NCBI GenBank assembly: GCA_021200775.1
Contig: JAJQGB010000012.1
Coordinates: 1 to 64,000, forward strand
DNA length: 64,000 nt
From: Oscillospiraceae bacterium
GTDB taxonomy: Bacteria; Bacillota; Clostridia; Oscillospirales; Ruminococcaceae
Reading direction: 5' to 3'
The translations under genes and the position numbers were made by a program. The notes below the pieces were generated by a model. It worked only from the letters and a program-made list of their open reading frames with translations. It was not told where the DNA came from and did no database searches. This document shows, in pieces, positions 1 through 64,000 of this stretch (positions are counted from its first letter, which is position 1; each line of letters opens with the position of its first letter).

Positions 1-13
1 ACTGCGTGGGCGC

Positions 14-158
14 ACCCCTCCACCACCGGCTTCGCCGGCGGTCCCCCTCCCCTTGTTAGGGGAGGCTTTAACTGCCTCTTCCAGAAGCTTTTGTGAGGAG
101 GAAAATAGGCTCCCCTGTCAAGGGGAGCTGGCAGCCACGAAGTGGCTGACTGAGGGGT
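14..158 (+). repeat. Interspersed palindromic repeat, copy 1
   Basis: The element runs from ACCCCTCC to GAGGGGT. It holds two nested hairpins, CCTCCCC..GGGGAGG and GGCTCCCC..GGGGAGC, separated by about 40 less conserved bases. It is one of 13 copies that I found between 0 and 32 kb. I see no protein-coding function, and the size and terminal inverted repeats resemble a MITE or REP/BOX-type element (inference). Confidence 0.85.
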
Positions 159-250
159 GCAAGTTCGGCAAAGCCGAACTTGCCGACTTGACGAAGTTAA
201 GTCGCTTCCCGAGCCGAAATAAAGCCTACCGAAAAAGGCAGGCTTGATTC

Positions 251-600
251 ACATACAAATGAGTGATATTCTACGCGATTATATTCGCACCCCGTCACCC
301 CGGAGGCACTAGCAGTAGTAACTGCTTCACACAAGTGGGTAATATTCTACGCTTTCTGAAATCAGATTGCATCCCGTTACCCGCGGAGATATTAACAGTT
401 ACGAAGTAACCCAGTTACGCAGTAACTGTTTCACACAAGTGAGTGATATTCTACACAGCCTGACATAGCAGACCGGCTTGCAAGCAAACCGTTCCCCGTC
501 ACTCACGGAGGCTAAACATGACTACACCCAAAAGGGGAGCCGTACAAGGATGATATTTTACGTGATTTAAAGCAACCACACCCCGTCACCTACGGAGGCA
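251..600 (-). ncRNA. Four tandem copies of a conserved hairpin motif, putative structured RNA
   Basis: Four units lie at about 251-307, 332-389, 436-511 and 544-599. On the minus strand each reads GCCTCCG, a 5-8 bp stem, CGGGG, a variable inner hairpin, GTAGAATA or a close variant, then the closing stem. The stem covaries: GAGTGA pairs with TCACTC in one copy and GGGTAA with TTACCC in another. The inner hairpins differ but persist, for example GCGA..TCGC and TCTGA..TCAGA. A strong minus-strand promoter lies just upstream at 654-682. I do not recognise the class, and a protein-binding DNA repeat is the main alternative. Any downstream gene lies left of the window. Confidence 0.55.
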
Positions 601-653
601 AACATATCCGACAAACGAATCGTTCACTGCGTGATGTCCCATCCCACAATATT

Positions 654-682
654 ATTATACACTATCCGCCAGGAAAATGCAA
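654..682 (-). promoter_or_regulatory. Promoter facing the tandem hairpin array
   Basis: On the minus strand TTGCAT (677-682) is followed by 17 bases and TATAAT (654-659). It sits 25 bp beyond the argF stop codon and points away from argF into the hairpin repeats, so it would drive a separate transcript. Confidence 0.6.
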
Positions 683-706
683 TACCTGAATCAAAAAATA
701 TTGCAA

Positions 707-1696
707 TCACACTTTTGTCAAAGTAGAAGCCATAACCGCCTTTATAGTGTGCATCCTATTCTCCGCTTCCTGGAAGACGGCGGACTTCGGGCTTTCAAAT
801 ACTTCGTCGGTGACTTCCATGCAGTCGATGCCGAACTTTTCGTTGATGAGTCTGCCAGTTGTTGTCTTCAAATCGTGGAAGGACGGCAGGCAGTGCATGA
901 AGACTGCGTTATCGGTAGCCTGCATGAGGGCGCTGTTCACCTGATACGGGCTCAAATCGTGGATTCTCTCCGCCCAGACTTCGTCCGGCTCGCCCATCGA
1001 GACCCACACGTCGGTATAGACGACATTCTGATTTTTAGCCGCTTCAGCCGGGTTTTCTGTCAGAGTTATGCTACCGCCGCTCTCTTTTGCAAGCTCTTCG
1101 CAGGTTTTCACGAGCTCAGGGTTCGGGAAGTATTTTGCGGGAGCGCAGGCGGTGAAATTGAGTCCCATCTTTGCGCAACCGACCATCAGCGAGTTGCCCA
1201 TGTTGTACCGGGCGTCGCCCATATAGAGGAAGTTGATTCCCTTCAGGTGCCCGTAAATCTCTTTAATAGTGAGGAAGTCCGCCAGAATCTGAGTCGGGTG
1301 GAACTCGTTTGTGAGTCCATTCCAGACCGGAACTTTAGAATACTCAGCTAGTTCTTCAACTATCTCTTGACCGTAGCCACGGTATTCAATTCCGTCGAAC
1401 ATCGAGCCAAGAACTCTTGCGGTGTCCGCAATGCTTTCTTTCTTTCCTATCTGTGAGCCCGACGGGTCGAGATATGTACAGCCCATTCCCAAATCGTGCG
1501 CCGCTACTTCAAAGGAGCAACGAGTGCGGGTGCTGGTCTTTTCAAAAATCAGGGCGATGTTCTTGCCCTCGCAGATTTTGTGGGCGACTCCTGCCTTTTT
1601 CTTGGCTTTTAGGGTCGCCGCAAGGTCGATAAGACCTTCTATTTCATCGGGAGTGAAATCGAGAAGCTTCAGAAAATCCCGTCCGTAAAGATTCAT
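707..1696 (-). CDS. argF: Ornithine carbamoyltransferase
   Basis: This enzyme transfers the carbamoyl group from carbamoyl phosphate to ornithine and makes citrulline, the sixth step of arginine synthesis in the cytoplasm. The 329-residue length is normal for the family. The carbamoyl-phosphate loop STRTRCSFE lies near residue 57, HPTQ follows in mid-protein, and the ornithine-site motif HCLPSFHD marks it as OTCase rather than aspartate transcarbamylase. It is the last gene of argGHF. Its ATG overlaps the argH stop as ATGA (1693-1696), which suggests translational coupling. Control is expected through the ArgR-type boxes upstream of argG. A catabolic role is unlikely because it follows argG and argH. 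Confidence 0.97.
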
Positions 1697-3093
1697 TTTT
1701 GTTCAAGTCCCTTCTTAATAGTACTTAGCCGCTCTTTTGCATCGGCAATCTGTTTTTCGACAGAGCTTATCGAAGTTCCGCCCTCGCTGATTCTCTTGTC
1801 GACGCAGGTCTTCAAATCGATTTCCTGATACAAATCGTCCTCGAACAGCTCGCTGAACTCTTTGTATTCTGAAAGCTCCATCGTTTCGAGCACTTTTCCG
1901 GTCTCAATGCAATGTGCCACAATTCTGCCGCTGATTTTATAGGCGCTTCTGAACGGCAAGCCCTTTCTGACGAGATAGTCCGCCAAATCGGTGGCGTTGA
2001 TAAAGCCCTTCTGCGCCGCAGTCATCATGTTTTCACGGTTTGCCTTCATTGTAGAGACCATCCCGGTGAAGACGTCAAGGCACATCTTGACGGTGTCGAT
2101 TCCGTCGAAGAGGCACTCTTTGTCCTCCTGCATATCTTTATTATAGGCAAGCGGCAAGCCTTTCAAGACGGTTAAAATCGTGATGAGGTCGCCATAAACC
2201 CTGCCGGTTTTGCCACGAACAAGCTCCGCCATATCGGGGTTTTTCTTTTGCGGCATGATGGATGAACCGGTGGTGAAGCTGTCGGAGAGCTCAACAAATT
2301 TGAACTCCCAGCTCGACCATAGGACAATCTCTTCCGAGAATCTCGACAGGTGCATCATGATGATGGACAGATCGGAAAGCGTCTCGCAGACGAAATCTCT
2401 GTCCGAAACGCCGTCAATGCTGTTTCTGCAAACCGAGTCAAAGCCTAATTTCCGGGCTTCATAACCTCTGTCTGTGTGATATGTAGTCCCCGCCAGCGCA
2501 CAGCTTCCAATCGGGGAGACGTTTACCCGGGCTTTTGCGCCTTCAAGCCGGTCTATATCTCTTCCCAGCATTTCGACGTAGCACATAAGCTGGTGCCCGA
2601 AGGTAATCGGTTGCGCTCTCTGGAGGTGAGTATAGCCGGGCATTACGTAGTCTTTATACTCCTCGGCTTTTGCAACAACGGCGTCGCACAAATCGAGAAG
2701 CTTCTCCTGAATGGTGCCGATTTCGGCTCTTGTATACATTCTCGTGTCGAGAGCAACCTGGTCGTTGCGGCTACGGGCTGTATGAAGCTTCTTTCCGACG
2801 TCGCCGAGTCTGGAAGTCAAGACCTCCTCCACAAACATGTGGATATCCTCGCAATCAGGGTTGATTTTGAGCGCCCCCGAGTCAAGGTCGGACAAAATCC
2901 CCGCAAGTCCGTCGATAAGCTGATTAGCTTCGTCTTCTGAGATAATCCCCGTCGCACCGAGCATCGCCGCATGAGCCATACTCCCGGTGATATCCTCCCG
3001 ATACATCCGGCTGTCGAAGTGAATAGACGAGTTGAAGTCGTCCGCCAGGGTGCTCGTGACACCCTCAGTGCGTCCTGCCCACATTTTTGACAT
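1693..3093 (-). CDS. argH: Argininosuccinate lyase
   Basis: The enzyme splits argininosuccinate into arginine and fumarate, the last step of arginine synthesis. The protein begins [11 protein letters not shown] and carries the fumarase/aspartase-superfamily signature [11 protein letters not shown] that holds the catalytic loop. I chose the ATG at 3093 because AGGAGGT lies seven bases upstream. The open frame continues upstream to 3177, but those codons fall in an interspersed repeat and are not family-like. From this start the product is 466 residues, the usual size. The gene lies between argG and argF and overlaps argF by four bases. Confidence 0.97.
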
Positions 3094-3109
3094 AGTTATA
3101 CCTCCTGAA

Positions 3110-3242
3110 ACCCCTCCGTCTGCGCCTGTGGCGCATCCACCTCCCCTTTCAGGGGAGGCTTTTACTATTCTATACAAACTTTTGAGAGAAGGAAAATAGG
3201 CTCCCCTGAAAGGGGAGCTGTCAGCAAAGCTGACTGAGGGGT
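3110..3242 (+). repeat. Interspersed palindromic repeat, copy 2
   Basis: ACCCCTCC to GAGGGGT with the two GGGGAG hairpins. It fills the argG-argH gap and directly abuts the argG stop codon at 3243-3245. Confidence 0.85.
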
Positions 3243-4478
3243 TTACCTCAGCCCATTCTTCGCTTTCATCTTCGCATAAACCTTTGTCGGAAGTCCATAC
3301 AGGTTGATGAATCCGCCTGCATCCGACTGGTCGTAAACCTCGTCCTCGTCAAATGTGGCGATTTCGGGGTCGTAGAGGGAGTAGGGCGAAGTTACGCCTG
3401 CGTTGATGATGTTGCCCTTGTAGAGCTTCAATGTTACGTCGCCGGTGACCGTCTTCTGGGTCGACTTTACGAACGCAAGGATAGCCTCGGTAAGAGGAGT
3501 GAACCACTGGGCGTTATAGACGAGCTCCGCCAGCTTCTGAGCGACGAGAGACTTGTAGTGGGCGGTCTCTTTATCAAGTGTAATAGTTTCAAGAGTTTCA
3601 TGAGCATGGTAGAGGATTGCTCCGCCGGGGGTCTCATAAACTCCTCTGCTCTTCATGCCGACAAGGCGGTTCTCGACGATGTCAAGAAGTCCGATGCCGT
3701 TTGCTCCGCCGAGCTTGTTGAGTTCAGTTACGAGCTCGGTTGCGGTCATTTCAACACCGTTTACAGAAGTGGGAACACCCTGCTCGAAGTGCAATTTTAC
3801 GTAAGTAGGCTCATCGGGAGCCATTTCGGGCGAAACGCCCATTTCAAGGAAACCGGGCTTGTTGTACTGCGGCTCGTTTGCCGGGTCTTCAAGGTCGAGT
3901 CCCTCATGAGACAAATGCCAGAGATTCTTGTCCTTAGAATAATTGGTCTCACGGTTAATCTTCAGAGGAACATTGTGCGCCTCGGCATAGTCGATTTCCT
4001 CGTCACGGGACTTGATGTCCCACTCTCTCCACGGAGCGATAATCGGGATGTCGGGGGCGAAAGCCTTGATTGCAACTTCAAAGCGAACCTGGTCGTTGCC
4101 CTTGCCGGTGCAACCGTGGCAGATGGCGTCTGCGCCTTCCTTGATTGCGATTTCGGCGATACGTCTTGCTATCGGAGGACGTGCAAAAGCAGTTCCGAGC
4201 AAGTACTCCTCATACTTAGCCCCAGCCTGAACACACGGGAAGACGAATTCGGTCAAGAATTCTTCGGTCAAATCCTCAATATAGAGCTTAGATGCGCCGG
4301 TTTTCAGAGCCTTCTCTTCAAGCCCGTCGAGCTCGGTTCCCTGTCCGACATTAGCCGAAACAGCGATAATCTCGGGATTATTGTAGTTCTCCTTCAACCA
4401 CGGAATGATGATTGAGGTATCCAGTCCGCCCGAATAGGCAAGGACGATTTTTTTGATGTTTTCTTTTTTTATACTCAT
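3243..4478 (-). CDS. argG: Argininosuccinate synthase
   Basis: This cytoplasmic enzyme condenses citrulline with aspartate using ATP to give argininosuccinate. The N-terminal P-loop-like AYSGGLDTS of the ATP-pyrophosphatase family is seen at about residues 14-22. The product is 411 residues, close to the family norm. The ATG at 4478 is preceded by GGAGGAG, whereas the frame further upstream to 4556 reads through repeat-like sequence and has no ribosome site. It is the first gene of argGHF, with a promoter at 4718-4746 and two ARG-box-like palindromes at 4732-4766. A repeat element separates it from argH. Confidence 0.97.
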
Positions 4479-4541
4479 TTTTGGCTCCTCCAATTTAGTT
4501 TGTAATGGTCGCCTGCGGCGACGCGCCTCCCTCTGGTCGGC

Positions 4542-4673
4542 GCACCTCTCCGGCACTTCGTGCCACCTCCCCTTAACAGGGGAGGCAATCGCATCCTAAT
4601 CCAAAAACCTATGGTAGGAGCAGTTATGGCTCCCCTGTCAAGGGGAGCTGTCAGCGTAGCTGACTGAGAGGTG
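4542..4673 (+). repeat. Interspersed palindromic repeat, copy 3
   Basis: This variant has ACCTCTC..GAGAGGT ends instead of ACCCCTC..GAGGGGT and keeps both GGGGAG hairpins. It lies in the argG leader between the promoter and the start codon, so it would be transcribed as a hairpin in the 5' UTR. Confidence 0.8.
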
Positions 4674-4717
4674 CGTCCCCGCAGGGGACGCCGCCGACGA
4701 AGTCGGCGTTTCGCCCT

Positions 4718-4746
4718 ATTATATCACGCTCTGCATAAATATGCAA
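4718..4746 (-). promoter_or_regulatory. argGHF promoter
   Basis: On the minus strand TTGCAT (4741-4746), a 17-base spacer and TATAAT (4718-4723) point to argG. The -35 element overlaps the proximal ARG-box-like palindrome. Confidence 0.7.
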
Positions 4747-4766
4747 CCCTTTTGAATAAAAATTCA
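4732..4766. promoter_or_regulatory. Tandem ARG-box-like operators
   Basis: TGCATAAATATGCA (4732-4745) and TGAATAAAAATTCA (4753-4766) are two 14-bp palindromes with centres 21 bp apart. The second matches the known ArgR consensus TGAATWWWWATTCA exactly, and 21 bp is the usual spacing of paired ARG boxes. They overlap and lie just upstream of the -35, so ArgR with arginine probably represses argGHF (inference). Confidence 0.7.
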
Positions 4767-4782
4767 AAATTTCCTCGCAGAT

Positions 4783-4815
4783 TAATTCCGAATTCCGAAT
4801 TACGAATTCCGAATT
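4783..4815. repeat. Short AATTCCG repeat cluster at the purL stop
   Basis: About four imperfect AATTCCG/AATTACG units span the last codons and stop codon of purL. A similar cluster occurs at 26492-26524 at the end of another gene. Confidence 0.6.
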
Positions 4816-7800
4816 GTCTTCACTGCCGCTTCAAACATTCTGATGTCGTAGTTTCCGGGGACGTTTTTGTAGAGTCCCTTGCCCACACGTTCAGAGTGTC
4901 CCATCTTGCCGAAGACTCTGCCGTCGGGGGAAGTGATGCCTTCGACTGCGAAGAGTGAGCCGTTCGGGTTGTACCTGACATCCATGCTCGGGTTGCCGTC
5001 AAGGTCGACATACTGCGTTGCAATCTGACCGTTTGCGGCGAGTTCTCTTATCAAATCTTCGCTTGCAAGGAATCGACCTTCGCCGTGAGAAATCGGGACG
5101 TTCACGATGTCGCCGACGTTCATGAGTGACAGCCAGGGCGACTTGTTCGAGGCAATTCGGGTTCTCACAATCTTCGACTGGTGGCGGTTGATGACGTTGA
5201 ATGTAAGCGTCGGGCAGTTCTCGTCGGTGTCGATAATCCTGCCGTATGGGAGAAGTCCGAGCTTTATGAGCGCCTGGAAACCGTTGCAGATTCCAGCCAT
5301 AAGACCGCCTCTGTTATCGAGTAAGTCATGCACGCCGTCCTTGATTTTGGCGTTGCGGAAGAATGCAGTGATGAACTTTCCGCTTCCCTCCGGCTCGTCG
5401 CCGCCCGAGAAGCCTCCCGGGATAAAGATCATCTGCGCCGTCTTCAGCTTTTCGGCAAATGTTTCAACACTGCGGCTGATGCCTTCTGCCGAAAGATTGT
5501 TGATAACCAAAATTTCGGGTTCAGCACCCGCATCGGCAAACGCCTTTGCGGAATCGCACTCGCAGTTGGTGCCGGGGAAGGCGGGAATCAAAACCTTCGG
5601 TTTTGCGGACACCCCTCCGCCGGCTACGCCGGCACCTCCCCTTTCATGGGAGGCTTTTTCTGCTCCATCAGAAGCTTGCATAGAACCGCCATTAGGCTCC
5701 CCTGAGAAGGGGACACTTGCCTTCGGCAAGCCGCTGTCGCCGAAGGCGACTGAGGGGTTCCCGATGTTGCAGGTATAAACGGATTCGAGCTTATCCTCAT
5801 AAGGCTTCGAGAGCTCCGCAAGTGTGATGGTCTCATCGCCATAGCTGATAGTCTCTTCTTCGGTGGTCTCACCCAGAAGCTCCGCATCCAAATCTTCTGT
5901 AGCTTCCAGAATAAATGCGCCGTAGTTATAGCCGAATATGTCCGGAGTTCCGGCGAACTTGAAGCCGATGTCGTTGCCTATGCCCATTTTGAAGATGGCT
6001 TCGGCGATGCCGCCGGATGTGGGGGTGTATGCCGCAACTATCTTCCCTGCTCTCATCCAGTCGGTGACTTTTGCGTAGACCTCTAAGAGAGAACTTGTAA
6101 TCGGGAGATTATTCTCGTCGTATTCAGGACTGATGAAGTATACTTTATGTCCGGCGCTCTTAAATTCCGGGCTGATTATGTTGTCGGTTTTGGAGGTGGT
6201 TACGGCGAAGGAAACAAGTGTCGGCGGAACGTCGATGTCCTCGAAGGTTCCACTCATTGAGTCCTTGCCGCCGATTGCGCCGATTTTAAGCTCCAACTGC
6301 GCCTTAAAGGCTCCGAGTAATGCCGCCAATGGCTTGCCCCAGCGCTTCGGGTCTTTGTTCGGGTGCTCGAAGTACTCCTGGAAGGTAAGATATACTTCCT
6401 CGTCGTCGAACTTAGCGCCTGTCGCAACAAGCTTTGAGACGGATTCTATAACGGCTAAATATGCGCCGTGGTAGGGTGACTTTTCGGTGATATACGGGTT
6501 ATAGCCGTATGCCATCAGCGAGCAGGTGTCGGTGTGTTTTTTCTCAACGGAAACCTTCTGAACCATCGCCTGAATAGGTGTGAGCTGGTTCTTGCCGCCG
6601 AAGGGCATTAAGACCGTTCCCGCACCAATGGTCGAGTCGAATCTTTCGGACAAACCACGCTTCGAGCAGATGTTGAGGTCTCCCGCAAGCTTCAGATAGT
6701 TCTCTCTGAAATCTTCGGTGACAGTCTTACTGTAGTTTTCAAGCTTTGCCGGTGCGGCATCGATATGCTTCTCGGCACCGTTGGAATTAAGGAACTCACG
6801 GCTGAGGTTTACAATCGACTTGCCGTTCCAGTTCATGACGAGCCTCGGCTCCGCCTTGACTTCGGCGACCTTGCAAGCCTGCAGGTTCTCAGAGTGTGCA
6901 ATCTCCAAAAATCTTTCCAGATTTTCCGGCTCGATTACAACAGCCATTCTCTCCTGAGATTCGCTGATTGCGAGTTCTGTTCCGTCCAAACCTTCGTATT
7001 TCTTCGGGACGGCGTTCAAATCGATTTCCAATCCGTCGGCGAGCTCGCCGATGGCGACGGAAACTCCGCCTGCTCCGAAGTCGTTGCATCTCTTAATCAT
7101 AAGGGATGCTTCACGGTTTCTGAAAAGTCTCTGAAGCTTTCTTTCCTCGGGGGCGTTGCCCTTCTGGACTTCTGCGCCGCAGGTTTCAAGTGATGTTAAA
7201 GTATGCGATTTTGATGAACCGGTTGCTCCTCCGCAACCGTCACGTCCGGTGCTTCCGCCTAAAAGAATAACTATGTCTCCGGGCTGGGGAACTTCTCGTC
7301 TTACATTTTCCTCAGGAGTAGCGGCGATTACTGCGCCGATTTCCATTCTCTTTGCGGCATAGCCGGGGTGATAGATTTCGTCGACAATGCCGGTCGCCAA
7401 GCCAATCTGGTTGCCATAGGACGAATATCCTGCGGCGGCAGTAGTTACAATCTTTCTCTGAGGGAGCTTGCCCTTGATGGTCTCGCTTACGGGAACTGTC
7501 GGGTCGGCGGCGCCGGTGACTCTCATAGCGCCATAGACATAGGCTCTTCCCGAAAGCGGGTCTCTGATGGCTCCGCCGATGCAGGTTGCCGCACCGCCGA
7601 AAGGCTCAATCTCGGTCGGGTGGTTGTGGGTCTCGTTCTTGAAGAGGAGAAGCCACGGCTCGGTCTTGCCGTCGACGTCAATGTTCATCTTGACGGTGCA
7701 GGCGTTAATCTCTTCGGACTCATCCAAATGAGTGAGCTTGCCGGTTTTTCTAAGATACTTGACAGCAAGCGTTGCGATGTCCATAAGGCAGACGGGCTTT

Positions 7801-8573
7801 GTCCTGCCCAAAAATTCACGGGTCTTTATATACTCGTCATAGGCGTCCTGCAAAAGCTTGTCCTCGAATTTAACATTGTCGATAACAGTCAGGAAAGTGG
7901 TGTGGCGGCAGTGGTCTGACCAGTATGTGTCAATCATCCTGATTTCCGTCAGAGTCGGGTCTCTCTTTTCCGAGCGGAAATAGCTCTGGCAGAAGGCGAT
8001 GTCGTCGTCATCCATAGCCAAGCCGTAAATCTTCACGAACTCGTCAAGTCCCTTTTCGTCAAGCTCGTTGAAGCCCGTCAGAGTCTTGACCTCGGTCGGG
8101 ATGTCGTAGTTTAAGCTCAGGGTTTCGGGCTTCTCTAAAGAAGCTTCCCTAGCCTCAACCGGGTTAATAACATATTTCTTGATTTTCGCAATATCCTCGT
8201 CGGAAATATCGCCATAAAGGCAATAGATTTTCGCAGTACGAATAAGCGGGCGCTCGCCCTGGGAAATAATCTGTATGCACTGCGAAGCGGAATCAGCTCT
8301 CTGGTCGAACTGACCGGGGAGATACTCGACTGCGAAGACGTAGGCGTCGCCGGTGTTGATTTCGTCCGAGACGATGTCGAGCTGAGGCTCGGAAAATACC
8401 GTTTTCTTTGCGTACTCAAACAGCTCCGGCGTAATGTTCTCGGCGTCATAGCGGTTGATGAGCCGGACGTCCCGGAGCCCTTTAACGCCAAGAAGCGTCG
8501 TAGCCTCGTCGAGAAGCCCTTTAGCCTCCGCCGCCAGCTCTTTTCTTTTTTCGGAATATACTCTGTAAACCAT
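4800..8573 (-). CDS. purL: Phosphoribosylformylglycinamidine synthase, single chain, with in-frame repeat insertion
   Basis: This large amidotransferase makes FGAM from FGAR, ATP and glutamine, step four of purine synthesis. From the ATG at 8573, preceded by AAAGGAG, the product is 1257 residues, typical of the one-chain Gram-positive clade. The N-terminal and synthase part holds motifs such as NETHNHPTEIEP. The C-terminal class I glutaminase begins near PKVLIPAFPGTNCE and has the nucleophile in GICNGFQAL. Residues about 939-988, between the two parts, are encoded by a complete copy of the interspersed repeat (5611-5758), which stays open and in frame. The insert sits in a linker, so function is probably kept. 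It follows purD and is the last pur gene. Confidence 0.96.
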   Translation of the reverse strand: MVYRVYSEKRKELAAEAKGLLDEATTLLGVKGLRDVRLINRYDAENITPELFEYAKKTVFSEPQLDIVSDEINTGDAYVFAVEYLPGQFDQRADSASQCIQIISQGERPLIRTAKIYCLYGDISDEDIAKIKKYVINPVEAREASLEKPETLSLNYDIPTEVKTLTGFNELDEKGLDEFVKIYGLAMDDDDIAFCQSYFRSEKRDPTLTEIRMIDTYWSDHCRHTTFLTVIDNVKFEDKLLQDAYDEYIKTREFLGRTKPVCLMDIATLAVKYLRKTGKLTHLDESEEINACTVKMNIDVDGKTEPWLLLFKNETHNHPTEIEPFGGAATCIGGAIRDPLSGRAYVYGAMRVTGAADPTVPVSETIKGKLPQRKIVTTAAAGYSSYGNQIGLATGIVDEIYHPGYAAKRMEIGAVIAATPEENVRREVPQPGDIVILLGGSTGRDGCGGATGSSKSHTLTSLETCGAEVQKGNAPEERKLQRLFRNREASLMIKRCNDFGAGGVSVAIGELADGLEIDLNAVPKKYEGLDGTELAISESQERMAVVIEPENLERFLEIAHSENLQACKVAEVKAEPRLVMNWNGKSIVNLSREFLNSNGAEKHIDAAPAKLENYSKTVTEDFRENYLKLAGDLNICSKRGLSERFDSTIGAGTVLMPFGGKNQLTPIQAMVQKVSVEKKHTDTCSLMAYGYNPYITEKSPYHGAYLAVIESVSKLVATGAKFDDEEVYLTFQEYFEHPNKDPKRWGKPLAALLGAFKAQLELKIGAIGGKDSMSGTFEDIDVPPTLVSFAVTTSKTDNIISPEFKSAGHKVYFISPEYDENNLPITSSLLEVYAKVTDWMRAGKIVAAYTPTSGGIAEAIFKMGIGNDIGFKFAGTPDIFGYNYGAFILEATEDLDAELLGETTEEETISYGDETITLAELSKPYEDKLESVYTCNIGNPSVAFGDSGLPKASVPFSGEPNGGSMQASDGAEKASHERGGAGVAGGGVSAKPKVLIPAFPGTNCECDSAKAFADAGAEPEILVINNLSAEGISRSVETFAEKLKTAQMIFIPGGFSGGDEPEGSGKFITAFFRNAKIKDGVHDLLDNRGGLMAGICNGFQALIKLGLLPYGRIIDTDENCPTLTFNVINRHQSKIVRTRIASNKSPWLSLMNVGDIVNVPISHGEGRFLASEDLIRELAANGQIATQYVDLDGNPSMDVRYNPNGSLFAVEGITSPDGRVFGKMGHSERVGKGLYKNVPGNYDIRMFEAAVKTIRNS
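5611..5758 (+). repeat. Interspersed palindromic repeat, copy 4, inside purL
   Basis: A full ACCCCTCC..GAGGGGT element lies entirely inside the purL reading frame. Translated on the minus strand it gives about 50 Gly/Ser/Ala-rich residues without a stop, between the synthase and glutaminase parts. Confidence 0.9.
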
Positions 8574-8593
8574 AGTGTTCTCCTTTCGTGGAA

Positions 8594-8734
8594 ACCCCTC
8601 CACCACCGCCTTCGGCGGCGGTCTCCCTCCCCTTTCAGGGGAGGCTTTTTTTACTTCTATCAGAAGCCTCTGGGAGAGGCAGTAATAGGCTCCCCTGAAA
8701 GGGGAGCTGTCAGCCGTCAGGCTGACTGAGGGGT
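8594..8734 (+). repeat. Interspersed palindromic repeat, copy 5
   Basis: ACCCCTCC..GAGGGGT element between purD and purL. It overlaps the 3' end of purD: the last codons and the stop of purD (8717-8719) lie inside it. Confidence 0.85.
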
Positions 8735-9991
8735 TTTCGCAAGCGCCCTCTGCCCAATATCTTTCCTCATATACTGATTATCAAAATGCACTTTCTCAGT
8801 CAGCCCGTAAGCCTTCTCAATCGCTTCGGGAAGGGTGTCGGCGGTCGCAGTGACTCCCAAGACCCTGCCGCCGGAAGTAACAAGCTTGCCGTCCTTCAAA
8901 GCCGCACCGGCAACATACACGTTCGGGGCGACGTCCTCTGAAATCGTGATTTCATAGCCCTTTTCGTATGAAACGGGATAGCCCTTTGAAGCCATTACTA
9001 CACAGCAGGCGCTTCCCTTAGAAAATTCGACATCGGTTTCGCTGAGAGTGCCGTTAGTGCAAGCCTGCATGATTGTGAGCAGGTCGCTCTTTAAAAGCGG
9101 CAGGACAACCTGAGTCTCCGGGTCGCCGAAGCGGCAGTTATACTCAATGACTTTTGCGCCATCGGGAGTCAGCATCAGCCCGAAGTAGAGACAGCCCTTG
9201 AAGGTGCGACCTTCCTTGTTCATAGCGTCGATGGTCGGCAGGAAAATCTTTTCCATACACTCTTTTGCTACAGCTTCCGTATAGTACGGATTCGGTGCAA
9301 TGGTTCCCATTCCGCCGGTGTTCAAACCGGTGTCGCCGTCGCCTGCTCGCTTGTGATCCATAGAAGAGACCATCGGCTTGACGACTTTGCCGTCCGTAAA
9401 CGAGAGAACCGAGACCTCGGGTCCCGTCAAAAATTCTTCAATAACGATTTCGTTTCCGCTTGCACCGAATTTCTTGTCAACCATAATCGTCTTGACGGCG
9501 TCGAGCGCCTCTTCACGAGTCATGCAGACCAAAGCTCCCTTTCCGAGAGCCAAGCCGTCGGCTTTTACAACTGTCGGGATGGGCGCAGTCTTTAAATATT
9601 CAAGAGCCTTTTCTGCATCGTCAAAGACTTCGTACTTCGCAGTCGGAATTCCGTATTTTTTCATCAGGTTCTTCGAGAAGACCTTGCTTCCCTCGATAAT
9701 GGCGGCGTTCTTCGCAGGTCCGAAGCAGGGAATCCCAGCCTCATTCAGTGCATCGACACACCCAAGCACCAACGGGTCATCCGGAGTCACAACGGCGTAG
9801 TCAATCTTCTGTTCAATCGCAAACTTCACAATCCCGTCGATATCGGTAGCCGAAATGTTGACGCACTCAGCGTCCCTAGCGATACCGCCGTTACCCGGCA
9901 GGGCATAAATCTTTTCGACATCTTTATTTTCAAGTAGCTTCTTAATAACAGCGTGCTCACGTCCGCCGGAGCCGACGACTAATAGGTTCAT
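8717..9991 (-). CDS. purD: Phosphoribosylamine-glycine ligase (GARS)
   Basis: This ATP-grasp enzyme joins glycine to phosphoribosylamine, step two of purine synthesis. It begins MNLLVVGSGGREHA, the usual N-terminus, and contains GDPETQVVLP of the ATP-grasp core. The 424-residue size is normal. The ATG at 9991 follows GGAG. The last residues TPQSA and the stop codon come from repeat copy 5, so the original C-terminus was probably replaced or extended by a few residues after ALAK. It lies between purH and purL, each gap holding a repeat. Confidence 0.96.
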   Translation of the reverse strand: MNLLVVGSGGREHAVIKKLLENKDVEKIYALPGNGGIARDAECVNISATDIDGIVKFAIEQKIDYAVVTPDDPLVLGCVDALNEAGIPCFGPAKNAAIIEGSKVFSKNLMKKYGIPTAKYEVFDDAEKALEYLKTAPIPTVVKADGLALGKGALVCMTREEALDAVKTIMVDKKFGASGNEIVIEEFLTGPEVSVLSFTDGKVVKPMVSSMDHKRAGDGDTGLNTGGMGTIAPNPYYTEAVAKECMEKIFLPTIDAMNKEGRTFKGCLYFGLMLTPDGAKVIEYNCRFGDPETQVVLPLLKSDLLTIMQACTNGTLSETDVEFSKGSACCVVMASKGYPVSYEKGYEITISEDVAPNVYVAGAALKDGKLVTSGGRVLGVTATADTLPEAIEKAYGLTEKVHFDNQYMRKDIGQRALAKTPQSA

Positions 9992-10074
9992 GGTATCTTC
10001 TCCTTTTTTCTTGATATTTCACTTCTGCCAATGCGACTTGCCTTCGGCAAGTCGGCGCCTCCCTTCGGTCGGCG

Positions 10075-10190
10075 CACCTCTCAGTCATGCTTCGCATGAC
10101 AGCTCCCCTTAAAAAGGGGAGCCTTATGTACGAGCCGCAACTGGCTCCCCTAATCTAGGGGAGCTGGCGCCCGAAGGGCGACTGAGAGGT
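10075..10190. repeat. Interspersed palindromic repeat, copy 6 (symmetric type)
   Basis: ACCTCTCAGTC..GACTGAGAGGT with two GGGGAG hairpins. Both ends carry the CAGTC-type module, so the element is nearly symmetric. It lies between purH and purD. Confidence 0.8.
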
Positions 10191-10233
10191 GCTGTGAGCC
10201 GCAGGCGAACAGCGTCGGCGAAGCCGACAAATT

Positions 10234-11418
10234 TCAGTGATGGAACAACCTCATCCCCGTAAACGCCATAACCATTCCGTACTTATTGCATCTTTCAATG
10301 CAGACGTCGTCTCTGATAGAGCCGCCGGGTTCGGCTACGTACATGACGCCGCTTCTGTGGGCACGTTCGATGTTATCGTCGAATGGGAAGAAGGCGTCGG
10401 AACCACAAGATACGCCGGTGATGGTGTCGAGGTAGGCTCTTGCCTCTTCGTCGGTGAGCGGCTCGGGCTTCGAGGTAAAGTATCTCTCCCAGACGCCGTC
10501 GGCGGTGACGTCTTCCTCATTCTTGTTGATATAGCCGTCGATGACGTTGTCACGGTCGGGTCTGCCGAGGGTATCTTTAAACGGCAGATTCAGAACCTTG
10601 TCATGCTGGCGGAGGAACCAGGTGTCTGCTTTGCCGCCGGCAAGACGTGTGCAGTGGATTCTTGACTGCTGTCCGGCGCCGACGCCGATTGCCTGTCCGT
10701 CATAGGCGTAGCAGACGGAGTTCGACTGGGTGTATTTAAGGGTAATAAGCGAGATTATCAGGTCTCTTACAGCTTCTTCCGGAAGATTCTTGTTTTCAGT
10801 TACGATATTTGAAAGAAGTTCCCTGTTGATTTCAAAGTTGTTTCTTCCCTGCTCAAAGGTGATGCCGAAGACCTGCTTGTGCTCAATCGGGTCGGGAACG
10901 TAATTCGGGTCAATCTGTACTATATTATAGTTGCCCTTCTTCTTCGACTTGAGAATCTCAAGAGCCTCGGGATCATAGCCGGGTGCGATGATTCCGTCGG
11001 AGACTTCTCTTTTTACCAAAAGTGCAGTCTTCACGTCGCAGGTATCAGAAAGCGCAACCCAATCTCCGAAGGAGCACATTCTGTCAGTTCCTCTGGCTCT
11101 TGCATAGGCACATGCAAGCGGAGACTCGTCCAAGCCCTCGATGTCATCGACGAAGCAAGCCTTTTTAAGCTTTTCCGGAAGCGGAAGTCCCACTGCCGCA
11201 CTTGTCGGGCTGACGTGCTTGAAGGATGCCGCCGCAGGGAGTCCGAGAGCTTCCTTCAGTTCTTTTACTAGCTGCCACGAGTTGAAGGCGTCAAGGAAAT
11301 TTATGTATCCCGGTCTGCCGTTTAAGATTTCAATCGGAAGGTCACTGCCGTCATGCATGAAGATTTTTGACGGCTTCTGGTTCGGGTTGCAACCGTATTT
11401 AAGTTCAAATTCTTTCAT
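10234..11418 (-). CDS. purH: AICAR transformylase, stand-alone domain
   Basis: The protein is similar to the C-terminal AICAR formyltransferase half of PurH, which formylates AICAR with 10-formyl-THF to give FAICAR. It has 394 residues and lacks the N-terminal IMP cyclohydrolase (MGS-like) domain. Visible landmarks are LKYGCNPNQKP at the start, SFKHVSPTSAAVG, and KYTQSNSVCYAYDGQAIGVG. The ATG at 11418 follows GAGGAG, while an upstream in-frame GTG overlaps that ribosome site. The missing cyclohydrolase is supplied by the gene immediately upstream (11430-12149). Eleven bases separate the two. Confidence 0.93.
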   Translation of the reverse strand: MKEFELKYGCNPNQKPSKIFMHDGSDLPIEILNGRPGYINFLDAFNSWQLVKELKEALGLPAAASFKHVSPTSAAVGLPLPEKLKKACFVDDIEGLDESPLACAYARARGTDRMCSFGDWVALSDTCDVKTALLVKREVSDGIIAPGYDPEALEILKSKKKGNYNIVQIDPNYVPDPIEHKQVFGITFEQGRNNFEINRELLSNIVTENKNLPEEAVRDLIISLITLKYTQSNSVCYAYDGQAIGVGAGQQSRIHCTRLAGGKADTWFLRQHDKVLNLPFKDTLGRPDRDNVIDGYINKNEEDVTADGVWERYFTSKPEPLTDEEARAYLDTITGVSCGSDAFFPFDDNIERAHRSGVMYVAEPGGSIRDDVCIERCNKYGMVMAFTGMRLFHH

Positions 11419-11429
11419 CTTCGGTCTCC

Positions 11430-12149
11430 TCACTTTTCGTTCTTGTTTATAAGGCGGAATTCGCTCATCTGGGTTTTCAGGTTTATGTACTCGACGTAGA
11501 GGGAAATCTTGTTTGACTCATTCAAGCCATTCCAGATCTGGTCTGCGAACTCCTCAATGCTGTTCGGGATTATGATTCTCTCCGGTTCGCCCTGGAATGT
11601 GGGAATCGGATTGCCATCTGTCACATAGGTGTGGATGAAGTGCCCGAGTCCCGGTCTGGCAGGATATGAGTAGGTGTATCTTGCGCAATCAGAGCCCTCG
11701 GCGTCAATGCTCTTTAAAATACTCATCTGGTAGGAATATTTCTTTCCGAGCTCCAGCATTGCGCTGATTCTGGGAGTCCAGTTAGGAGAATCGGGCTCAA
11801 ACTCTCTTGATTCAAGAGCCTTTGAAAAGCTCTTCCCGGCTTTCAGACCGTCGATGATGGTGTCCGTCTGGTCGCCGTTTGTGACGACTACCTTGTTCTG
11901 GAAGCTCCTCACTGCCGCATAGATAATCAGGCTCGGGTCCTCGACCAAAGATGCGTCAAACGGCTCGGTGAAGAGCTCGCCGTCACGGATGGTGAAAACA
12001 CGGTTGCGGGAGTTTGCGCTTCTTCCCATGATGAAATAGGCAAAAACTGCGTTCTCGGCGTCTTCACTCAGTCCGACGCAGATTCCACGCCCGACATAAG
12101 GGTTTCCGTTAATTCTGTCGTAAATCGACTTCTTTTCGTAAATATCCAT
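11430..12149 (-). CDS. purO: IMP cyclohydrolase, PurO type
   Basis: This 239-residue protein resembles the archaeal-type IMP cyclohydrolase family (PurO, IMP_cyclohyd). It would close FAICAR to IMP, the last step of the pathway. Recognisable parts are NPYVGRGICVG near residue 16, MGRSANSRNRVF near residue 41 and TYSYPARPGLGHFIHTYV. It sits directly before the cyclohydrolase-less AICAR transformylase, so the two together replace bifunctional PurH. Its start overlaps the purN stop by one base (TAATG), so the genes are coupled. Confidence 0.88.
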   Translation of the reverse strand: MDIYEKKSIYDRINGNPYVGRGICVGLSEDAENAVFAYFIMGRSANSRNRVFTIRDGELFTEPFDASLVEDPSLIIYAAVRSFQNKVVVTNGDQTDTIIDGLKAGKSFSKALESREFEPDSPNWTPRISAMLELGKKYSYQMSILKSIDAEGSDCARYTYSYPARPGLGHFIHTYVTDGNPIPTFQGEPERIIIPNSIEEFADQIWNGLNESNKISLYVEYINLKTQMSEFRLINKNEK

Positions 12150-12781
12150 TACTTCTGCTCCTTACTATCCATAATCTCTTTTGAAACAAGTTCAGCCGCC
12201 TCGGGAAGAAGCTTCCATTCCGCTTCCTGCATGACCCGAAGCTGTAACGATTCCGGAGTGTCGTCCGGATTTATATAAACGGCTTTCTGAAGGATTATCT
12301 CCCCGCCGTCGGGAATCTCGTTGACAAAGTGAACCGTCGCACCGGTGACCTTGACGCCACGTGCTAAAGCCGCTTCGTGAACCTTCAGCCCATAATATCC
12401 CTGCCCGCAGAAGGACGGAATCAGCGACGGGTGAATGTTGATAATCCGTCTTGGGTATCTCTTCGTGAAGTCTTCGGATAAAATACTCAAAAATCCCGCA
12501 AGAATTATGATTTCGGCACCCGATTCGTCAAGAAGTTCGACAATCTTCGACTCGAACGCTTCCTGCGTCATCTCTTTTTTCGGGACGGCAACTCCACGGA
12601 TTCCGGCTTTTTTGGCTCTTTCCAAAGCATAGGCTTCACGGTTGCTGGCAATGACGATTACAATCTCGCCGCTTTTGATGACCGAGCCTTGCGCATCTAT
12701 AAGCGCCTGCAGATTGGTTCCTCCGCCGGAAACGAGAACCGCAATTTTAGTTCTCTTAGCTTGCGAAGCATGCTGTGGCAT
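12149..12781 (-). CDS. purN: Phosphoribosylglycinamide formyltransferase (folate-dependent)
   Basis: PurN transfers a formyl group from 10-formyl-THF to GAR, step three of purine synthesis. The 210-residue protein has the N-terminal loop VSGGGTNLQAL, the catalytic region NIHPSLIPSF and the conserved HFVNEIPDGG with the key Asp. The start at 12781 lies one base after the purM stop, with GAGGT about nine bases upstream. It overlaps purO by one base. Confidence 0.96.
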   Translation of the reverse strand: MPQHASQAKRTKIAVLVSGGGTNLQALIDAQGSVIKSGEIVIVIASNREAYALERAKKAGIRGVAVPKKEMTQEAFESKIVELLDESGAEIIILAGFLSILSEDFTKRYPRRIINIHPSLIPSFCGQGYYGLKVHEAALARGVKVTGATVHFVNEIPDGGEIILQKAVYINPDDTPESLQLRVMQEAEWKLLPEAAELVSKEIMDSKEQK

Positions 12782-12782
12782 A

Positions 12783-13826
12783 TCAGACTACCTCAATCTT
12801 TCTTTCCGACTTTACAATCTTGCCGATGACATATGCGTCCTCGCCCTCTTCGCTGAGGATTCGGAGAGCTTCGCCCTCGTCTTCCTTCGCAACAACGATG
12901 CTCATTCCGACACCCATGTTGAATGTGTTGAACATGTCACGTTCGGAGATTCTGCCCTTGTCGGCGATGAGGTCGAATATAGGAGGAATCCTGACAGCCG
13001 ATTTCTCGATAAGAGCGCAATAGCCGTCGGGAATACTTCTCGGGATATTTTCATAGAATCCGCCGCCGGTGATGTGGGAAATGCCCTTGACTTTTACGCT
13101 TTCAAGAAGCTTCAGAACCGGCTTGACATAGATTTTTGTGGGGGTGAGAAGAGTCTCGCCAATCGACTTTCCGCCGAGCTCATCTAACGGCGTCTTGATG
13201 TCGGCGGTCTCGACATTAAGAACCTTTCTTACAAGCGAGAAGCCGTTTGAGTGGACTCCGCTTGACGGAAGAGCGATGATGACGTCTCCCTCAGCCATTG
13301 TGGAACGGTCGATAATCTTCTCTTTATCTACAATGCCTACCGCAAAGCCTGCAAGGTCGTACTCATAAGCCTTGTAGAAGCCGGGCATTTCGGCAGTTTC
13401 GCCGCCGATTAAAGCCGCACCCGACTGAACACAGCCGTCGCAGATTCCTCCGACGATGGAGGCAATCTTCTCAGGATAGTTCTTCCCACAGGCGATGTAG
13501 TCAAGGAAGAATAAGGGTTTTGCACCACAGCAGATGATGTCGTTCACGCACATAGCGACGCAGTCGATGCCGACAGTGTCGTGCTTGTCCATGAGGAACG
13601 CAATCTTCAATTTGGTTCCGACACCGTCGGTGCCGCTGACTAATACCGGGTGCTTCATCCCTTCGGTATTAAGCTCGAACAGTCCGCCAAAATCCCCGAT
13701 ACCGGAGCAAACTCCCTCGGTAACGGTTCTTGCAATGTGCTTTTTCATAAGCTCGACAGCCTTGTAACCGGCGGTAATGTCAACCCCCGCCGCAGCGTAG
13801 CTTTCGGAACGTGATATGTCGTTCAT
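12783..13826 (-). CDS. purM: Phosphoribosylformylglycinamidine cyclo-ligase (AIR synthase)
   Basis: PurM closes FGAM to AIR with ATP, step five of purine synthesis. The 347-residue product has the AIRS-family glycine loop [14 protein letters not shown], the conserved [11 protein letters not shown] and the later [13 protein letters not shown]. The ATG at 13826 follows GGAG. It lies between purF and purN. A repeat element occupies the gap to purF. Confidence 0.97.
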
Positions 13827-13899
13827 AATGATTCTCCTTCTATAGTTTTGTGGTTAGTTGTCGGTGCTTCGCACCGACGCGCCTCCCTTCGATCGGCGC

Positions 13900-14050
13900 A
13901 CCTCTCAGTCGCGGAGTTTGCGAAGCAAATCTCCCGAAGTTCGCTTGCGAACTTCTTGACAGCTCCCCTAAATTAGGGGAGCCTTGTTGCGGAATCACCA
14001 CTGGCTCCCCTTGATAAGGGGAGCTGTCAGCCGTAGGCTGACTGAGAGGT
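13900..14050. repeat. Interspersed palindromic repeat, copy 7 (symmetric type)
   Basis: ACCTCTCAGTC..GACTGAGAGGT with two GGGGAG hairpins, lying in the purF-purM gap. Short GC-rich mini-hairpins such as GGTGCTTCGCACC flank it. Confidence 0.8.
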
Positions 14051-14095
14051 GTGCGAGCCCGCAGGGCGAGCACGAATTTCGCCGGAGGCGAAATT

Positions 14096-15520
14096 CTATT
14101 CTTTGCCATCCCAGCAATAAGTGCAAATCTCGTCTCTCGGAATCCCGATTGCCTCACAAAGTCCATCCAGCGTCTGGAATTCCAGCGTCGAAAAGTGGAG
14201 TTTATCGCAGACAGCTTGTCTGAAATTCCTGCCACGCTCGGTGGTCGGGTCGCTGTATTCTTCAAGGTGGTTGAAGCCTTCTTCGCCTTCGATTTCCATG
14301 ATAGTCGAGCGTGTGATGAGCTCCATGTCGCTTGTGGAACGGGAGAAGGCGAGGTATTTGCAACCGTACATAATCGGCGGGCAGGCTGAGCGCATATGGA
14401 CGCTCTTGGCGCCGTTCGCATAGAGGAACTCGACCGTCTCTCTGAGCTGTGTGCCACGTACAATCGAATCGTCGACGAAGAGCAAATCCTTCCCACGAAT
14501 CAGCTCGTGCACGGGAATCTGTTTCATCTTCGCAACTGTATTTCTCTCCGACTGTTCCGCCGGCATGAAGCTTCGGGGCCAGGTCGGAGTGTATTTTATA
14601 AACGGTCTTGCGAACGGGACTCCGCTTTCTCTGGCATAGCCGATTGCATGTGGCGTTCCCGAATCAGGGACTCCGCCGACGTAATCAATATCGGGGAGCT
14701 TGCCGCTGTTTTTATCGTTATCAGCCATGATTTCGCCGTTGCGGTACCTCATCATCTCGACGTTCACGCCTTCATACGAAGAGGTCGGATAGCCGTAGTA
14801 GGACCATAAGAACGCACAGATTCTCTTTTTCTTTTCGGGAGCCTTCAGGACATTCACGCCGTCGTGGGTAATCTCCACAATCTCGCCGGGACCGAGCTCT
14901 CTGAGCGTCGTGTACCCGAGCTTCATATAGGCGAAATCTTCAAAAGAAACGCAGTAGCCGTGCGGGTTCTGCCCGATTGAAACGGGAAGTCTTCCGTACT
15001 TGTCCCGAGCCGCAATTATGTTGCCGCCGTCTTTTAAGATAAGTATCGACGCCGTGCCGCTGATTTCGCTCTGGGCAAACGCAATTCCCTCTTCAAAAGT
15101 CGACTTCTGGTTGATGAGAGCCGCAATAAGCTCGGTAGAATTTATCTTGCCGCCGGTCATTGCGTTGAACTGCCCGCCGGTGTTCGAGAAATACTTGTCC
15201 ATAATCTCGTCGATATTGTTGATTATTCCGACGATGCAGATGGCGTATGTACCGAGCCTCGAACGGATGAGAAGCGGCTGAGGGTCGCTGTCGTTGATGC
15301 AACCGATTGCCGATGTTCCTTTCATCTCGCTGAAAATGTGCTCGAACTTCGTCCGGAAAGGTGAATTTCCGATGTGGTGAATGCTTCTCTGAAGACCGAT
15401 TCCGGGGTCGTATGCCGCTATGCCTCCGCTTTTTGTTCCCAGGTGGGAGTGGTAGTCGGTTCCGTAGAACACGTCTTCAAGTGCGTACTCGTTTCCAATT
15501 GCTCCGAAAAATCCGCCCAT
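14096..15520 (-). CDS. purF: PurF-like amidophosphoribosyltransferase lacking the N-terminal Cys nucleophile
   Basis: PurF makes phosphoribosylamine from PRPP and glutamine, the first step of purine synthesis. The 474-residue protein has both halves: an Ntn-hydrolase-like N-terminal part (HSHLGTKSGG, DKYGRLPVSIG) and a phosphoribosyltransferase part with the PRPP motif LLFVDDSIVRGTQ. Canonical PurF starts with Met-Cys, and that Cys is the glutaminase nucleophile; here the protein starts MGGFFGAIG. The ATG at 15520 follows AAAGGAG and no alternative start restores a Cys. It may use free ammonia, or be a regulatory paralogue (inference). A C-terminal CTYC pair, as in Fe-S cluster PurF proteins, is present. 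It lies between purE and purM. Confidence 0.88.
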   Translation of the reverse strand: MGGFFGAIGNEYALEDVFYGTDYHSHLGTKSGGIAAYDPGIGLQRSIHHIGNSPFRTKFEHIFSEMKGTSAIGCINDSDPQPLLIRSRLGTYAICIVGIINNIDEIMDKYFSNTGGQFNAMTGGKINSTELIAALINQKSTFEEGIAFAQSEISGTASILILKDGGNIIAARDKYGRLPVSIGQNPHGYCVSFEDFAYMKLGYTTLRELGPGEIVEITHDGVNVLKAPEKKKRICAFLWSYYGYPTSSYEGVNVEMMRYRNGEIMADNDKNSGKLPDIDYVGGVPDSGTPHAIGYARESGVPFARPFIKYTPTWPRSFMPAEQSERNTVAKMKQIPVHELIRGKDLLFVDDSIVRGTQLRETVEFLYANGAKSVHMRSACPPIMYGCKYLAFSRSTSDMELITRSTIMEIEGEEGFNHLEEYSDPTTERGRNFRQAVCDKLHFSTLEFQTLDGLCEAIGIPRDEICTYCWDGKE

Positions 15521-15537
15521 AAATGCTCCTTTCTATA

Positions 15538-16029
15538 TTAAAGCAATTTCTCCTGAACTGACCTGTCTTTCTCCAAAACTTTCTTCTTATCAGATTCTCT
15601 TTTTGCCTTTAGTTTCTGTGAGAGCTCCCCGTCGGAAAGCGCCAGCATCTCAGCGGCTAACAAAGCCGCATTGGCTCCGCCGCCGATTGCAACGGTAGCA
15701 ACGGGAATCCCAGACGGCATCATGACGGTTGACAGAAGCGCATCCATGCCGTCAAGGACGCTCGACTTGCAGGGAACGCCGATAACCGGAAGCGTGGTGC
15801 TTGCGGCGATGACGCCGCCCAAATGTGCCGCCATTCCGGCAATCGAAATGATAACCCCGAAGCCGTTTTCTTCGGCATTAAGTGCAAACTCCCTTGCCTC
15901 ATCCGGTGTCCGGTGTGCCGAATAAACATGCACCTCGTAAGGGATTTCAAATTCTTTCAGGACTGCAACAGCCTTCTCCGCAACCGGCAAATCGCTGTCA
16001 CTGCCCATTATTATTCCTACCTTCTTCAT
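15538..16029 (-). CDS. purE: N5-carboxyaminoimidazole ribonucleotide mutase
   Basis: Class I PurE moves the carboxyl group of N5-CAIR to give CAIR. The product from the ATG at 16029 is 163 residues, the usual length, with GSDSDLPV, VYSAHRTPDEA and AGMAAHLGGV. GGAGGT lies about nine bases upstream. The frame continues upstream to 16113, but only through TGTACAAT repeats. It is the first gene of the pur set. Neither purK, which would make its substrate, nor purC, which uses its product, is in the window. Confidence 0.95.
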   Translation of the reverse strand: MKKVGIIMGSDSDLPVAEKAVAVLKEFEIPYEVHVYSAHRTPDEAREFALNAEENGFGVIISIAGMAAHLGGVIAASTTLPVIGVPCKSSVLDGMDALLSTVMMPSGIPVATVAIGGGANAALLAAEMLALSDGELSQKLKAKRESDKKKVLEKDRSVQEKLL

Positions 16030-16084
16030 CACTTTGTACCTCCGAAACTTTTTGATTCTGTAAGCAATATGCACTAAGGATTTA

Positions 16085-16246
16085 ATGTACAATGTAAAAT
16101 GTACAATGTACAATGGTTGAGTCGGCTGTCGCCGACAATTTAAATTTGTACAGATGGCAAACTTTCACATTACACAAAGAGCCCTAAATCCGTCTTGCGT
16201 AGCAAGACACTTTCATTGTACATTGTACATTGTACATTGTACATTT
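16085..16246. repeat. Two facing TGTACAAT repeat clusters
   Basis: ATGTACAATGTA-type units lie at 16085-16113, and the inverted form CATTGTACATTG lies at 16213-16246 right after the pyrB stop codon. The clusters could pair as one long hairpin in the pyrB-purE gap. A third cluster is at 31441-31472. I saw no convincing promoter here, so pur transcription may depend on read-through from pyr. Confidence 0.6.
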
Positions 16247-17335
16247 TTACTCCGCCCGTGTCTCGCAATACCTGCATCTCCAGATATTATTCTCTTTATC
16301 CGTCAGCTTGAACTGTTGCGGCAATTCCTGCTCGGTTGAGGTTATGCACCTCGAATTGCGGCAAACAAATCTGTCGGTGATGATTTCCTCTGCCTGCTCC
16401 TGCGGCTCGTTGACGTCGTTTTCGATGAGCCCTAAGAGCTTCATTATCAGCGCCATTCGGATGTATCGCCCATTTCTCGCCTGCTTGAAGTAGCAGGCAC
16501 GTGGGTCGTCGTCGACGGCGACCGAAATCTCGTTTACTCTCGGAAGCGGATGCAGGACTATCATGTCTTTCTTTGCAAGCGCCATCTTCTCGTGAGTTAA
16601 AATATATGAGTCTTTGAGCCTGAAATACTCGTCCTCGCTTACAAAACGCTCTTTTTGTATTCTCGTCATGTACAAAATATCGAGCTCGCCGATTACTTCT
16701 TCCAAAGACTTACTCTCGTAGTACTCAAAGCCCTTGTTGATAATGTACTTGCCCTTGACGAAGTACGGAAGTCTCAGCTCTTCGGGCGAAACCAGGACGA
16801 ACTTGATTCCTAGGTATCTTGACATCGCCGAAATCAGGGAGTGAACGGTTCTTCCGAACCGCAAATCTCCGCAAAGCCCGACAGTCAGGTTGTCGAACCT
16901 GCCCATTTCGTGGCGGATTGTCATAAGGTCTGTAAGCGTCTGCGTCGGGTGATAGTGCCCGCCGTCGCCGGCGTTGATAACCGGAACTGACGAATGCATT
17001 GCGGCGACAATCGGTGCGCCCTCCTTCGGGTGACGCATTGCGATTATATCCGAGTAGCCACTGACCATAACCGCCGTGTCTGCGACGCTTTCGCCCTTTG
17101 CCGCAGAGCTCGAAGACTGCTCCGAGAAGCCTAACACTTCTCCTCCGAGAGACAGCATAGCCGACTCAAAGCTGAGCCTTGTTCTTGTCGACGGCTCATA
17201 GAAGAGTGTCGCAAGGATTTTACTGTGGCAGACGTCGCCATAGTCGGCTGGGTGCAATATAATATCGTCCGCTACTTCTATAAGCTTGTCGATTTCAGCT
17301 GTCGACAAATCCAGGATGTTGATAAGATGCCTCAT
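16247..17335 (-). CDS. pyrB: Aspartate carbamoyltransferase with fused PyrI-type zinc domain
   Basis: The first 305 or so residues are a catalytic ATCase chain, which makes carbamoyl aspartate: [12 protein letters not shown] near residue 46, HPTQTLTD, and HPLPRVNE. The protein is 362 residues, about 55 longer than PyrB. The extra C-terminus has Cys325, Cys330, Cys354 and Cys357. This 5-24-3 spacing is identical to that of the four zinc-binding Cys of E. coli PyrI (109, 114, 138, 141). The nucleotide-binding half of PyrI is absent. The start overlaps the pyrE stop as ATGA. The fused domain may hold the trimers together without CTP/ATP control (inference). Confidence 0.95.
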
Positions 17336-17988
17336 CTTTTCGCTCCGTTAATCTTCAGATAATTCCTGATTCTCTCTACATTCTCAGTGTTTGCGGGATT
17401 CTCATCTAAATATTCGATAATATCGTAGACGTCGACTACAGAATAAACCGGGAAGCCGAATTCCGATTCGATTTCGGACATAGCGCTGGCGTCCGTCTTG
17501 CCCTTTTCTCCTCTGTCGACCATGATTATGACTGCGGCGACCTTGATTCCGTCTATTTTAGACAGAATCTCCATACTCTCTCTTATCGCCGTGCCTGCGG
17601 TGATGACGTCCTCGACGATTACTACTTCCTCACCGGGCTGGGGCTTGTAGCCGACGATGGTTCCGCCCTCGCCGTGGTCTTTTACCTCTTTACGATTGAA
17701 GAAGAACGGCAAATCGAGCCCTTTCCCGGCAAGCGCCACCGACGCCGAAACCGCAATCGGGATGCCCTTGTAGGCAGGACCGTAAAGGACGGTCTTGCGG
17801 TCGCCCAGCTTTTCAAGATAGGTCTTCGCATAAAACTCGCCCAATTTCGAGATTTCCTCGCCGGTCTTAATCTCTCCGGCATTGATGAAATAGGGAATCT
17901 TGCGTCCGCTTTTTGCGGTGAAATCGCCGAACTTCAGCACTCCGGCAGATTCAAGAAATTCTATAAAATCGTGTTTGTATTGGTGCAT
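17332..17988 (-). CDS. pyrE: Orotate phosphoribosyltransferase
   Basis: PyrE joins orotate to PRPP to give OMP. The 218-residue product has [12 protein letters not shown] and the PRPP-binding motif [16 protein letters not shown]. The ATG at 17988 follows AAGGAG. It overlaps pyrB by four bases (ATGA), while a repeat element separates it from pyrF upstream. Confidence 0.97.
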
Positions 17989-18007
17989 ATTATTACTCCT
18001 TCCGGAA

Positions 18008-18145
18008 ACCCCTCCACCACCGCCTTCGGCGGCGGTTCCCCTCCCCTTTCAGGGGAGGCTTTTTCTGCTTCTATCAGAAGCTTTTGGGAGAGGCAGTTAT
18101 AGGCTCCCCTGAAAGGGGAGCTGTCAGCGAAGCTGACTGAGGGGT
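18008..18145 (+). repeat. Interspersed palindromic repeat, copy 8
   Basis: ACCCCTCC..GAGGGGT element in the pyrF-pyrE gap, ending eight bases before the pyrF stop codon. Confidence 0.85.
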
Positions 18146-18153
18146 TTCCCCGA

Positions 18154-18852
18154 TTACCCCACAAATTCTTCAACACATCTTCTGTATGCCTCGACAGGAT
18201 TCTCCGCCTGCGTAATCGGTCTTCCTACAACGATGTAATCCGAACCGACTTCTTTTGCATGTGCAGGAGTCATAACACGCTTCTGGTCGTCATTATTGCC
18301 ATCGGCAAATCTCACTCCCGGGGTGACGGTGAGGAAGTCACTTCCCAAAGCCTTGTGGATAAAGCCGGCTTCGTGGGGGGAGCAAACAACTCCGTCCAAG
18401 CCACTGTTACGGGCGTTTTCGGCATACGTGAGAACCGTCTCGGTCATAAGGCGGTTTATAAGAAGCTCCTCGTGAAGGGCTTTGTCGTCAGTGGAAGTGA
18501 GCTGGGTGACGGCGATGAGCTTCGGTCTTGTGCCATCGGGGCGTGTCAGTCCTTCAAGAGCCGCCTTCATCATGGCGCTCGTTCCAGCCGCATGGACGTT
18601 TACCATGTCGACGTCAAGCGAGCTCAGAACCTTCATCGCCGACTTAACCGTGTTCGGAATGTCGTGGAGCTTTAAGTCTAAGAATATCTTGTGCCCACGG
18701 GCTTTAATCTCACGGACAATGTCCGGTCCTTCGGCATAGAAGAGCTCCATGCCTATTTTTACGAAAGGCTTTTCGCCATCGAACTTGTCTAAAAATTCAA
18801 GCGTCTTCTCTTTTGACGGAAAATCACATGCAATTATAACGTCCTTTCCCAT
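18154..18852 (-). CDS. pyrF: Orotidine 5'-phosphate decarboxylase
   Basis: PyrF decarboxylates OMP to UMP. The 232-residue TIM-barrel protein carries [13 protein letters not shown] with the catalytic Lys/Asp array, and ends with the phosphate-binding [14 protein letters not shown]. The start overlaps the pyrD stop by one base (TGATG), so translation is probably coupled. Confidence 0.97.
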
Positions 18853-19778
18853 CAGTGCGCACCTCCTATGATATCGGAAATGATTTCGATTCCGTACTTG
18901 TCCATAGCACGGGGCAGGTCTTCAATAATCTTCTTGCAGATGTACGGGTCGACAAGGTTCATAGCGCCCACCCCGACAGCCGTCGCACCGGCAAGCATCA
19001 TTTCGATGACGTTGTCAGCGCTCGAAACTCCGCCCATTCCGACAATCGGAATCTTCACGGCGTCGTAGCACTGATAAACCATCCTGAGGGCAATCGGGTA
19101 AGTAGCCGGTCCCGAGAAGCCGCCCATTTTGTTTGCGATAATCGGCTTTTTTGAGTTCAGATCAATTCTCATGCCAAAAAGGCAGTTTATAAGGCTGATT
19201 CCGTCGGCACCGCCGTCCTCGCAGGCTTTCGCAATCGGAGCGATTTCGGTGACGTTCGGGGTTAATTTCGCAATAATCGGCTTTTTCGTGATTTCACGGA
19301 CAGCTTTAATCGTCTCGTAGGAAGCCTTCGGATCTGTTCCGATGCTCATGCCGCCGCAGGCGATATTCGGGCAGCTGATGTTGACTTCAAACCAGCCAAT
19401 CATGTCCGAAACGTCCGACTTGTCGAGCTTTTCAATCGCCCTGACATAGTCGTCAAGGCAGAAGCCGCTGACGTTCGCCATAACTTTCTTGTGGAAGCAC
19501 TTTCTGAGCTTCGGGAGCTCCTCCGAGATGACTTTATCGACACCCGGGTTCTGAAGCCCGATTGAGTTGACGATTCCTGAAGTCGTCTCAGCGATTCTCG
19601 GAGTCGGGTTGCCGAATCTCGGCTCGATAGTCGTTCCCTTGAATGAAAAAGTGCCGAGCATGTTTATATCGTACAGCTCTGCGAACTCCCAGCCGTAGCC
19701 GAAGGTTCCGCTTGTCGGGATAACCGGGTTGTCAAGCTCGATTCCGCAGAGGGTCGTCTTAAGTCTTACGTCAGCCAT
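18852..19778 (-). CDS. pyrD: Dihydroorotate dehydrogenase, class 1B catalytic subunit
   Basis: PyrD oxidises dihydroorotate to orotate with FMN and works as a complex with PyrK, which passes electrons to NAD. The catalytic Cys is in [18 protein letters not shown] near the N-terminus and [10 protein letters not shown] in the flavin-phosphate region fit the family. I chose the ATG at 19778, seven bases after GGGAGG. It overlaps the pyrK stop by one base. An in-frame GTG lies one codon earlier. From the ATG the protein is 308 residues. Confidence 0.97.
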
Positions 19779-20518
19779 CACATTTCCTCCCAGATAATTT
19801 CTTCGCTCGAAAGAACCGGTCCTTCACGGCAGATTCTCTTGAAACCGTTTTTCGTCTTGCAGGAGCAACCCATGCAGGCGCCGAATCCGCAACCCATTCT
19901 CTGCTCAAAGCTGTATTCGCCGGCTGTCTTCATAATCCCACTCATCGCTTTCAGCATACCCATAGGTCCGCAGGCGTAGAAGTAGGCGTACTCGACATTC
20001 GGAATAACGTCGGTGACAAGTCCCTTTTCGCCCTTCGAGCCGTCTTCGGTGACAACGATAACTTTTGCGCCAAGTGCCGAAAATTCTTCTTCATAGAAGA
20101 CTTCGTCAGAAGATTTGAAGCCCAGGACAACGGTCGGCTTCTTGCCTTCCGAAATCAGCTTCTTGCAGAGGTTATACATCGGCGGTGCGCCGACTCCTCC
20201 ACCCACGAGAAGCGGAGTCTCCCCGCTCAGCTCAGTGTTGAAGCCGTTGCCTAATCCGACAAGTATGTCAAGCTCGCTTCCGGCAGGAAGTGTAGACATA
20301 AATTCGGTTCCGTTCCCGACGGTCTTGTAGATGAGGGTCAACGTCTTCTCGCTGTAATCGCAGACGGAAATCGGGCGCCTCAGGTAGAAGCCCTCCAGCC
20401 TGATGTTGACAAACTGCCCGGGGTTCTTAATCTCCCCGGTGTCCCCGCCGAGAACAAGACGGTATGTCTTCTCAGCGATTTTTTCGTTTTCAAGGATTTT
20501 GAAGATGGTAGAGGTCAT
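19778..20518 (-). CDS. pyrK: Dihydroorotate dehydrogenase electron transfer subunit
   Basis: PyrK carries FAD and a [2Fe-2S] cluster and links PyrD to NAD+. The 246-residue protein has the FAD motif RRPISVCD near residue 48, the glycine loop LLVGGGVGAPP, and the C-terminal cluster motif GCGFGACMGCSC with a later Cys in KRICREGP. It lies directly upstream of pyrD. Start at 20518. Confidence 0.97.
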   Translation of the reverse strand: MTSTIFKILENEKIAEKTYRLVLGGDTGEIKNPGQFVNIRLEGFYLRRPISVCDYSEKTLTLIYKTVGNGTEFMSTLPAGSELDILVGLGNGFNTELSGETPLLVGGGVGAPPMYNLCKKLISEGKKPTVVLGFKSSDEVFYEEEFSALGAKVIVVTEDGSKGEKGLVTDVIPNVEYAYFYACGPMGMLKAMSGIMKTAGEYSFEQRMGCGFGACMGCSCKTKNGFKRICREGPVLSSEEIIWEEM

Positions 20519-20593
20519 GATGGTGTCCTTTCTGTTCTTGATTGCAGTTTCCCTTCTGGAAACTGCGCTATTTTCGGCGTTGCCGAAAATAGC

Positions 20594-20739
20594 ACCCCTC
20601 AGTCAACCACTTCGTGGTTGCCAGCTCCCCTTGACAGGGGAGCCATAGCTGCTCCTTTCGCAGGTTCTTACCCGAGGCTGTCTAAGCCTCCCCTGTCAAG
20701 GGGAGGGGGACCGCCGGCGAAGCCGGTGGTGGAGGGGTG
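20594..20739 (-). repeat. Interspersed palindromic repeat, copy 9 (reverse orientation)
   Basis: ACCCCTCAGTC..GGAGGGGT in the opposite orientation to copies 1-5, between pyrC and pyrK. GC-rich mini-hairpins extend it on the pyrC side. Confidence 0.85.
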
Positions 20740-20779
20740 CCATTTCGCCTGCGGCGAAATGGCGTCGGCGCAGACGGCG

Positions 20780-21994
20780 TTAGCCGTCGAAGCCAACAAA
20801 TTCGCACTTCCCAAACACGTTCATGCCCTCAAACGGCGTTGCCCGTCCCATTGTCTTAAACCCGTTCGGGTCGATGGTGTAGGGCGTTGCTATTTCAAAC
20901 ACCGCAAAGCCGGGATTTTCTTCGATTCCGAATCTCTTGCGGGGATTTATCGACATCAGCTCGACGAGCTTCTCTATTGTGATGATGCCGGGTTTCACGA
21001 GCTCCGTATAGAGAACCGGGAAGGCGGTTTCTAGTCCCACTATTCCCATAGCGCTCTTTTCAAGTCCACGGGATTTTTCTTCCCGGGAGTGCGGCGCATG
21101 GTCGGTCGCAATCATGTCGATGGTGCCGTCGAGGATGCCCTCAATCAGGGCTTCTTTGTCGGCTTTTGAACGAAGCGGCGGATTCATCTTAAATCTTCCG
21201 TCCTCCTGCAGGTCTTCGTCACAGAGGACAAGATAGTGCGGTCCCGTTTCGCATGAAACATCGACGCCACGCTTTTTTGCTTCACGGATGAGTGCGACAC
21301 TCTCTTTTGTTGATATGTGGCAGACGTGGTACTTAGCACCGGTTTCCTCGGCGAGCTTCAAATCACGCTCGATTTGCCTGTATTCGCTTTCGCTCGAAAT
21401 GCCCTTGTGGTTGTGGGAACGGCAGTAAGCTCCGTCGTGGATGCAGCCGCCGTTTAATAGAGAGTTGTCCTCGCAGTGGGCGGCGATTATCTTTCCTAAA
21501 GACTTTGCTTTAATCATTGCCGCACGCATCATGTCGTCACTTTGAACACCGTGCCCGTCATCGGAGAATGCGCAGACATAGGGACTCATCGAATCCATGT
21601 CAGAAAGCTCTTTCCCGAGCTCTCCCACGGTGATTGCGCCATAGGGAATCACCCGGACGGCGGCGTCCTTCTCAATAATATCAAGCTGAACCCGGAGGTT
21701 TTCGAGACTGTCCGGCACGGGATTTAAGTTAGGCATCGTAAAGACTTCTGTGTAGCCGCCGGCTTTCGCCGCAAGAGTGCCCGAGCGGATTGTTTCTTTA
21801 TATGAAAAGCCCGGCTCTCTGAAGTGCACATGCACGTCGCAAAGACCCGGGACAATTATATAGTTTTCAGGATAAGAGGGCGCAAAGCCGCAATCGGAAA
21901 GATACTCCTCGGCAAAAAGGCGCTCTTTCTCGCTCAGACCAACGGTCTGATGGTAGACAGACTTTATTCCAACTGCCCCTAAAGAAGCTCCCAT
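20780..21994 (-). CDS. pyrC: Dihydroorotase
   Basis: PyrC cyclises carbamoyl aspartate to dihydroorotate. The 404-residue amidohydrolase has the metal-binding DVHVHFREPGFSYKE near residue 53 and the late Asp motif ATDHAPHSREEK. The N-terminal beta-sandwich segment is short and atypical. The ATG at 21994 follows GGGGAGGAG. It is the first gene of the pyr operon, with a promoter at 22030-22058 and a leader of only about 30 bases, which leaves no room for a PyrR attenuator. Confidence 0.96.
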   Translation of the reverse strand: MGASLGAVGIKSVYHQTVGLSEKERLFAEEYLSDCGFAPSYPENYIIVPGLCDVHVHFREPGFSYKETIRSGTLAAKAGGYTEVFTMPNLNPVPDSLENLRVQLDIIEKDAAVRVIPYGAITVGELGKELSDMDSMSPYVCAFSDDGHGVQSDDMMRAAMIKAKSLGKIIAAHCEDNSLLNGGCIHDGAYCRSHNHKGISSESEYRQIERDLKLAEETGAKYHVCHISTKESVALIREAKKRGVDVSCETGPHYLVLCDEDLQEDGRFKMNPPLRSKADKEALIEGILDGTIDMIATDHAPHSREEKSRGLEKSAMGIVGLETAFPVLYTELVKPGIITIEKLVELMSINPRKRFGIEENPGFAVFEIATPYTIDPNGFKTMGRATPFEGMNVFGKCEFVGFDG

Positions 21995-22029
21995 AACGCC
22001 GACTCCTCCCCAATCCGAAAGTTATTTAT

Positions 22030-22058
22030 AGTATAGCAGATTGTTGGGGGAAAGTCAA
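22030..22058 (-). promoter_or_regulatory. pyr operon promoter
   Basis: On the minus strand TTGACT (22053-22058), 17 bases, and TATACT (22030-22035) lie about 36 bp before pyrC. It is the only strong promoter I saw between here and the argG promoter, so it may drive the pyr genes and perhaps the pur genes (inference). Confidence 0.7.
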
Positions 22059-22127
22059 GCCCCGAACAGCACTTGTCGGCTGCGGCGGATAAATCCGCCT
22101 TGCCGAGCGCCTCCCTTCGGTCGGCGC

Positions 22128-22240
22128 ACCTCTCAGTCAGCTTCGCTGACAGCTCCCCTTGACAGGGGAGCCAGTGGTGCTCCCAAAAAAGGCTCCCCTG
22201 AAAGGGGAGCTGGCTGCGCCGAAGGCGCAGACTGAGGGGT
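22128..22240. repeat. Interspersed palindromic repeat, copy 10 (symmetric type)
   Basis: ACCTCTCAGTC..GACTGAGGGGT with two GGGGAG hairpins, between the lipoprotein gene and the pyr promoter. Confidence 0.8.
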
Positions 22241-22254
22241 TCACGGCTTTCAGC

Positions 22255-22809
22255 TTAACCAATCGGGTCTATCGGGAGGACGAGCCTTGTCGTGGTGGAG
22301 GATGTCGACTCGGTCGCCGTGGTGGTGGTCGTTGTAGTCGTGGTAGTTGTTGTAGTTGTAGTTGTCGTGGGGAGGATTATCGGGGAGTTGACCCACGTCG
22401 TCGTGACGGCTGCCGTGGCGGTCTCGTTCTCGTCGAGAACCACCTCGTCCTCATCGTCAATGACGACTTCGTCCTCACTTGCAGTTGTAGTTGTCACGGT
22501 TGTAGCCTTTGTTGTGGCTTTGGTGGTAGTGGTAGCCTTGGTCGTGGTGGTCGCCGCCGTGGTCGAAGCTGTCGTTGTGACAGTTGTCTCAGCAGTTGTG
22601 GTTTCGGGAGCCGCAGTCACCGCCGGAGTGGTCGTCTCTTCCGAAACAGTCGTCACGGAAGTAGTGATTGCGGAAGTCTCCTCCGAGACGGTAGTCACCG
22701 CCGCCGTGGACTCCGAAGTCCCATAACCCTCCGCCGAGTCCTCAACCTGGCTCGCACACCCCGAGCACACCATCATCACCGCCAACAGGCAAATCAGTGT
22801 CTTTTTCAT
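22255..22809 (-). CDS. Thr-rich lipoprotein
   Basis: A 184-residue protein of unknown function. MKKTLICLLAVMMVCSGC is a lipoprotein signal peptide with the lipobox Cys at residue 18. The mature part is dominated by Thr with Ala, Ser and Val, including an unbroken run of about 17 Thr, and a central acidic stretch (DEDEVVLDENE). Such low-complexity Thr regions are typical of wall-spanning stalks and are often O-glycosylated (inference). AAAGGA precedes the start, 16 bases after the 52-residue gene. It is the third gene of a three-gene set with the secreted protein and the small protein. Confidence 0.8.
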   Translation of the reverse strand: MKKTLICLLAVMMVCSGCASQVEDSAEGYGTSESTAAVTTVSEETSAITTSVTTVSEETTTPAVTAAPETTTAETTVTTTASTTAATTTTKATTTTKATTKATTVTTTTASEDEVVIDDEDEVVLDENETATAAVTTTWVNSPIILPTTTTTTTTTTTTTTTTTATESTSSTTTRLVLPIDPIG

Positions 22810-22825
22810 CTGAGTCCTTTCGGGA

Positions 22826-22984
22826 TTATTTGTAGGTTCTCCACATCGTCAGCGTGTTATTGTCGTCCTCTGCGGCGGCTATATCGAGTTGGGTTTCATT
22901 ATTAGTAGATGTAACAACATCCATCCAGGCATCGCCATCGAAAAGAGTAATATCCATCTTGAATTTCTCGTATTTCTTATTCAT
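22826..22984 (-). CDS. 52-residue protein, LFDGD family, copy A
   Basis: This short ORF encodes 52 residues, beginning MNKKYEKFKMDITLFDGD and ending MWRTYK. A perfect GGAGGAGG site lies eight bases before the ATG. It is 18 bases after the large secreted protein gene and 16 before the lipoprotein gene, so it is probably co-transcribed. It is clearly related to the ORF at 36424-36582: same length, shared MDI-LFDGD-W, A-EDD and a final RT[YF]K. It is acidic, with no signal peptide or membrane segment. I do not recognise the family. A small regulatory protein or a peptide precursor are possibilities. Confidence 0.75.
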   Translation of the reverse strand: MNKKYEKFKMDITLFDGDAWMDVVTSTNNETQLDIAAAEDDNNTLTMWRTYK

Positions 22985-23002
22985 ATCAATATCCTCCTCC
23001 GA

Positions 23003-26000
23003 TTATCTCCAGTTGGTGCCGTAGGTTATCGACGCTTTGCTGTAGTAGTAGATTGCTTGGCAAAGCTTTTTCAGATTGTCTGTAATAGATTTATCTGTGC
23101 CACTGTAACCGGCTATATTGTTGACGTATGAGTAAACACTATAAGTGGTAAACTCCTCACCATCCTTGTAAACCCGGAAAGTACTGCTCATATCTTTTGC
23201 CGGAACCTTGAACTCAAAGTACTTCGAGTACCCTTCCAAATCAGAATCTACTAGCGTAAGTGTTTCTTCATTAACTGTGAAGGTACCGGAAGCAACATCT
23301 GACGTCAGATACATTCTGATGTAAATGCCTTCACTCAACGCAAGTGTCTTCTTGACGCCACTGGTAGCCGTGTCATCATAACCGGTAAGTGCTGCCCAAG
23401 TGTCGGATACAGGGTTTTCCCAAGCAGAGTCTAAAGTTTGTAGCGACGACTGCAAAGTACTCGTGTTTTCCGCATAAACTTCTGCGTAGTAAGCGTAATT
23501 CAGCACAGCCTCGCAAAGCGGCTTCTCAGCGTCCCACGTTCCGTCTGTGTTCTTTATTGCCTTTTCGCAATAAGTATATACCGAGTAATCAGTAGTCGAA
23601 ACATTAACCGTCTCGTCCGTATTCGTGAGGTAAGCCGTTATAGTAGAGTCAATCTGCGTCGGGTTGACATATACAATATATCTGTAGTACTCAACACCGT
23701 CAACCGTCTTTTTCTCCGAAGAAGCTTCGACAGTTATCGTCTCCCCGTCAATAGTCGCCTTCAAAACATAGTCATCCGGATTCGTCACGCCGTCCATGTT
23801 GAAGTAGTAAGTAACACCAATCTCGCCGTCGAGAGTAAGGGATCTGCCGTAGAAGGTGGGCGGCTGGTAAGTGATGCCAACGTGGGTGAGGGTGAGGTTA
23901 TCAAGATTTGTATTACTGTCCACGCCTTTAAACATTATGTATCCTGCATCCGATTTATCTTGGTCCACTGTTAATGTGAATGTGAAGTCGAAATCTCCTG
24001 AACCACTATATCCCAGGTCATTCACCGCATTCACCTGATTTGATTTAGCATTCCAGTCGTCCCCGAGCCATATTCTAAAGTTTGAATTACTAGTTCCTAC
24101 GATATGGACTGTAACGGTTCCTCCCACTGAAACGTCATATGGCAATATCAGCTCAAAGTTAGATGCGCTGGAGCTAATGCTCTCGCCTTCAGTCACTGTT
24201 ACATTATCACTGAATGTGCTCCGGACACTATCGGAACTCATCGCAATCGAATATCCGCAATCATCATTGCCACTGAATACGAACGTTGCAACAACATCTG
24301 CGTCCGTGTTGGGCATTGTGAAGGTTGTTGTGCCCGAAATTTCGGTGCCGTTTACGGTTATCGAGCTCAACTCGTAACCGGACTCGGCGGTTGCAGTCAA
24401 CGTGACTGTAGCACCCGACTTAGCAGTTGTAACGTCTGAAGTTATCGTGCCCTTGCCGCTAGCAGTCAGATTAACCGTGTGCGCCGCACTTGTGGTAGAT
24501 GTGGGCTCATAAACGATGCCGACGTGGGAAATTGTCATAGTAGGAAGAGTAACTCCGGAGCTTCCTTTGATTCTTATTGTCGATGTATCCGTTACTTCAG
24601 ATTTTACTGTAAATGCAATCCATGTATCAAAGGTGGAGCCCGATGAATAGTAATAAGTGGATATATCAGATGCCTGGTCGTAGCCTTCTTTGTCGGTATG
24701 AAGCCAAACTCGGAAGTCTGCACTCGTAGTTCCAGTAAGGTGAACCACAACAGTGCTACCAGCTTCTGGAGTATTTATAGGGACGTCAATGTAAGACGAC
24801 CACTGGTCACCATCGCCAGTATACGAACCATCCGCATTCTCATCAACATGGCTCAATTTGAATTTATCGCTTGAAATTTCTTCGCAAACACCGCCGTTAG
24901 TGCTGGAAGGAACAACAATGCTTACGGAATAGATATATGTTTGGGTGCTAGTGCTCAGGGTTGAATATATCTGAGCGAAATTATTTACTGAATAACCGGT
25001 ATTCTCAGCCGTTGCTACAAGGTCAGCAACGGAGAATGTAACGTAAGTCAAAGTTGAAGAATCTTTGAATATAGGCTGTGTGTTATTGCTCGCAACTTCT
25101 TTGTAACTACCATCAATGTTAAACTGCAAACCTACATTAGCTAGATATCGGGTACTTTCTGAAGTATATTCAACGTATATCAAAGCCTCGCTGGTAGTTG
25201 TAAGATAGCTTGAAATTGTGGCAGACTCTAACCATTTGCCATATCCCGTATTATTACTGCCACTACTGCCATTGGAACCATCAGTATCAGTTGCCACTAC
25301 TGTATATTTAATGCCGCTGACGGTGACTATGTCGCCGACCTTGACGGTTTCTACTGCCGCAGTTTCCTCTACAAACGTAGCACTTACGGTTACGTTGCCG
25401 GCAGGCATGGTGAATGTACCGTCACTTGCAACAGTGACAGCTGTGTTGTCGTCGCCATAGGTGACATTCCACTCAGATAGCTCGTAGCCATCAGCAGGAG
25501 AAGCAGTCAGGGTGACAGTATCGCCCTCAGCGGCTGATGTCTTGTCAACGGAGACTATGCCGTTATCTTGTGAATTAACAGTAACGTCGTACTCAGTAGT
25601 TACGATTTGAATGGAGGTGATTGTCATATTAGGAAGAGTACTGCTACCCGCAACGCCTTTGAACATGACGGCATTGGCGGAAGTTGCATTGGAGTCGCCG
25701 CCATTAACGGTCATTGTAATATAGAAAGTGAATCCATCTTCTCCTTCCTTATAGCCATCCAACTCAGATACACTACGCGCATCAGAAGCTCTGTCGCCTC
25801 CGCTAAGAAGCCACATTCTGAAAGGTCCATCGGTTGTTCCTGTAACTTTAAGAGTTATGCTCTCGCCATAGCTGACAGTCGTGCCCAGAGTAACACCAAT
25901 CTGTCCTCCGCTATTATTTCCTTTGCTATCTACAGCTGTATTATCTGAAGTAAACGATGTTCCACCTTCATTAAGTGAATAACTATTGTAATAGCCCTGA

Positions 26001-26146
26001 TACATGGAAGAACTGCTGATTATATTATTACCTTCGACGGTGCTTTCCGCCACCATCCCCACCGGCAGGACGGAAATTATCATCAGGGCGCTCAAAAGGG
26101 CGCACAGTAACCTTGTCGGGATTTTTTTCTTCAATATTTTTTGCAT
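23003..26146 (-). CDS. Large secreted modular protein with three repeated beta-rich modules
   Basis: This 1047-residue protein has a signal peptide (LLCALLSALMIISVLPVG). Three related modules of about 130 residues follow, at roughly 40-190, 430-560 and 640-770. Each contains an F-R-[MVI]-W-L line and ends in a TI-HVGI-Y-like strand, which resembles carbohydrate-binding modules. Between them are divergent InlB-type repeats (EGDTVTLTASPADGYELS, SGATVTLTATAESGYELS). The C-terminal 250 residues resemble a module seen in other Ruminococcus surface proteins (LTLDGEIGVTYYFNMDG). There is no sortase motif or catalytic domain that I can see. It is probably an extracellular binding protein. It leads an operon with the 52-residue protein and the lipoprotein. 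Confidence 0.85.
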   Translation of the reverse strand: MQKILKKKIPTRLLCALLSALMIISVLPVGMVAESTVEGNNIISSSSMYQGYYNSYSLNEGGTSFTSDNTAVDSKGNNSGGQIGVTLGTTVSYGESITLKVTGTTDGPFRMWLLSGGDRASDARSVSELDGYKEGEDGFTFYITMTVNGGDSNATSANAVMFKGVAGSSTLPNMTITSIQIVTTEYDVTVNSQDNGIVSVDKTSAAEGDTVTLTASPADGYELSEWNVTYGDDNTAVTVASDGTFTMPAGNVTVSATFVEETAAVETVKVGDIVTVSGIKYTVVATDTDGSNGSSGSNNTGYGKWLESATISSYLTTTSEALIYVEYTSESTRYLANVGLQFNIDGSYKEVASNNTQPIFKDSSTLTYVTFSVADLVATAENTGYSVNNFAQIYSTLSTSTQTYIYSVSIVVPSSTNGGVCEEISSDKFKLSHVDENADGSYTGDGDQWSSYIDVPINTPEAGSTVVVHLTGTTSADFRVWLHTDKEGYDQASDISTYYYSSGSTFDTWIAFTVKSEVTDTSTIRIKGSSGVTLPTMTISHVGIVYEPTSTTSAAHTVNLTASGKGTITSDVTTAKSGATVTLTATAESGYELSSITVNGTEISGTTTFTMPNTDADVVATFVFSGNDDCGYSIAMSSDSVRSTFSDNVTVTEGESISSSASNFELILPYDVSVGGTVTVHIVGTSNSNFRIWLGDDWNAKSNQVNAVNDLGYSGSGDFDFTFTLTVDQDKSDAGYIMFKGVDSNTNLDNLTLTHVGITYQPPTFYGRSLTLDGEIGVTYYFNMDGVTNPDDYVLKATIDGETITVEASSEKKTVDGVEYYRYIVYVNPTQIDSTITAYLTNTDETVNVSTTDYSVYTYCEKAIKNTDGTWDAEKPLCEAVLNYAYYAEVYAENTSTLQSSLQTLDSAWENPVSDTWAALTGYDDTATSGVKKTLALSEGIYIRMYLTSDVASGTFTVNEETLTLVDSDLEGYSKYFEFKVPAKDMSSTFRVYKDGEEFTTYSVYSYVNNIAGYSGTDKSITDNLKKLCQAIYYYSKASITYGTNWR

Positions 26147-26194
26147 TTATTCAGTACTCCTTCCGTAGTGCTTCAAAAAAATTCTATATAAAAC

Positions 26195-26224
26195 ATTCTA
26201 CCCCCCCGCTAATCACAATTACAA
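26195..26224 (-). promoter_or_regulatory. Possible promoter of the secreted-protein operon
   Basis: On the minus strand TTGTAA (26219-26224), 18 bases with seven G, and TAGAAT (26195-26200) lie about 50 bp before the start codon. The rest of the 364-bp gap 26147-26510 holds repeat copy 11 and a short AATTCC repeat cluster. Confidence 0.35.
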
Positions 26225-26312
26225 CACATATTACGCCCAAAACTACACATTTTCCGACTTCTTTTGTGAAAAGGGTCAAAAAAGCTTTGAAAAAGGTCAG
26301 GAACGATTGGAA

Positions 26313-26446
26313 ACCCCTCCGCCGGCTTCGCCGGCACCTCCCCTTTCAGGGGAGGCTATGACTACTTCTTCCAAAGCTTGTGAGAGAAAGCAAAAAGGCT
26401 CCCCTGAAAGGGGAGCTGGCAGCCACGAAGTGGCTGACTGAGGGGT
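26313..26446 (+). repeat. Interspersed palindromic repeat, copy 11
   Basis: ACCCCTCC..GAGGGGT element followed by GC-rich mini-hairpins, such as GGCGCCGAAGGCGCC at 26473-26487. Confidence 0.85.
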
Positions 26447-26491
26447 GTGCGAGCCCAAAGGGCGAGCACGTCGGCGCCGAAGGCGCCGACC

Positions 26492-26524
26492 AATTCCGAA
26501 TTCCTAATTCCTAATTCCGAATTA
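26492..26524. repeat. Short AATTCCG/AATTCCT repeat cluster
   Basis: About four heptamer units abut and include the stop codon of the degenerate AstE-like gene. The same kind of cluster covers the purL stop at 4783-4815. Confidence 0.6.
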
Positions 26525-27437
26525 TTTTGTACAACACTCCCTCCGCAAACACAAGCGGGCGGTTGTACCGGAAGAAGACAATGCCATCTGTCGGGGCGGT
26601 GATGCGCTCTACAACCGTGCCTTCGAGTGGGTCGAGGATTTCGCAGAGGAGGTCGCCTTTCTCGAATTTGTCGCCGGTTTCGGCGTAGGGATGATAGATG
26701 CCGGCTTTGGTCGAGTGGAGCTGGAGGAGTTCGCCCTCAGATATAATCTCGGTGAGACTGCCGCCGGGGATTTTCTGGGTCGTGATGCCGTTCTTATTGG
26801 CAAAACGGAGCACCGCCTCAATCGCAATTTTGGCGGACGGAAGGTCAATCTGATCTGTTGCGTTTGTATAGAGTGAAAACGCCTTCGTCTCCCAAATCTG
26901 CCAGTTGTAATTGAGAGTTGTGGTGTCATACGGGCGGGGAGTTCTTATAAAAGCATACGGAAGCCCGAAATCGAGCATGTAGTTGTGGTCTGTGAAGCCG
27001 GTTTCCATCATTTTTACATGCGACAGGAAGTCGCCCTGCTGATAGAAGCTGGCGAACTGGATGCCGAACTTGTAGCCCTGAATCTCCTCGAAAAGCCCGT
27101 CGGCAATTCTCTGCGTCGTTTCGCCCATGTCGTAGCCGGGGAACATGCGGTTGATGTCGGTGTTGTCCATCGTCCAGAACCGCTTGCCGATGTTCATTGA
27201 ATAGTAGTTGACGCACGGGATGATTAAAATCTCGTGATTCGGGGAGATTTTGCCCTCTTTTTCGAGACGCTTGAACTTCTGGACAAGCTGTGAGCAAACG
27301 TACATCTGCTGGACTTCGTTTCCACGCATTGAGCCGACGATGCAGAGGGTCTTCTCGCCGCTTCCGAATCTGTAGCCGATTATGTCCATAGGCTCTCTGT
27401 AGGGAGATGTTATCGAGTATATTGTCTCTTTACGCAT
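26511..27437 (-). CDS. AstE/aspartoacylase-family protein without the catalytic residues
   Basis: This 308-residue protein aligns along its whole length with its neighbour at 27430-28374, a metal-dependent deacylase-like protein. Where the neighbour has the zinc motif GTHGDE it has GSMRGNE (His to Arg near residue 38). Where the neighbour has DIHASN it has IQFASF (His to Phe). The likely catalytic Glu of VVEMG is also replaced. DINRMFPG and the C-terminal lipoyl-like beta domain remain. It is probably a pseudoenzyme, perhaps a partner subunit (inference). The ATG at 27437 follows GGGAGG and overlaps the neighbour's stop by eight bases, so the two are coupled. Confidence 0.8.
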   Translation of the reverse strand: MRKETIYSITSPYREPMDIIGYRFGSGEKTLCIVGSMRGNEVQQMYVCSQLVQKFKRLEKEGKISPNHEILIIPCVNYYSMNIGKRFWTMDNTDINRMFPGYDMGETTQRIADGLFEEIQGYKFGIQFASFYQQGDFLSHVKMMETGFTDHNYMLDFGLPYAFIRTPRPYDTTTLNYNWQIWETKAFSLYTNATDQIDLPSAKIAIEAVLRFANKNGITTQKIPGGSLTEIISEGELLQLHSTKAGIYHPYAETGDKFEKGDLLCEILDPLEGTVVERITAPTDGIVFFRYNRPLVFAEGVLYKIIRN

Positions 27438-28374
27438 TGTGGACACCTCCCAGAATTCTTGCGATAAGCGAGCCGCCGTAGACGACGGGGTACTCTCTTA
27501 AAGTGAAGATTCGCCCGTCGCAGGGAGACGTGACATACTCCTCCACCCTGCCGGTCGCCGGGTCGAGAACGTCGCCGATGTGTTCGCCCTTTTTGATGTC
27601 AACCCAGTGCTCGACAGTCGGGACGAAGATTCCTGCGGCTGAGGAGTTGACGAACGAGACGTCGTGGTCGGTAGAGAGAATCGCCTTGCGGACAGGTTCC
27701 GTCTCCCCCGTCCATATGCCGATATTTTTCAAGAGGTTGAGGATTCCCTTGACAAGCTGGTCGCAATATTCTTTTGTAATCCTCATTCCGACGCCCATCT
27801 CAACAACAAGAGTTTTCGTGCCGATGGAGTTGAGGCTGTATGCAAGCGTCGATTCAAGGACGGTCGCCGAGCTGTGAACCCAGATAAAGTCCGTCCCGAG
27901 CATTTCGGCATAAGGGACTAATTCATCAGCCGTAATCTCATTAATACGCACCTGCGGAATCTCTCTGAGATAGATATTACTTGCGTGGATGTCGATGCAG
28001 ATGTCGGCGCCCTTGATGTCGTTAATGATGTCATAGGCGATGTGCTCCGCCATAGTTCCGTCGGGAGTGCCGGGGAAGATTCTGTTCATATCGAGGTCGA
28101 ACATCGGCATACCTCTTTGGATGGAGTCGACGCCCAAAGGATTCAGTGCCGGATAGATGTCGACAATCCCTTCGAGCTTCGACGACTCCCGGGTGAGAAT
28201 GTCGGCAAGCCGGGCGCAGACAAGCTGACCCTCCAGCTCATCTCCGTGTGTCCCCGTGACAATACAAGCACGCTTCTTTCTTTTCGTGGAGCGTGCCATG
28301 TTTGAAATCCGATTTTTGCGGATAACGAGATTCTCGTTCACCGCTAACGCCGCTTGGGCGATGGTTTCGAGCAT
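27430..28374 (-). CDS. Succinylglutamate desuccinylase/aspartoacylase family protein
   Basis: This 314-residue M14-like metallo-amidohydrolase would remove an acyl or amino acid group from an unknown amide substrate. Zinc ligands are visible in VTGTHGDELEG and IDIHASN, and a catalytic Glu in LVVEMGVG. DLDMNRIFPG fits the family. The C-terminal 90 residues form the usual beta-barrel domain (EHIGDVLDPATG). AAAGGA lies upstream of the ATG. It pairs with a degenerate paralogue downstream and lies one repeat element after the transglutaminase/alpha-E/ATP-grasp cassette, so it may act on that cassette's product (inference). Confidence 0.85.
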   Translation of the reverse strand: MLETIAQAALAVNENLVIRKNRISNMARSTKRKKRACIVTGTHGDELEGQLVCARLADILTRESSKLEGIVDIYPALNPLGVDSIQRGMPMFDLDMNRIFPGTPDGTMAEHIAYDIINDIKGADICIDIHASNIYLREIPQVRINEITADELVPYAEMLGTDFIWVHSSATVLESTLAYSLNSIGTKTLVVEMGVGMRITKEYCDQLVKGILNLLKNIGIWTGETEPVRKAILSTDHDVSFVNSSAAGIFVPTVEHWVDIKKGEHIGDVLDPATGRVEEYVTSPCDGRIFTLREYPVVYGGSLIARILGGVHNA

Positions 28375-28450
28375 AGGTTAAAGTCCTTTCTTTTGTGGTT
28401 AGTTGTCGCCGACTTTGTCGGCGACGCAAGTTCGGCTTTGCCGAACTTGC

Positions 28451-28595
28451 ACCCCTCAGTCTGCGCCTGCGGCGCAGCCAGCTCCCCTTGACAGGGGAGC
28501 CTATTTATATTCTTACAAAAACATCTGGAAAAGGCAGTTAGAGCCTCCCCTGTCAAGGGGAGGGGGACCGCCGCCGAAGGCGGTGGTGGAAGGGT
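28451..28595 (-). repeat. Interspersed palindromic repeat, copy 12 (reverse orientation)
   Basis: ACCCCTCAGTC..GGAAGGGT element with mini-hairpins beyond it, between the AstE-like and transglutaminase genes. Confidence 0.85.
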
Positions 28596-28662
28596 GCGAC
28601 CCCGCAGGGGTCGCTTCGACGGAAGCGACGCCAGTCGCTGGAGCCGAACATGTAGGGCGGTG

Positions 28663-29436
28663 TTATTGCGTCACGCAAGACCTCACCGTCTGCGTGGATT
28701 CGGTTATCCCCACATAGCACCCCGATTCAATCGGGCAGTCGGCGTAGTCTCTGCCGTGGCAGAGCTTTAAGTAGTGGGTGCTGATGAGGCAGTTGTTCAC
28801 GGGGTCGATTCCGTACCAGCGGGAGCCGTCGTTGACTTCCACCCATGCGTGGGTTTCGCCTTCGTTGCAGGCAAGTCCTGCTACATAGCGACAGCTGATT
28901 CCTCCCATGCGGCAGAGTGCAAGCATGATGTGGGCATAGTCCTGGCAGACGCCTTTTCCGAGAGTCAGTGCCTCTTCAGCAGTTGTATGCACATCGGTAG
29001 CGCCCTTTTCGTAAGTCATGTATTCATATAAGCAGTCGGCGAGTGCAAGCGCCCGATACAGGACATTCGACTCGGTCGGCTGGTGGGCTTCATAAAATGC
29101 AGTCAAAGCTTCTCCCGGATGAGTCAGTGGCGACTGATAGGCATACATCGGGTGCGCCTTTCCGGAAACGGTATAGCTTGATGTTATCGACGCCGTGCCT
29201 TTTACCGAAAACGAGAACTTCCCGTGCGGCTTCTCAATTCTTCCGCATAAAAGCGAGTTCCCGAAGCTGTCCCGTGAGTTCCAGATGACTCCGCCCGAAG
29301 GCTGGATAATGTATCTCGGCTCGCTGATAATCTGCCGGTCGTCGGAGAGTGGCAGGCACCGGAGAGTGAAGGAGTGCACGCTAATCGGGCTCGAAAACTC
29401 GAACTCGGTGCTGTATTCAAAACTCAGCTTCTTCAT
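28663..29436 (-). CDS. Transglutaminase-like cysteine protease
   Basis: This 257-residue protein has the N-terminal beta domain and the transglutaminase-like core of bacterial papain-fold enzymes. The likely catalytic triad is Cys in KGVCQDYAH, His in GETHAWVEV and Asp in YGIDPVNN. There is no signal peptide, so it is cytoplasmic. Its start overlaps the alpha-E gene by 20 bases. Genes of this kind form a conserved set with alpha-E and circularly permuted ATP-grasp proteins, proposed to make and cleave a peptide or amide whose identity is unknown. Confidence 0.9.
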   Translation of the reverse strand: MKKLSFEYSTEFEFSSPISVHSFTLRCLPLSDDRQIISEPRYIIQPSGGVIWNSRDSFGNSLLCGRIEKPHGKFSFSVKGTASITSSYTVSGKAHPMYAYQSPLTHPGEALTAFYEAHQPTESNVLYRALALADCLYEYMTYEKGATDVHTTAEEALTLGKGVCQDYAHIMLALCRMGGISCRYVAGLACNEGETHAWVEVNDGSRWYGIDPVNNCLISTHYLKLCHGRDYADCPIESGCYVGITESTQTVRSCVTQ

Positions 29437-30130
29437 CAGCCTTCACCTCAACAAGTCTCGAAATCAGCGCCAATGCTTCTCCCCGACAGCTTTCAATTCC
29501 CTTTCCACGTGACAACAGCTTTTCCAAGCCCTCATACGCTTCGACGTTCAGAACCGGATTGTAGACGTTCTCATACGGATGCACCAGACCCGTCATATAA
29601 TCAAATACTCTTCGTATATCTTCGTCCTTATATGACAATCTGACATACAAATCGAGCCTTTCAACAGCCTTTCCGATGTAGATTAAATCCCGTCCTTCGA
29701 GGTCCTCCATGTTGTCCTCAACGCTTCCCCAGAATGCGTACAAATCATCCTTGACGGGAAGCAGGTCATATCTTACCTTACGAGTGCCCCGAACCGACTT
29801 AAACTTGTTCAAAGCAAGCTGTAGGTAAGAAAGCGAAGAAGACTTGATAGCTTCTCTCAGAACGATTCCGTTGTCCATAGCTCTTTCGAGATTAGACCGA
29901 AGCGAGTTCGGGTCGGTCTTGTCGAAAAGATACCTGTCGAAGAAGTCGTTGTCGTCCGTATAGATGTTCGGTGCGCCGATTTTTTCGAGATATTTGACAT
30001 ACGAGTCCTTGTCGACGTCAATCATCAGGTCAAAATAGTTAAAAAATGAATCGAGAGTCGTGAAGACACGCTCAGTGTATCTTCCAAGCCAATATAAATT
30101 GGAACCGTTTAATCTTGTGATAGTACCCAT
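29417..30130 (-). CDS. Alpha-E domain protein (DUF403)
   Basis: A 237-residue, largely helical protein with the family's opening signature NLYWLGRYTERV near residue 11. The biochemical role of alpha-E proteins is not known. They occur next to the circularly permuted ATP-grasp protein that also precedes it here. It overlaps the ATP-grasp gene by 22 bases and the transglutaminase gene by 20 bases, so the three are tightly coupled. Confidence 0.9.
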   Translation of the reverse strand: MGTITRLNGSNLYWLGRYTERVFTTLDSFFNYFDLMIDVDKDSYVKYLEKIGAPNIYTDDNDFFDRYLFDKTDPNSLRSNLERAMDNGIVLREAIKSSSLSYLQLALNKFKSVRGTRKVRYDLLPVKDDLYAFWGSVEDNMEDLEGRDLIYIGKAVERLDLYVRLSYKDEDIRRVFDYMTGLVHPYENVYNPVLNVEAYEGLEKLLSRGKGIESCRGEALALISRLVEVKADEEAEF

Positions 30131-31428
30131 GTGTCTTTAAAGCCTCCTCCTTGCGATGAATTTACTACGAACGAATCAGGATTGCGGGAAAATCTCGTCA
30201 ATCCGCTTGCCCAGACTTTTGTGGTTTCTCCCGAAAGGACGAATGCACGCAAATCGGCTTTGCGGGGAACCGTCGTCCCGTCGTCGCTTAAAATGTCCAG
30301 ATCTATGAAGTCGATTACTTCCTGAGCTATGAAGCGTCTTGATTGCTCGGTGATGAGAGTCCGCCACTCGGCAAGCTGTTCCTTCGTCATATCCCGACCG
30401 AACACGACTCCATATCCCCCGGCTTCCGAAACGTCCTTTACAACCAGCGTTTCGAGATGGTCTAAAACATACTTTCTGTCCTCTTCATAGAACGGAAGAT
30501 ATGTCGGGGCGTTCTTTAAGATAGGCTCTTCGCCCAAGTAATACTTAATCATCTTCGGGACGAAGTAGTAGATGCCCTTGTCGTCCGCAACGCCGTTGCC
30601 GGGTGCGTTCATGATTGCGACGTTTCCGGCTCTGTAGGCGTCCATGATGTGCGGAACACCGATAAGCGATTCGGGCACAAAGGTCATCGGGTCTAGATAC
30701 TCATCCGAAATTCGTCTGTAAACCGTTCCGACACGGGTTCTTCCGCCCTGATAGTCACGCATGTAGAGGATGTTGTTCTCAACAAACAGGTCGCTGTTCT
30801 GAACGAGCACAGCGCCGGTTCTCTCAGCGAGATATGAGTGCTCGAAATAGGCAGCATTATAGCGTCCGGGAGTGAGAATTACATTGATTCCTCCGCAGTT
30901 GACGCTGTCCATCGTGTCTTTGAGTAAAGAAGCATAGTTCCGGTTGTCGACGACAGAGACGTTGTGGAAGACATCCGGGCTTGTCATTCTGCATAATTCC
31001 CTAGCAATTAAGGGATAAGAAGCTCCCGACGGAATACGCAAATTATCTTCGAGAATGTACCAAGTGCCATCTTTGGCTTGCACCAAATCAATGCCGGAAA
31101 TGTGGCTGTAGACGCCGTGGGAGGGAGTGACTCCTTCGCACTGCGGCAGATACCCTTTCGATATGTAGACAAAGTCGGCAGGGATAATTCCGTCCTTGAT
31201 GATTTTCTTTTCGGAATAGATGTCCTTCAGAAACAGGTTCAGGGCATCAACACGCTGGATAAGTCCCTTTTCCATATCCTGAAAGTCCGACTTTGTGATG
31301 ATTCGTGGGATAGCGTCGAACGGGAAGAGCTGTTCCTTGAAGACGCCGTTTTTATAGATTCCGAACTTCACGCCATACCGGGCAAGAAGCTCGTTGATTT
31401 CACGTGTGTTGGCAACTGGGGTGTTCAT
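30109..31428 (-). CDS. Circularly permuted ATP-grasp protein
   Basis: The 439-residue protein belongs to the circularly permuted ATP-grasp family (DUF404/DUF407), predicted to form an amide bond between a carboxylate and an amine using ATP. Visible landmarks are VQAKDGTWYILEDNLRIPSG, NAPGNGVADDKGIYYFVP and VLKDVSEAGGYGV-like VVKDVSEAGGYGVV. I chose the ATG at 31428, seven bases after GGAGG. Another ATG two codons earlier lies one base from the ribosome site and is unlikely. It is the first gene of the cassette. The substrate is unknown. Confidence 0.9.
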   Translation of the reverse strand: MNTPVANTREINELLARYGVKFGIYKNGVFKEQLFPFDAIPRIITKSDFQDMEKGLIQRVDALNLFLKDIYSEKKIIKDGIIPADFVYISKGYLPQCEGVTPSHGVYSHISGIDLVQAKDGTWYILEDNLRIPSGASYPLIARELCRMTSPDVFHNVSVVDNRNYASLLKDTMDSVNCGGINVILTPGRYNAAYFEHSYLAERTGAVLVQNSDLFVENNILYMRDYQGGRTRVGTVYRRISDEYLDPMTFVPESLIGVPHIMDAYRAGNVAIMNAPGNGVADDKGIYYFVPKMIKYYLGEEPILKNAPTYLPFYEEDRKYVLDHLETLVVKDVSEAGGYGVVFGRDMTKEQLAEWRTLITEQSRRFIAQEVIDFIDLDILSDDGTTVPRKADLRAFVLSGETTKVWASGLTRFSRNPDSFVVNSSQGGGFKDTWVLSQD

Positions 31429-31440
31429 ATTCATTCCTCC

Positions 31441-31472
31441 AATGTAAAATGTACAATGTACAATGTACAATG
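31441..31472. repeat. TGTACAAT short repeat cluster
   Basis: Four ATGTACA/ATGTAAA units just upstream of the ATP-grasp ribosome site. The same motif brackets the pyrB-purE gap. Confidence 0.6.
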
Positions 31473-31510
31473 AGTGTGTCGGCTTAGCCGACGTTTTTTT
31501 GCAAAAATGC

Positions 31511-31537
31511 AAAAAGACGCCCAAACAATTGGACGCC
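31511..31537 (-). terminator. Intrinsic terminator or attenuator in the ATP-grasp leader
   Basis: On the minus strand GGCGTCCAA..TTGGGCGTC forms a nine-pair stem followed by TTTTT. It either ends transcription from the activase gene upstream or, if the promoter at 31553-31581 is used, acts as an attenuator before the ATP-grasp gene. Confidence 0.6.
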
Positions 31538-31552
31538 TTTGCCACTGTATTA

Positions 31553-31581
31553 AGAATAACACACTAAAGTAGAAAAATCAA
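31553..31581 (-). promoter_or_regulatory. Possible promoter of the ATP-grasp cassette
   Basis: On the minus strand TTGATT (31576-31581), 17 bases, and TATTCT (31553-31558). Both hexamers match only four of six consensus bases. The 466-bp gap 31429-31894 holds this site, the terminator, short repeats and repeat copy 13. Confidence 0.35.
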
Positions 31582-31700
31582 TGGTGAATTTTGGACAAAG
31601 ATTTACGGTATAAAACCCGATGGTTTGTGCAGACTTTCGGGAACGCTGAGGCAGTTCGGCTCCGCCGAACTGCGCTATTTTCAGCTTCGCTGAAAATAGC

Positions 31701-31818
31701 ACCTCTCAGTCGCCTTCGGCGCCAGCTCCCCTTAGTAAGGGGAGCCATAATTACGCTAATCTAAGCCTCCCCTGTCAAGGGGAGGGGGACCGCCGGCGAA
31801 GCCGGTGGTGGAGGGGTG
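31701..31818 (-). repeat. Interspersed palindromic repeat, copy 13 (reverse orientation)
   Basis: ACCTCTCAGTC..GGAGGGGT, shorter in the middle than most copies. It is flanked on the right by three perfect mini-hairpins (for example TTTCAGGCTTCGCCTGAAA). It is the last copy I found; none is visible from 32 to 64 kb. Confidence 0.8.
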
Positions 31819-31894
31819 CGATTTCAGGCTTCGCCTGAAATCGCTTCGGCGGAGGAGGCAACGCCTCCGTAGCCGAACACGTAACGCCGACGTT

Positions 31895-34800
31895 CTACCC
31901 ATTATTCATGATGAGCATCTGCAACCTATTCTCCACATTTGCCAAACTCGTATCCGGGTCTAAATCGAGTGGGAGGATGGAGATGTCCGGGTGCTTGTCT
32001 TTGAGGCTCTTGATGACTCCCCTGCCGCAGATGTGGTTCGGGAGACAGCCGAAGGGCTGGAGAATGATGAACGACTTGACGCCCTTTTCGGCATAGTGGT
32101 CTATCTCCGCCGCCATCAGCCAGCCTTCGCCACAGCTGAGGGTCTTCGGAATTATGTCGCTGACCGAATCGTAGAGCTTATTGGGCGACAGCACTTTCTC
32201 ATAAAGCGGGTGCCGGACGGCAACTTTCTCCAATTTGTCCTGGACATAGTTGAAGAGGAAGTCGACGGCGAACGGGTACGGGAAGATGTTAGCCTTGTAG
32301 TCGCTGATTTCGCTCATTGTGGCTAAAAAGTCTTTTCTCAGCTGGTCGGTGACTCTCGGGAAGACCGCTTCCATGCCGTTTGATTCAAGATACCTTTCAA
32401 TATGGAAGTTCGAGCCGGGATGGTATGTAACTAAAAGTTCTCCCGTGACGAATACTCTCGGCTTCAGGTTAGTTCTGTCATACGGAATCTTTGCCATATC
32501 GTCGATTGTTTCCGGGAAGACTCGCCGGGCTTCTTTGATGCTCTTTTTGATGCCGTCGGCAAGCTTATTGATGCAGGACATATAGACCCTGTCCGTCTCG
32601 CCGGGGTTGATTTCATAGGGACGAATCTTTCGGGCTAAATCTGTCAGAATATCCATCATCATGAATACCCAGACGGCTTCTAAGACGGCGCTGACTCCTA
32701 AAAGGAACACTCCCGGGTGCATGTCTTTTGAATCTCCACCGTCGGTTGTTAAGATTGGAACTTCGGTGAAGCCTGCGCTGTCCAAGCCTTTACGAAGAAG
32801 TCCGGCATAGTGGGACATACGGCAGTCGCACTGGAACTTTACCATGCCGACTGCGACTTCGTCCTGCTTGTAGTTGCCCTTTTGCAATTCGCCGATAAGC
32901 TCGCCGATTACCATCTGGCAAGGGAAGCAGATGTCGTTGTGGACATACTTTTTGCCGAGGGCGATTTCGTTCGGTCCGCCGACTGGAATCGTCTTCACCA
33001 TGAAGCCTTCCTTTTCGCAGATGGCTTGCAGGAGTATCGAGACTTCTTCGGATATATTGGGGATAAGAAGCGTTCTTATCTTCTTGTCTTTCTTATAGAA
33101 CTTCGCCGGGCTCGGCTCAGGCAAAGGCTTTGGCGGGTTGTCGAGGTGAAGATTTCTTCTTATATCGACCGTTTCGATGAACGACTGGACACGGATTCCG
33201 AGAGACCCGGAAGCGTCGCTTTCGTCAATCTTTAGTATCAGCGGCGGCTTTTCGCTTGTGGTAGTCATAATCCGGATGATTTCGTCCGACAGAATTGCGT
33301 CGTGCCCGCAACCGAAGCTGACGAGCTGGACATATTCGAGCTCCGGCTCACGTGCGGCGATGACTGCCGAAGCAAGCATACGTGTGTGGAAGTCGTTTGT
33401 GATTTCGGCTCTTGTGTTGTGCAAATCCACTTCGTTCAAGCCCGGAAGGCTGTCCGCAGTCAGGACTGGAACGCCCTTCTCAGTGAACTTTTTGGATATA
33501 TCGTGGCTTATAAATCTATCTGTGTGATATGGTCTGCCAGCCAGAACCACGGCGAACTTGCCTTCACGCTTGACTTCCGCCATAATCTCCGTGGCTCTGT
33601 CAGTAAGAGTCTTACGGAAAAGTTTTATTGCGGCTTCAGCCTGAGTGAAAGCCTGCTCGGCTTCTTTGTCTGAAGCTCCAAGCTCCTTGACGGCATATTC
33701 GCAAATCTGGGTGTGGCGGTTCTTCTCTGAGAACCAGTGGAAAATCGGGGTGTCGAAGACGACGCCGTACCGTTCGGCAGGGTTCTGCGAATTTTTCACG
33801 ACCATCGGGTAGCCCTGGACGACTGAGCAGACATACGGGCTCTGCTTGTCGACGCCTTCCGGAGGCATGTGCATAACATAGGGCATGAAGATTCTGTCGG
33901 CGCCCTTTTTTGCCAAATCGGCTATGTGCCCGTGCGCAAGCTTTGCCGGGAAGCAGATTGTGTCGGACGCAACGAACGAGATTCCACTTTCGTAGATATT
34001 TCTCGAACTTGGCGAGGAGAACTTGACTTTATACCCCAAAGCTTTAAAGAAAGTGCTCCAGAAGGGCATACTGTCCCAAAACTCCAAAACCCGTGGAAGT
34101 CCGACGGTGATGTTCTTATCTTCACGAACCGGTGTGAAATCGTAGTCTTTGAATAGCAGTTTTTCACGCTCGATGAACATGTCGGGCGCCTTTTTCGGCT
34201 TTTCAAGCGGTTCTGAACCTTCAAGCTCTGCTCCACGTTCGCATCTGTTTCCGGTTACCCATGCTCTACCGGAAGAGAATCTTGTAATAGTGCGCTTGCA
34301 GTGGTTTGCGCAGTGCGGGCATATGGCGCCCGTTTCGGTGGTATAATCGAAATTCCTGACGGCGTCAAGACCGATGAAGTGGGTTTCGCCTTTCATCTTG
34401 CGCCTTGTAAGAATCGCCGCACCGACTGCTCCCATCTCGCCAGGGTACGGCGAAAGAGTGACGTTTTTGCCTAAGTAATCTTCAATCGCCTTCAGAACGG
34501 CGAAGTTTCTGAAAGTTCCGCCCTGGACGACGACACGTGAACCCAGCTCGTCGGTATTCGAAATTCGGACGACTTTTGTAAATACGTTTTCGATAATCGA
34601 CCGGCAGAGACCAGCCATTATGTCGTCCGGGAGCTTGCCATTACGCTGTTCATTTATAATAGTGCTGTTCATGAAGACGGTGCAACGGCTTCCGAGGTGT
34701 GCCGGGTGCTCAGACCTGAACGCCGATTCGGCGATGTCTTCGACTTTGATGCCTAAAGAGGACGCAAAGTTCTCTAAGAAAGACCCACAGCCGGAAGAGC

Positions 34801-36199
34801 AAGCCTCGTTAAGAGTCATATTCGTGATGACTCCGTTTTTCAGCCAGATAGCCTTCATGTCCTGACCGCCGATGTCGAGAAGGAAGTCGGCGTCGGGGAA
34901 ATATTTAAGACAGCCCTGCGAATGGGCTACCGTCTCAACAATGTGATAGTCGGCGTTGAAGGCGCTTGCGAAGAGCTGTTCGCCATAGCCGGTGGTGCCG
35001 ACGCCCAGGACTTCGAGCCTGATTCCCTGCTCAGAGTATTTGTCTTCGAGGTCTGAAAGCCCTTTGCAGATGACACGAAGCGGCTCGCCGTTGTTGTTTG
35101 AATAGAACCGGTCGACGATTCTCTCGTGCTCGTCCATGAGAACCAATTTCGACGTCGTGCTTCCCGAGTCGATGCCGATATAAACACGAAGAACGCCATT
35201 CTCAGTTATGGGGGTGTCTAATTCTCTTAATTCTGCATTATGCCTTGATTCAAACTCTTCCCTGTCGGCAGAATTTTTAAAGAACGGCGGTGCGGATTCG
35301 CCTGCTCCGAAATCGTCTTTAGCCGATTCAAGCCTCGAAATAAGCTCTTCAGCCGTGACGAACTCGTCCCCGGAAAGCTTTTCTGCCGCAATCGCAGTGC
35401 CATAGGCGACTATCGTCTCCGGGTGCTCGGGGATTACTATATCAGATTCGGTTAAATTAAGCCTTTCGGCGAAAACTTTTATAAGTGTGGGATTGAATGT
35501 AAGCGGTCCGCCCTCGAAGATTATAGGTGCTTTGAGTTCCAAACCCTGTGAAAGTCCGCCGATGGTCTGCTTTGCGATGGCGTGGAAGCTTGACAGTGCG
35601 ATGTCTTCCCTCTTTGCGCCCTGAATCAGAAGCGGCTGGATGTCCGTCTTTGCGAAGACGCCGCAACGTCCGGAAATGTCGAAAACTGTCGTGCCCTTTT
35701 CCGCAAGCGACTCGAACTCCTCGGTCTTGACGCCTAAGAGCTTTGCAATCTCGTCGATGAATGCGCCCGTTCCGCCGGCACAGCTTCCGTTCATTCGCAT
35801 GTCGGAAGTCATCAGCTCTCCTGTGTGCTCGTCCTTGTGGAAGAATACCACCTTTGCGTCCTGACCGCCGAGCTCGATTGCAGTTCTGACGTCAGGGTAA
35901 AGCTTCTTGACCGCCGCCGCATTGGCGACGACCTCCTGGATAAACTGAATCCCCGCCGCTTCCGCAACCGGTTTTCCGCCCGAGCCGCAGACCGCCGCAC
36001 GGAATTTTGTCCCGGGGAACACTTCCGAAACTTCTTTTAACAGCCCGATTGCCGTCTCACGCTGGCGGGCGTTATGCCTTGTGTATCGTGAAAATAAAAC
36101 TTCGTCCGAATCGGGATTTTTTACAACGACCTTGACGGTTGTCGACCCGACGTCGATTCCCAGAAGAAGTGCTTTTTCTATAGGAACTGTAACTGTCAA
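31895..36199 (-). CDS. Fused 2-hydroxyacyl-CoA dehydratase activase-type protein
   Basis: A very large (1434-residue) protein with two BadF/BcrA-type ATPase domains in tandem: LLGIDVGSTTVKVVV with NGSCAGGTGAF in the first, and YIGIDSGSTTSKLVLMD with EACSSGCGSF in the second. The conserved Cys are those that hold the [4Fe-4S] cluster in dehydratase activators. The C-terminal half is the associated DUF2229-like and dehydratase-subunit-like region (CFPCQMVIGEL). Single-chain proteins of this kind are common in anaerobes but their substrate is unknown. I prefer the TTG at 36199 because GGAGG lies seven bases upstream. The ATG at 36238 has no ribosome site. A TTGACA promoter is at 36330-36358. Confidence 0.9.
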   Translation of the reverse strand: MTVTVPIEKALLLGIDVGSTTVKVVVKNPDSDEVLFSRYTRHNARQRETAIGLLKEVSEVFPGTKFRAAVCGSGGKPVAEAAGIQFIQEVVANAAAVKKLYPDVRTAIELGGQDAKVVFFHKDEHTGELMTSDMRMNGSCAGGTGAFIDEIAKLLGVKTEEFESLAEKGTTVFDISGRCGVFAKTDIQPLLIQGAKREDIALSSFHAIAKQTIGGLSQGLELKAPIIFEGGPLTFNPTLIKVFAERLNLTESDIVIPEHPETIVAYGTAIAAEKLSGDEFVTAEELISRLESAKDDFGAGESAPPFFKNSADREEFESRHNAELRELDTPITENGVLRVYIGIDSGSTTSKLVLMDEHERIVDRFYSNNNGEPLRVICKGLSDLEDKYSEQGIRLEVLGVGTTGYGEQLFASAFNADYHIVETVAHSQGCLKYFPDADFLLDIGGQDMKAIWLKNGVITNMTLNEACSSGCGSFLENFASSLGIKVEDIAESAFRSEHPAHLGSRCTVFMNSTIINEQRNGKLPDDIMAGLCRSIIENVFTKVVRISNTDELGSRVVVQGGTFRNFAVLKAIEDYLGKNVTLSPYPGEMGAVGAAILTRRKMKGETHFIGLDAVRNFDYTTETGAICPHCANHCKRTITRFSSGRAWVTGNRCERGAELEGSEPLEKPKKAPDMFIEREKLLFKDYDFTPVREDKNITVGLPRVLEFWDSMPFWSTFFKALGYKVKFSSPSSRNIYESGISFVASDTICFPAKLAHGHIADLAKKGADRIFMPYVMHMPPEGVDKQSPYVCSVVQGYPMVVKNSQNPAERYGVVFDTPIFHWFSEKNRHTQICEYAVKELGASDKEAEQAFTQAEAAIKLFRKTLTDRATEIMAEVKREGKFAVVLAGRPYHTDRFISHDISKKFTEKGVPVLTADSLPGLNEVDLHNTRAEITNDFHTRMLASAVIAAREPELEYVQLVSFGCGHDAILSDEIIRIMTTTSEKPPLILKIDESDASGSLGIRVQSFIETVDIRRNLHLDNPPKPLPEPSPAKFYKKDKKIRTLLIPNISEEVSILLQAICEKEGFMVKTIPVGGPNEIALGKKYVHNDICFPCQMVIGELIGELQKGNYKQDEVAVGMVKFQCDCRMSHYAGLLRKGLDSAGFTEVPILTTDGGDSKDMHPGVFLLGVSAVLEAVWVFMMMDILTDLARKIRPYEINPGETDRVYMSCINKLADGIKKSIKEARRVFPETIDDMAKIPYDRTNLKPRVFVTGELLVTYHPGSNFHIERYLESNGMEAVFPRVTDQLRKDFLATMSEISDYKANIFPYPFAVDFLFNYVQDKLEKVAVRHPLYEKVLSPNKLYDSVSDIIPKTLSCGEGWLMAAEIDHYAEKGVKSFIILQPFGCLPNHICGRGVIKSLKDKHPDISILPLDLDPDTSLANVENRLQMLIMNNG

Positions 36200-36329
36200 C
36201 CTTATTCCTCCAAAAAATGCCCCGTCGAACGGAGCCATTCAAGCCGCCCGAGGGCGAAATATCCAACAGTTGTCGAATTATTGTCGGACTATTTTAATCA
36301 TAAATCGACACTATCCGACTTTGAGAGTT

Positions 36330-36358
36330 ATTTTATCACATCACATCGGCGATGTCAA
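36330..36358 (-). promoter_or_regulatory. Promoter of the activase gene
   Basis: On the minus strand TTGACA (36353-36358), 17 bases, and TAAAAT (36330-36335). The 130-base leader contains a GTCGGA..TCCGAC inverted repeat just downstream of the -10. Confidence 0.65.
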
Positions 36359-36379
36359 GGTTACAGGTTTGGGTTCGTG

Positions 36380-36408
36380 GGAAAAAGAAGCCCCCGTTTC
36401 CGGGGGCT
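36380..36408 (-). terminator. Intrinsic terminator of the second 52-residue gene
   Basis: On the minus strand AGCCCCCG-GAAA-CGGGGGCT is a perfect eight-pair stem followed by TCTTTTT, 16 bases after the stop codon at 36424. Confidence 0.85.
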
Positions 36409-36423
36409 GGCGCGGCTTCAGAT

Positions 36424-36582
36424 TTATTTGAATGTCCTGTAAATCTGAAAATTTTTCTCGTCGTCTTCTATGGCATACTTACGTATTCCCGTATCATCGC
36501 TACCTGTGCTAACTGCCGTCCACACGTCTCCGTCAAAGAGAATAATATCCATCGTCGGGTTTTCGTAATCGTAATTTCGCAT
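36424..36582 (-). CDS. 52-residue protein, LFDGD family, copy B
   Basis: The ORF encodes 52 residues, beginning MRNYDYENPTMDIILFDGD and ending IYRTFK. AGGAGG lies nine bases before the ATG. It shares length, the MDI-LFDGD-W core, A-EDD and the RT[YF]K end with the ORF at 22826-22984, while the sequence between diverges, which argues that both are real proteins. Here it is a single-gene unit with its own perfect terminator, divergent from the AraC regulator at 36857. Function unknown; no signal peptide or Cys. Confidence 0.75.
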   Translation of the reverse strand: MRNYDYENPTMDIILFDGDVWTAVSTGSDDTGIRKYAIEDDEKNFQIYRTFK

Positions 36583-36786
36583 AACATTATCCTCCTGTGA
36601 GTTTTTGAGATAACTAAATCTTTTCGGTTATCTTGATTAAAGCTTAACATACCTAAAATACGAAAGTCAACCGATTTCCCGAGTTCATAAAAATCGGTCA
36701 TTGAAGTTGTGGGAAAAGTCAAAAGGGAAATCTCACCTCATAAAAATCCATCACTAAACCCGTCAAAAAACGTCAATCCGGGGAGA

Positions 36787-36815
36787 TTGACAAGGCTAAA
36801 ATATAGTGGTAAACT
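36787..36815 (+). promoter_or_regulatory. Promoter of the AraC-family gene
   Basis: TTGACA (36787-36792), 17 bases, and TAAACT (36810-36815), about 40 bp before the start codon. Confidence 0.5.
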
Positions 36816-36856
36816 GAAATTACAGGTTGACTTTTTTGCGAATATGAGGTGCCAAA

Positions 36857-37621
36857 ATGATTGATATTATGTTCATCGGGATTGACCATACCCATCCTGC
36901 CGACTTTTCCTACTACGCTTCCGACAACGACTGGTGGTTGCTGGTCGAAATTAAGTCAAAGACCATCCTCCATACCGTCAAGGGAAACGTCTATGCGAAT
37001 CCCGGAACTGTGGTGGTTTATCCGCCGAACTCGAAGCACCTCTGCTATGAGGCGAACGGCGAGCCGTTTGTCAACAGCTACGTCCGGTTCAGGACGGACG
37101 AGGACTTCGTTATAAACGGCAACTACCCGAAGGAGGAACCGATAACTCCGAATCTTTCGTCAAATTTCGACTATTTACTGAGGGTTCTCTCGTCGGAGGT
37201 ATACCTCGGAGACAGCTCTTCAAGCGTCGTCAATCACATAATGCAGACGATTTTTGAGAAGCTCTGCGAGTCGACGAGGTCCGATTCCGCCGACGAATAC
37301 CGGCAGAAGCTCATCGACCTTCGGTACGAGATAATAATCAGCCCACAGCTCGACTGGAATATGGAGGAGCTTGCGAAGAGGTTTCACGTCTCGGCGGGGT
37401 ATCTCTCCGTCCTATACAAAAAAGAGTTCGGAATCTCCTGCAAGGAGGACATCGTAACCCACCGGATTGAGCTCGCAAAGGATATGCTGGCAAATTCGCA
37501 GGACCCCGCCGTCAGGATAGCCTTAATGTGCGGCTATAAATGTACCGAACACTTCACCCGCCAGTTCAAATCAAGAACCGGTATGACACCGATTGAGTAT
37601 AGAAAACAGGTGAAAGGGTGA
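36857..37621 (+). CDS. AraC-family transcriptional regulator
   Basis: A 254-residue regulator. The N-terminal half is a cupin-like sensor domain (NPGTVVVYPPNSKHLCYE), probably for a sugar or related ligand. The C-terminal 100 residues hold the two helix-turn-helix motifs of the family (LAKRFHVSAGYLSVLYKKEF and the CGYKCTEHFTRQFKSRTGMTP signature). AGGTG precedes the ATG. It is the only plus-strand gene in the first 45 kb. Candidate targets are itself, the 52-residue gene divergent from it, or the putative glycosidase at 38743 (inference). Confidence 0.93.
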   Translation: MIDIMFIGIDHTHPADFSYYASDNDWWLLVEIKSKTILHTVKGNVYANPGTVVVYPPNSKHLCYEANGEPFVNSYVRFRTDEDFVINGNYPKEEPITPNLSSNFDYLLRVLSSEVYLGDSSSSVVNHIMQTIFEKLCESTRSDSADEYRQKLIDLRYEIIISPQLDWNMEELAKRFHVSAGYLSVLYKKEFGISCKEDIVTHRIELAKDMLANSQDPAVRIALMCGYKCTEHFTRQFKSRTGMTPIEYRKQVKG

Positions 37622-37626
37622 AAAAG

Positions 37627-37671
37627 ATCCCGGACAATTTCCATAAGGGAATCGTCCGGGATTTGGTTTTG
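37627..37671 (+). terminator. Intrinsic terminator after the AraC-family gene
   Basis: ATCCCGGAC (37627-37635) pairs with GTCCGGGAT (37654-37662) and is followed by TTGGTTTTG. It starts six bases after the stop codon. Confidence 0.8.
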
Positions 37672-37684
37672 TTCAGTTCAGAAG

Positions 37685-37840
37685 TCAGGCACTCTTTTCA
37701 AGAAGATAATCCTTTGCCTCTCTTTCAGTGAGGCTATACTTTGTCATTATTTTTTCTTTTATCACTGCGTCTGAAATATTAACTTCTCTCAAGGTTTCGA
37801 TTGTCGTTACGATTGCTTCATCTTTCCACGCCTTACACAT
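37685..37840 (-). CDS. Small hypothetical protein
   Basis: A 51-residue ORF starting MCKAWKDEAIVTTIE, with AGGAGG nine bases upstream of the ATG at 37840. The frame is open further up to 37921, but without a ribosome site. It is mostly helical and charged. The MCKAW opening and the late ALTE-like segment resemble the C-terminal tail of Rpn/PD-(D/E)XK transposase-like proteins, so it may be a remnant. It lies 101 bases downstream of the toxin gene. Confidence 0.5.
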   Translation of the reverse strand: MCKAWKDEAIVTTIETLREVNISDAVIKEKIMTKYSLTEREAKDYLLEKSA

Positions 37841-37941
37841 ATCTATTTCCTCCTCATTAGAATCGATATCTATCGCAATATTTGCACATTCTTTCAGCAC
37901 TCTGGCTGCATTTCTTTCCATGTGGCTGTATCAGCTAAACC

Positions 37942-38271
37942 TCATAAATCATACTTCCTCCGCCTTTTGGCGGCTTCTTTATAGACTTTCTCATCCGTTC
38001 GGGCGGAGACCACAAGAATCTTCATGATGGTATCTTCCCGTATCACTTTGTAGACAACCCGAATTCCGATATCCCTGAACTTTATCTTCAAAAGATTGGC
38101 AAGATTCAGGTTGCCTTTGTTTCCGAGCGGCTTGCCGTATCCGCCCTCGCTCTGGGGAAGCGGATTCTGGCTTACTTTCACAATGCCTTTGAAGACCTGT
38201 GCTTTGACAGAGCCGTCAAGCTCACCGATGTCCCGTTCGGCTTCGGGGAGAAATTCAACCTGCCAGTTCAT
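37942..38271 (-). CDS. RelE/ParE-family toxin
   Basis: A 109-residue protein of the RelE-like fold. Its start WQVEFLPEAERDIGELD, the mid-protein LLKIKFRDIGIRVVYKV and the late ILVVSARTDEKVYKEA are typical of RelE-type mRNA interferases. It follows the antitoxin gene with an ATGA overlap, the usual order and coupling for phd/yefM-type modules. It probably cleaves mRNA on the ribosome when free of antitoxin. Confidence 0.88.
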   Translation of the reverse strand: MNWQVEFLPEAERDIGELDGSVKAQVFKGIVKVSQNPLPQSEGGYGKPLGNKGNLNLANLLKIKFRDIGIRVVYKVIREDTIMKILVVSARTDEKVYKEAAKRRRKYDL

Positions 38272-38591
38272 TCAATCACCACGTCTCCCACTTCGTCCAG
38301 ATCTTCTTCGGTAATCCCCAAATGCTCCATAACCTCGGACATCGGAATTCCCGGCTCGTTTTCATGCTTTTCGAGCCGCTCATATGCCTCCAGCAGAAGT
38401 TCGTAATCCTCTTCAAGTTCTGTCAGTCGGTCGTACTCATCCGGTGAAAGGATGAAAGCGGTTGGCTGATTGTTTTTGAGGACAATAAGCTGAGATTCGT
38501 TGTGAAGCCGGTCAAAAATTCTTGAAGCCTGACCCTTGCTGAACTGGGAAATCGGGACAAGGCTCTTAGCAATATTGGTTGCCGATGGCAT
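38268..38591 (-). CDS. Phd/YefM-type antitoxin
   Basis: A 107-residue antitoxin. The N-terminal DNA-binding part has the Phd/YefM pattern VPISQFSKGQASRIFDRL and LKNNQPTAFILSPDEYDRL. The acidic C-terminal 40 residues would wrap the toxin. It precedes and overlaps the RelE-like toxin gene by four bases. Autoregulation at the promoter 38618-38646 is expected for this family. Confidence 0.88.
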   Translation of the reverse strand: MPSATNIAKSLVPISQFSKGQASRIFDRLHNESQLIVLKNNQPTAFILSPDEYDRLTELEEDYELLLEAYERLEKHENEPGIPMSEVMEHLGITEEDLDEVGDVVIE

Positions 38592-38617
38592 AATAACACC
38601 TTCTTTCGTCTGATTCT

Positions 38618-38646
38618 ATTATACACATCCGGCGGCAATATTGCAA
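38618..38646 (-). promoter_or_regulatory. Toxin-antitoxin promoter
   Basis: On the minus strand TTGCAA (38641-38646), 17 bases, and TATAAT (38618-38623), 27 bp before the antitoxin start. Confidence 0.7.
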
Positions 38647-38742
38647 GCATTTTCACGGAAATTTTCTGTATAATTTGAATTACAATTTTTCGATTGGTTT
38701 CCCAGCGTAGCCCTACAATCTTGATGTGAATCTCCGCAAATT

Positions 38743-40623
38743 TTATGATAAAAGAGGGCTTTTCCCCACCTCAAACTCCCCACTCTCAAAATCAACAGTG
38801 ACGGTGGTGCCATCTGCGAAGGTGGTTCGCTGGCGGGTGTAGTCTCCCAAAAACTCGTGGCGGAGCATTTCTTGCTTGGCGAGCTTTTCGTGGGGAGTGG
38901 TGACGGTTTTGCAACGGGCGATTTCCTCATCAAGGCGCTTCTCGGCTTCGGTGTCGAAGGCGCCGTCGGTGTTCGGGTAGGCGCCGTCACGGTCGAGATA
39001 CGGCACACCTGCGTTCAACACGGCATAGAGCATGTAGTCCTCACCGTCCGTCTTGTCCATGAACCACGGGAGAATCATGCAATCGTGGTAAACAAGATTA
39101 AACAGCGGCACTGGAACGCCACGCCGTGGGCTTCCGGGGCTCTGAAGCATGAAGTCATACGGTCCATAGTGGCAGAAGACGAGAGTTTTCATCGCCCAGT
39201 CGGAGCACTCCTCACTGCTGGGGAGGATTCCCTTCGACCAGAGATAATCAAAGCAGGCGCTCCGGTATTCAAGGCACTCTTTGCGGGTCATCCGGTGTCT
39301 CGGGTGTGCGCACTCGTCCGGCTCATTGCAGGTGAATACGTCCAAATAGGACGCCTGAAGCCGGATTCCGTGCCGGAGAACCTCCTCAAAGTTACGCTTG
39401 ACGTAATATGGCGCCTGAGTGGCGCAGAGATAGTTCTGCCGTCCACCTGCCCAGACGGACATCTCGAAGACCGAGCCGTCGGGAGCGTGGAGTGCGAACT
39501 CTTTATCATAGGTTTCGGCGTCCATGTAGTAATCCCTATATTGGTCGTGGAGACCGAAGAGATAGCCGCAGTCAGCGATTGTGTCTGAAAGCTCTTTGAA
39601 GCCTTCCCAGCCGCCGGCTTCGGGACAGGCAGGAAGGTAGTCGGGGTGCTGGTTGTCATATCCGGGCGCTCCCCAGCCGTCAAGATGGAGATAGAGCTTC
39701 GGGACGCCTTTACTATGATACCTCTTAATCTCAGCAGTTCTTGCGCTGAACGGGATAACCGAATCGTTGTTTTCGGGGTTGTCTTTATCGTAGTATCTCG
39801 AATCCGGCGAAACATGCTTCTTGATTCCCTTGTGGACGACTACCGAGCCGATTAAATCATCGACAAGTGGATTTCTCGCCGCCTTCTCCCGAAGAGTTGT
39901 CAGAAGTCCCGTCTCGATGGCATAGCTTCGATATATCTTGCATAAATCGTTATAGTCGCAATCGTCCGAAAATACGTACTTTATAATTCTGCGATAAGAA
40001 ATCTCGCCGAGGCTCGGGAGAAGATACTCCCCGACGTGGGTATAAGTGCTCCCTGCCGGGTGGTCGACATAGTAGCCGGCGTCCCACGGAGTCTCGCAGA
40101 TGGCGATGTAGCCGGCTCCGTTCTCCACCTGTCCGAACCAGGGCATATAGGCGCCCGACGAGCAGAACTGCCCGTCAAACGGGAGCTTTCCTACCTCGTT
40201 CTCCCAGGTATTCGGAATCAGAATCCCCTGCAGAACCGGCATCACGGTGTAGGCGGCGGGGTCCTCAAACGAAAAGTAGCCGGGATAGAGGATTTTTTTG
40301 AAATCAAGCGAGCCCTCGCCCGGAATCAGCTCGAACCGGACAGAGTCGGTCGCCTTCTCAATCCACACAAGCGTCTCAAACGAGAACCCAATCTCGTTCC
40401 ATTTGTAGTGGGAGAGAATTCCCTCCCCGACTCCGCTTCTGTAGTACTCGTGCCCGATTTCGTCGGCACTGATAAACGGCATCTCGCCGCCGTCGCTAAG
40501 AACAATTTTCGGGGAAGAAGCCTCCGCCTGCCGCCAGACACGGGAATCCGTTTCAATAGTGCAAAGAAGCGTTCCCGGCTCGAAGTTAAGCTTTATTTTG
40601 CTACCGGAAATGTGTAAGGGCAT
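38743..40623 (-). CDS. Putative cytoplasmic glycosidase (DUF5696/GH101-like)
   Basis: A 626-residue protein whose architecture recalls DUF5696 and GH101-like glycoside hydrolases: an N-terminal beta-rich part, then a TIM-barrel-like core containing LYLHLDGWGAPGYDNQHPDY, LFGLHDQYRDYYMDA and SYLDVFTCNEPDECAHPRHR. The Asp and Glu in these motifs are candidate catalytic residues. There is no signal peptide, so the substrate would be an imported glycan (inference). A weak GAGGCG precedes the ATG. It begins 53 bases after the restriction-modification gene and may be transcribed with it. Confidence 0.7.
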   Translation of the reverse strand: MPLHISGSKIKLNFEPGTLLCTIETDSRVWRQAEASSPKIVLSDGGEMPFISADEIGHEYYRSGVGEGILSHYKWNEIGFSFETLVWIEKATDSVRFELIPGEGSLDFKKILYPGYFSFEDPAAYTVMPVLQGILIPNTWENEVGKLPFDGQFCSSGAYMPWFGQVENGAGYIAICETPWDAGYYVDHPAGSTYTHVGEYLLPSLGEISYRRIIKYVFSDDCDYNDLCKIYRSYAIETGLLTTLREKAARNPLVDDLIGSVVVHKGIKKHVSPDSRYYDKDNPENNDSVIPFSARTAEIKRYHSKGVPKLYLHLDGWGAPGYDNQHPDYLPACPEAGGWEGFKELSDTIADCGYLFGLHDQYRDYYMDAETYDKEFALHAPDGSVFEMSVWAGGRQNYLCATQAPYYVKRNFEEVLRHGIRLQASYLDVFTCNEPDECAHPRHRMTRKECLEYRSACFDYLWSKGILPSSEECSDWAMKTLVFCHYGPYDFMLQSPGSPRRGVPVPLFNLVYHDCMILPWFMDKTDGEDYMLYAVLNAGVPYLDRDGAYPNTDGAFDTEAEKRLDEEIARCKTVTTPHEKLAKQEMLRHEFLGDYTRQRTTFADGTTVTVDFESGEFEVGKSPLLS

Positions 40624-40676
40624 TTTGCGCCTCGCTTTCTGTTAGTCAGGGTTTGGGTGGTGATTTGGCACCCGCC

Positions 40677-43451
40677 TCACTTCTCCACCATCTCCCTATA
40701 CATCCTCATCAGCTCCGCCACGCACCCGGACTCGGTCATCTCCTTAGAAGAGAACCCATAAGCCTGCATGACGGCAATATCATTATACTGATGTGCCTTC
40801 CGAAGCTCCGGCGGCATAACCGCCTCGTCATAAAGGTCTGCCAGGCTGTCATTCGGATACAAAGCCCGGGCATCCAGAATCCCCTGCGCCGTCTTCTCAA
40901 TCTTAGCCTTCTGCTCAGCAGTAGGAGAGCACCAAGGGAAGTTGTTGTAAACGATGTCCTTTGAATAGCTATAACGCATTTCAAGTCTACCACAGACCGC
41001 CCTCATCCACGCCATATGTACGTTTGAAGTGAGAACGCCAAAGTTGTACAAGTCTGCATTTGGTATGATAAATAGCTTGTTGCCAGCAATAACATCACCG
41101 TTTAGATATCCCATTGGAATATACTTTCTTTGCTCAGAAGATACAACCGGAAGCGCAATATACTTATCCGGGTTGAGTTGTTCTCTAAACAGAGTAGGCG
41201 TTTCTGCTAACTTACGTCTGCCTGCGTCAGGACTGTTTTCTCTGTCTTCCTTGCAAAGAGCCACACGCTTGAGAACAGAAGGACACTCACGCAATTCTTT
41301 TGGAGACACTCCAACTAACCATAGGCAATATCGAGGCACATTATTGATAAACTCATATCCCATCATAAACCTTTTGATGAATTTTTCCGCTTTAGGTTCT
41401 TTACTAATCAACTCGTCACGTTCTTCTTGCGACAATAGAAGGAATCCGCCGTCCGCAGGACGATTTCCAGATAACATTTCTGGTGCATTACACAGAGGCT
41501 TGCGTCTCTTTTCAATGAAAAGTACTTCGCCATCAGTAAGATAGAAGTTTATATTTTTTACCTGCTTTCTAGTGTCACCTTCAAAAAGCACTTTTTCTTT
41601 ATCATTTGGCGCAACACTAAATCCGACTATTACGCAGTGAACGTGCGCTTTCAGGCTGGCTTCGCTGTCCCAGCGGAAAGTGCGGTGGGCGAAGTCTATG
41701 TGAATACCGAAGCGTTCATAGAGCGGTTTCCATATGCCTGCTACTTGTTCGCCTTGCGTGATTGAATTTGTCGAAACAAGGGCGGCACGGATATTTGTGC
41801 CTTGCATAAACTGAGCCGCTTTGAAGTACCATCCGGCAACATAGTCTATCTTTCCGGCAGTCTTGTAAGGCTTGCCTTTTTCGTCAACAAAGATGGAAAG
41901 AATATCGTTCTTTTGCTCCTTCGATTGCAACGAATATCCCACAAACGGTGGATTGCCCATGATGTAGCTCAGTTCGGTTTTGGGGACTATGGTTTCCCAG
42001 GCGGTGGTGAGGGCGTTGGATTCTATTATGTAGGCGTTGGTTTTTAAAGGGAGGAAGTTGAGTTCTTTGAAGACTATTTCTTCCGTCTCCTTCATCATCT
42101 GGCTCTCGGCAATCCATAGGGCGGTTTTGGCGACGGTGACGGCGAAGTCGTTTATCTCTATGCCGTAGAACTGGCTGATGGTGACTTTGATGGGGTCGAT
42201 GACGTCGCCCATCGACATCTGCCCGTGGGTGAGCTCGCTGATGACTTCGTTTTCAAGCCGACGAAGAGATAAGTATGTCTCGGTGAGGAAGTTGCCGCTT
42301 CCTGCGGCGGGGTCGAGGAATTTAAGGTTTGCTAGCTTCTCCTGGAAAGCTTTGAGGGCTTTATTTCGCTTGCCTTCGCCGGGAATCGCACGGATTTCGG
42401 CAAATTCTTTCTTCAGGTCGTCAAGGAACAACGGGTCGATGACCTTGTGGATGTTCTCAATCGAGGTGTAATGCATACCGCCCGAACGCCTGGTTTCGGG
42501 GTTTAAGGTGCTCTCGAAAACGGCGCCAAAGATGGTCGGGCTGATTTCCTTCCAGTTGAAGCCGGAGCTCGCCTGCTCTAAGAGAAGCTCACGGATTTCG
42601 TCGGTGAAGTTCGGGATTTCGATGTCTTCGTCGGAGAATAAGCCGCCGTTGACATATGGGAAAGCCGCAAGCTCAGGGTCGAGGTATTTGTCTCTCTTGT
42701 CTTCGGGAGTGTCGAGAATTTTGAAGAGCTCGATGAGGGCGGAGCGCATCCTTCTTGTCTCAAAGCTTGCCATATAGTCGTGGAACATGCCGTATCGGTC
42801 GAAAATCCCGGCGTTCTCGGCATAAAGGCAGAATACGAGCCGGACGCAGAGGACATTGAGGGAGTGCATGGCGGACTTGCTCGTCGGGTCGACGTATTCC
42901 TTCGAGAAGGCATCATAAAGAAGCCCGACAATCTCGCCTGCGGCGATGGAGACTTCCATCTCCCGCCTGATGTGCTCGCTTCCGGTGTCCACTAAAAAGT
43001 TCAATCTGTAGTATTCTTTAGGTAAATCTTCAAGCTTGATGATTTCCGGCTCGCCGTTCGGCTTGTTCATGTCGTAGACCCAGAACTCGGCAAAGTTGCA
43101 GGTGATAACCCACCTCGGGTGCCGGTCAACAGGAAGCTCGACGATGTAGCGCTTTGCCTGCTGGAAGGGAGTCAGATATGTTCCGTCCGACTGCTTGCCG
43201 GCTTTTTTCAGGTCCTTATCTATTCCCTTCTGCTCGATGAGGACTTTTGTTGAAGGGATGTAGCCGTCGATGAAGCTGGTGTGATCTAAATGCACCTGGT
43301 CCTCAAAGCTTATAAATTCCGAAATGTTCTTTACGCCATAGACGTGTTCGAGCAAATCAATCCAGAATTTCTGCGATTCGCCCTTTTCATATCCCTTGCC
43401 CTTCCAATATTCCGCAAATTTCTTCGCTTCCGCCGCCTGTAAATCAGTCAT
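40677..43451 (-). CDS. MmeI-like single-chain restriction-modification protein
   Basis: A 924-residue protein of the MmeI-type (type IIL) or closely related methyltransferase family. The N-terminal 200 residues have a nuclease-like pattern (SFIDGYIPSTKVLIEQKG). The methyltransferase core has motif I FLDPAAGSGNFLTE near residue 375 and motif IV IMGNPPFVGYS near residue 485, which indicates adenine-N6 methylation, followed by DYVAGWYFKAA. The C-terminal third would recognise the target. The ATG at 43451 follows GGGGGA; an in-frame TTG lies one codon earlier. A promoter is at 43486-43514. Confidence 0.88.
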   Translation of the reverse strand: MTDLQAAEAKKFAEYWKGKGYEKGESQKFWIDLLEHVYGVKNISEFISFEDQVHLDHTSFIDGYIPSTKVLIEQKGIDKDLKKAGKQSDGTYLTPFQQAKRYIVELPVDRHPRWVITCNFAEFWVYDMNKPNGEPEIIKLEDLPKEYYRLNFLVDTGSEHIRREMEVSIAAGEIVGLLYDAFSKEYVDPTSKSAMHSLNVLCVRLVFCLYAENAGIFDRYGMFHDYMASFETRRMRSALIELFKILDTPEDKRDKYLDPELAAFPYVNGGLFSDEDIEIPNFTDEIRELLLEQASSGFNWKEISPTIFGAVFESTLNPETRRSGGMHYTSIENIHKVIDPLFLDDLKKEFAEIRAIPGEGKRNKALKAFQEKLANLKFLDPAAGSGNFLTETYLSLRRLENEVISELTHGQMSMGDVIDPIKVTISQFYGIEINDFAVTVAKTALWIAESQMMKETEEIVFKELNFLPLKTNAYIIESNALTTAWETIVPKTELSYIMGNPPFVGYSLQSKEQKNDILSIFVDEKGKPYKTAGKIDYVAGWYFKAAQFMQGTNIRAALVSTNSITQGEQVAGIWKPLYERFGIHIDFAHRTFRWDSEASLKAHVHCVIVGFSVAPNDKEKVLFEGDTRKQVKNINFYLTDGEVLFIEKRRKPLCNAPEMLSGNRPADGGFLLLSQEERDELISKEPKAEKFIKRFMMGYEFINNVPRYCLWLVGVSPKELRECPSVLKRVALCKEDRENSPDAGRRKLAETPTLFREQLNPDKYIALPVVSSEQRKYIPMGYLNGDVIAGNKLFIIPNADLYNFGVLTSNVHMAWMRAVCGRLEMRYSYSKDIVYNNFPWCSPTAEQKAKIEKTAQGILDARALYPNDSLADLYDEAVMPPELRKAHQYNDIAVMQAYGFSSKEMTESGCVAELMRMYREMVEK

Positions 43452-43485
43452 CAAAAATCCCCCGTTCAGATTATTTTCTCATATT

Positions 43486-43514
43486 ATGATAGCATAAATT
43501 GAAACGGTTTGCAA
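43486..43514 (-). promoter_or_regulatory. Promoter of the MmeI-like gene
   Basis: On the minus strand TTGCAA (43509-43514), 17 bases, and TATCAT (43486-43491). Confidence 0.6.
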
Positions 43515-43579
43515 TAAAAATATGGCGCAGCCCGGCATTTCAAGCCGAAGTTACGCCAGTTTGGGTGAGGTTAGTTTAT

Positions 43580-45235
43580 CTACATCAAAAACTCCGTCCC
43601 CATCCTTAAAACTGCCCGGACAATCTTTTTCACGGACTCTTCGAGATATTCGGACGCAAGGGTGGTGAGTTCTTCACCGCAGGTGAGGCAGGCTCTTGTC
43701 ACCGTGGCGGTTCGGTAGTTGGCTGTTCCGGTGAAGACGGGGGTACTGCCAAAGTAGGTGTGCCCGAAAGCCTCGGTCTCGCTATCAGCATAGCTGTCGC
43801 CGCAGTTCGAGCAGGTATGGGTTGTATAGCCATTCTCAGTACATGTCGGGGCGACGACAAACTCTTCATAGTTGTGCCCGGTGGCTTCCGTCTCGTTGTC
43901 AACATAGCTGTCGCCACAATTTGAACAGGTATGTACGGTATAGCCATTCTCGGTACATGTCGGGGCTGTCACAGTTGCAACATAGTTGTGCCCGGTTGCT
44001 TCTGTAACAGTATCGGAAAGTGTGATTTCGGTCGTGGCGTTTTTGTCGCTGAAGTAGGTGTCACAGCCGGAGCAGTACCAATATTCGATGTTGCCTTCCT
44101 CAGTGCAGGTGGCGTCCCTGGCTTTGGTTCTGGTTAAAGTGTGAGTGTGCACTTCCTCCACCTCCTCGACAATCTCATCAGAAATCTCCACAGTCGTATC
44201 ATCGGTAGTCTTGTTGGAATTTCCGAGAGTCAGATAGCTCTCGGGATACAGCGTCAGCATCAGTTTGTCGTAGGTATATATGACGGTGTTGGAATTGATG
44301 ATGAAGGTGTAGCCGGAAGAGTCGCTCGATTCGGCGTCGCTGGCGCAGACCATGAAGAGTTCGCCGTTCTGACCGATTGAGTCGGTGTCGCTGTTGGTGA
44401 GATCGACGAGATAGTTGACACCGTCAAGCCGGACGACATTCCACATATGAGCGCCTGCTCCCGTGCCTCCGGACATAACTCCTGTGACGGTGATGCAGTC
44501 AATTCCCGCAAGGTCGCAGAGATACTGGAAAGCCTTTGCGTAGCCCTCGCAGACGACGTTGGTCGAGTCATCCTGGTCGAAGACATAGACGAGTTGCCAG
44601 ATATCGCCATAGTCGGAGCCAGAATAGTTCGTCTCATACGAAACCAGCGAGCAGATGACGTCCTTGAAAGCCACGAGCTTTTCTTCGTCGGAATAGCCCG
44701 AATATTTCTTCACGACCGACTGCGCATAAGCGGCGGCAGTCTGAGCCAAAGATATTTTAGAAGAGTCGACGGTGAAGGAGCCTTCCGCCTGATAAGCGGT
44801 CGCTACCGGCAGATAAATCGTAAGACTGACATTCAGAGTGTTTCCCTCGCCGGCAGACTTCTGCTCGGTGTACACCGAAGAGGACTTGTCCATCCAGCAG
44901 AGCTCATAGGGACAACTGTAGATGAGATAGCTGAGAACCAGATTGTAGTCGAGCGCTTCCGAAAAAGCGTCAACCGCCTCCGTCATCGTCCTGTCGTCGG
45001 TAATCCGGGCAACTCCCAGGGAAGCCGTGTCGCAAGTGACGTCTATCGTGACAATCGTCGACGACACCGTCCCGTCGGCAATTCTTTCAACCGCCGCCTT
45101 CAGCTTCCGGTAAACTTCAAGATTGATGCCGGACAAGGCGTCCTCCCCGGTGTAGCTTGCAGAAAGAGACGCCGGCAAAAGCTCAAACATCATCACAAAA
45201 GCGACTATTAAAGATAAGATTTTCCTTGATTTCAT
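43580..45235 (-). CDS. Secreted transglutaminase-like protein with Cys-rich C-terminal repeats
   Basis: A 551-residue exported protein. The signal peptide (KILSLIVAFVMMFELLPASLSA) is followed by a transglutaminase-like domain with Cys in VVCEGYAKAF, His in GAHMWNVV and Asp in YLVDLTNSD. The last 190 residues hold about three tandem repeats of 35-40 residues with the pattern CTENGY-[VT]-H-TCSNCGDSY-..-TEATGHNY, each with a Cys-x-x-Cys pair. Such repeats are common in clostridial surface proteins. It may remodel cell-surface peptides (inference). The ATG at 45235 is preceded only by GGAAAG. Confidence 0.85.
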   Translation of the reverse strand: MKSRKILSLIVAFVMMFELLPASLSASYTGEDALSGINLEVYRKLKAAVERIADGTVSSTIVTIDVTCDTASLGVARITDDRTMTEAVDAFSEALDYNLVLSYLIYSCPYELCWMDKSSSVYTEQKSAGEGNTLNVSLTIYLPVATAYQAEGSFTVDSSKISLAQTAAAYAQSVVKKYSGYSDEEKLVAFKDVICSLVSYETNYSGSDYGDIWQLVYVFDQDDSTNVVCEGYAKAFQYLCDLAGIDCITVTGVMSGGTGAGAHMWNVVRLDGVNYLVDLTNSDTDSIGQNGELFMVCASDAESSDSSGYTFIINSNTVIYTYDKLMLTLYPESYLTLGNSNKTTDDTTVEISDEIVEEVEEVHTHTLTRTKARDATCTEEGNIEYWYCSGCDTYFSDKNATTEITLSDTVTEATGHNYVATVTAPTCTENGYTVHTCSNCGDSYVDNETEATGHNYEEFVVAPTCTENGYTTHTCSNCGDSYADSETEAFGHTYFGSTPVFTGTANYRTATVTRACLTCGEELTTLASEYLEESVKKIVRAVLRMGTEFLM

Positions 45236-45256
45236 AGTGTTTCTTTCCAAATTTCG

Positions 45257-45293
45257 CAAAACAAAAATCTCTTCCGGCGAACCGAAAGAGATT
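45257..45293 (-). terminator. Attenuator-like hairpin in the leader of the secreted transglutaminase
   Basis: On the minus strand AATCTCTTTCGG-TTCG-CCGGAAGAGATT is a 12-pair stem followed by TTTGTTTTG. It lies between the promoter (45345-45373) and the start codon, so it could stop or slow transcription in the roughly 100-base leader. Confidence 0.55.
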
Positions 45294-45344
45294 CCAGGAT
45301 GCCAAAGCGCACAAATCCATCCGGTCCCCCATTTTCATGCTGAA

Positions 45345-45373
45345 ATTGTAGCATATTGCGGTGTGGTTGTCAA
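45345..45373 (-). promoter_or_regulatory. Promoter of the secreted transglutaminase gene
   Basis: On the minus strand TTGACA (45368-45373), 17 bases, and TACAAT (45345-45350). Confidence 0.7.
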
Positions 45374-45382
45374 ATGGTTTTT

Positions 45383-45445
45383 GAACCCTCGTCGGCGTTT
45401 CATTGATTTTGTCCGAGGATTTGGGAGTGGTGGCGGGGGAGGATG
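45383..45445 (+). repeat. 63-bp direct repeat, left copy
   Basis: It begins GAACCCTCGTCGGCGTTTCA and is repeated at 48460-48522 with about two differences, in the same orientation. The pair brackets the DUF4143 ATPase, the GIY-YIG remnant and a GIY-YIG gene. Confidence 0.8.
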
Positions 45446-45567
45446 AACGATAAATCCCGTCGGTCTACTGTAAGTAGGGCTGATGGGATTTTTTCTGCAG
45501 TAACAGCTCAAATACATAAAAGTGTGATAAACCTCACACAAAATCCGCATAATTATGTGAAAAGGGA

Positions 45568-45596
45568 TTGCATTTTTCTCACGCATGGTATATAAT
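45568..45596 (+). promoter_or_regulatory. Promoter of the DUF4143 ATPase gene
   Basis: TTGCAT (45568-45573), 17 bases, and TATAAT (45591-45596), 55 bp before the ATG. The GTGTGATAAACCTCACAC inverted repeat just upstream (45513-45541) may bind a regulator. Confidence 0.7.
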
Positions 45597-45651
45597 AAAA
45601 GTGTGATTTTATAGCACCAAAACATCAATAATAATGTGAGGAAGTGTTTTT

Positions 45652-46986
45652 ATGGAGAGGCTTATTTTTAAGAATCTGTCAGAGTGGAAGAATTCACCTT
45701 ATCGTAAACCTTTGATTCTGAAAGGTGTCCGACAGGTTGGTAAGACCTGGGTTCTAAAGGAATTTGGCAGGCGATATTACGAAAACGTTGCGTATTTTAA
45801 CTTCGATGAAAACGAAGAATATAAGCAGTTCTTCGAGACAACCAAAGATGTCAATCGCATTTTACAGAACCTGATGCTTGCCAGTGGGCAGAAAATCGAG
45901 CCGGAAAAGACGCTCATCATTTTCGATGAGGTGCAGGATTGTCCCAAGGTCATCAACTCCATGAAATACTTCTGCGAGAATGCGCCAGAGTATCACATCG
46001 CCTGTGCAGGCTCTCTTTTGGGGATTGCCCTGGCAAAGCCATCTTCATTCCCCGTTGGCAAGGTCAACTTCATGCAGATTGACCCGATGACATTTACGGA
46101 GTTCCTGCTGGCAAACGGCGATGAAAATCTGGCAAAGTATCTGGAAACGGTTGACATCATTGAGCCGATTCCCGATGCCTTCTTTAACCCTCTATATGAA
46201 AAGCTCAAGATGTACTATGTGACCGGCGGTATGCCCGAATCGGTGAAGATGTGGACGGAGGCGCGGGATGTTTCTGCCATGCAGGAGGCTCTGTCCGGGA
46301 TCATCGGTGCTTATGAACGGGACTTTGCCAAGCATCCCTCAGTCAGCGAGTTTCCGAAGATTTCGATGATATGGAAGTCAATACCCTCTCAGTTGGCGAG
46401 GGAAAACAAGAAATTCCTTTACAAGGTTGTCAAAGAAGGGGCAAGAGCCCGTGAATACGAGGATGCTCTGCAATGGCTCGTGGATGCTCGCCTGGTACAC
46501 AAGGTTTATCGCAGCACAGCACCCGGTCTCCCCATAGCTGCCTACGATGACTTGTCTGCTTTCAAGATATATCTTGTTGATGTAGGTCTGCTCCGCCGCC
46601 TGGCACAGCTTGCACCGACCGCTTTTGGTGAAGGCAACCGCTTGTTTACCGAATTCAAAGGTGCATTGACGGAGAATTTCGTACTCCAGACTCTGGTGAC
46701 GCAGTTTGAGGTCACTCCCCGATACTGGTCACAGACAAATCCGCCTTATGAGGTTGATTTCCTGATTCAGCGGGAAAATGATATTTTCCCTGTTGAGGTC
46801 AAATCCGAAGCCAACACCACCAGCAAAAGCCTCAGGAAGTTCAAGGAGCTTTTCCCGGACAAAGTAAAACTCCGCATCCGGTTTTCTCTGGATAATTTGA
46901 AGCTCGACGGCGATGTGCTGAACATTCCGCTGTTTATGGCAGACCAGACAGACAGGTTGATTGGGGTGGCTTTGAGGCAACGGTGA
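45652..46986 (+). CDS. AAA ATPase with DUF4143
   Basis: A 444-residue protein of the widespread AAA/DUF4143 family. Walker A is LKGVRQVGKTWVLKEF near residue 24, and Walker B is KTLIIFDEVQDCP near residue 88. The C-terminal DUF4143 region holds a nuclease-like pattern (PYEVDFLIQREND, FPVEVKSE). The precise role is not known. These genes are often carried as single mobile-island genes, and here it lies inside a 63-bp direct repeat. GAGGAAG lies upstream of the ATG. Confidence 0.92.
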   Translation: MERLIFKNLSEWKNSPYRKPLILKGVRQVGKTWVLKEFGRRYYENVAYFNFDENEEYKQFFETTKDVNRILQNLMLASGQKIEPEKTLIIFDEVQDCPKVINSMKYFCENAPEYHIACAGSLLGIALAKPSSFPVGKVNFMQIDPMTFTEFLLANGDENLAKYLETVDIIEPIPDAFFNPLYEKLKMYYVTGGMPESVKMWTEARDVSAMQEALSGIIGAYERDFAKHPSVSEFPKISMIWKSIPSQLARENKKFLYKVVKEGARAREYEDALQWLVDARLVHKVYRSTAPGLPIAAYDDLSAFKIYLVDVGLLRRLAQLAPTAFGEGNRLFTEFKGALTENFVLQTLVTQFEVTPRYWSQTNPPYEVDFLIQRENDIFPVEVKSEANTTSKSLRKFKELFPDKVKLRIRFSLDNLKLDGDVLNIPLFMADQTDRLIGVALRQR

Positions 46987-47004
46987 TATTACAATGAGCA
47001 AATC

Positions 47005-47206
47005 CTGCTTATAACTCCCCTGCTCCTCCCTCTCGGTCCGTATCTCCCTCAGGGTTTTGCCTTGATAGGTCCACTATGCGGGTCCGGCGAGGGCGTGGTC
47101 AACTTCCAAAAGTTTTCTGGCGAGGCTCGAGGTCGAATAGGTCAGCCCGTGATACTCGATATGCCTGTCGTCCTTCACCGTGGCGACGAACTCGGTTCGA
47201 AAGCAT
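47005..47206 (-). pseudogene. Remnant of a GIY-YIG gene
   Basis: From 47001 to about 47193 the sequence is nearly identical to the 3' end of the GIY-YIG gene at 50873-51553. It then jumps to ATGGGAGGGCTCC-like sequence matching that gene's 5' flank. About 480 bp of the middle is missing, and the position of the stop codon is changed from TAG to CAG. It is a decayed duplicate. The remaining gap up to 47379 shows nothing else. Confidence 0.75.
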
Positions 47207-47379
47207 GGGAGGGCTCCTTTCTGGTGCTTTTTCATGAACAACAATCTATCTTCTCTTCACTCTTTCTCAGACATTCCTCCATCAGCGTATTTTGCTGAAC
47301 CCTCAACACTTCCACAATATGAGCATCGTCACAGACCAACGCCTACAGACCAAATCGGAAAGAACCACCACAGGAAGTC

Positions 47380-48210
47380 TCACCTTCTGACCACTTCATT
47401 CAGCGTCTTTCCATCCTTATCCTTCCACGCATCCCAGCCGTTGATACTACCGCCAAGGACAAAGGTTGCGGCGGAGCTGACGGAAGTAAACGATATGGAC
47501 ACCGTCGTCTTATGAATCCCATCCGAATATGCAATGTCGCCGTTTTCGATGGCGGTCTGCCTCTGTCTTTCGATACTAGCGGAGTGGCACTTGCGGTCAA
47601 TGTCTATCTGAGAGCCTTCCAGAACCTCAAACTTTTCGCCGTCATACACTCCGAACGCAGCGATTCCGTTCCTTGTCGTATGTAAAATATTCGATTCGTT
47701 CAGGGAAGCCTTTGAGTTGTCCATCTTGTAACCCTGAGTCGCCATGATGAACTGAATTTCCTCGTAAGCCTCCTCAATCAGCGGCATATCGTACTCATCA
47801 ATCTCGTATCTCGGATTGACGGTATTCTCGACTTTGTAACGCTTTGCCTCGTGAGCCTTGCCGATGGCGTATGCTTCAAGACCGCTTATCATGTCAAGAG
47901 AGAAGGTCTTACTGTCAGCCAGAAACATTATCGCCTTGTTCCAGAAATCCTTGGAGCGGTTGTGATCGTCAAGCCTTGCGACCCCGTTCCGGGTTTGTCC
48001 GATATAAATTTCGGCAATCTTGTTGTCGTCATTCTCACTGATAAGATAGTAAATCCCCGGGCGATTGATTCCGGAAATCTTCTTCGCCTCGCTGAGAAGC
48101 GGTCTTGGAATGACATAAGTCGTCATAGTAGAAAGATGCCTGCGGATGGAACGAATCCCATCCGGCTGACCGTTGTGGTATATAACTTCAAGCTTTTTGC
48201 TGATTGACAT
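47380..48210 (-). CDS. GIY-YIG nuclease-domain protein with DUF4357
   Basis: A 276-residue protein. The GIY-YIG core is visible as PGIYYLISEND, then AEIYIGQTRNGVARLDDHN, with the following helix and a late Glu (GLEAYAIG). The C-terminal WDAWKDKDGKTLNEVVR fits DUF4357, which often follows such nucleases in restriction or defence loci. I chose the ATG at 48210, after AAGGA. The next ATG upstream (48228) overlaps that site. Target unknown. Confidence 0.8.
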   Translation of the reverse strand: MSISKKLEVIYHNGQPDGIRSIRRHLSTMTTYVIPRPLLSEAKKISGINRPGIYYLISENDDNKIAEIYIGQTRNGVARLDDHNRSKDFWNKAIMFLADSKTFSLDMISGLEAYAIGKAHEAKRYKVENTVNPRYEIDEYDMPLIEEAYEEIQFIMATQGYKMDNSKASLNESNILHTTRNGIAAFGVYDGEKFEVLEGSQIDIDRKCHSASIERQRQTAIENGDIAYSDGIHKTTVSISFTSVSSAATFVLGGSINGWDAWKDKDGKTLNEVVRR

Positions 48211-48352
48211 GAAGGTTGGTCCTTTCATAAAACTCTGTTGTTAATTATATCACAAACACTTTACTCTTTTCAACTGTTTTGCAGGATTTTATACGATAGT
48301 TGTTGAAATTAGAGTACGCATATTCCCGCCGTTTCGGCAAATAATAGCACTA

Positions 48353-48373
48353 ATTGCCACATCCTGTGGCAAT
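48353..48373. promoter_or_regulatory. Perfect 9-bp inverted repeat
   Basis: ATTGCCACA-TCC-TGTGGCAAT lies about 30 bp before the AbrB-like remnant start. It could be an operator left from that gene. Confidence 0.4.
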
Positions 48374-48400
48374 CAGAAAACTACCGAAAGGACTGATTCC

Positions 48401-48493
48401 ATGAAAGCGACGGGAATTGTTCGGAGAATTGACGATTACGTTATAATAAGACCAAGTCGGAACCCTCGTCGGCGTTTCATTGATTTTGTCTGA
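48401..48493 (+). pseudogene. N-terminal remnant of an AbrB/SpoVT-like regulator
   Basis: After AAAGGA the frame reads MKATGIVRRIDDYVIIRPSR, close to the opening MKATGIVRRIDDLGRVVIPK of AbrB/SpoVT-family regulators. It is disrupted after about 12 residues and runs into the 63-bp direct repeat, where it stops at 30 residues. Insertion or recombination at the repeat probably truncated the gene. Confidence 0.6.
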
Positions 48494-48522
48494 GGATTTG
48501 GGAGTGGTGGCGAGGGAGGATG
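48460..48522 (+). repeat. 63-bp direct repeat, right copy
   Basis: Second copy of the repeat at 45383-45445. It lies immediately after the broken AbrB-like start. Confidence 0.8.
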
Positions 48523-48620
48523 GCGAAAATAAGCTGAAAAGCTAAATATTGGAGGCTTTTAGCGGTTACATAACGTAAAGTGATTGGGGGTGATATAGCG
48601 AAGAAAATTCTTCAAGCCTG

Positions 48621-48664
48621 TTTACTTTCTCGCTCCTATATGATATAATAAGAGCGAGAAAGTA
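48621..48664 (+). promoter_or_regulatory. abiE promoter with palindromic operator
   Basis: TTTACT (48621-48626), 17 bases and TATAAT (48644-48649) form the promoter. TACTTTCTCGCTC (48623-48635) and GAGCGAGAAAGTA (48652-48664) are perfect 13-bp inverted arms that flank the -10 box. AbiEi proteins are known to repress their own promoter through inverted repeats, so this is a likely AbiEi operator. Confidence 0.8.
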
Positions 48665-48676
48665 AGGTGACACGAA

Positions 48677-49270
48677 ATGCTTGCAAAAGATAAGCTTCAA
48701 ACACTCGTCAAGCAAAACAATGGGTATCTGCTGACTTCCGATGCTGTTGAGGCGGGAGTCTCAAAAACATATCTCGCTCAGTTCGTCAAAGACAACGGAA
48801 TGAAGCGTGTATCACACGGCGTTTATCTTTCCCAAGATGGGTGGAGAGATGAATACTATATTCTGTTTCTTGCAAATAAAAAAATCGTCTTTTCGCACGA
48901 ATCGGCTCTGTATCTTCATGATATGACAGACAGAGAACCGCCGCAGATTTCGGTCACCGTCCGAGCCGGATATAACGCCACGCATTTCCGCAAACAAGGT
49001 GTCAAGGTTCATCAGGTTAAGGCAGATATGTTTGACATCGGAATCAGTAACGTCAAGACGAATATGGGCAACGAAGTTATGGCATATGACCGTGAACGCA
49101 CTATTTGCGATATTGTCCGTTACCATGACGATATGGATTCGCAGACGTTCCAGACAGCTATGAAAGAATATATGCGAAGTAGTGACAGGAATCTGAACAA
49201 GCTGATGAAGTACGCGACGTTATTCGGAATCGAGAAGGAAATGAAAAATTATGTGGAGGTTTTGACGTGA
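48677..49270 (+). CDS. abiEi: AbiEi-type antitoxin/repressor
   Basis: A 197-residue member of the AbiEi antitoxin family. The N-terminal winged-helix part (NNGYLLTSDAVEAGVSKTYL, RVSHGVYLSQDGWRDEYYI) would bind DNA. The later part contains the family's H-S-ALYLHDMTDREP and the ERTICDIVRY segments. AbiEi neutralises the nucleotidyltransferase toxin AbiEii and represses the operon. The ATG at 48677 follows AAGGTG, just 12 bases after the palindromic operator. It overlaps the toxin gene by four bases (GTGA). Confidence 0.9.
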   Translation: MLAKDKLQTLVKQNNGYLLTSDAVEAGVSKTYLAQFVKDNGMKRVSHGVYLSQDGWRDEYYILFLANKKIVFSHESALYLHDMTDREPPQISVTVRAGYNATHFRKQGVKVHQVKADMFDIGISNVKTNMGNEVMAYDRERTICDIVRYHDDMDSQTFQTAMKEYMRSSDRNLNKLMKYATLFGIEKEMKNYVEVLT

Positions 49271-50112
49271 TAAAAACATCGAGTCAGTTAAAAGCAAAAG
49301 TTCGGAATCTCTCCGGCGGTGACACGCAGAGAGCTCAAACCTTGATAAGAACTTTCGTCATGGAGAGATTTCTTGAACGAGTAAGTCTGTCAAAATACAG
49401 AGATCGCTTCATTCTGAAAGGCGGAATGCTGGTTGCCGCTGTTACCGGAATGGATATGCGCGCAACGATGGATATTGACACCACAACAAAAGCTCTGCCC
49501 CTGAACGCACAGGATGCAGAGCGGATTGTAAAAGAAATCGCAGACATCGAAATCGAAGATGGCGTTTCATTCAGAATCACCAAGGTCTCCGACATCATGG
49601 AGGAACACGAATATCCGGGAATCCGAATTATGTTGGAAGCCAATCTTGACCGTCTGAGACAAGCAATCAAAATAGACATCTCAACCGGCGATGTAATCAC
49701 TCCGGGAGCGATAGAATTCTCGTATAAGCTCATGTTTGAGGACAGGAGTATTTCGCTAATGGCGTACAATATTGAGACTCTCTTGGCAGAGAAGATGGAG
49801 ACAATTCTCTCACGGGGAATTGCCAACACCCGAATGCGTGACTTTTACGACATCTATATTCTCACTGAGCAGAACATGGAAATTGACGATGCCATCCTTT
49901 CCGAAGCCTTAATTGCAGTATGCAACAAAAGACGTTCCGAAGCCTACATATCAAGTGCATCTGAAATTCTCGACGACATTGAATCCAACGAACTGGTCAA
50001 AACCGAATGGGAAAGATACAGGAAGAACAATTTCTATGTCGGGGATTTGGAATTTGGTGAGGTTATGAGCGGTGTTAGGCGGATATTTAGACGGTGTGGC
50101 ATAGTAGTTTAA
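49267..50112 (+). CDS. abiEii: AbiEii-type nucleotidyltransferase toxin
   Basis: A 281-residue nucleotidyltransferase toxin of the AbiEii/AbiGii family. Visible motifs are FILKGGMLVAAVTG, RATMDIDTTTK (the DxD metal pair) and the later ETLLAEKMETILSRG and RMRDFYDIY. Family members modify RNA and stop growth, which gives abortive infection. It starts with GTG at 49267, with GGAGG in the overlap with abiEi. No terminator is obvious after it. Confidence 0.9.
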   Translation: MIKTSSQLKAKVRNLSGGDTQRAQTLIRTFVMERFLERVSLSKYRDRFILKGGMLVAAVTGMDMRATMDIDTTTKALPLNAQDAERIVKEIADIEIEDGVSFRITKVSDIMEEHEYPGIRIMLEANLDRLRQAIKIDISTGDVITPGAIEFSYKLMFEDRSISLMAYNIETLLAEKMETILSRGIANTRMRDFYDIYILTEQNMEIDDAILSEALIAVCNKRRSEAYISSASEILDDIESNELVKTEWERYRKNNFYVGDLEFGEVMSGVRRIFRRCGIVV

Positions 50113-50872
50113 AAGTTGTCGAACAATGATTGAAGCATCTCGGAATGAGGTGCTTTTTCATGGGCAACAACAATCCAATGGAATGTTTCAAACAACTGGT
50201 TTCTGGCTATCAAACAACTGGTTTTCATCTGAAACGACTGCTTTTTTAACCGAAACATTGTAATTGAGGTTGTACAGTATGACCTTGAATGTAGAAATAT
50301 CGGAATAAAAGTCAGCTACATAAAAGTATGATAATTCTCACGCCATACCGGGGTTAATTGTGTGAAAAGGGGCTGTACTTGTTCTATAAACTTGTACTGT
50401 GACTTGTTCTGTACCATGCTCTGTTTCCTGTTCCCTTCTTGTACCCGACTTGACCCCAACTTGCACCCGACTTGTATCCAACTTGTTCTGTATCCTGGTG
50501 GGTGTCTTGATGGGTATCTTGGTGGGTGTCTTGGCGGGTATCCACTTCCACCCACTTATATTGACTAGATGTCAGCGACAAATAACTAAGACTACTGTCG
50601 ATTTTATGACAAATGTCAACGTTCTTGCAAATAAAATCCCAACACCTAATTTCAAAAATAGTGTCGGGGCTATGTCATATTTAGTTGCAAATCGGCTGAG
50701 ATGCGTCACAAAATAAAAGTCCCGCCGGGTTGCGCATTGAAACCCACAAAATGGGTAATCAGAGGCGTGGCGGGTTCTGTTGAGTATTATGATAGTCGAT
50801 TTCACAAGAAAAGTCAAGCTTTTCTGCGTGAAATATTGAGAACTATTCGAAAAAACTTGATTCTCCTCAATC
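50113..50872. other. 760-bp gap without a supported gene
   Basis: I see no convincing gene here. 50316-50375 resembles the upstream region of the DUF4143 ATPase (ACATAAAAGT, TGATAA, TGTGAAAAGGG in the same order), but no ATPase gene follows. 50430-50560 is an array of short repeats. The rest is AT-rich and featureless. Confidence 0.6.
50436..50545. repeat. Short tandem repeat array (about 12-bp unit)
   Basis: On the minus strand units such as GACACCCACCAA and GATACCCATCAA recur about five times. They are followed by looser units of the type AAGTTGGATAC and AAGTCGGGTGC. Short ORFs across it encode DTHQ repeats, but they lack family context, so I treat it as a minisatellite. Confidence 0.6.
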
Positions 50873-51553
50873 CTACTTATAACTCCCCTGCTCCTCCCTC
50901 TCGGTCCGTATCTCCCTCAGGGTCTTGCCCTGATAGGTCCAATACGCGGGTCCGGCGAGGGCGTGGTCGGATTCAAGAAGCTTTCTGGCGAGGCTCGAAG
51001 TCGAATAGGTCAGCCCGTGATACTCGATGTGCCTGTCGTCCTTCACCGTGGCGACGAACTCAGGGTGATTCAGCAGTTCAATCTCCGCGCCGACGGGGAT
51101 GCCGCATTTTTCGAACGAGAAGGGCGAACGCCGCTCGTTGGACTCCTCCTGAATCTCGGCGGCGACCTCTTCGTCAAGAATCTCGTGCCCTTCAGGAGTC
51201 ATTCGCTGGAGGCAGTCCTGCGTGCCGCTCAGCTTCGCAATGCTCTCCAGAAGCGAATAGGCATCCTCGGCTGACATCGCATAAAACTCCTTTGTGCGGG
51301 TCTTCCCGTCGAACGTGTCGATGGCTCTCAGGTCGGGGTTCAGTCGGTCGATGATGCTGTGCAACTCCTTGTCCTGAAGCGGTTTCGTGACGTGATAAAC
51401 GGCGTAGACCCGGAACGCAAACGGGATGCACTCGCTCCGATTCAACTGCTTCAGCCGCTTCTCGAGGTCGGTCGCATAGCCGATTTTTATGTAGTTTGGG
51501 AATGACGGGTTTGTCAGGATGTAGATTACGCCGGTGTAATTTTTTGCAGGCAT
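50873..51553 (-). CDS. GIY-YIG nuclease-domain protein
   Basis: A 226-residue protein. The T5orf172/GIY-YIG-type core reads GVIYILTNPSFPNYIKIGYA with the Arg in LEKRLKQLN and a later Glu in DKELHSII. The C-terminal half (GLTYSTSSLARKLL, GPAYWTYQGKTLREI) is like the DNA-associated domain fused to such nucleases. The ATG at 51553 follows AAGGAG. A truncated duplicate lies at 47005-47206. A promoter is visible at 51637-51665. Confidence 0.8.
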   Translation of the reverse strand: MPAKNYTGVIYILTNPSFPNYIKIGYATDLEKRLKQLNRSECIPFAFRVYAVYHVTKPLQDKELHSIIDRLNPDLRAIDTFDGKTRTKEFYAMSAEDAYSLLESIAKLSGTQDCLQRMTPEGHEILDEEVAAEIQEESNERRSPFSFEKCGIPVGAEIELLNHPEFVATVKDDRHIEYHGLTYSTSSLARKLLESDHALAGPAYWTYQGKTLREIRTEREEQGSYK

Positions 51554-51636
51554 GGGGAGGGCTCCTTTTTCTGAGTATTGCAACTATGGATTCAATTATG
51601 ATTTTGTGTTATCGTGCTAACTTTCTTGCAAAATAT

Positions 51637-51665
51637 ATTATAGCACAATCGCTTTCTGTTTTCAA
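51637..51665 (-). promoter_or_regulatory. Promoter of the GIY-YIG gene
   Basis: On the minus strand TTGAAA (51660-51665), 17 bases, and TATAAT (51637-51642), about 80 bp before the start. Confidence 0.55.
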
Positions 51666-51769
51666 TCAAAGTATTTTTTATAACGCACAAAAGCCGGATC
51701 ATCTAAGACATCATAATTCGGTGATGTACTTTGCAAAATAAGATTACGACAAATTCTAATGCTGACACT

Positions 51770-52363
51770 TCATAACCTCTCACTAATAAACTTGCTCACC
51801 GTATTACGGTTTACCTTATATATCCTTGCAATTTCGCTTATTGTGACGCCCTGTGCCCGGAGGTCACGGATTATATCTTCTTTGCCGGAAAGCTTCACCT
51901 TTCCCGACTTGCTCCCTTTCGGTCTTCCAAGAACCACTCCCTCGGCTCTCTTCCTTTTAAGAGCTTCAGTTGTACGCTGGCTGATAAGATTCCTCTCGAT
52001 TTCCGCGGACAATCCAAATGCAAATGCCAGAACCTTACTTTGAATATCATCGCCCAGTCTATATCCGTCTTTTATCGTCCAGACCCGGCATTCTTTCATC
52101 ATGCACTGATTCAGAATCTCCATTATCATGAACAGATTTCTTCCGAGTCTCGACAGCTCAGAGCAGATAATCAGGTCGTCCTTTTTGACCTTATCAAGCA
52201 ATTTTCCGAGCTTCCGTACGTCATAATTCTTGGTTCCGCTTATCGTTTCTTCAATCCAGCCATCAATTTTAAGCTCATTTCTCTCGCAGAAAGTCAGAAT
52301 TTCAAACCTCTGATTTTCGACCGTCTGCTTATCACTGCTCACACGAATATAACCGTAATTCAT
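51770..52363 (-). CDS. Serine recombinase (DNA invertase type)
   Basis: A 197-residue small serine recombinase of the invertase/resolvase family, similar to Mpi-type global invertases. The catalytic Ser is in YGYIRVSSDKQT (residues 3-14). SELSRLGRN and the long E helix (SAEIERNLISQRTTEAL) follow, and GRPKGSKSG links to a C-terminal helix-turn-helix (ISEIARIYKVNRNTVSKFI). Its gene ends against the left arm of a 303-bp inverted repeat, only 25 bp away. It most likely flips the 1.8-kb segment 52389-54204 that carries two alternative methyltransferase 3' ends. GGAG precedes the ATG. A weak promoter (TTGCCT, 16 bases, TAAAAT) overlaps the repeat arm. Confidence 0.92.
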   Translation of the reverse strand: MNYGYIRVSSDKQTVENQRFEILTFCERNELKIDGWIEETISGTKNYDVRKLGKLLDKVKKDDLIICSELSRLGRNLFMIMEILNQCMMKECRVWTIKDGYRLGDDIQSKVLAFAFGLSAEIERNLISQRTTEALKRKRAEGVVLGRPKGSKSGKVKLSGKEDIIRDLRAQGVTISEIARIYKVNRNTVSKFISERL

Positions 52364-52366
52364 CTT

Positions 52367-52400
52367 AACGCTCCTTTACATTTTAATGGAGCGTTTTTGT
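52367..52400 (+). terminator. Hairpin at the edge of the invertible segment
   Basis: AACGCTCC (52367-52374) pairs with GGAGCGTT (52388-52395), followed by TTTG. It looks like an intrinsic terminator on the plus strand and overlaps the inverted-repeat boundary and the ribosome site of the invertase gene. Confidence 0.45.
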
Positions 52401-52691
52401 TAGGCAAAACAGCGCAAGCTGTTCCTTCGACAATGAAGAAAGCTGGGTTATCCTCAACCCCATCGAGCAAAGCATAAGGCGCAAAATAGAGGCAGTCGGC
52501 ACGCCGTTAAAAGACTGGGATATTTCTATCTACAGAGGAATCCTCACAGGTAAAAACGAAGCCTTCATCATTTCCGGTGCCAAGAAAGACGAGCTTATCG
52601 CTCAAGACCCAAAATCTGCTGAAATTATAAGACCAATTTTGCGTGGCAGGGACATCAAAAGGTATTCTTATGACTTTGCGGATTTGTGGCT
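52389..52691 (+). repeat. Left arm of 303-bp inverted repeat
   Basis: It is nearly identical (about three differences) to the reverse complement of 53902-54204. It encodes about 100 residues of the methyltransferase specificity region in frame. Both arms contain the imperfect dyad GCGTTTTTGTTAGGC followed by AAAACAGCGC (52391-52415 and 54178-54202), a candidate recombination site for the invertase (inference). Confidence 0.93.
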
Positions 52692-53274
52692 CATTGCCAC
52701 ATTTCCAAGCCGTCACTACAATATTGATGATTACCCCGCCGTTCGGGACTATTTGTTGTCATTTGGCATGGAACAACTCGAGCAAACAGGGATAATCCGT
52801 ACAATAGATGGCAAGCAAGTGAAAGCCAGAAAGAAAACCAACAACAAATGGTTTGAGACACAAGATAGCATATCTTATTGGGACGATTTTTCTAAGCAGA
52901 AAATCGTGTATCGTGAGATAAGTTCTGCCATGGATGCGTGCTTGGTTGAACCGGATGTTATGCTTAATAACAAGTGTTACATGGTTACAGGAGAACACCT
53001 TGTTTACTTATTAGCATTCTTTAACAGTAGCATTTTTACAAAGATGATCCTGCCTCAAGCCAATCTGACCGGCGGAAAAGGAGATGATTTTTTAAAGAAA
53101 ATCAAAGCCATATATCCAGATAAGCAAGATGAAGAAATGGTGCTTAACGAATATGAAGACTTAGTTCAAGCAAAAACAACTGTAGATGAGTTTGATAAAA
53201 CGATCAATGCCTTTTTCTATGATTTATATAAGCTCACAGAGGATGAAAAAGCTTTAATCGAACGCAGACATTGA
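52396..53274 (+). pseudogene. Silent alternative 3' end of the methyltransferase gene
   Basis: An open frame of about 292 codons without its own start or promoter. The first 98 or so residues match the expressed gene (FVRQNSASCSF through YSYDFADLWL). The remaining 190 differ, though a few positions such as DDFSKQKIV are shared. It ends 11 bp from the stop codon of the expressed gene, tail to tail. After inversion it would be fused in frame to the main gene and give a different TaqI-like specificity domain. This is a silent cassette rather than a decayed gene. Confidence 0.9.
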
Positions 53275-53285
53275 GCACACCTTAG

Positions 53286-56200
53286 TTATTCCTCGATATT
53301 CATATTTGTTATCTCTCTTTCCTTGTTTGAAAGAAACTCATCTATGTATGATATTTCTTCTTTGGTAAAACTAAAGGCTTTATATAAGTCAGCATCTGTA
53401 CAAGCAGTGCTATTTTTTAAGGACTCTGGTAGCGGAATCTCCTCTACATATTGTTGTCTCATCTGCATACCACCATTATCTAAAATAGCGACTTTCTTAA
53501 AGAAGTAATAAGCAGCATAGCGTGAGTTTAACATTTTCACTAGGGCATCCAAGTCGTTACCTGTTAAAAAGCATAAACTATCTGCAACATAGAAGTTTTC
53601 AGGTAAAATCGAAAACCTAGGAAATTCAGAAAAAGCTTTTTTTGATATTCTAGTTAATCTTGCCCACACGATTTTCTGCTTAGAAAAATCGTCGGAATAA
53701 TTTGCACCCCATCTTTGCAGTGCATACCATTCGTATCTTATACCAGTTTCAGCTTTGTTGCGTGCTTCTAACTCAGGCTTATATTTCAACAGGTGCTGAT
53801 AAACGGCAGGATACTCTTTTTCAAAGAGCTTTTCCGCTTCTTCTGAAGCTCCAATTATTGATGGGTCATTTTGTAGCGGGAAATGCCACGGTATGTAAAG
53901 TAGCCACAAATCCGCAAAGTCATAAGAGTACCGTTTGATGTCCCTGCCACGCAAAATGGGTCTTATAATTTCAGCAGATTTTGGGTCTTGAGCGATAAGC
54001 TCGTCTTTCTTGGCACCGGAAATGATGAAGGCTTCGTTTTTACCTGTGAGGATTCCTCTGTAGATAGAAATATCCCAGTCTTTTAACGGCGTGCCGACTG
54101 CCTCTATTTTGCGCCTTATGCTTTGCTCGATGGGGTTGAGGATAACCCAGCTTTCTTCATTGTCGAAGGAACAGCTTGCGCTGTTTTGCCTAACAAAAAC
54201 GCTCAAATTGTCTTTGCATTTTTCCTGTGCAATACAGGCAGTGGTGTTGTGTTTGTTTTCGCTCTTGGTGAACATGAGGATGTTTACGTCAACCGTTGCC
54301 GATTCAAAGATTTTCTGTCCAGCAAAATCAATCAGAATAAGCGGATTGGTGTTTTGGGCAAAGAAGCCCCTCAAAGCCTTTCCATAACCTGCTCTCATCC
54401 ACTTGTTGCTCGTGATAAAGCACAAAGTGCCATTTTTGTGAAGTAAAGAATGCCCTTTTTCGTAGAACAGGCAGTAAATGTCGCCTGTCTTTGCATAGGT
54501 TTCAAATCCCAGATTCTGATACTGGTCGCCGACCTTTTCTCCGGTTTCGTCATTGCAGGACTTCTGAAGCTGTATGTAAGGCGGATTTCCGATGACAACG
54601 TCGAAGCCGCCCTTGTCTCTGAAGACCCGGGCAAATTCAAGCTGCCACAGAATGAACGGCTTGGAAGCCTTTTCGGTGGCTTGTTCGTAAAGTTCTCTCG
54701 TCTCTGGAGAAATACAATTCAACTGTGACTCAATAGCAGCAGTCTTAAGCTCGGAAATCTCAGCTAATAACTGCTTTTTCTTGTCTGGGCTATCACAATA
54801 GAACAGCTCGTCCTGCTTTTTGAGCAGAGGAGGGATTGCGGCTTCAAATTGTGTCTGGGCGAAATCAAACTGCTCGCCTCCGTTTGCATTGCCCAGCATG
54901 GTGCTTTGATTGATAAGCTTAACGCCTTCAAACTCATCCACGAGACTGTTACCGCAGAGGATGTTGCATTCAAGATTCGGAAGTGGCAGAGGGTTTCTGT
55001 GACCTTCAAGCTCATTTCTTGCATTGGGATTTATTTCATCATCAATGACTAGTGACAGCCAGAGGCGAAGCTGAGCTATGTCAACGGTGGAGGGCTCAAT
55101 ATCAACCGCAAAGATAGAATTCTTGATGGTGTGCTGTTTCAGCATATATGCAGAGCGACTTCTGTATAAGTCTCCTCTTATGAAACTTGCCTGCCTCTCA
55201 AATTTGGCATCCTTCACAGCCGCAATAGCCATATATACAGTCAGAGTTTGCCTTGCTCTCACTATTTCACTCATCATGCCGAGAGGAAATGCTCCCGACC
55301 CTACCGCCGGATCGGCAACACGAATATCCTTAAGAGCATCATCAAGCTCTTTCAGGCGATTGACATTGTTCTTAAACGAAAGTATATTCTCGGAAATATA
55401 CATTTCCTTGTTGTAATCAAACTTCATGCAGGGCTTGCCGTTCTCATCGACAGCATGTATCGTCTTCACGCTGTCCTCATCCTTCATGAAATCTCCGTAA
55501 AGAATGAGGTCACGGATATCACCTTCAGGCAGCCCTGTTGAACCAACAAGATAACTGATAAGGCTTTCCTGACACATATAGTGCACAATTTCACGGGGAG
55601 TATAGAAGGCACCTTTGCTCTTGCGGTCATCCACTTCCAGAAGACTTTCAAATACTTTTCCGAGCATTTCCGGGTCAATGGCAACCTCACGCTCCATGGG
55701 CTCGTCTTCGCTCATGGTAAAGTTGTAACTATCGAATATGTCCAGAATGCCGTCGGCATTTCTGTCGTTATCGTCTTTCTTATTTGAGAAAATCTCATCA
55801 GGAATGTTCAACCTTGAGTTTTTCCAGTCGTAACCGTTTATCGGTTCAAAAAGCCCTCCGGACAAAAACGGGACGCGGCAGTGCAGGAGGGTGGAATATC
55901 CCCACTCTCCACGGTTCCTGTTCAGTGTGTCATAAAAAAGAGGCTCAAGATAATCGTTGTAGAAATTACATCCCTTCTTCTTGGAAAATTCAAAAAGTTC
56001 CCTCAAAAACTTTCTGGAACCGTGACCCCAATTATTGGCCTCACCTTTCGGGAGACAGTTGGCAATGGCTTCCTCGGCATCATCGGGAATACTATTAAGA
56101 ACGGACAAATCCGCACATTCATACTTGTCCTCTTTTTTAGTATAGATTCTCGGAAGATACTCCTTAATTAGTTTGCCCTTAACACCGTATGTGCTGTAGT

Positions 56201-56999
56201 AGACTTTGTTGTACTGCTTTTCGTCGAGTCTTTTGTTAGTCTTCCATACACTGACACCAAGCCAGCCCTTCTTCTGGAGGAAGTAGAGAAAGACAATCTG
56301 ACCCATAAGCTTTTTTGCAAACTGCTCTGCTGTAAACCCGCATTTTTCCGATTCCGCTATAAAGTCATCATTGCCACTGAGGTGGTCTTTCAAATCATGG
56401 AATTTCTCGCAATATAGCTCGAAGAATTCCTTTGTGACCTTCTCAACGCTGAACGACTCTTCAATATCGTCAAGGGTCGGCTTTAAATCGGTGTGAGCTA
56501 CTAGGTCTATGAGCCTCTCTTTGGCTGTATGCGACGGCTCGTACTTGCCCACAAGGAAAGAATATCTTTTAGCAGGAGTTATATTCTCCGTTGCCTTTAG
56601 TCTTCCGTTATCAATCTTCATTTCGTAATCAAGGCGAACGAAAGACAACCTCCACTTGAAATCGGAGCCAGAATAGTATGCAACCAAAGCTGCATCGGCG
56701 TTATTGTTTTCTATCAGCTTCTTGGCGTAGCTTCTCTGAGTGCTCCGTGATGTTTCGACATAAGCATCCTTCTTAAGCTGAACCGCAAGAATCAATAGCT
56801 TTTTATTGTCCGGGGTATAGTAATCCGCAACGTAGGAATGGCTTTCTATGTGTGAGGAGAAATTGGTGCGCTCCGGCTGTTGCTTGTAGGGAGCTACCAT
56901 TTCCGCTGAATACAAAATCTCCTTCACAAGAGTCACATAGTTCTCTATAGAAAACTCGTTTTCGAGAATATTCTGAATCCTTCCGGCATCCGTTACCAT
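53286..56999 (-). CDS. Eco57I/TaqI-type DNA methyltransferase with invertible specificity domain
   Basis: A 1237-residue adenine methyltransferase of the Eco57I class. Residues 1-150 include a nuclease-like segment (YYTPDNKKLLILAVQLKKD) whose completeness is uncertain. Motif I is VADPAVGSGAFPLGM near residue 560, and motif IV is VVIGNPPYIQLQ near residue 805. The C-terminal 300 residues form a TaqI-like specificity domain (GILTGKNEAFIISG, RPILRGRDIKRY). All of that domain from codon about 932 on lies in the invertible segment. The ATG is in the leader GGAGGTAGATAAAAATG, two bases after the helicase gene stop, so the two are co-translated. It probably modifies host DNA and sets the specificity of a defence system. 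Confidence 0.93.
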   Translation of the reverse strand: MVTDAGRIQNILENEFSIENYVTLVKEILYSAEMVAPYKQQPERTNFSSHIESHSYVADYYTPDNKKLLILAVQLKKDAYVETSRSTQRSYAKKLIENNNADAALVAYYSGSDFKWRLSFVRLDYEMKIDNGRLKATENITPAKRYSFLVGKYEPSHTAKERLIDLVAHTDLKPTLDDIEESFSVEKVTKEFFELYCEKFHDLKDHLSGNDDFIAESEKCGFTAEQFAKKLMGQIVFLYFLQKKGWLGVSVWKTNKRLDEKQYNKVYYSTYGVKGKLIKEYLPRIYTKKEDKYECADLSVLNSIPDDAEEAIANCLPKGEANNWGHGSRKFLRELFEFSKKKGCNFYNDYLEPLFYDTLNRNRGEWGYSTLLHCRVPFLSGGLFEPINGYDWKNSRLNIPDEIFSNKKDDNDRNADGILDIFDSYNFTMSEDEPMEREVAIDPEMLGKVFESLLEVDDRKSKGAFYTPREIVHYMCQESLISYLVGSTGLPEGDIRDLILYGDFMKDEDSVKTIHAVDENGKPCMKFDYNKEMYISENILSFKNNVNRLKELDDALKDIRVADPAVGSGAFPLGMMSEIVRARQTLTVYMAIAAVKDAKFERQASFIRGDLYRSRSAYMLKQHTIKNSIFAVDIEPSTVDIAQLRLWLSLVIDDEINPNARNELEGHRNPLPLPNLECNILCGNSLVDEFEGVKLINQSTMLGNANGGEQFDFAQTQFEAAIPPLLKKQDELFYCDSPDKKKQLLAEISELKTAAIESQLNCISPETRELYEQATEKASKPFILWQLEFARVFRDKGGFDVVIGNPPYIQLQKSCNDETGEKVGDQYQNLGFETYAKTGDIYCLFYEKGHSLLHKNGTLCFITSNKWMRAGYGKALRGFFAQNTNPLILIDFAGQKIFESATVDVNILMFTKSENKHNTTACIAQEKCKDNLSVFVRQNSASCSFDNEESWVILNPIEQSIRRKIEAVGTPLKDWDISIYRGILTGKNEAFIISGAKKDELIAQDPKSAEIIRPILRGRDIKRYSYDFADLWLLYIPWHFPLQNDPSIIGASEEAEKLFEKEYPAVYQHLLKYKPELEARNKAETGIRYEWYALQRWGANYSDDFSKQKIVWARLTRISKKAFSEFPRFSILPENFYVADSLCFLTGNDLDALVKMLNSRYAAYYFFKKVAILDNGGMQMRQQYVEEIPLPESLKNSTACTDADLYKAFSFTKEEISYIDEFLSNKEREITNMNIEE
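53902..54204 (-). repeat. Right arm of 303-bp inverted repeat
   Basis: Inverted copy of 52389-52691, lying inside the expressed methyltransferase gene at the start of its specificity domain. Confidence 0.93.
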
Positions 57000-57001
57000 T
57001 T

Positions 57002-60000
57002 TTATCTACCTCCGTTTTTCAAATAAGCAGACAAAACAACCTGCTTTTCATCGTTTCCCTTTGCTTTCTTCTGAACACTGTCATTAAGATAGCTTTGCGG
57101 TACGATATTCATGATGTCATAGTATAGCTCCAAGGTGTCCGTAGCCGTTTTACTCTTCTTGCTTATATCCTTGGTTACCTTTGCCGGAATATCGCCGGAC
57201 TCTATACGCTCAATCAGAATATCAAGCTTTTCAGCCTGCTCCTCTGTCAGTCTCTGTTCACTGTGCATTGCTTTCAATAGTCTGATTACCTTAGCATCAT
57301 TGCCAATCAGCATCGGCTTCTCTGTCGATGCTGTTTCTTCTTCCAGAATGAAATCATCGAAAGCCATGCTGTTTTTCTTCAGGTGATCATAGTAGTCATG
57401 TGAAATGCTGGCTCTCTGAGCTTTTTCATCAGACTCTATAAGCTGAATTGCTTCCATAAAAGTCAGTTGTTTGGTCTCGTTAGCGTCAGATACAAAGAAT
57501 GTTTTCAAAGCTCCCTTTCTGATAAAGCTTACGGTAGATGTCTCGTCAACCAAATTACTGTCCTTACTGCTTTTAGCTTTTATCGGCAGAGCTTTAATTG
57601 CACCGAACAAATTGGGGTTGCTGTCTCTGACCTGACGAATAACGCCAAGGTAAGCCAGTTCGGGATTCGTACTTTCTTCATCATCCATATCTTTATTCAA
57701 TTCGGAGAACAGCTTTTTAGATGAAATCTCCTCATCATCGGAAAGATACTTGATGTCCTCTCCCAATGTGTCATGGAAAGCTTGTAGCTTCTGCAAAATT
57801 CTTTCTTCAAGAGGCATATGCTTCTCACTTTGAGCCGTCGGGAAGAAGTTGAATACATAGATTCGATCATGCTCTGTTCCAACACGATTGACACGACCAA
57901 CACGTTGCATTATCCGAGTTGGGTTCCACGGAAGGTCATAGTTAATAAGAACATTAGCACGATGCAGGTTGATTCCTTCCGCCAGAACATCGGTCGTGAT
58001 GAGAACATCATACTTGTCATCCCCAAGGCTTCTGAATTTAGGATCGAAGCTTTCTTCAATATCCACCTTCAATGCCTGTGAGCTCTGCCCACTGAAGTTG
58101 ATAACACGCTTTCCGTAAATCTCTTTCAGGCTATCGCAAAGATACTCAGCCGTTTCCTTGGATTCCGTGAATATGATCATCTTCTTACCACGCATTGCTT
58201 CATTTTCAGACAAAGCCTTTTTGAACTCACCCAACTTCGGGTCTGTTTTCACGAACGACCACATGTCTCGGAGACTCTTGAGATCCGATAGGTCTCGCTC
58301 AAGGTCTTTCATGAATGCCGGTGTAAATTCCGTGGTTTCAAACTCCATTACATCCTGCTGTTCGATATAGTACAGAAGCTTATCGTCATCGCCATTGTCA
58401 AGAAGGTCATACACATCAACCTTTTTGCTTATATACACTTTTCCCGACTTTGCCATCTCAATGAACTTCCCATACGATTCGATGAACCGTGTCAAAGTCA
58501 TCTTGAAGGCATAAAAACTACTCTCCAACCGCTTAACAAGAATGCCCTTCATAAAGCCACCCATGTTGCGCTGTGCAGTTTGCATTGATGCATATTTAGC
58601 CTTATCCCTCAGGTAAAGCAACGGCGTATAACGTGCATAACGAAAATCTTTTATTATTGAGATAGTCTCGGTGAATATCTCATCTGTTGCTTCGTCAAAT
58701 TCGTAGACGATTTTTTCAGGGCTACCGACACTGGGAAATTTAAGTCCCTGCTTCTTGAGATCATCCGCATAATACTTCTGAATCTCGCCTCTTGTACGCC
58801 TTATCATTACTTCACGAAGTAGCTTATCTCTTATAACCTCGGAATTCTCCCTGACTTGCTTTGCATAAGCATCCGTTCCTTTTGGAATCTTTGATAATTT
58901 CGAATTCAAGCCACGGAAAAATCCTTCGATGTTTTTGATTCCGTTGATATTGCCACTCTGCTTAGGCTGAAACAGGTAAATCTGATTTTCAATATCGCTT
59001 GTATAGTTATTGATAGGCGTCGCTGAGATTAGAATTACCTTTTTCCCACGGCAAATCTGGTGAAGCTTCGTGTAACTATCGGTTCCGCTGTTACGGAAGC
59101 GATGAGCTTCATCCACAAAAACGTAGCTGTACTTGTCTGCACCCTTCTCGATTATATGATCCAATTTTCCGAGTGACACTACATCACAACGTGACACATC
59201 AAAATCCTGTAGAACATCTTTCCAATAGTCCTGTAAAACTGGAGGGCAAATAATCAATTTATAAGCATTGCGGTTAAAAGTGTTGGCAAGCATCGCACAG
59301 ATATATGTCTTTCCCAAACCAACAACGTCGGATATAAAGACCCCGTTGTACGCATCCAGTTTTTTCTTGGCTTGCAGGACAGCGTCTATCTGATATTGAA
59401 GTCGCATATATCCGTCGGGAAGAAGCATTTGAAAATTCTCTTTGTCAGAGTTGATTTCTTCTTTGAAATACTCATAGAGGGTTTTCAGATACAGTTCGTA
59501 GGGCGTAATATCATTACGAAGCCACGTTTTCTTTTCCACAGTATCTATGTAAACATCACGAATATCTTTGCTCTTTTTCCACAAAGTTTCAAACCTATTC
59601 AAGGCGAACTCAACATCGGAGGTGTCTTTCAACTCCACATTAAATTCCAAGTTATTGACAAGACCTGCTTCAGAAAAATTGCTTGAACCGGTAATAACAC
59701 TTCCGTACATATCCGGCACCTTAATCGGATCTTTTCTCATGATGTACACCTTTGCATGTATAGGTGCTTCTGTGTACATTCTCATCTCAAGCTTACCCGA
59801 TTTAAGCCAATCAATAAAGACTCTTACGCCTTTTTCCACATCATAAGTTGTCGATGCTTGCTCAAATTCTTTTTCTATTTCTTCCTCAACAATTTCTTTG
59901 CCTTCCTTTGCGGAAATTGATGAAATCCTAACTTCCTCACCTGCCTGATCCAAAATGCGGACAGTAAACCTGTCAACATTCAGCCCAACCAGTATGCGAA

Positions 60001-60169
60001 TTTTCTCCACATCCTCAAGTGCCGGATACAGTTTGAAAAAACCACTCGTTCTGAAATAGCCAACTAACACATCAAAAAACTGAGTGTTGCTTTTTAATAT
60101 TGCATTAAAACGGCTGTACAAGTCACGCTCGGGTTCATTTGTGAAAAATTTTAAATCTGTATGCGACAT
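57002..60169 (-). CDS. PLD-nuclease/superfamily 2 helicase fusion
   Basis: A 1055-residue protein. Residues 1-250 hold a phospholipase D-like nuclease domain with one HKD-type motif (IHAKVYIMRKD, GSVITGSSNFSE). A SNF2-like helicase follows: Walker A DVVGLGKTYICA near residue 290, VFVDEAHRF, ISATPINN, and the C-terminal lobe with FTESKETAEYL and QRVGRVNRVGTEHDRIYVF. Proteins of this kind occur with class I methyltransferases in phage-defence loci and probably act as the translocating nuclease arm. I chose the ATG at 60169, after AAAGGATG; a further ATG at 60202 lacks a site. The promoter is at 60274-60302. Confidence 0.92.
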   Translation of the reverse strand: MSHTDLKFFTNEPERDLYSRFNAILKSNTQFFDVLVGYFRTSGFFKLYPALEDVEKIRILVGLNVDRFTVRILDQAGEEVRISSISAKEGKEIVEEEIEKEFEQASTTYDVEKGVRVFIDWLKSGKLEMRMYTEAPIHAKVYIMRKDPIKVPDMYGSVITGSSNFSEAGLVNNLEFNVELKDTSDVEFALNRFETLWKKSKDIRDVYIDTVEKKTWLRNDITPYELYLKTLYEYFKEEINSDKENFQMLLPDGYMRLQYQIDAVLQAKKKLDAYNGVFISDVVGLGKTYICAMLANTFNRNAYKLIICPPVLQDYWKDVLQDFDVSRCDVVSLGKLDHIIEKGADKYSYVFVDEAHRFRNSGTDSYTKLHQICRGKKVILISATPINNYTSDIENQIYLFQPKQSGNINGIKNIEGFFRGLNSKLSKIPKGTDAYAKQVRENSEVIRDKLLREVMIRRTRGEIQKYYADDLKKQGLKFPSVGSPEKIVYEFDEATDEIFTETISIIKDFRYARYTPLLYLRDKAKYASMQTAQRNMGGFMKGILVKRLESSFYAFKMTLTRFIESYGKFIEMAKSGKVYISKKVDVYDLLDNGDDDKLLYYIEQQDVMEFETTEFTPAFMKDLERDLSDLKSLRDMWSFVKTDPKLGEFKKALSENEAMRGKKMIIFTESKETAEYLCDSLKEIYGKRVINFSGQSSQALKVDIEESFDPKFRSLGDDKYDVLITTDVLAEGINLHRANVLINYDLPWNPTRIMQRVGRVNRVGTEHDRIYVFNFFPTAQSEKHMPLEERILQKLQAFHDTLGEDIKYLSDDEEISSKKLFSELNKDMDDEESTNPELAYLGVIRQVRDSNPNLFGAIKALPIKAKSSKDSNLVDETSTVSFIRKGALKTFFVSDANETKQLTFMEAIQLIESDEKAQRASISHDYYDHLKKNSMAFDDFILEEETASTEKPMLIGNDAKVIRLLKAMHSEQRLTEEQAEKLDILIERIESGDIPAKVTKDISKKSKTATDTLELYYDIMNIVPQSYLNDSVQKKAKGNDEKQVVLSAYLKNGGR

Positions 60170-60273
60170 TATAGATACATCCTTTCGCTTTATATAGCTC
60201 ATATTTGGAAAGGCAAGACTGATTTTCTCTCATCAAGTTCTTTCAAAATAAGAAAGCACAATAATCAACAAAT

Positions 60274-60302
60274 ATTATACACCCTCTGACAAAAAAATGC
60301 AA
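60274..60302 (-). promoter_or_regulatory. Promoter of the helicase-methyltransferase operon
   Basis: On the minus strand TTGCAT (60297-60302), 17 bases, and TATAAT (60274-60279), about 105 bp before the start codon. It lies outside the invertible segment, so inversion changes specificity and not expression. Confidence 0.75.
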
Positions 60303-60342
60303 TGTTTTTGCCCTACTCGTCAAGTTAAAAACTCATCCCTTC

Positions 60343-60371
60343 AAAAAAGCAACCCCACCGGTTGCTTTTTT
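60343..60371. terminator. Bidirectional intrinsic terminator
   Basis: AAAAAAGCAACC-CCACC-GGTTGCTTTTTT is a perfect stem with A- and T-runs, so it works on either strand. It separates the defence operon from the mobilization genes. Confidence 0.8.
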
Positions 60372-60665
60372 CATTATCCGCAAAAATTTTTTCAAAGAAT
60401 TTTTAAAAACCAACTTGTCATCTCCCCTCCCTCGCCTGTGTTAGTGAAGGGTTAAAGAAGTGCAAAAGCAAGATACGCCCGGTCAGACAGTAACTCAATT
60501 CTGAGAACTGCCGCCCCGACATCTTGATGGGAATTGCGGCTTCCCATACCCTCGGCTTTGCAAATTCATCGTATTTGCATTTTGGCTCCCATTAAAAATG
60601 GTCACAGCGGCGAAGCCGGTTGCAGTGGCAGAGCAGTGGCAAAAACGAAAGAGGTGAAAACGAAT
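60372..60665. other. Gap upstream of the mobilization genes, possible oriT
   Basis: This stretch of about 290 bp holds several short inverted repeats (for example CTCA-ATT-CTGAG at about 60493-60504) and lies directly upstream of mobC and the relaxase, the usual place of an origin of transfer. I cannot identify a nic site. Confidence 0.3.
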
Positions 60666-60869
60666 ATGGCAAGACCAAAGAAGGATGCGGACCTGGTTCG
60701 TCCGCACAGGATAACGTTCCGCCTGACAGACGTGGAATACGAAATAATCAAGAAGCGGTGCGAGGGTGCGGGGGTGGAAAGCGCGCTCGATGCTGTTCTC
60801 AAAATTCAAGTTGACGTCACGAGGATGGTGAACGAAGTCCATGGCAATCTTAAAGCACGGTACAAGTAA
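60666..60869 (+). CDS. MobC-like mobilization accessory protein
   Basis: A 67-residue protein beginning MARPKKDADLVRPHRITFRL, typical of short MobC/ribbon-helix-helix accessory proteins that bind oriT and help the relaxase. GAGGTG lies nine bases before the ATG at 60666. It overlaps the relaxase start by 29 bases, as usual in integrative mobilizable elements. Confidence 0.8.
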   Translation: MARPKKDADLVRPHRITFRLTDVEYEIIKKRCEGAGVESALDAVLKIQVDVTRMVNEVHGNLKARYK

Positions 60870-61748
60870 GAACTCGAATTATGGCGATGCGCTCAACTAT
60901 CTGTTGTTCGAGCATGACGCATTCACAATGAAGCCGGTTCTTGACGAGAACGGAAACATGGTGCGACGACGGGACTATATCCTCGATGGCATCAACTGCG
61001 ACCCGTTCACCTATGCCGAGGAGTGCAGGGAACTTAACGAGCAGTTGCGCAGGAATTCGCCGAGCGACCATGCGACTGCAAAGCCGGCTGCAAGCATCAC
61101 CAAACCAGAAGTTTACTCACGCATATGCAAAAGTCTTTGATGGAAATCTGCGAACGGGAGGGGTTGCATCAGGTTGACTTGCAGAACAACGTCAAGGCAC
61201 AGCAAAGCCGAGCATATGCGCAGAAGGTCAAGCTCACGAATTTGAAGCAAATGGCGAACACCATTATTTATGTTCAGCAACACGGATACGATACGAGGGA
61301 TGCTCTTCAGAACTCTTATGATGAAATACTCGCAAAGAGAATAGAAGCGAAGAAAGAGTTGAGGGAGACGGAGGACAAGTTGAAGGATATCAACGAGGTG
61401 ATTCGTTACATGGGGCAGTATCTCGCAAACAAGAAAGTCTTTGGCGAGATGCTGAATGCGAGGAACAAAAAGAAGTTTCGGGAAGCGCATTCGTCGGAAA
61501 TTACGGTTTATGAAACGGCGGTAAGGTTTCTGAAAAATCGTTATCCCGGCGGCAAGATTCCTTCGATGAAGGCTTTGCAACAAGAAAAACAAAGTCTGAC
61601 TATCCGCAGAGGCGCAAAGCAGAACACCTACAATTATTTGCGAGATTATGCAAATGAGCTGAAGACGGTTTGCTCAAATGTGGATTCGATTTTGAAGCCA
61701 CAACAGGAAAAGGAAGTTAAGAGGACGAAACAGCAGGAGATTTCTTGA
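60841..61748 (+). pseudogene. Relaxase gene with internal deletion and frameshift
   Basis: The first 75 or so codons (MAILKHGTSKNSNYGDALNY, then LDENGNMVRRRDYILDGINC) are the N-terminus of a MobA-type relaxase of clostridial mobilizable elements. Near 61070 this frame breaks and ends at 61140. From 61080 a second frame reads KAGCKHHQTRSLLTHMQKSL and continues as the relaxase C-terminal part to 61748. Comparison with full relaxases implies loss of over 100 codons that hold the His-x-His metal site. The enzyme must be inactive, so transfer would need a relaxase in trans. Confidence 0.85.
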
Positions 61749-61751
61749 CAT

Positions 61752-61802
61752 AAAAAAATAAGCCCGACAGTTACACGCTGTTTGGGTAACCGTTGGGGCT
61801 TT
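61752..61802 (-). terminator. Intrinsic terminator of the 104-residue gene
   Basis: On the minus strand AAGCCCCAACGGTTAC..GTAACTGTCGGGCTT forms a bulged stem, followed by ATTTTTTTA. It begins six bases after the stop at 61808. Confidence 0.7.
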
Positions 61803-61807
61803 CGGGT

Positions 61808-62122
61808 TTATATTTCTTCGGATTCTTTGTTAGAAGTTGACTTAAGCTTATCATCCAACATATCAAGAACCTGTTGCGGCAGGGAGTCAATCGGGTATCT
61901 TTTGTCGGCGTACATCACCGTATCATACAGCCAATTCCCGCCGGGTTTTGAGAATATGTATTGAACCTCAAACGCATTCGCCGCCTTGTCAAAGCTATCT
62001 TCAACACGAAGACTTCTGGCTATGTAGTACCTGCTCACTTTTTTGCCGGTTTTATCTACATCCTTGCTCAGGCAAACTGTACACTCCAAGTCCGTCAAGC
62101 CGAACTTATAAGTGAACGTCAT
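61808..62122 (-). CDS. Hypothetical protein of the mobile element
   Basis: A 104-residue protein, beginning MTFTYKFGLTDLECTVCLSK, that I do not recognise. It is soluble and charged with an acidic Lys/Glu-rich end. No ribosome site precedes the ATG, but a short upstream frame (MSKINTLKL, with AAGGACACAGG before it) ends in an ATGA overlap with it, so it may be translated by coupling. A terminator follows. It lies in the mobilizable element, opposite in direction to the mob genes. Confidence 0.6.
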   Translation of the reverse strand: MTFTYKFGLTDLECTVCLSKDVDKTGKKVSRYYIARSLRVEDSFDKAANAFEVQYIFSKPGGNWLYDTVMYADKRYPIDSLPQQVLDMLDDKLKSTSNKESEEI

Positions 62123-62159
62123 AGTTTAAGCGTATTAATCTTGCTCATCCTGTGTCCTT

Positions 62160-62480
62160 CTTTTCGCTTAATACAGAAAAAGCGGACGATACAGTGATCG
62201 CCCGCAATACTTGTACAGTTGCGTGTTTTCTGCTGGCTGTCAGCCTCGGCAATCTGGCGAAAGCCTATAAGATGCGTCAGCATCTGTAGCCATGGGAAAT
62301 TTAAGTCCCCCATGCGGACTACACCTATATCCAAGGTGTGGGGCTCGATACCCTGGCGAGTATCTATCAGCCGTGGGCTTTACCCTGCCCCACGCGCAGT
62401 ACAGCTTTAACGTGCCGCCGCACGGGAAGCATCTCTGCTTCCATATATATTATATGCTATCTTGGCGAAAAAAGCAACAT
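62160..62480. other. Hairpin-rich non-coding stretch
   Basis: Several perfect short hairpins follow each other, for example GTGGG..CCCAC at about 62382-62395 and GAAGC-ATCTC-TGCTTC at 62427-62442. The ORFs across it lack family features. It may be a structured RNA or the edge of an inserted element. Confidence 0.35.
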
Positions 62481-62574
62481 CTTTTCTCTGAAAATTTTCA
62501 GTATGCGTAAAGGGAAATTTTCCCGCATACCTCGCCCACCTTCTGCCCAAACTAATCCAAAAGAAGTTGATTAC

Positions 62575-62805
62575 ATGGCTATGAAGCCCGATGAGAAGCG
62601 GAGCGAGCTTCTTGATTCTTTGGTTGACATCAGGGATGTCAGGATTGACAGGACTTTGCCAGTGGAGGAGCGGATGAAATCCTATGTCGAGCAGATTAAG
62701 AACCCCTATATGTTCAAGGTCGGCGACACTGTGGTCAGGGTTTCATATGCGAACACGTCGGAGACCATCAACGACAATTTTATAAACCTCATTGCGAGTC
62801 TGTGA
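62575..62805 (+). CDS. Small transposon-encoded protein, TnpW-like
   Basis: A 76-residue protein (MAMKPDEKRSELLDSLVDIR at the start, YMFKVGDTVVRVSYANTSET near the end) that resembles the TnpW/DUF6870-type small proteins of Tn4451-like elements. Its role is not known. No clear ribosome site is present and the ATG at 62581 is an alternative. It lies upstream of the TnpX-like recombinase, as in known elements. Confidence 0.65.
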   Translation: MAMKPDEKRSELLDSLVDIRDVRIDRTLPVEERMKSYVEQIKNPYMFKVGDTVVRVSYANTSETINDNFINLIASL

Positions 62806-62840
62806 CTTGCCGCTGGAAAATGATTCTTTTTAGGAAGGGC

Positions 62841-62869
62841 TGGACTTTTCCGCTCGGTTCTGCTATAAT
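62841..62869 (+). promoter_or_regulatory. Promoter of the large recombinase gene
   Basis: TGGACT (62841-62846), 17 bases, and TATAAT (62864-62869), 72 bp before the ATG. Confidence 0.6.
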
Positions 62870-62940
62870 GATTGTGGACAAAATCAGTGGAACGCCGCCC
62901 TTTCAGTTTTCCGACGAAAAAAGAAAGGTGTGGCGATTTA

Positions 62941-64000
62941 TGCTGAAATTAACTCTTGACAGAGATTACAAAGCCGCCATCTACCTGAGATTATCAAAGG
63001 AAGATGGCGATTTTTCATTCCAATGCGGCAAACAGGAGAGCGACAGTATCTCGAATCAGAGGCTCCTGATTATGGAGTACCTCAAGAAATGTCCCGAAAT
63101 AACGGTGGTTCGGGAATACTGCGACGACGGATATTCGGGCGCAAACTTCGAGCGTCCGCAGTTCCAGATGATGATGGATGCGGTCAGAGCGGGAGAGATT
63201 GACTGCATCGTTGTGAAAAACCTTTCACGTTTCGGACGTGAATACATCGACTCGGGAAACTATCTCCAGAAGATTTTTCCGACGCTCGGTGTGCGGTTCA
63301 TTGCGATTAACGACGGCTACGACAACGCCCGCTCCGAGTCGGGGGCAAACGACCTCGTTCTGCCGTTCAAGAATCTTATCAACGACTCCTATTGCCGGGA
63401 CATTTCAATCAAGGTTCGGACTAACCTGGATGCAAAAAGGCGGAGCGGTCAGTTCGTCGGAAGTCGGGTTGTCTATGGCTATATGCGGGACCCGGAAAAC
63501 AAAAATCATCTTGTTATCGATCGCGATGCCGCCGCCACGGTGCAGGACATCTTCAAGTGGAAGCTTGAGGGGATGTCTCCCGCTCAGATTGCGGACAGGC
63601 TGAACTGCGACGGGGTTCTCTCCCCTATTGAGTACAAAAAAGCAAAAGGCTCGAAGCAAAGAACCGTCTTCCAGACCAAGCCGCAGGCTCTCTGGAGTGC
63701 GGTCGCAATCTACTGGATTCTTAAGAACGAGATTTACACCGGCACACTTCTCCAAGGAAAGACCACGACCCCGAATCACAAGGTCAAAAAGACGATGCTC
63801 AAGGACAAAAGCGAGTGGTCACGGACGGAGAACGCTCACGAAGCGATTATCTCCTCAGCTCAGTTCGACCTCGTTCAGGAGATAATGAAGACCGACACCC
63901 GAAGCCCTTCGGGAGCAAACGGCGTGCATCTCTTTTCCGGAAAGATTTTCTGCGCCGACTGCGGAAGCCCGATGATTCGCAAAGTCGAGCGGTGCGGCGA
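62941..64000 (+). CDS. Large serine recombinase, TnpX-like, partial
   Basis: The frame opens at the ATG at 62941, after AAAGGTG, and is still open at the right edge (353 codons seen). The N-terminal catalytic domain has the nucleophile Ser in AAIYLRLSKEDGD and the Arg-rich VVKNLSRFGREYIDSG. A recombinase domain follows (VVYGYMRDPENKN, WILKNEIYTGTL), and then a zinc-ribbon start FCADCGSPM. Such enzymes excise and insert Tn4451-like elements and mobilizable islands. It is probably the integrase of the element that begins near 60.4 kb. Confidence 0.92.

Follow-up and report, generated by a model that had tools for sequence, protein, structure and literature searches.

In this study, we analysed a stretch of 64,000 nt from an Oscillospiraceae bacterium, hereafter the window. 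Our results indicate that it very probably carries a two-gene system resembling restriction-modification (R-M), in which an invertase-driven, site-specific inversion switch alternates between two DNA targets. A PLD-nuclease/SNF2 helicase and an adenine methyltransferase (MTase, P0001) with its own target recognition domain (TRD) would make up the system. An Mpi-family invertase would recombine two copies of a site of ~22 nt, one within the hinge codons of the MTase (residues ~932-938) and the other just upstream of the invertase gene. Inversion would replace the TRD (~306 by 294 residues) and leave the promoter, the catalytic domain and the partner gene untouched. The enzyme would in this way alternate between two DNA targets, and the helicase partner would restrict DNA without the current mark. 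The features of the locus are collected in Table 1.

Table 1. Features of the invertible MTase locus (positions in the window)
Feature	Coordinates	Strand	Basis
Eco57I/TaqI_C adenine methyltransferase (MTase, P0001), type IIG-like, 1237 aa	53286..56999	-	Pfam, PADLOC
PLD-nuclease + SNF2/SF2 helicase, up to 1066 aa, upstream partner	57002..60202	-	Pfam, PADLOC
Mpi-family serine invertase, 197 aa	51770..52363	-	NF009949
Invertible segment (arm, silent tail, expressed tail, arm)	52389..54204	.	Inverted repeat; in-silico inversion
Left arm, encoding the first ~101 residues of the silent tail	52389..52691	+	
Right arm, expressed copy, MTase residues ~932-1033	53902..54204	-	
Silent alternative 3' end, variable part, 193 codons + stop	52692..53274	+	Open frame, TaqI_C match, AF2 pLDDT 91
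Expressed 3' end, variable part, 204 codons + stop	53286..53901	-	
Inferred crossover site, invertase side, GAGCGTTTTTGTTAGGCAAAAC	52389..52410	+	Two genome copies; relatives' tips identical
Inferred crossover site, MTase side	54183..54204	-	

The arms of the inverted repeat, each 303 nt long and 1210 nt apart, are identical at 300 positions, and the three mismatches (arm positions 247, 272 and 277) are all synonymous. Within the 14-kb region searched, the runner-up inverted repeat measures 35 nt and lies inside the same segment, and the remaining 15 listed are 20-29 nt long with 72-85% identity. On the plus strand, the silent frame runs without interruption from 52390 to its stop at 53274. 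When the segment is inverted in silico, an uninterrupted MTase of 1226 aa results, against 1237 aa in the present orientation. The genome holds a single copy of the segment. The invertase matches NF009949, the Mpi family, over residues 1-195 (326.2 bits, cut-off 272). The sequence-only reading had described a 303-nt inverted repeat joining two 3' ends of one MTase tail to tail, the silent one open and in frame, with a serine invertase gene 25 nt outside the left arm, a TaqI-like specificity domain and a helicase partner. This anatomy was confirmed down to the coordinates and the start codon of the invertase at 52363; both tails were identified as TRDs, and the partner as a PLD/SNF2 protein with conserved catalytic motifs.

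Pfam places an Eco57I domain at residues 627-898 of the MTase and a TaqI_C domain at 1014-1190. As to a nuclease domain in the same polypeptide, Pfam finds no match before residue 543 at E<=0.001, and residues 74-76 form a QxK-like stretch that five aligned homologues do not conserve. The best PADLOC model is REase_MTase_IIG (PDLC03596, 654 bits) and, as in type IIG enzymes, MTase and TRD lie within one polypeptide. The silent tail of 294 aa has its own TaqI_C match and was modelled with AF2 at a pLDDT of 91. Its predicted fold is that of an entire TRD, as in M.BseCI or CamA, and the arm tip marks the boundary between catalytic domain and TRD. A real switch might nonetheless turn the enzyme on and off or alter its activity, or the two TRDs might read one motif, so that methylation would stay unchanged. 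That the tails have their first ~102 residues and a DDFSKQKIV block in common speaks for such a reading. Against it, both tails model or score as TRDs, and their variable parts (204 residues expressed, 193 silent) are identical at just 44 of 164 aligned residues (27%), and their nearest relatives among other MTase 3' ends are not the same. We consider this reading unlikely and favour an alternation between two DNA targets.

The helicase, which matches PLDc_2, SNF2 and Helicase_C in Pfam, is a regular companion of this MTase. Among the best 80 of 306 confirmed MTase-relative loci in named genomes, 72 have a helicase homologue upstream of the MTase in the same orientation, and in the remaining eight the available sequence before the MTase frame does not exceed 1455 nt. 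This pairing suggests that the PLD-helicase and the MTase constitute a two-gene R-M-like system. In the 67 helicases aligned, the residues of GSSN, GLGKT and DE.H are invariant; one sequence has a gap at the H and K of the PLD motif, which all 66 others possess. The PLD-helicase is the likely effector of the system.

Where the exchange takes place bears directly on what is exchanged. The 22-nt site at the outer arm tips has exactly two exact copies in the genome and no further copy at up to three mismatches, and its reversed control has none. By eye, it is only weakly palindromic. In locus L037 (Gallibacter intestinalis), the arm tips have the 23 nt TTGAGCGTTTTTGTTCAGCAGAA in common and then diverge; in genome G933 the common stretch is GAGCGATTTTGTTCAGCAAGAGCATAC (27 nt), again followed by divergence, and in G548 the arms are identical for 103 nt from the tip. 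The tip match of L036 is short and imperfect, with no exact shared stretch of at least 18 nt and no inner block. A second identical block follows 70-90 codons further in, of 33 nt in L037, 31 nt in G548 and 35 nt in G933. In L037 and G933, most codons between tip and inner block differ, and those of the inner block are identical. The protein sequence of this block, DPKSAEIIRPILRGRDI, is also conserved in relatives without the switch, but the codon identity exceeds that conservation. Exchange or gene conversion may therefore occur at the inner block too.

Such blocks could also be left by RecA-type homologous recombination within the arms, with the invertase serving something else. The arms of the window are long and nearly identical, the inner blocks of L037, G548 and G933 are what conversion or exchange would leave behind, and pneumococcal spnIII is reported to recombine independently of known site-specific recombinases (PMC6620402). 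Yet L037 and G933 have short identical blocks (23 and 33 nt, and 27 and 35 nt, respectively), and the invertase adjoins the segment in the window and in L036, L037, L096, L134 and L146. Moreover, GAGCG at the tip and the invertase occur together, and the genome offers this enzyme no other copy of the site. We regard homologous recombination as quite unlikely; the crossover is probably the ~22-nt site at the outer arm tips, rather than the whole 303-nt arm, since the tip adjoins the invertase and its GAGCG is found together with the enzyme. With a crossover at this tip, the exchanged unit is probably a complete TRD. The sequence-only reading had put the swap at about 190 residues. This figure agrees with the length of the variable parts, but an exchange at the outer tip, as the relatives suggest, would move ~306 against 294 residues, of which the first ~102 are the same in the window genome.

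Of 85 loci tested for GAGCG at the homologous codon, 72 could be aligned at this point and 13 could not. GAGCG, and with it the marks of the switch, appears in just 6 of the 72 alignable relatives, a count that weighs against the switch as the best explanation. The six loci (L036, L037, L038, L047, L096 and G548) are those in which an Mpi-family invertase was found. This association is strong but not unbiased, because G548 was found via its invertase and most of the other genomes were checked in the flanks only.

The arrangement extends beyond the window. Among the best 80 of 306 MTase relatives, an Mpi-family invertase adjoins the 3' end of the MTase in L036 (Clostridia bacterium), L037, L047 (an Oribacterium MAG) and L096 (an alphaproteobacterial MAG). 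The genome of L038 has two invertases on other contigs, and one of these contigs ends in the same site as the MTase contig does. A search with the invertase at E<=1e-70 gave hits in 6 of 396 genomes of the family and 2 of 398 of the phylum, our own genome being included in both counts. It added G548 and G933, with complete cassettes; G617 and G689, whose contigs end inside an arm on both sides; and G771. Besides the window, four other genomes carry an intact module. In-silico inversion produces an in-frame alternative MTase in L036, L037, G548 and G933, and in G933 the invertase points toward the segment, not away from it. The same TRD class is silent in four of the five intact loci, which could reflect rare or biased switching. 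A DNA search within the genus found the locus in 3 of 31 genomes, own genome included. Among plasmids, 14 records matched at E<=1e-50, none with 80% of the MTase covered; the phage search yielded no relatives at E<=1e-40, and IMG/VR no relative of the single protein. Three viral contigs matching the site pattern were taken as chance matches, being without an MTase or invertase match. Distant serine recombinases, 28-31% identical, lie near L040, L041 and L058; these loci have no GAGCG at the site and were not counted as switches.

The silent tail could instead be a relic of a duplication or of a TRD exchange between strains, in a locus that is now fixed. Loss does happen, as decayed versions testify: L096 is without both tails, in L047 the MTase frame continues into an invertase that is truncated, and the invertase of G771 comes without an MTase match. 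In the window, though, the 193 codons of the variable silent part are free of stops, which has a probability of ~6e-7 given their own mononucleotide composition; the arm mismatches are synonymous and the junction is in frame. L036, L037, L134 and G933 likewise have a silent frame that is open and in frame. Furthermore, the invertase is 100% identical to that of G014 and 99.5% identical to that of G009. A fixed relic is accordingly very unlikely.

G009 and G014, which belong to the same genus, carry the locus at 95-97% identity, on contigs that end inside the arms. For their missing tails, searches with DNA, P0001 and TaqI_C, at the thresholds used, returned the arms only. Beyond nt 36, the invertase-side arm of G014 departs from the MTase-side arm of G009 at 3 of 225 positions, and each of the two departs from the window arms at 24-27. 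The two arms of G009 itself can be compared over 60 nt; past nt 36, they are set apart by positions 37 and 41. Opposite orientations of the segment in G009 and G014 would fit this pattern, which is only suggestive, as it involves only two diagnostic bases and the MTase-side arm of G014 can be followed no further than nt 36. The end of that contig, a single base short of the first position that separates the arm types, is where a break would be expected with two sequences behind one flank. The segment probably inverts in the cell. An assembly artefact or chimera can practically be dismissed: repeat arms are prone to misassembly and the contigs of several relatives break there, but in the window a single contig crosses both junctions, and the same plan is found on single contigs in L036, L037, G548 and G933.

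The comparison with G548 and G933 also reveals how the switch may spread. The MTase of G548 has an N-terminus with DUF7149 and DUF7814, and a ResIII-HNH helicase gene lies two frames upstream, separated from it by a 221-aa frame with no Pfam match; no PLD-helicase match was found within 14 kb. Identity to the window MTase is 23% over residues 1-330 (64/279), 33% over 331-539 (55/166) and 44% over the catalytic residues 540-931 (153/344), and it rises to 79% over 932-1033 (81/102); the invertases are 81% identical. A similar step is seen in G933, from 41% in the catalytic part (140/340) to 67% over 932-1033 (68/102). Relatives without the switch show little or no step (L067, 41% to 45%; L042, 48% to 54%), and the close backbones L036 (63% to 54%) and L037 (61% to 62%) have none. 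The steps in G548 and G933 suggest that the TRD-plus-invertase module moves between backbones. More tentatively, and as a possibility that we rate at slightly less than even, the invertase, the ~22-nt site and the TRD pair would be a transferable module found on at least two helicase-MTase backbones (PLD-SNF2 and ResIII-HNH). The site would coincide with the hinge codons between catalytic domain and TRD, any compatible TRD could be docked there, and one flip would retarget methylation and restriction of the whole system.

The segment sits in a probably defensive enzyme, and apparently the invertase of the same genome can flip it. If the switch is real, two modification specificities, and probably two restriction specificities, would coexist among the cells of a clonal population. 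Such a mixture would shield the population from phage that already carry the mark of one form. At the same time, the genome of a cell that has just flipped would be unmarked for the new target while the nuclease-helicase is present, and self-restriction would have to be prevented. In addition, the hinge site would mark a natural point of TRD exchange in this class of MTases, at which the reading frame is kept.

Several known systems were considered and rejected as a home for this locus. P0001 scored 57.9 bits against a cut-off of 500 with the PglX model of BREX_1, 38.5 against 900 with that of BREX_6 and 36.3 against 400 with that of BREX_2. The DrmD model of DISARM gave 159 against 610 bits. 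A type I R-M system does not fit either, as the TRD is the C-terminus of the MTase and neither P0001 nor P0004 has a Methylase_S Pfam match at E<=0.001. Type ISP enzymes such as LlaGI and LlaBIII are single polypeptides; unlike in these, helicase/nuclease and MTase are encoded here by separate open reading frames (Table 1).

The locus does have the hallmarks of invertible specificity: inverted repeats put two in-frame specificity domains on one constant part, and a site-specific recombinase is adjacent. Phase-variable type I R-M systems with invertible hsdS genes, such as pneumococcal SpnIII (PMC4948785, PMC4190663), are among the closest known systems. As in those systems, inverted repeats swap TRDs within a coding sequence. 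However, hsdS encodes a separate HsdS subunit, whereas in our locus the MTase polypeptide (Eco57I/TaqI_C) itself contains the TRD; the recombinase is an Mpi-family serine invertase, one TRD has two states, and the partner is a PLD-SNF2 helicase rather than HsdR. The BREX gene pglX undergoes inversion as well. In L. rhamnosus BREX-1, according to PMC7513527, a site-specific integrase lies between pglX and a partial second pglX; in PMC12839542, on BREX diversity, the terms invertase, inversion, phase variation and recombinase gave no match. Our locus resembles BREX-1 pglX in combining an MTase that has its own TRD with a partial second copy and an adjacent site-specific recombinase. It differs in that the integrase lies between the pglX copies and the invertase outside the segment.

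The sequence-only reading had pointed to hsdS and pglX as the known cases of such switching. Both indeed work alike, but Milman, Yelin and Kishony (NAR 2023) reportedly name type II R-M systems as targets of inversion too. Their systematic scan reportedly predicted gene-altering inversions in type II R-M genes, with long-read support, and these inversions are the nearest precedent. Among papers judged mostly from titles and the beginnings of abstracts, we found none on inversion in a PLD-helicase/Eco57I pair. The best solved relatives of the MTase by sequence (CamA first, then M.BseCI) and fold are CamA of C. difficile and M.BseCI, which have fewer than 600 residues in the solved structures and are without the N-terminal part of ~540 residues of P0001. 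The invertase belongs to the same NCBIfam family (NF009949) as Mpi of B. fragilis. Mpi is a master DNA invertase that acts on many promoters; in contrast, the putative site here has two genome copies, one in and one next to coding sequence. Altogether, the principle is the known one of invertible hsdS and pglX, and it is the backbone, the invertase family and the site placed in the hinge that set this locus apart.

Sequence inspection revealed an 8-bp inverted repeat, AACGCTCC (window 52367-52374) and GGAGCGTT (52388-52395), placed between the start region of the invertase gene and the putative crossover site. The invertase may possibly regulate its own expression through the repeat. The repeat was not found in the stretch examined in Gallibacter intestinalis (L037). 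The arms of three intact switches, those of L037 and of two further relatives (L134 and L146), contain a second block of 31-35 identical nucleotides (see table), which could possibly act as a second exchange or conversion tract.

Features around the switch and inner identical blocks of related switches
Feature	Coordinates	Strand	Remarks
MmeI-family (type IIL) restriction-modification protein	window 40677-43454	-	MmeI_N, hel, Mtase, TRD and C domains
GIY-YIG/DUF4357 protein	window 47380-48228	-	close to defence genes
AbiEi-like + AbiEii type IV toxin-antitoxin pair	window 48677-50112	+	adjoins R-M locus
T5orf172 protein	window 50873-51583	-	close to defence genes
Large serine recombinase	window 62940-64000	+	Resolvase + Recombinase domains; past helicase gene
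Inner identical block, L037	12938-12970/14263-14295		at conserved RPILRGRDI stretch
Inner identical block, L134	8660-8690/9911-9941		at conserved RPILRGRDI stretch
Inner identical block, L146	13059-13093/14405-14439		at conserved RPILRGRDI stretch

The second restriction-modification enzyme of the window, the MmeI-family protein, lies about 9-10 kb off the switch. Within the toxin-antitoxin pair, the AbiEi-like match scored 24.4 bits, slightly below the cut-off of 25. Moreover, synteny with the window is patchy in two same-genus genomes (G009 and G014), and this finding, together with the large serine recombinase, suggests that a mobile element is close to the R-M locus.

In a Methanobrevibacter MAG (L104 9914-15623), one helicase is followed by two tandem MTase relatives. 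A decayed switch is found in an Oribacterium MAG (L047 12900-13500), where the MTase frame continues into a truncated invertase, and another in an alphaproteobacterial MAG (L096 12560-12900), where both tails are lost and a palindromic junction is left. The G771 genome has an Mpi-family invertase, 79-80% identical (L135 11347-11979), and lacks any MTase match. Upstream of this invertase lies a GGAGCGTTAT-like remnant.
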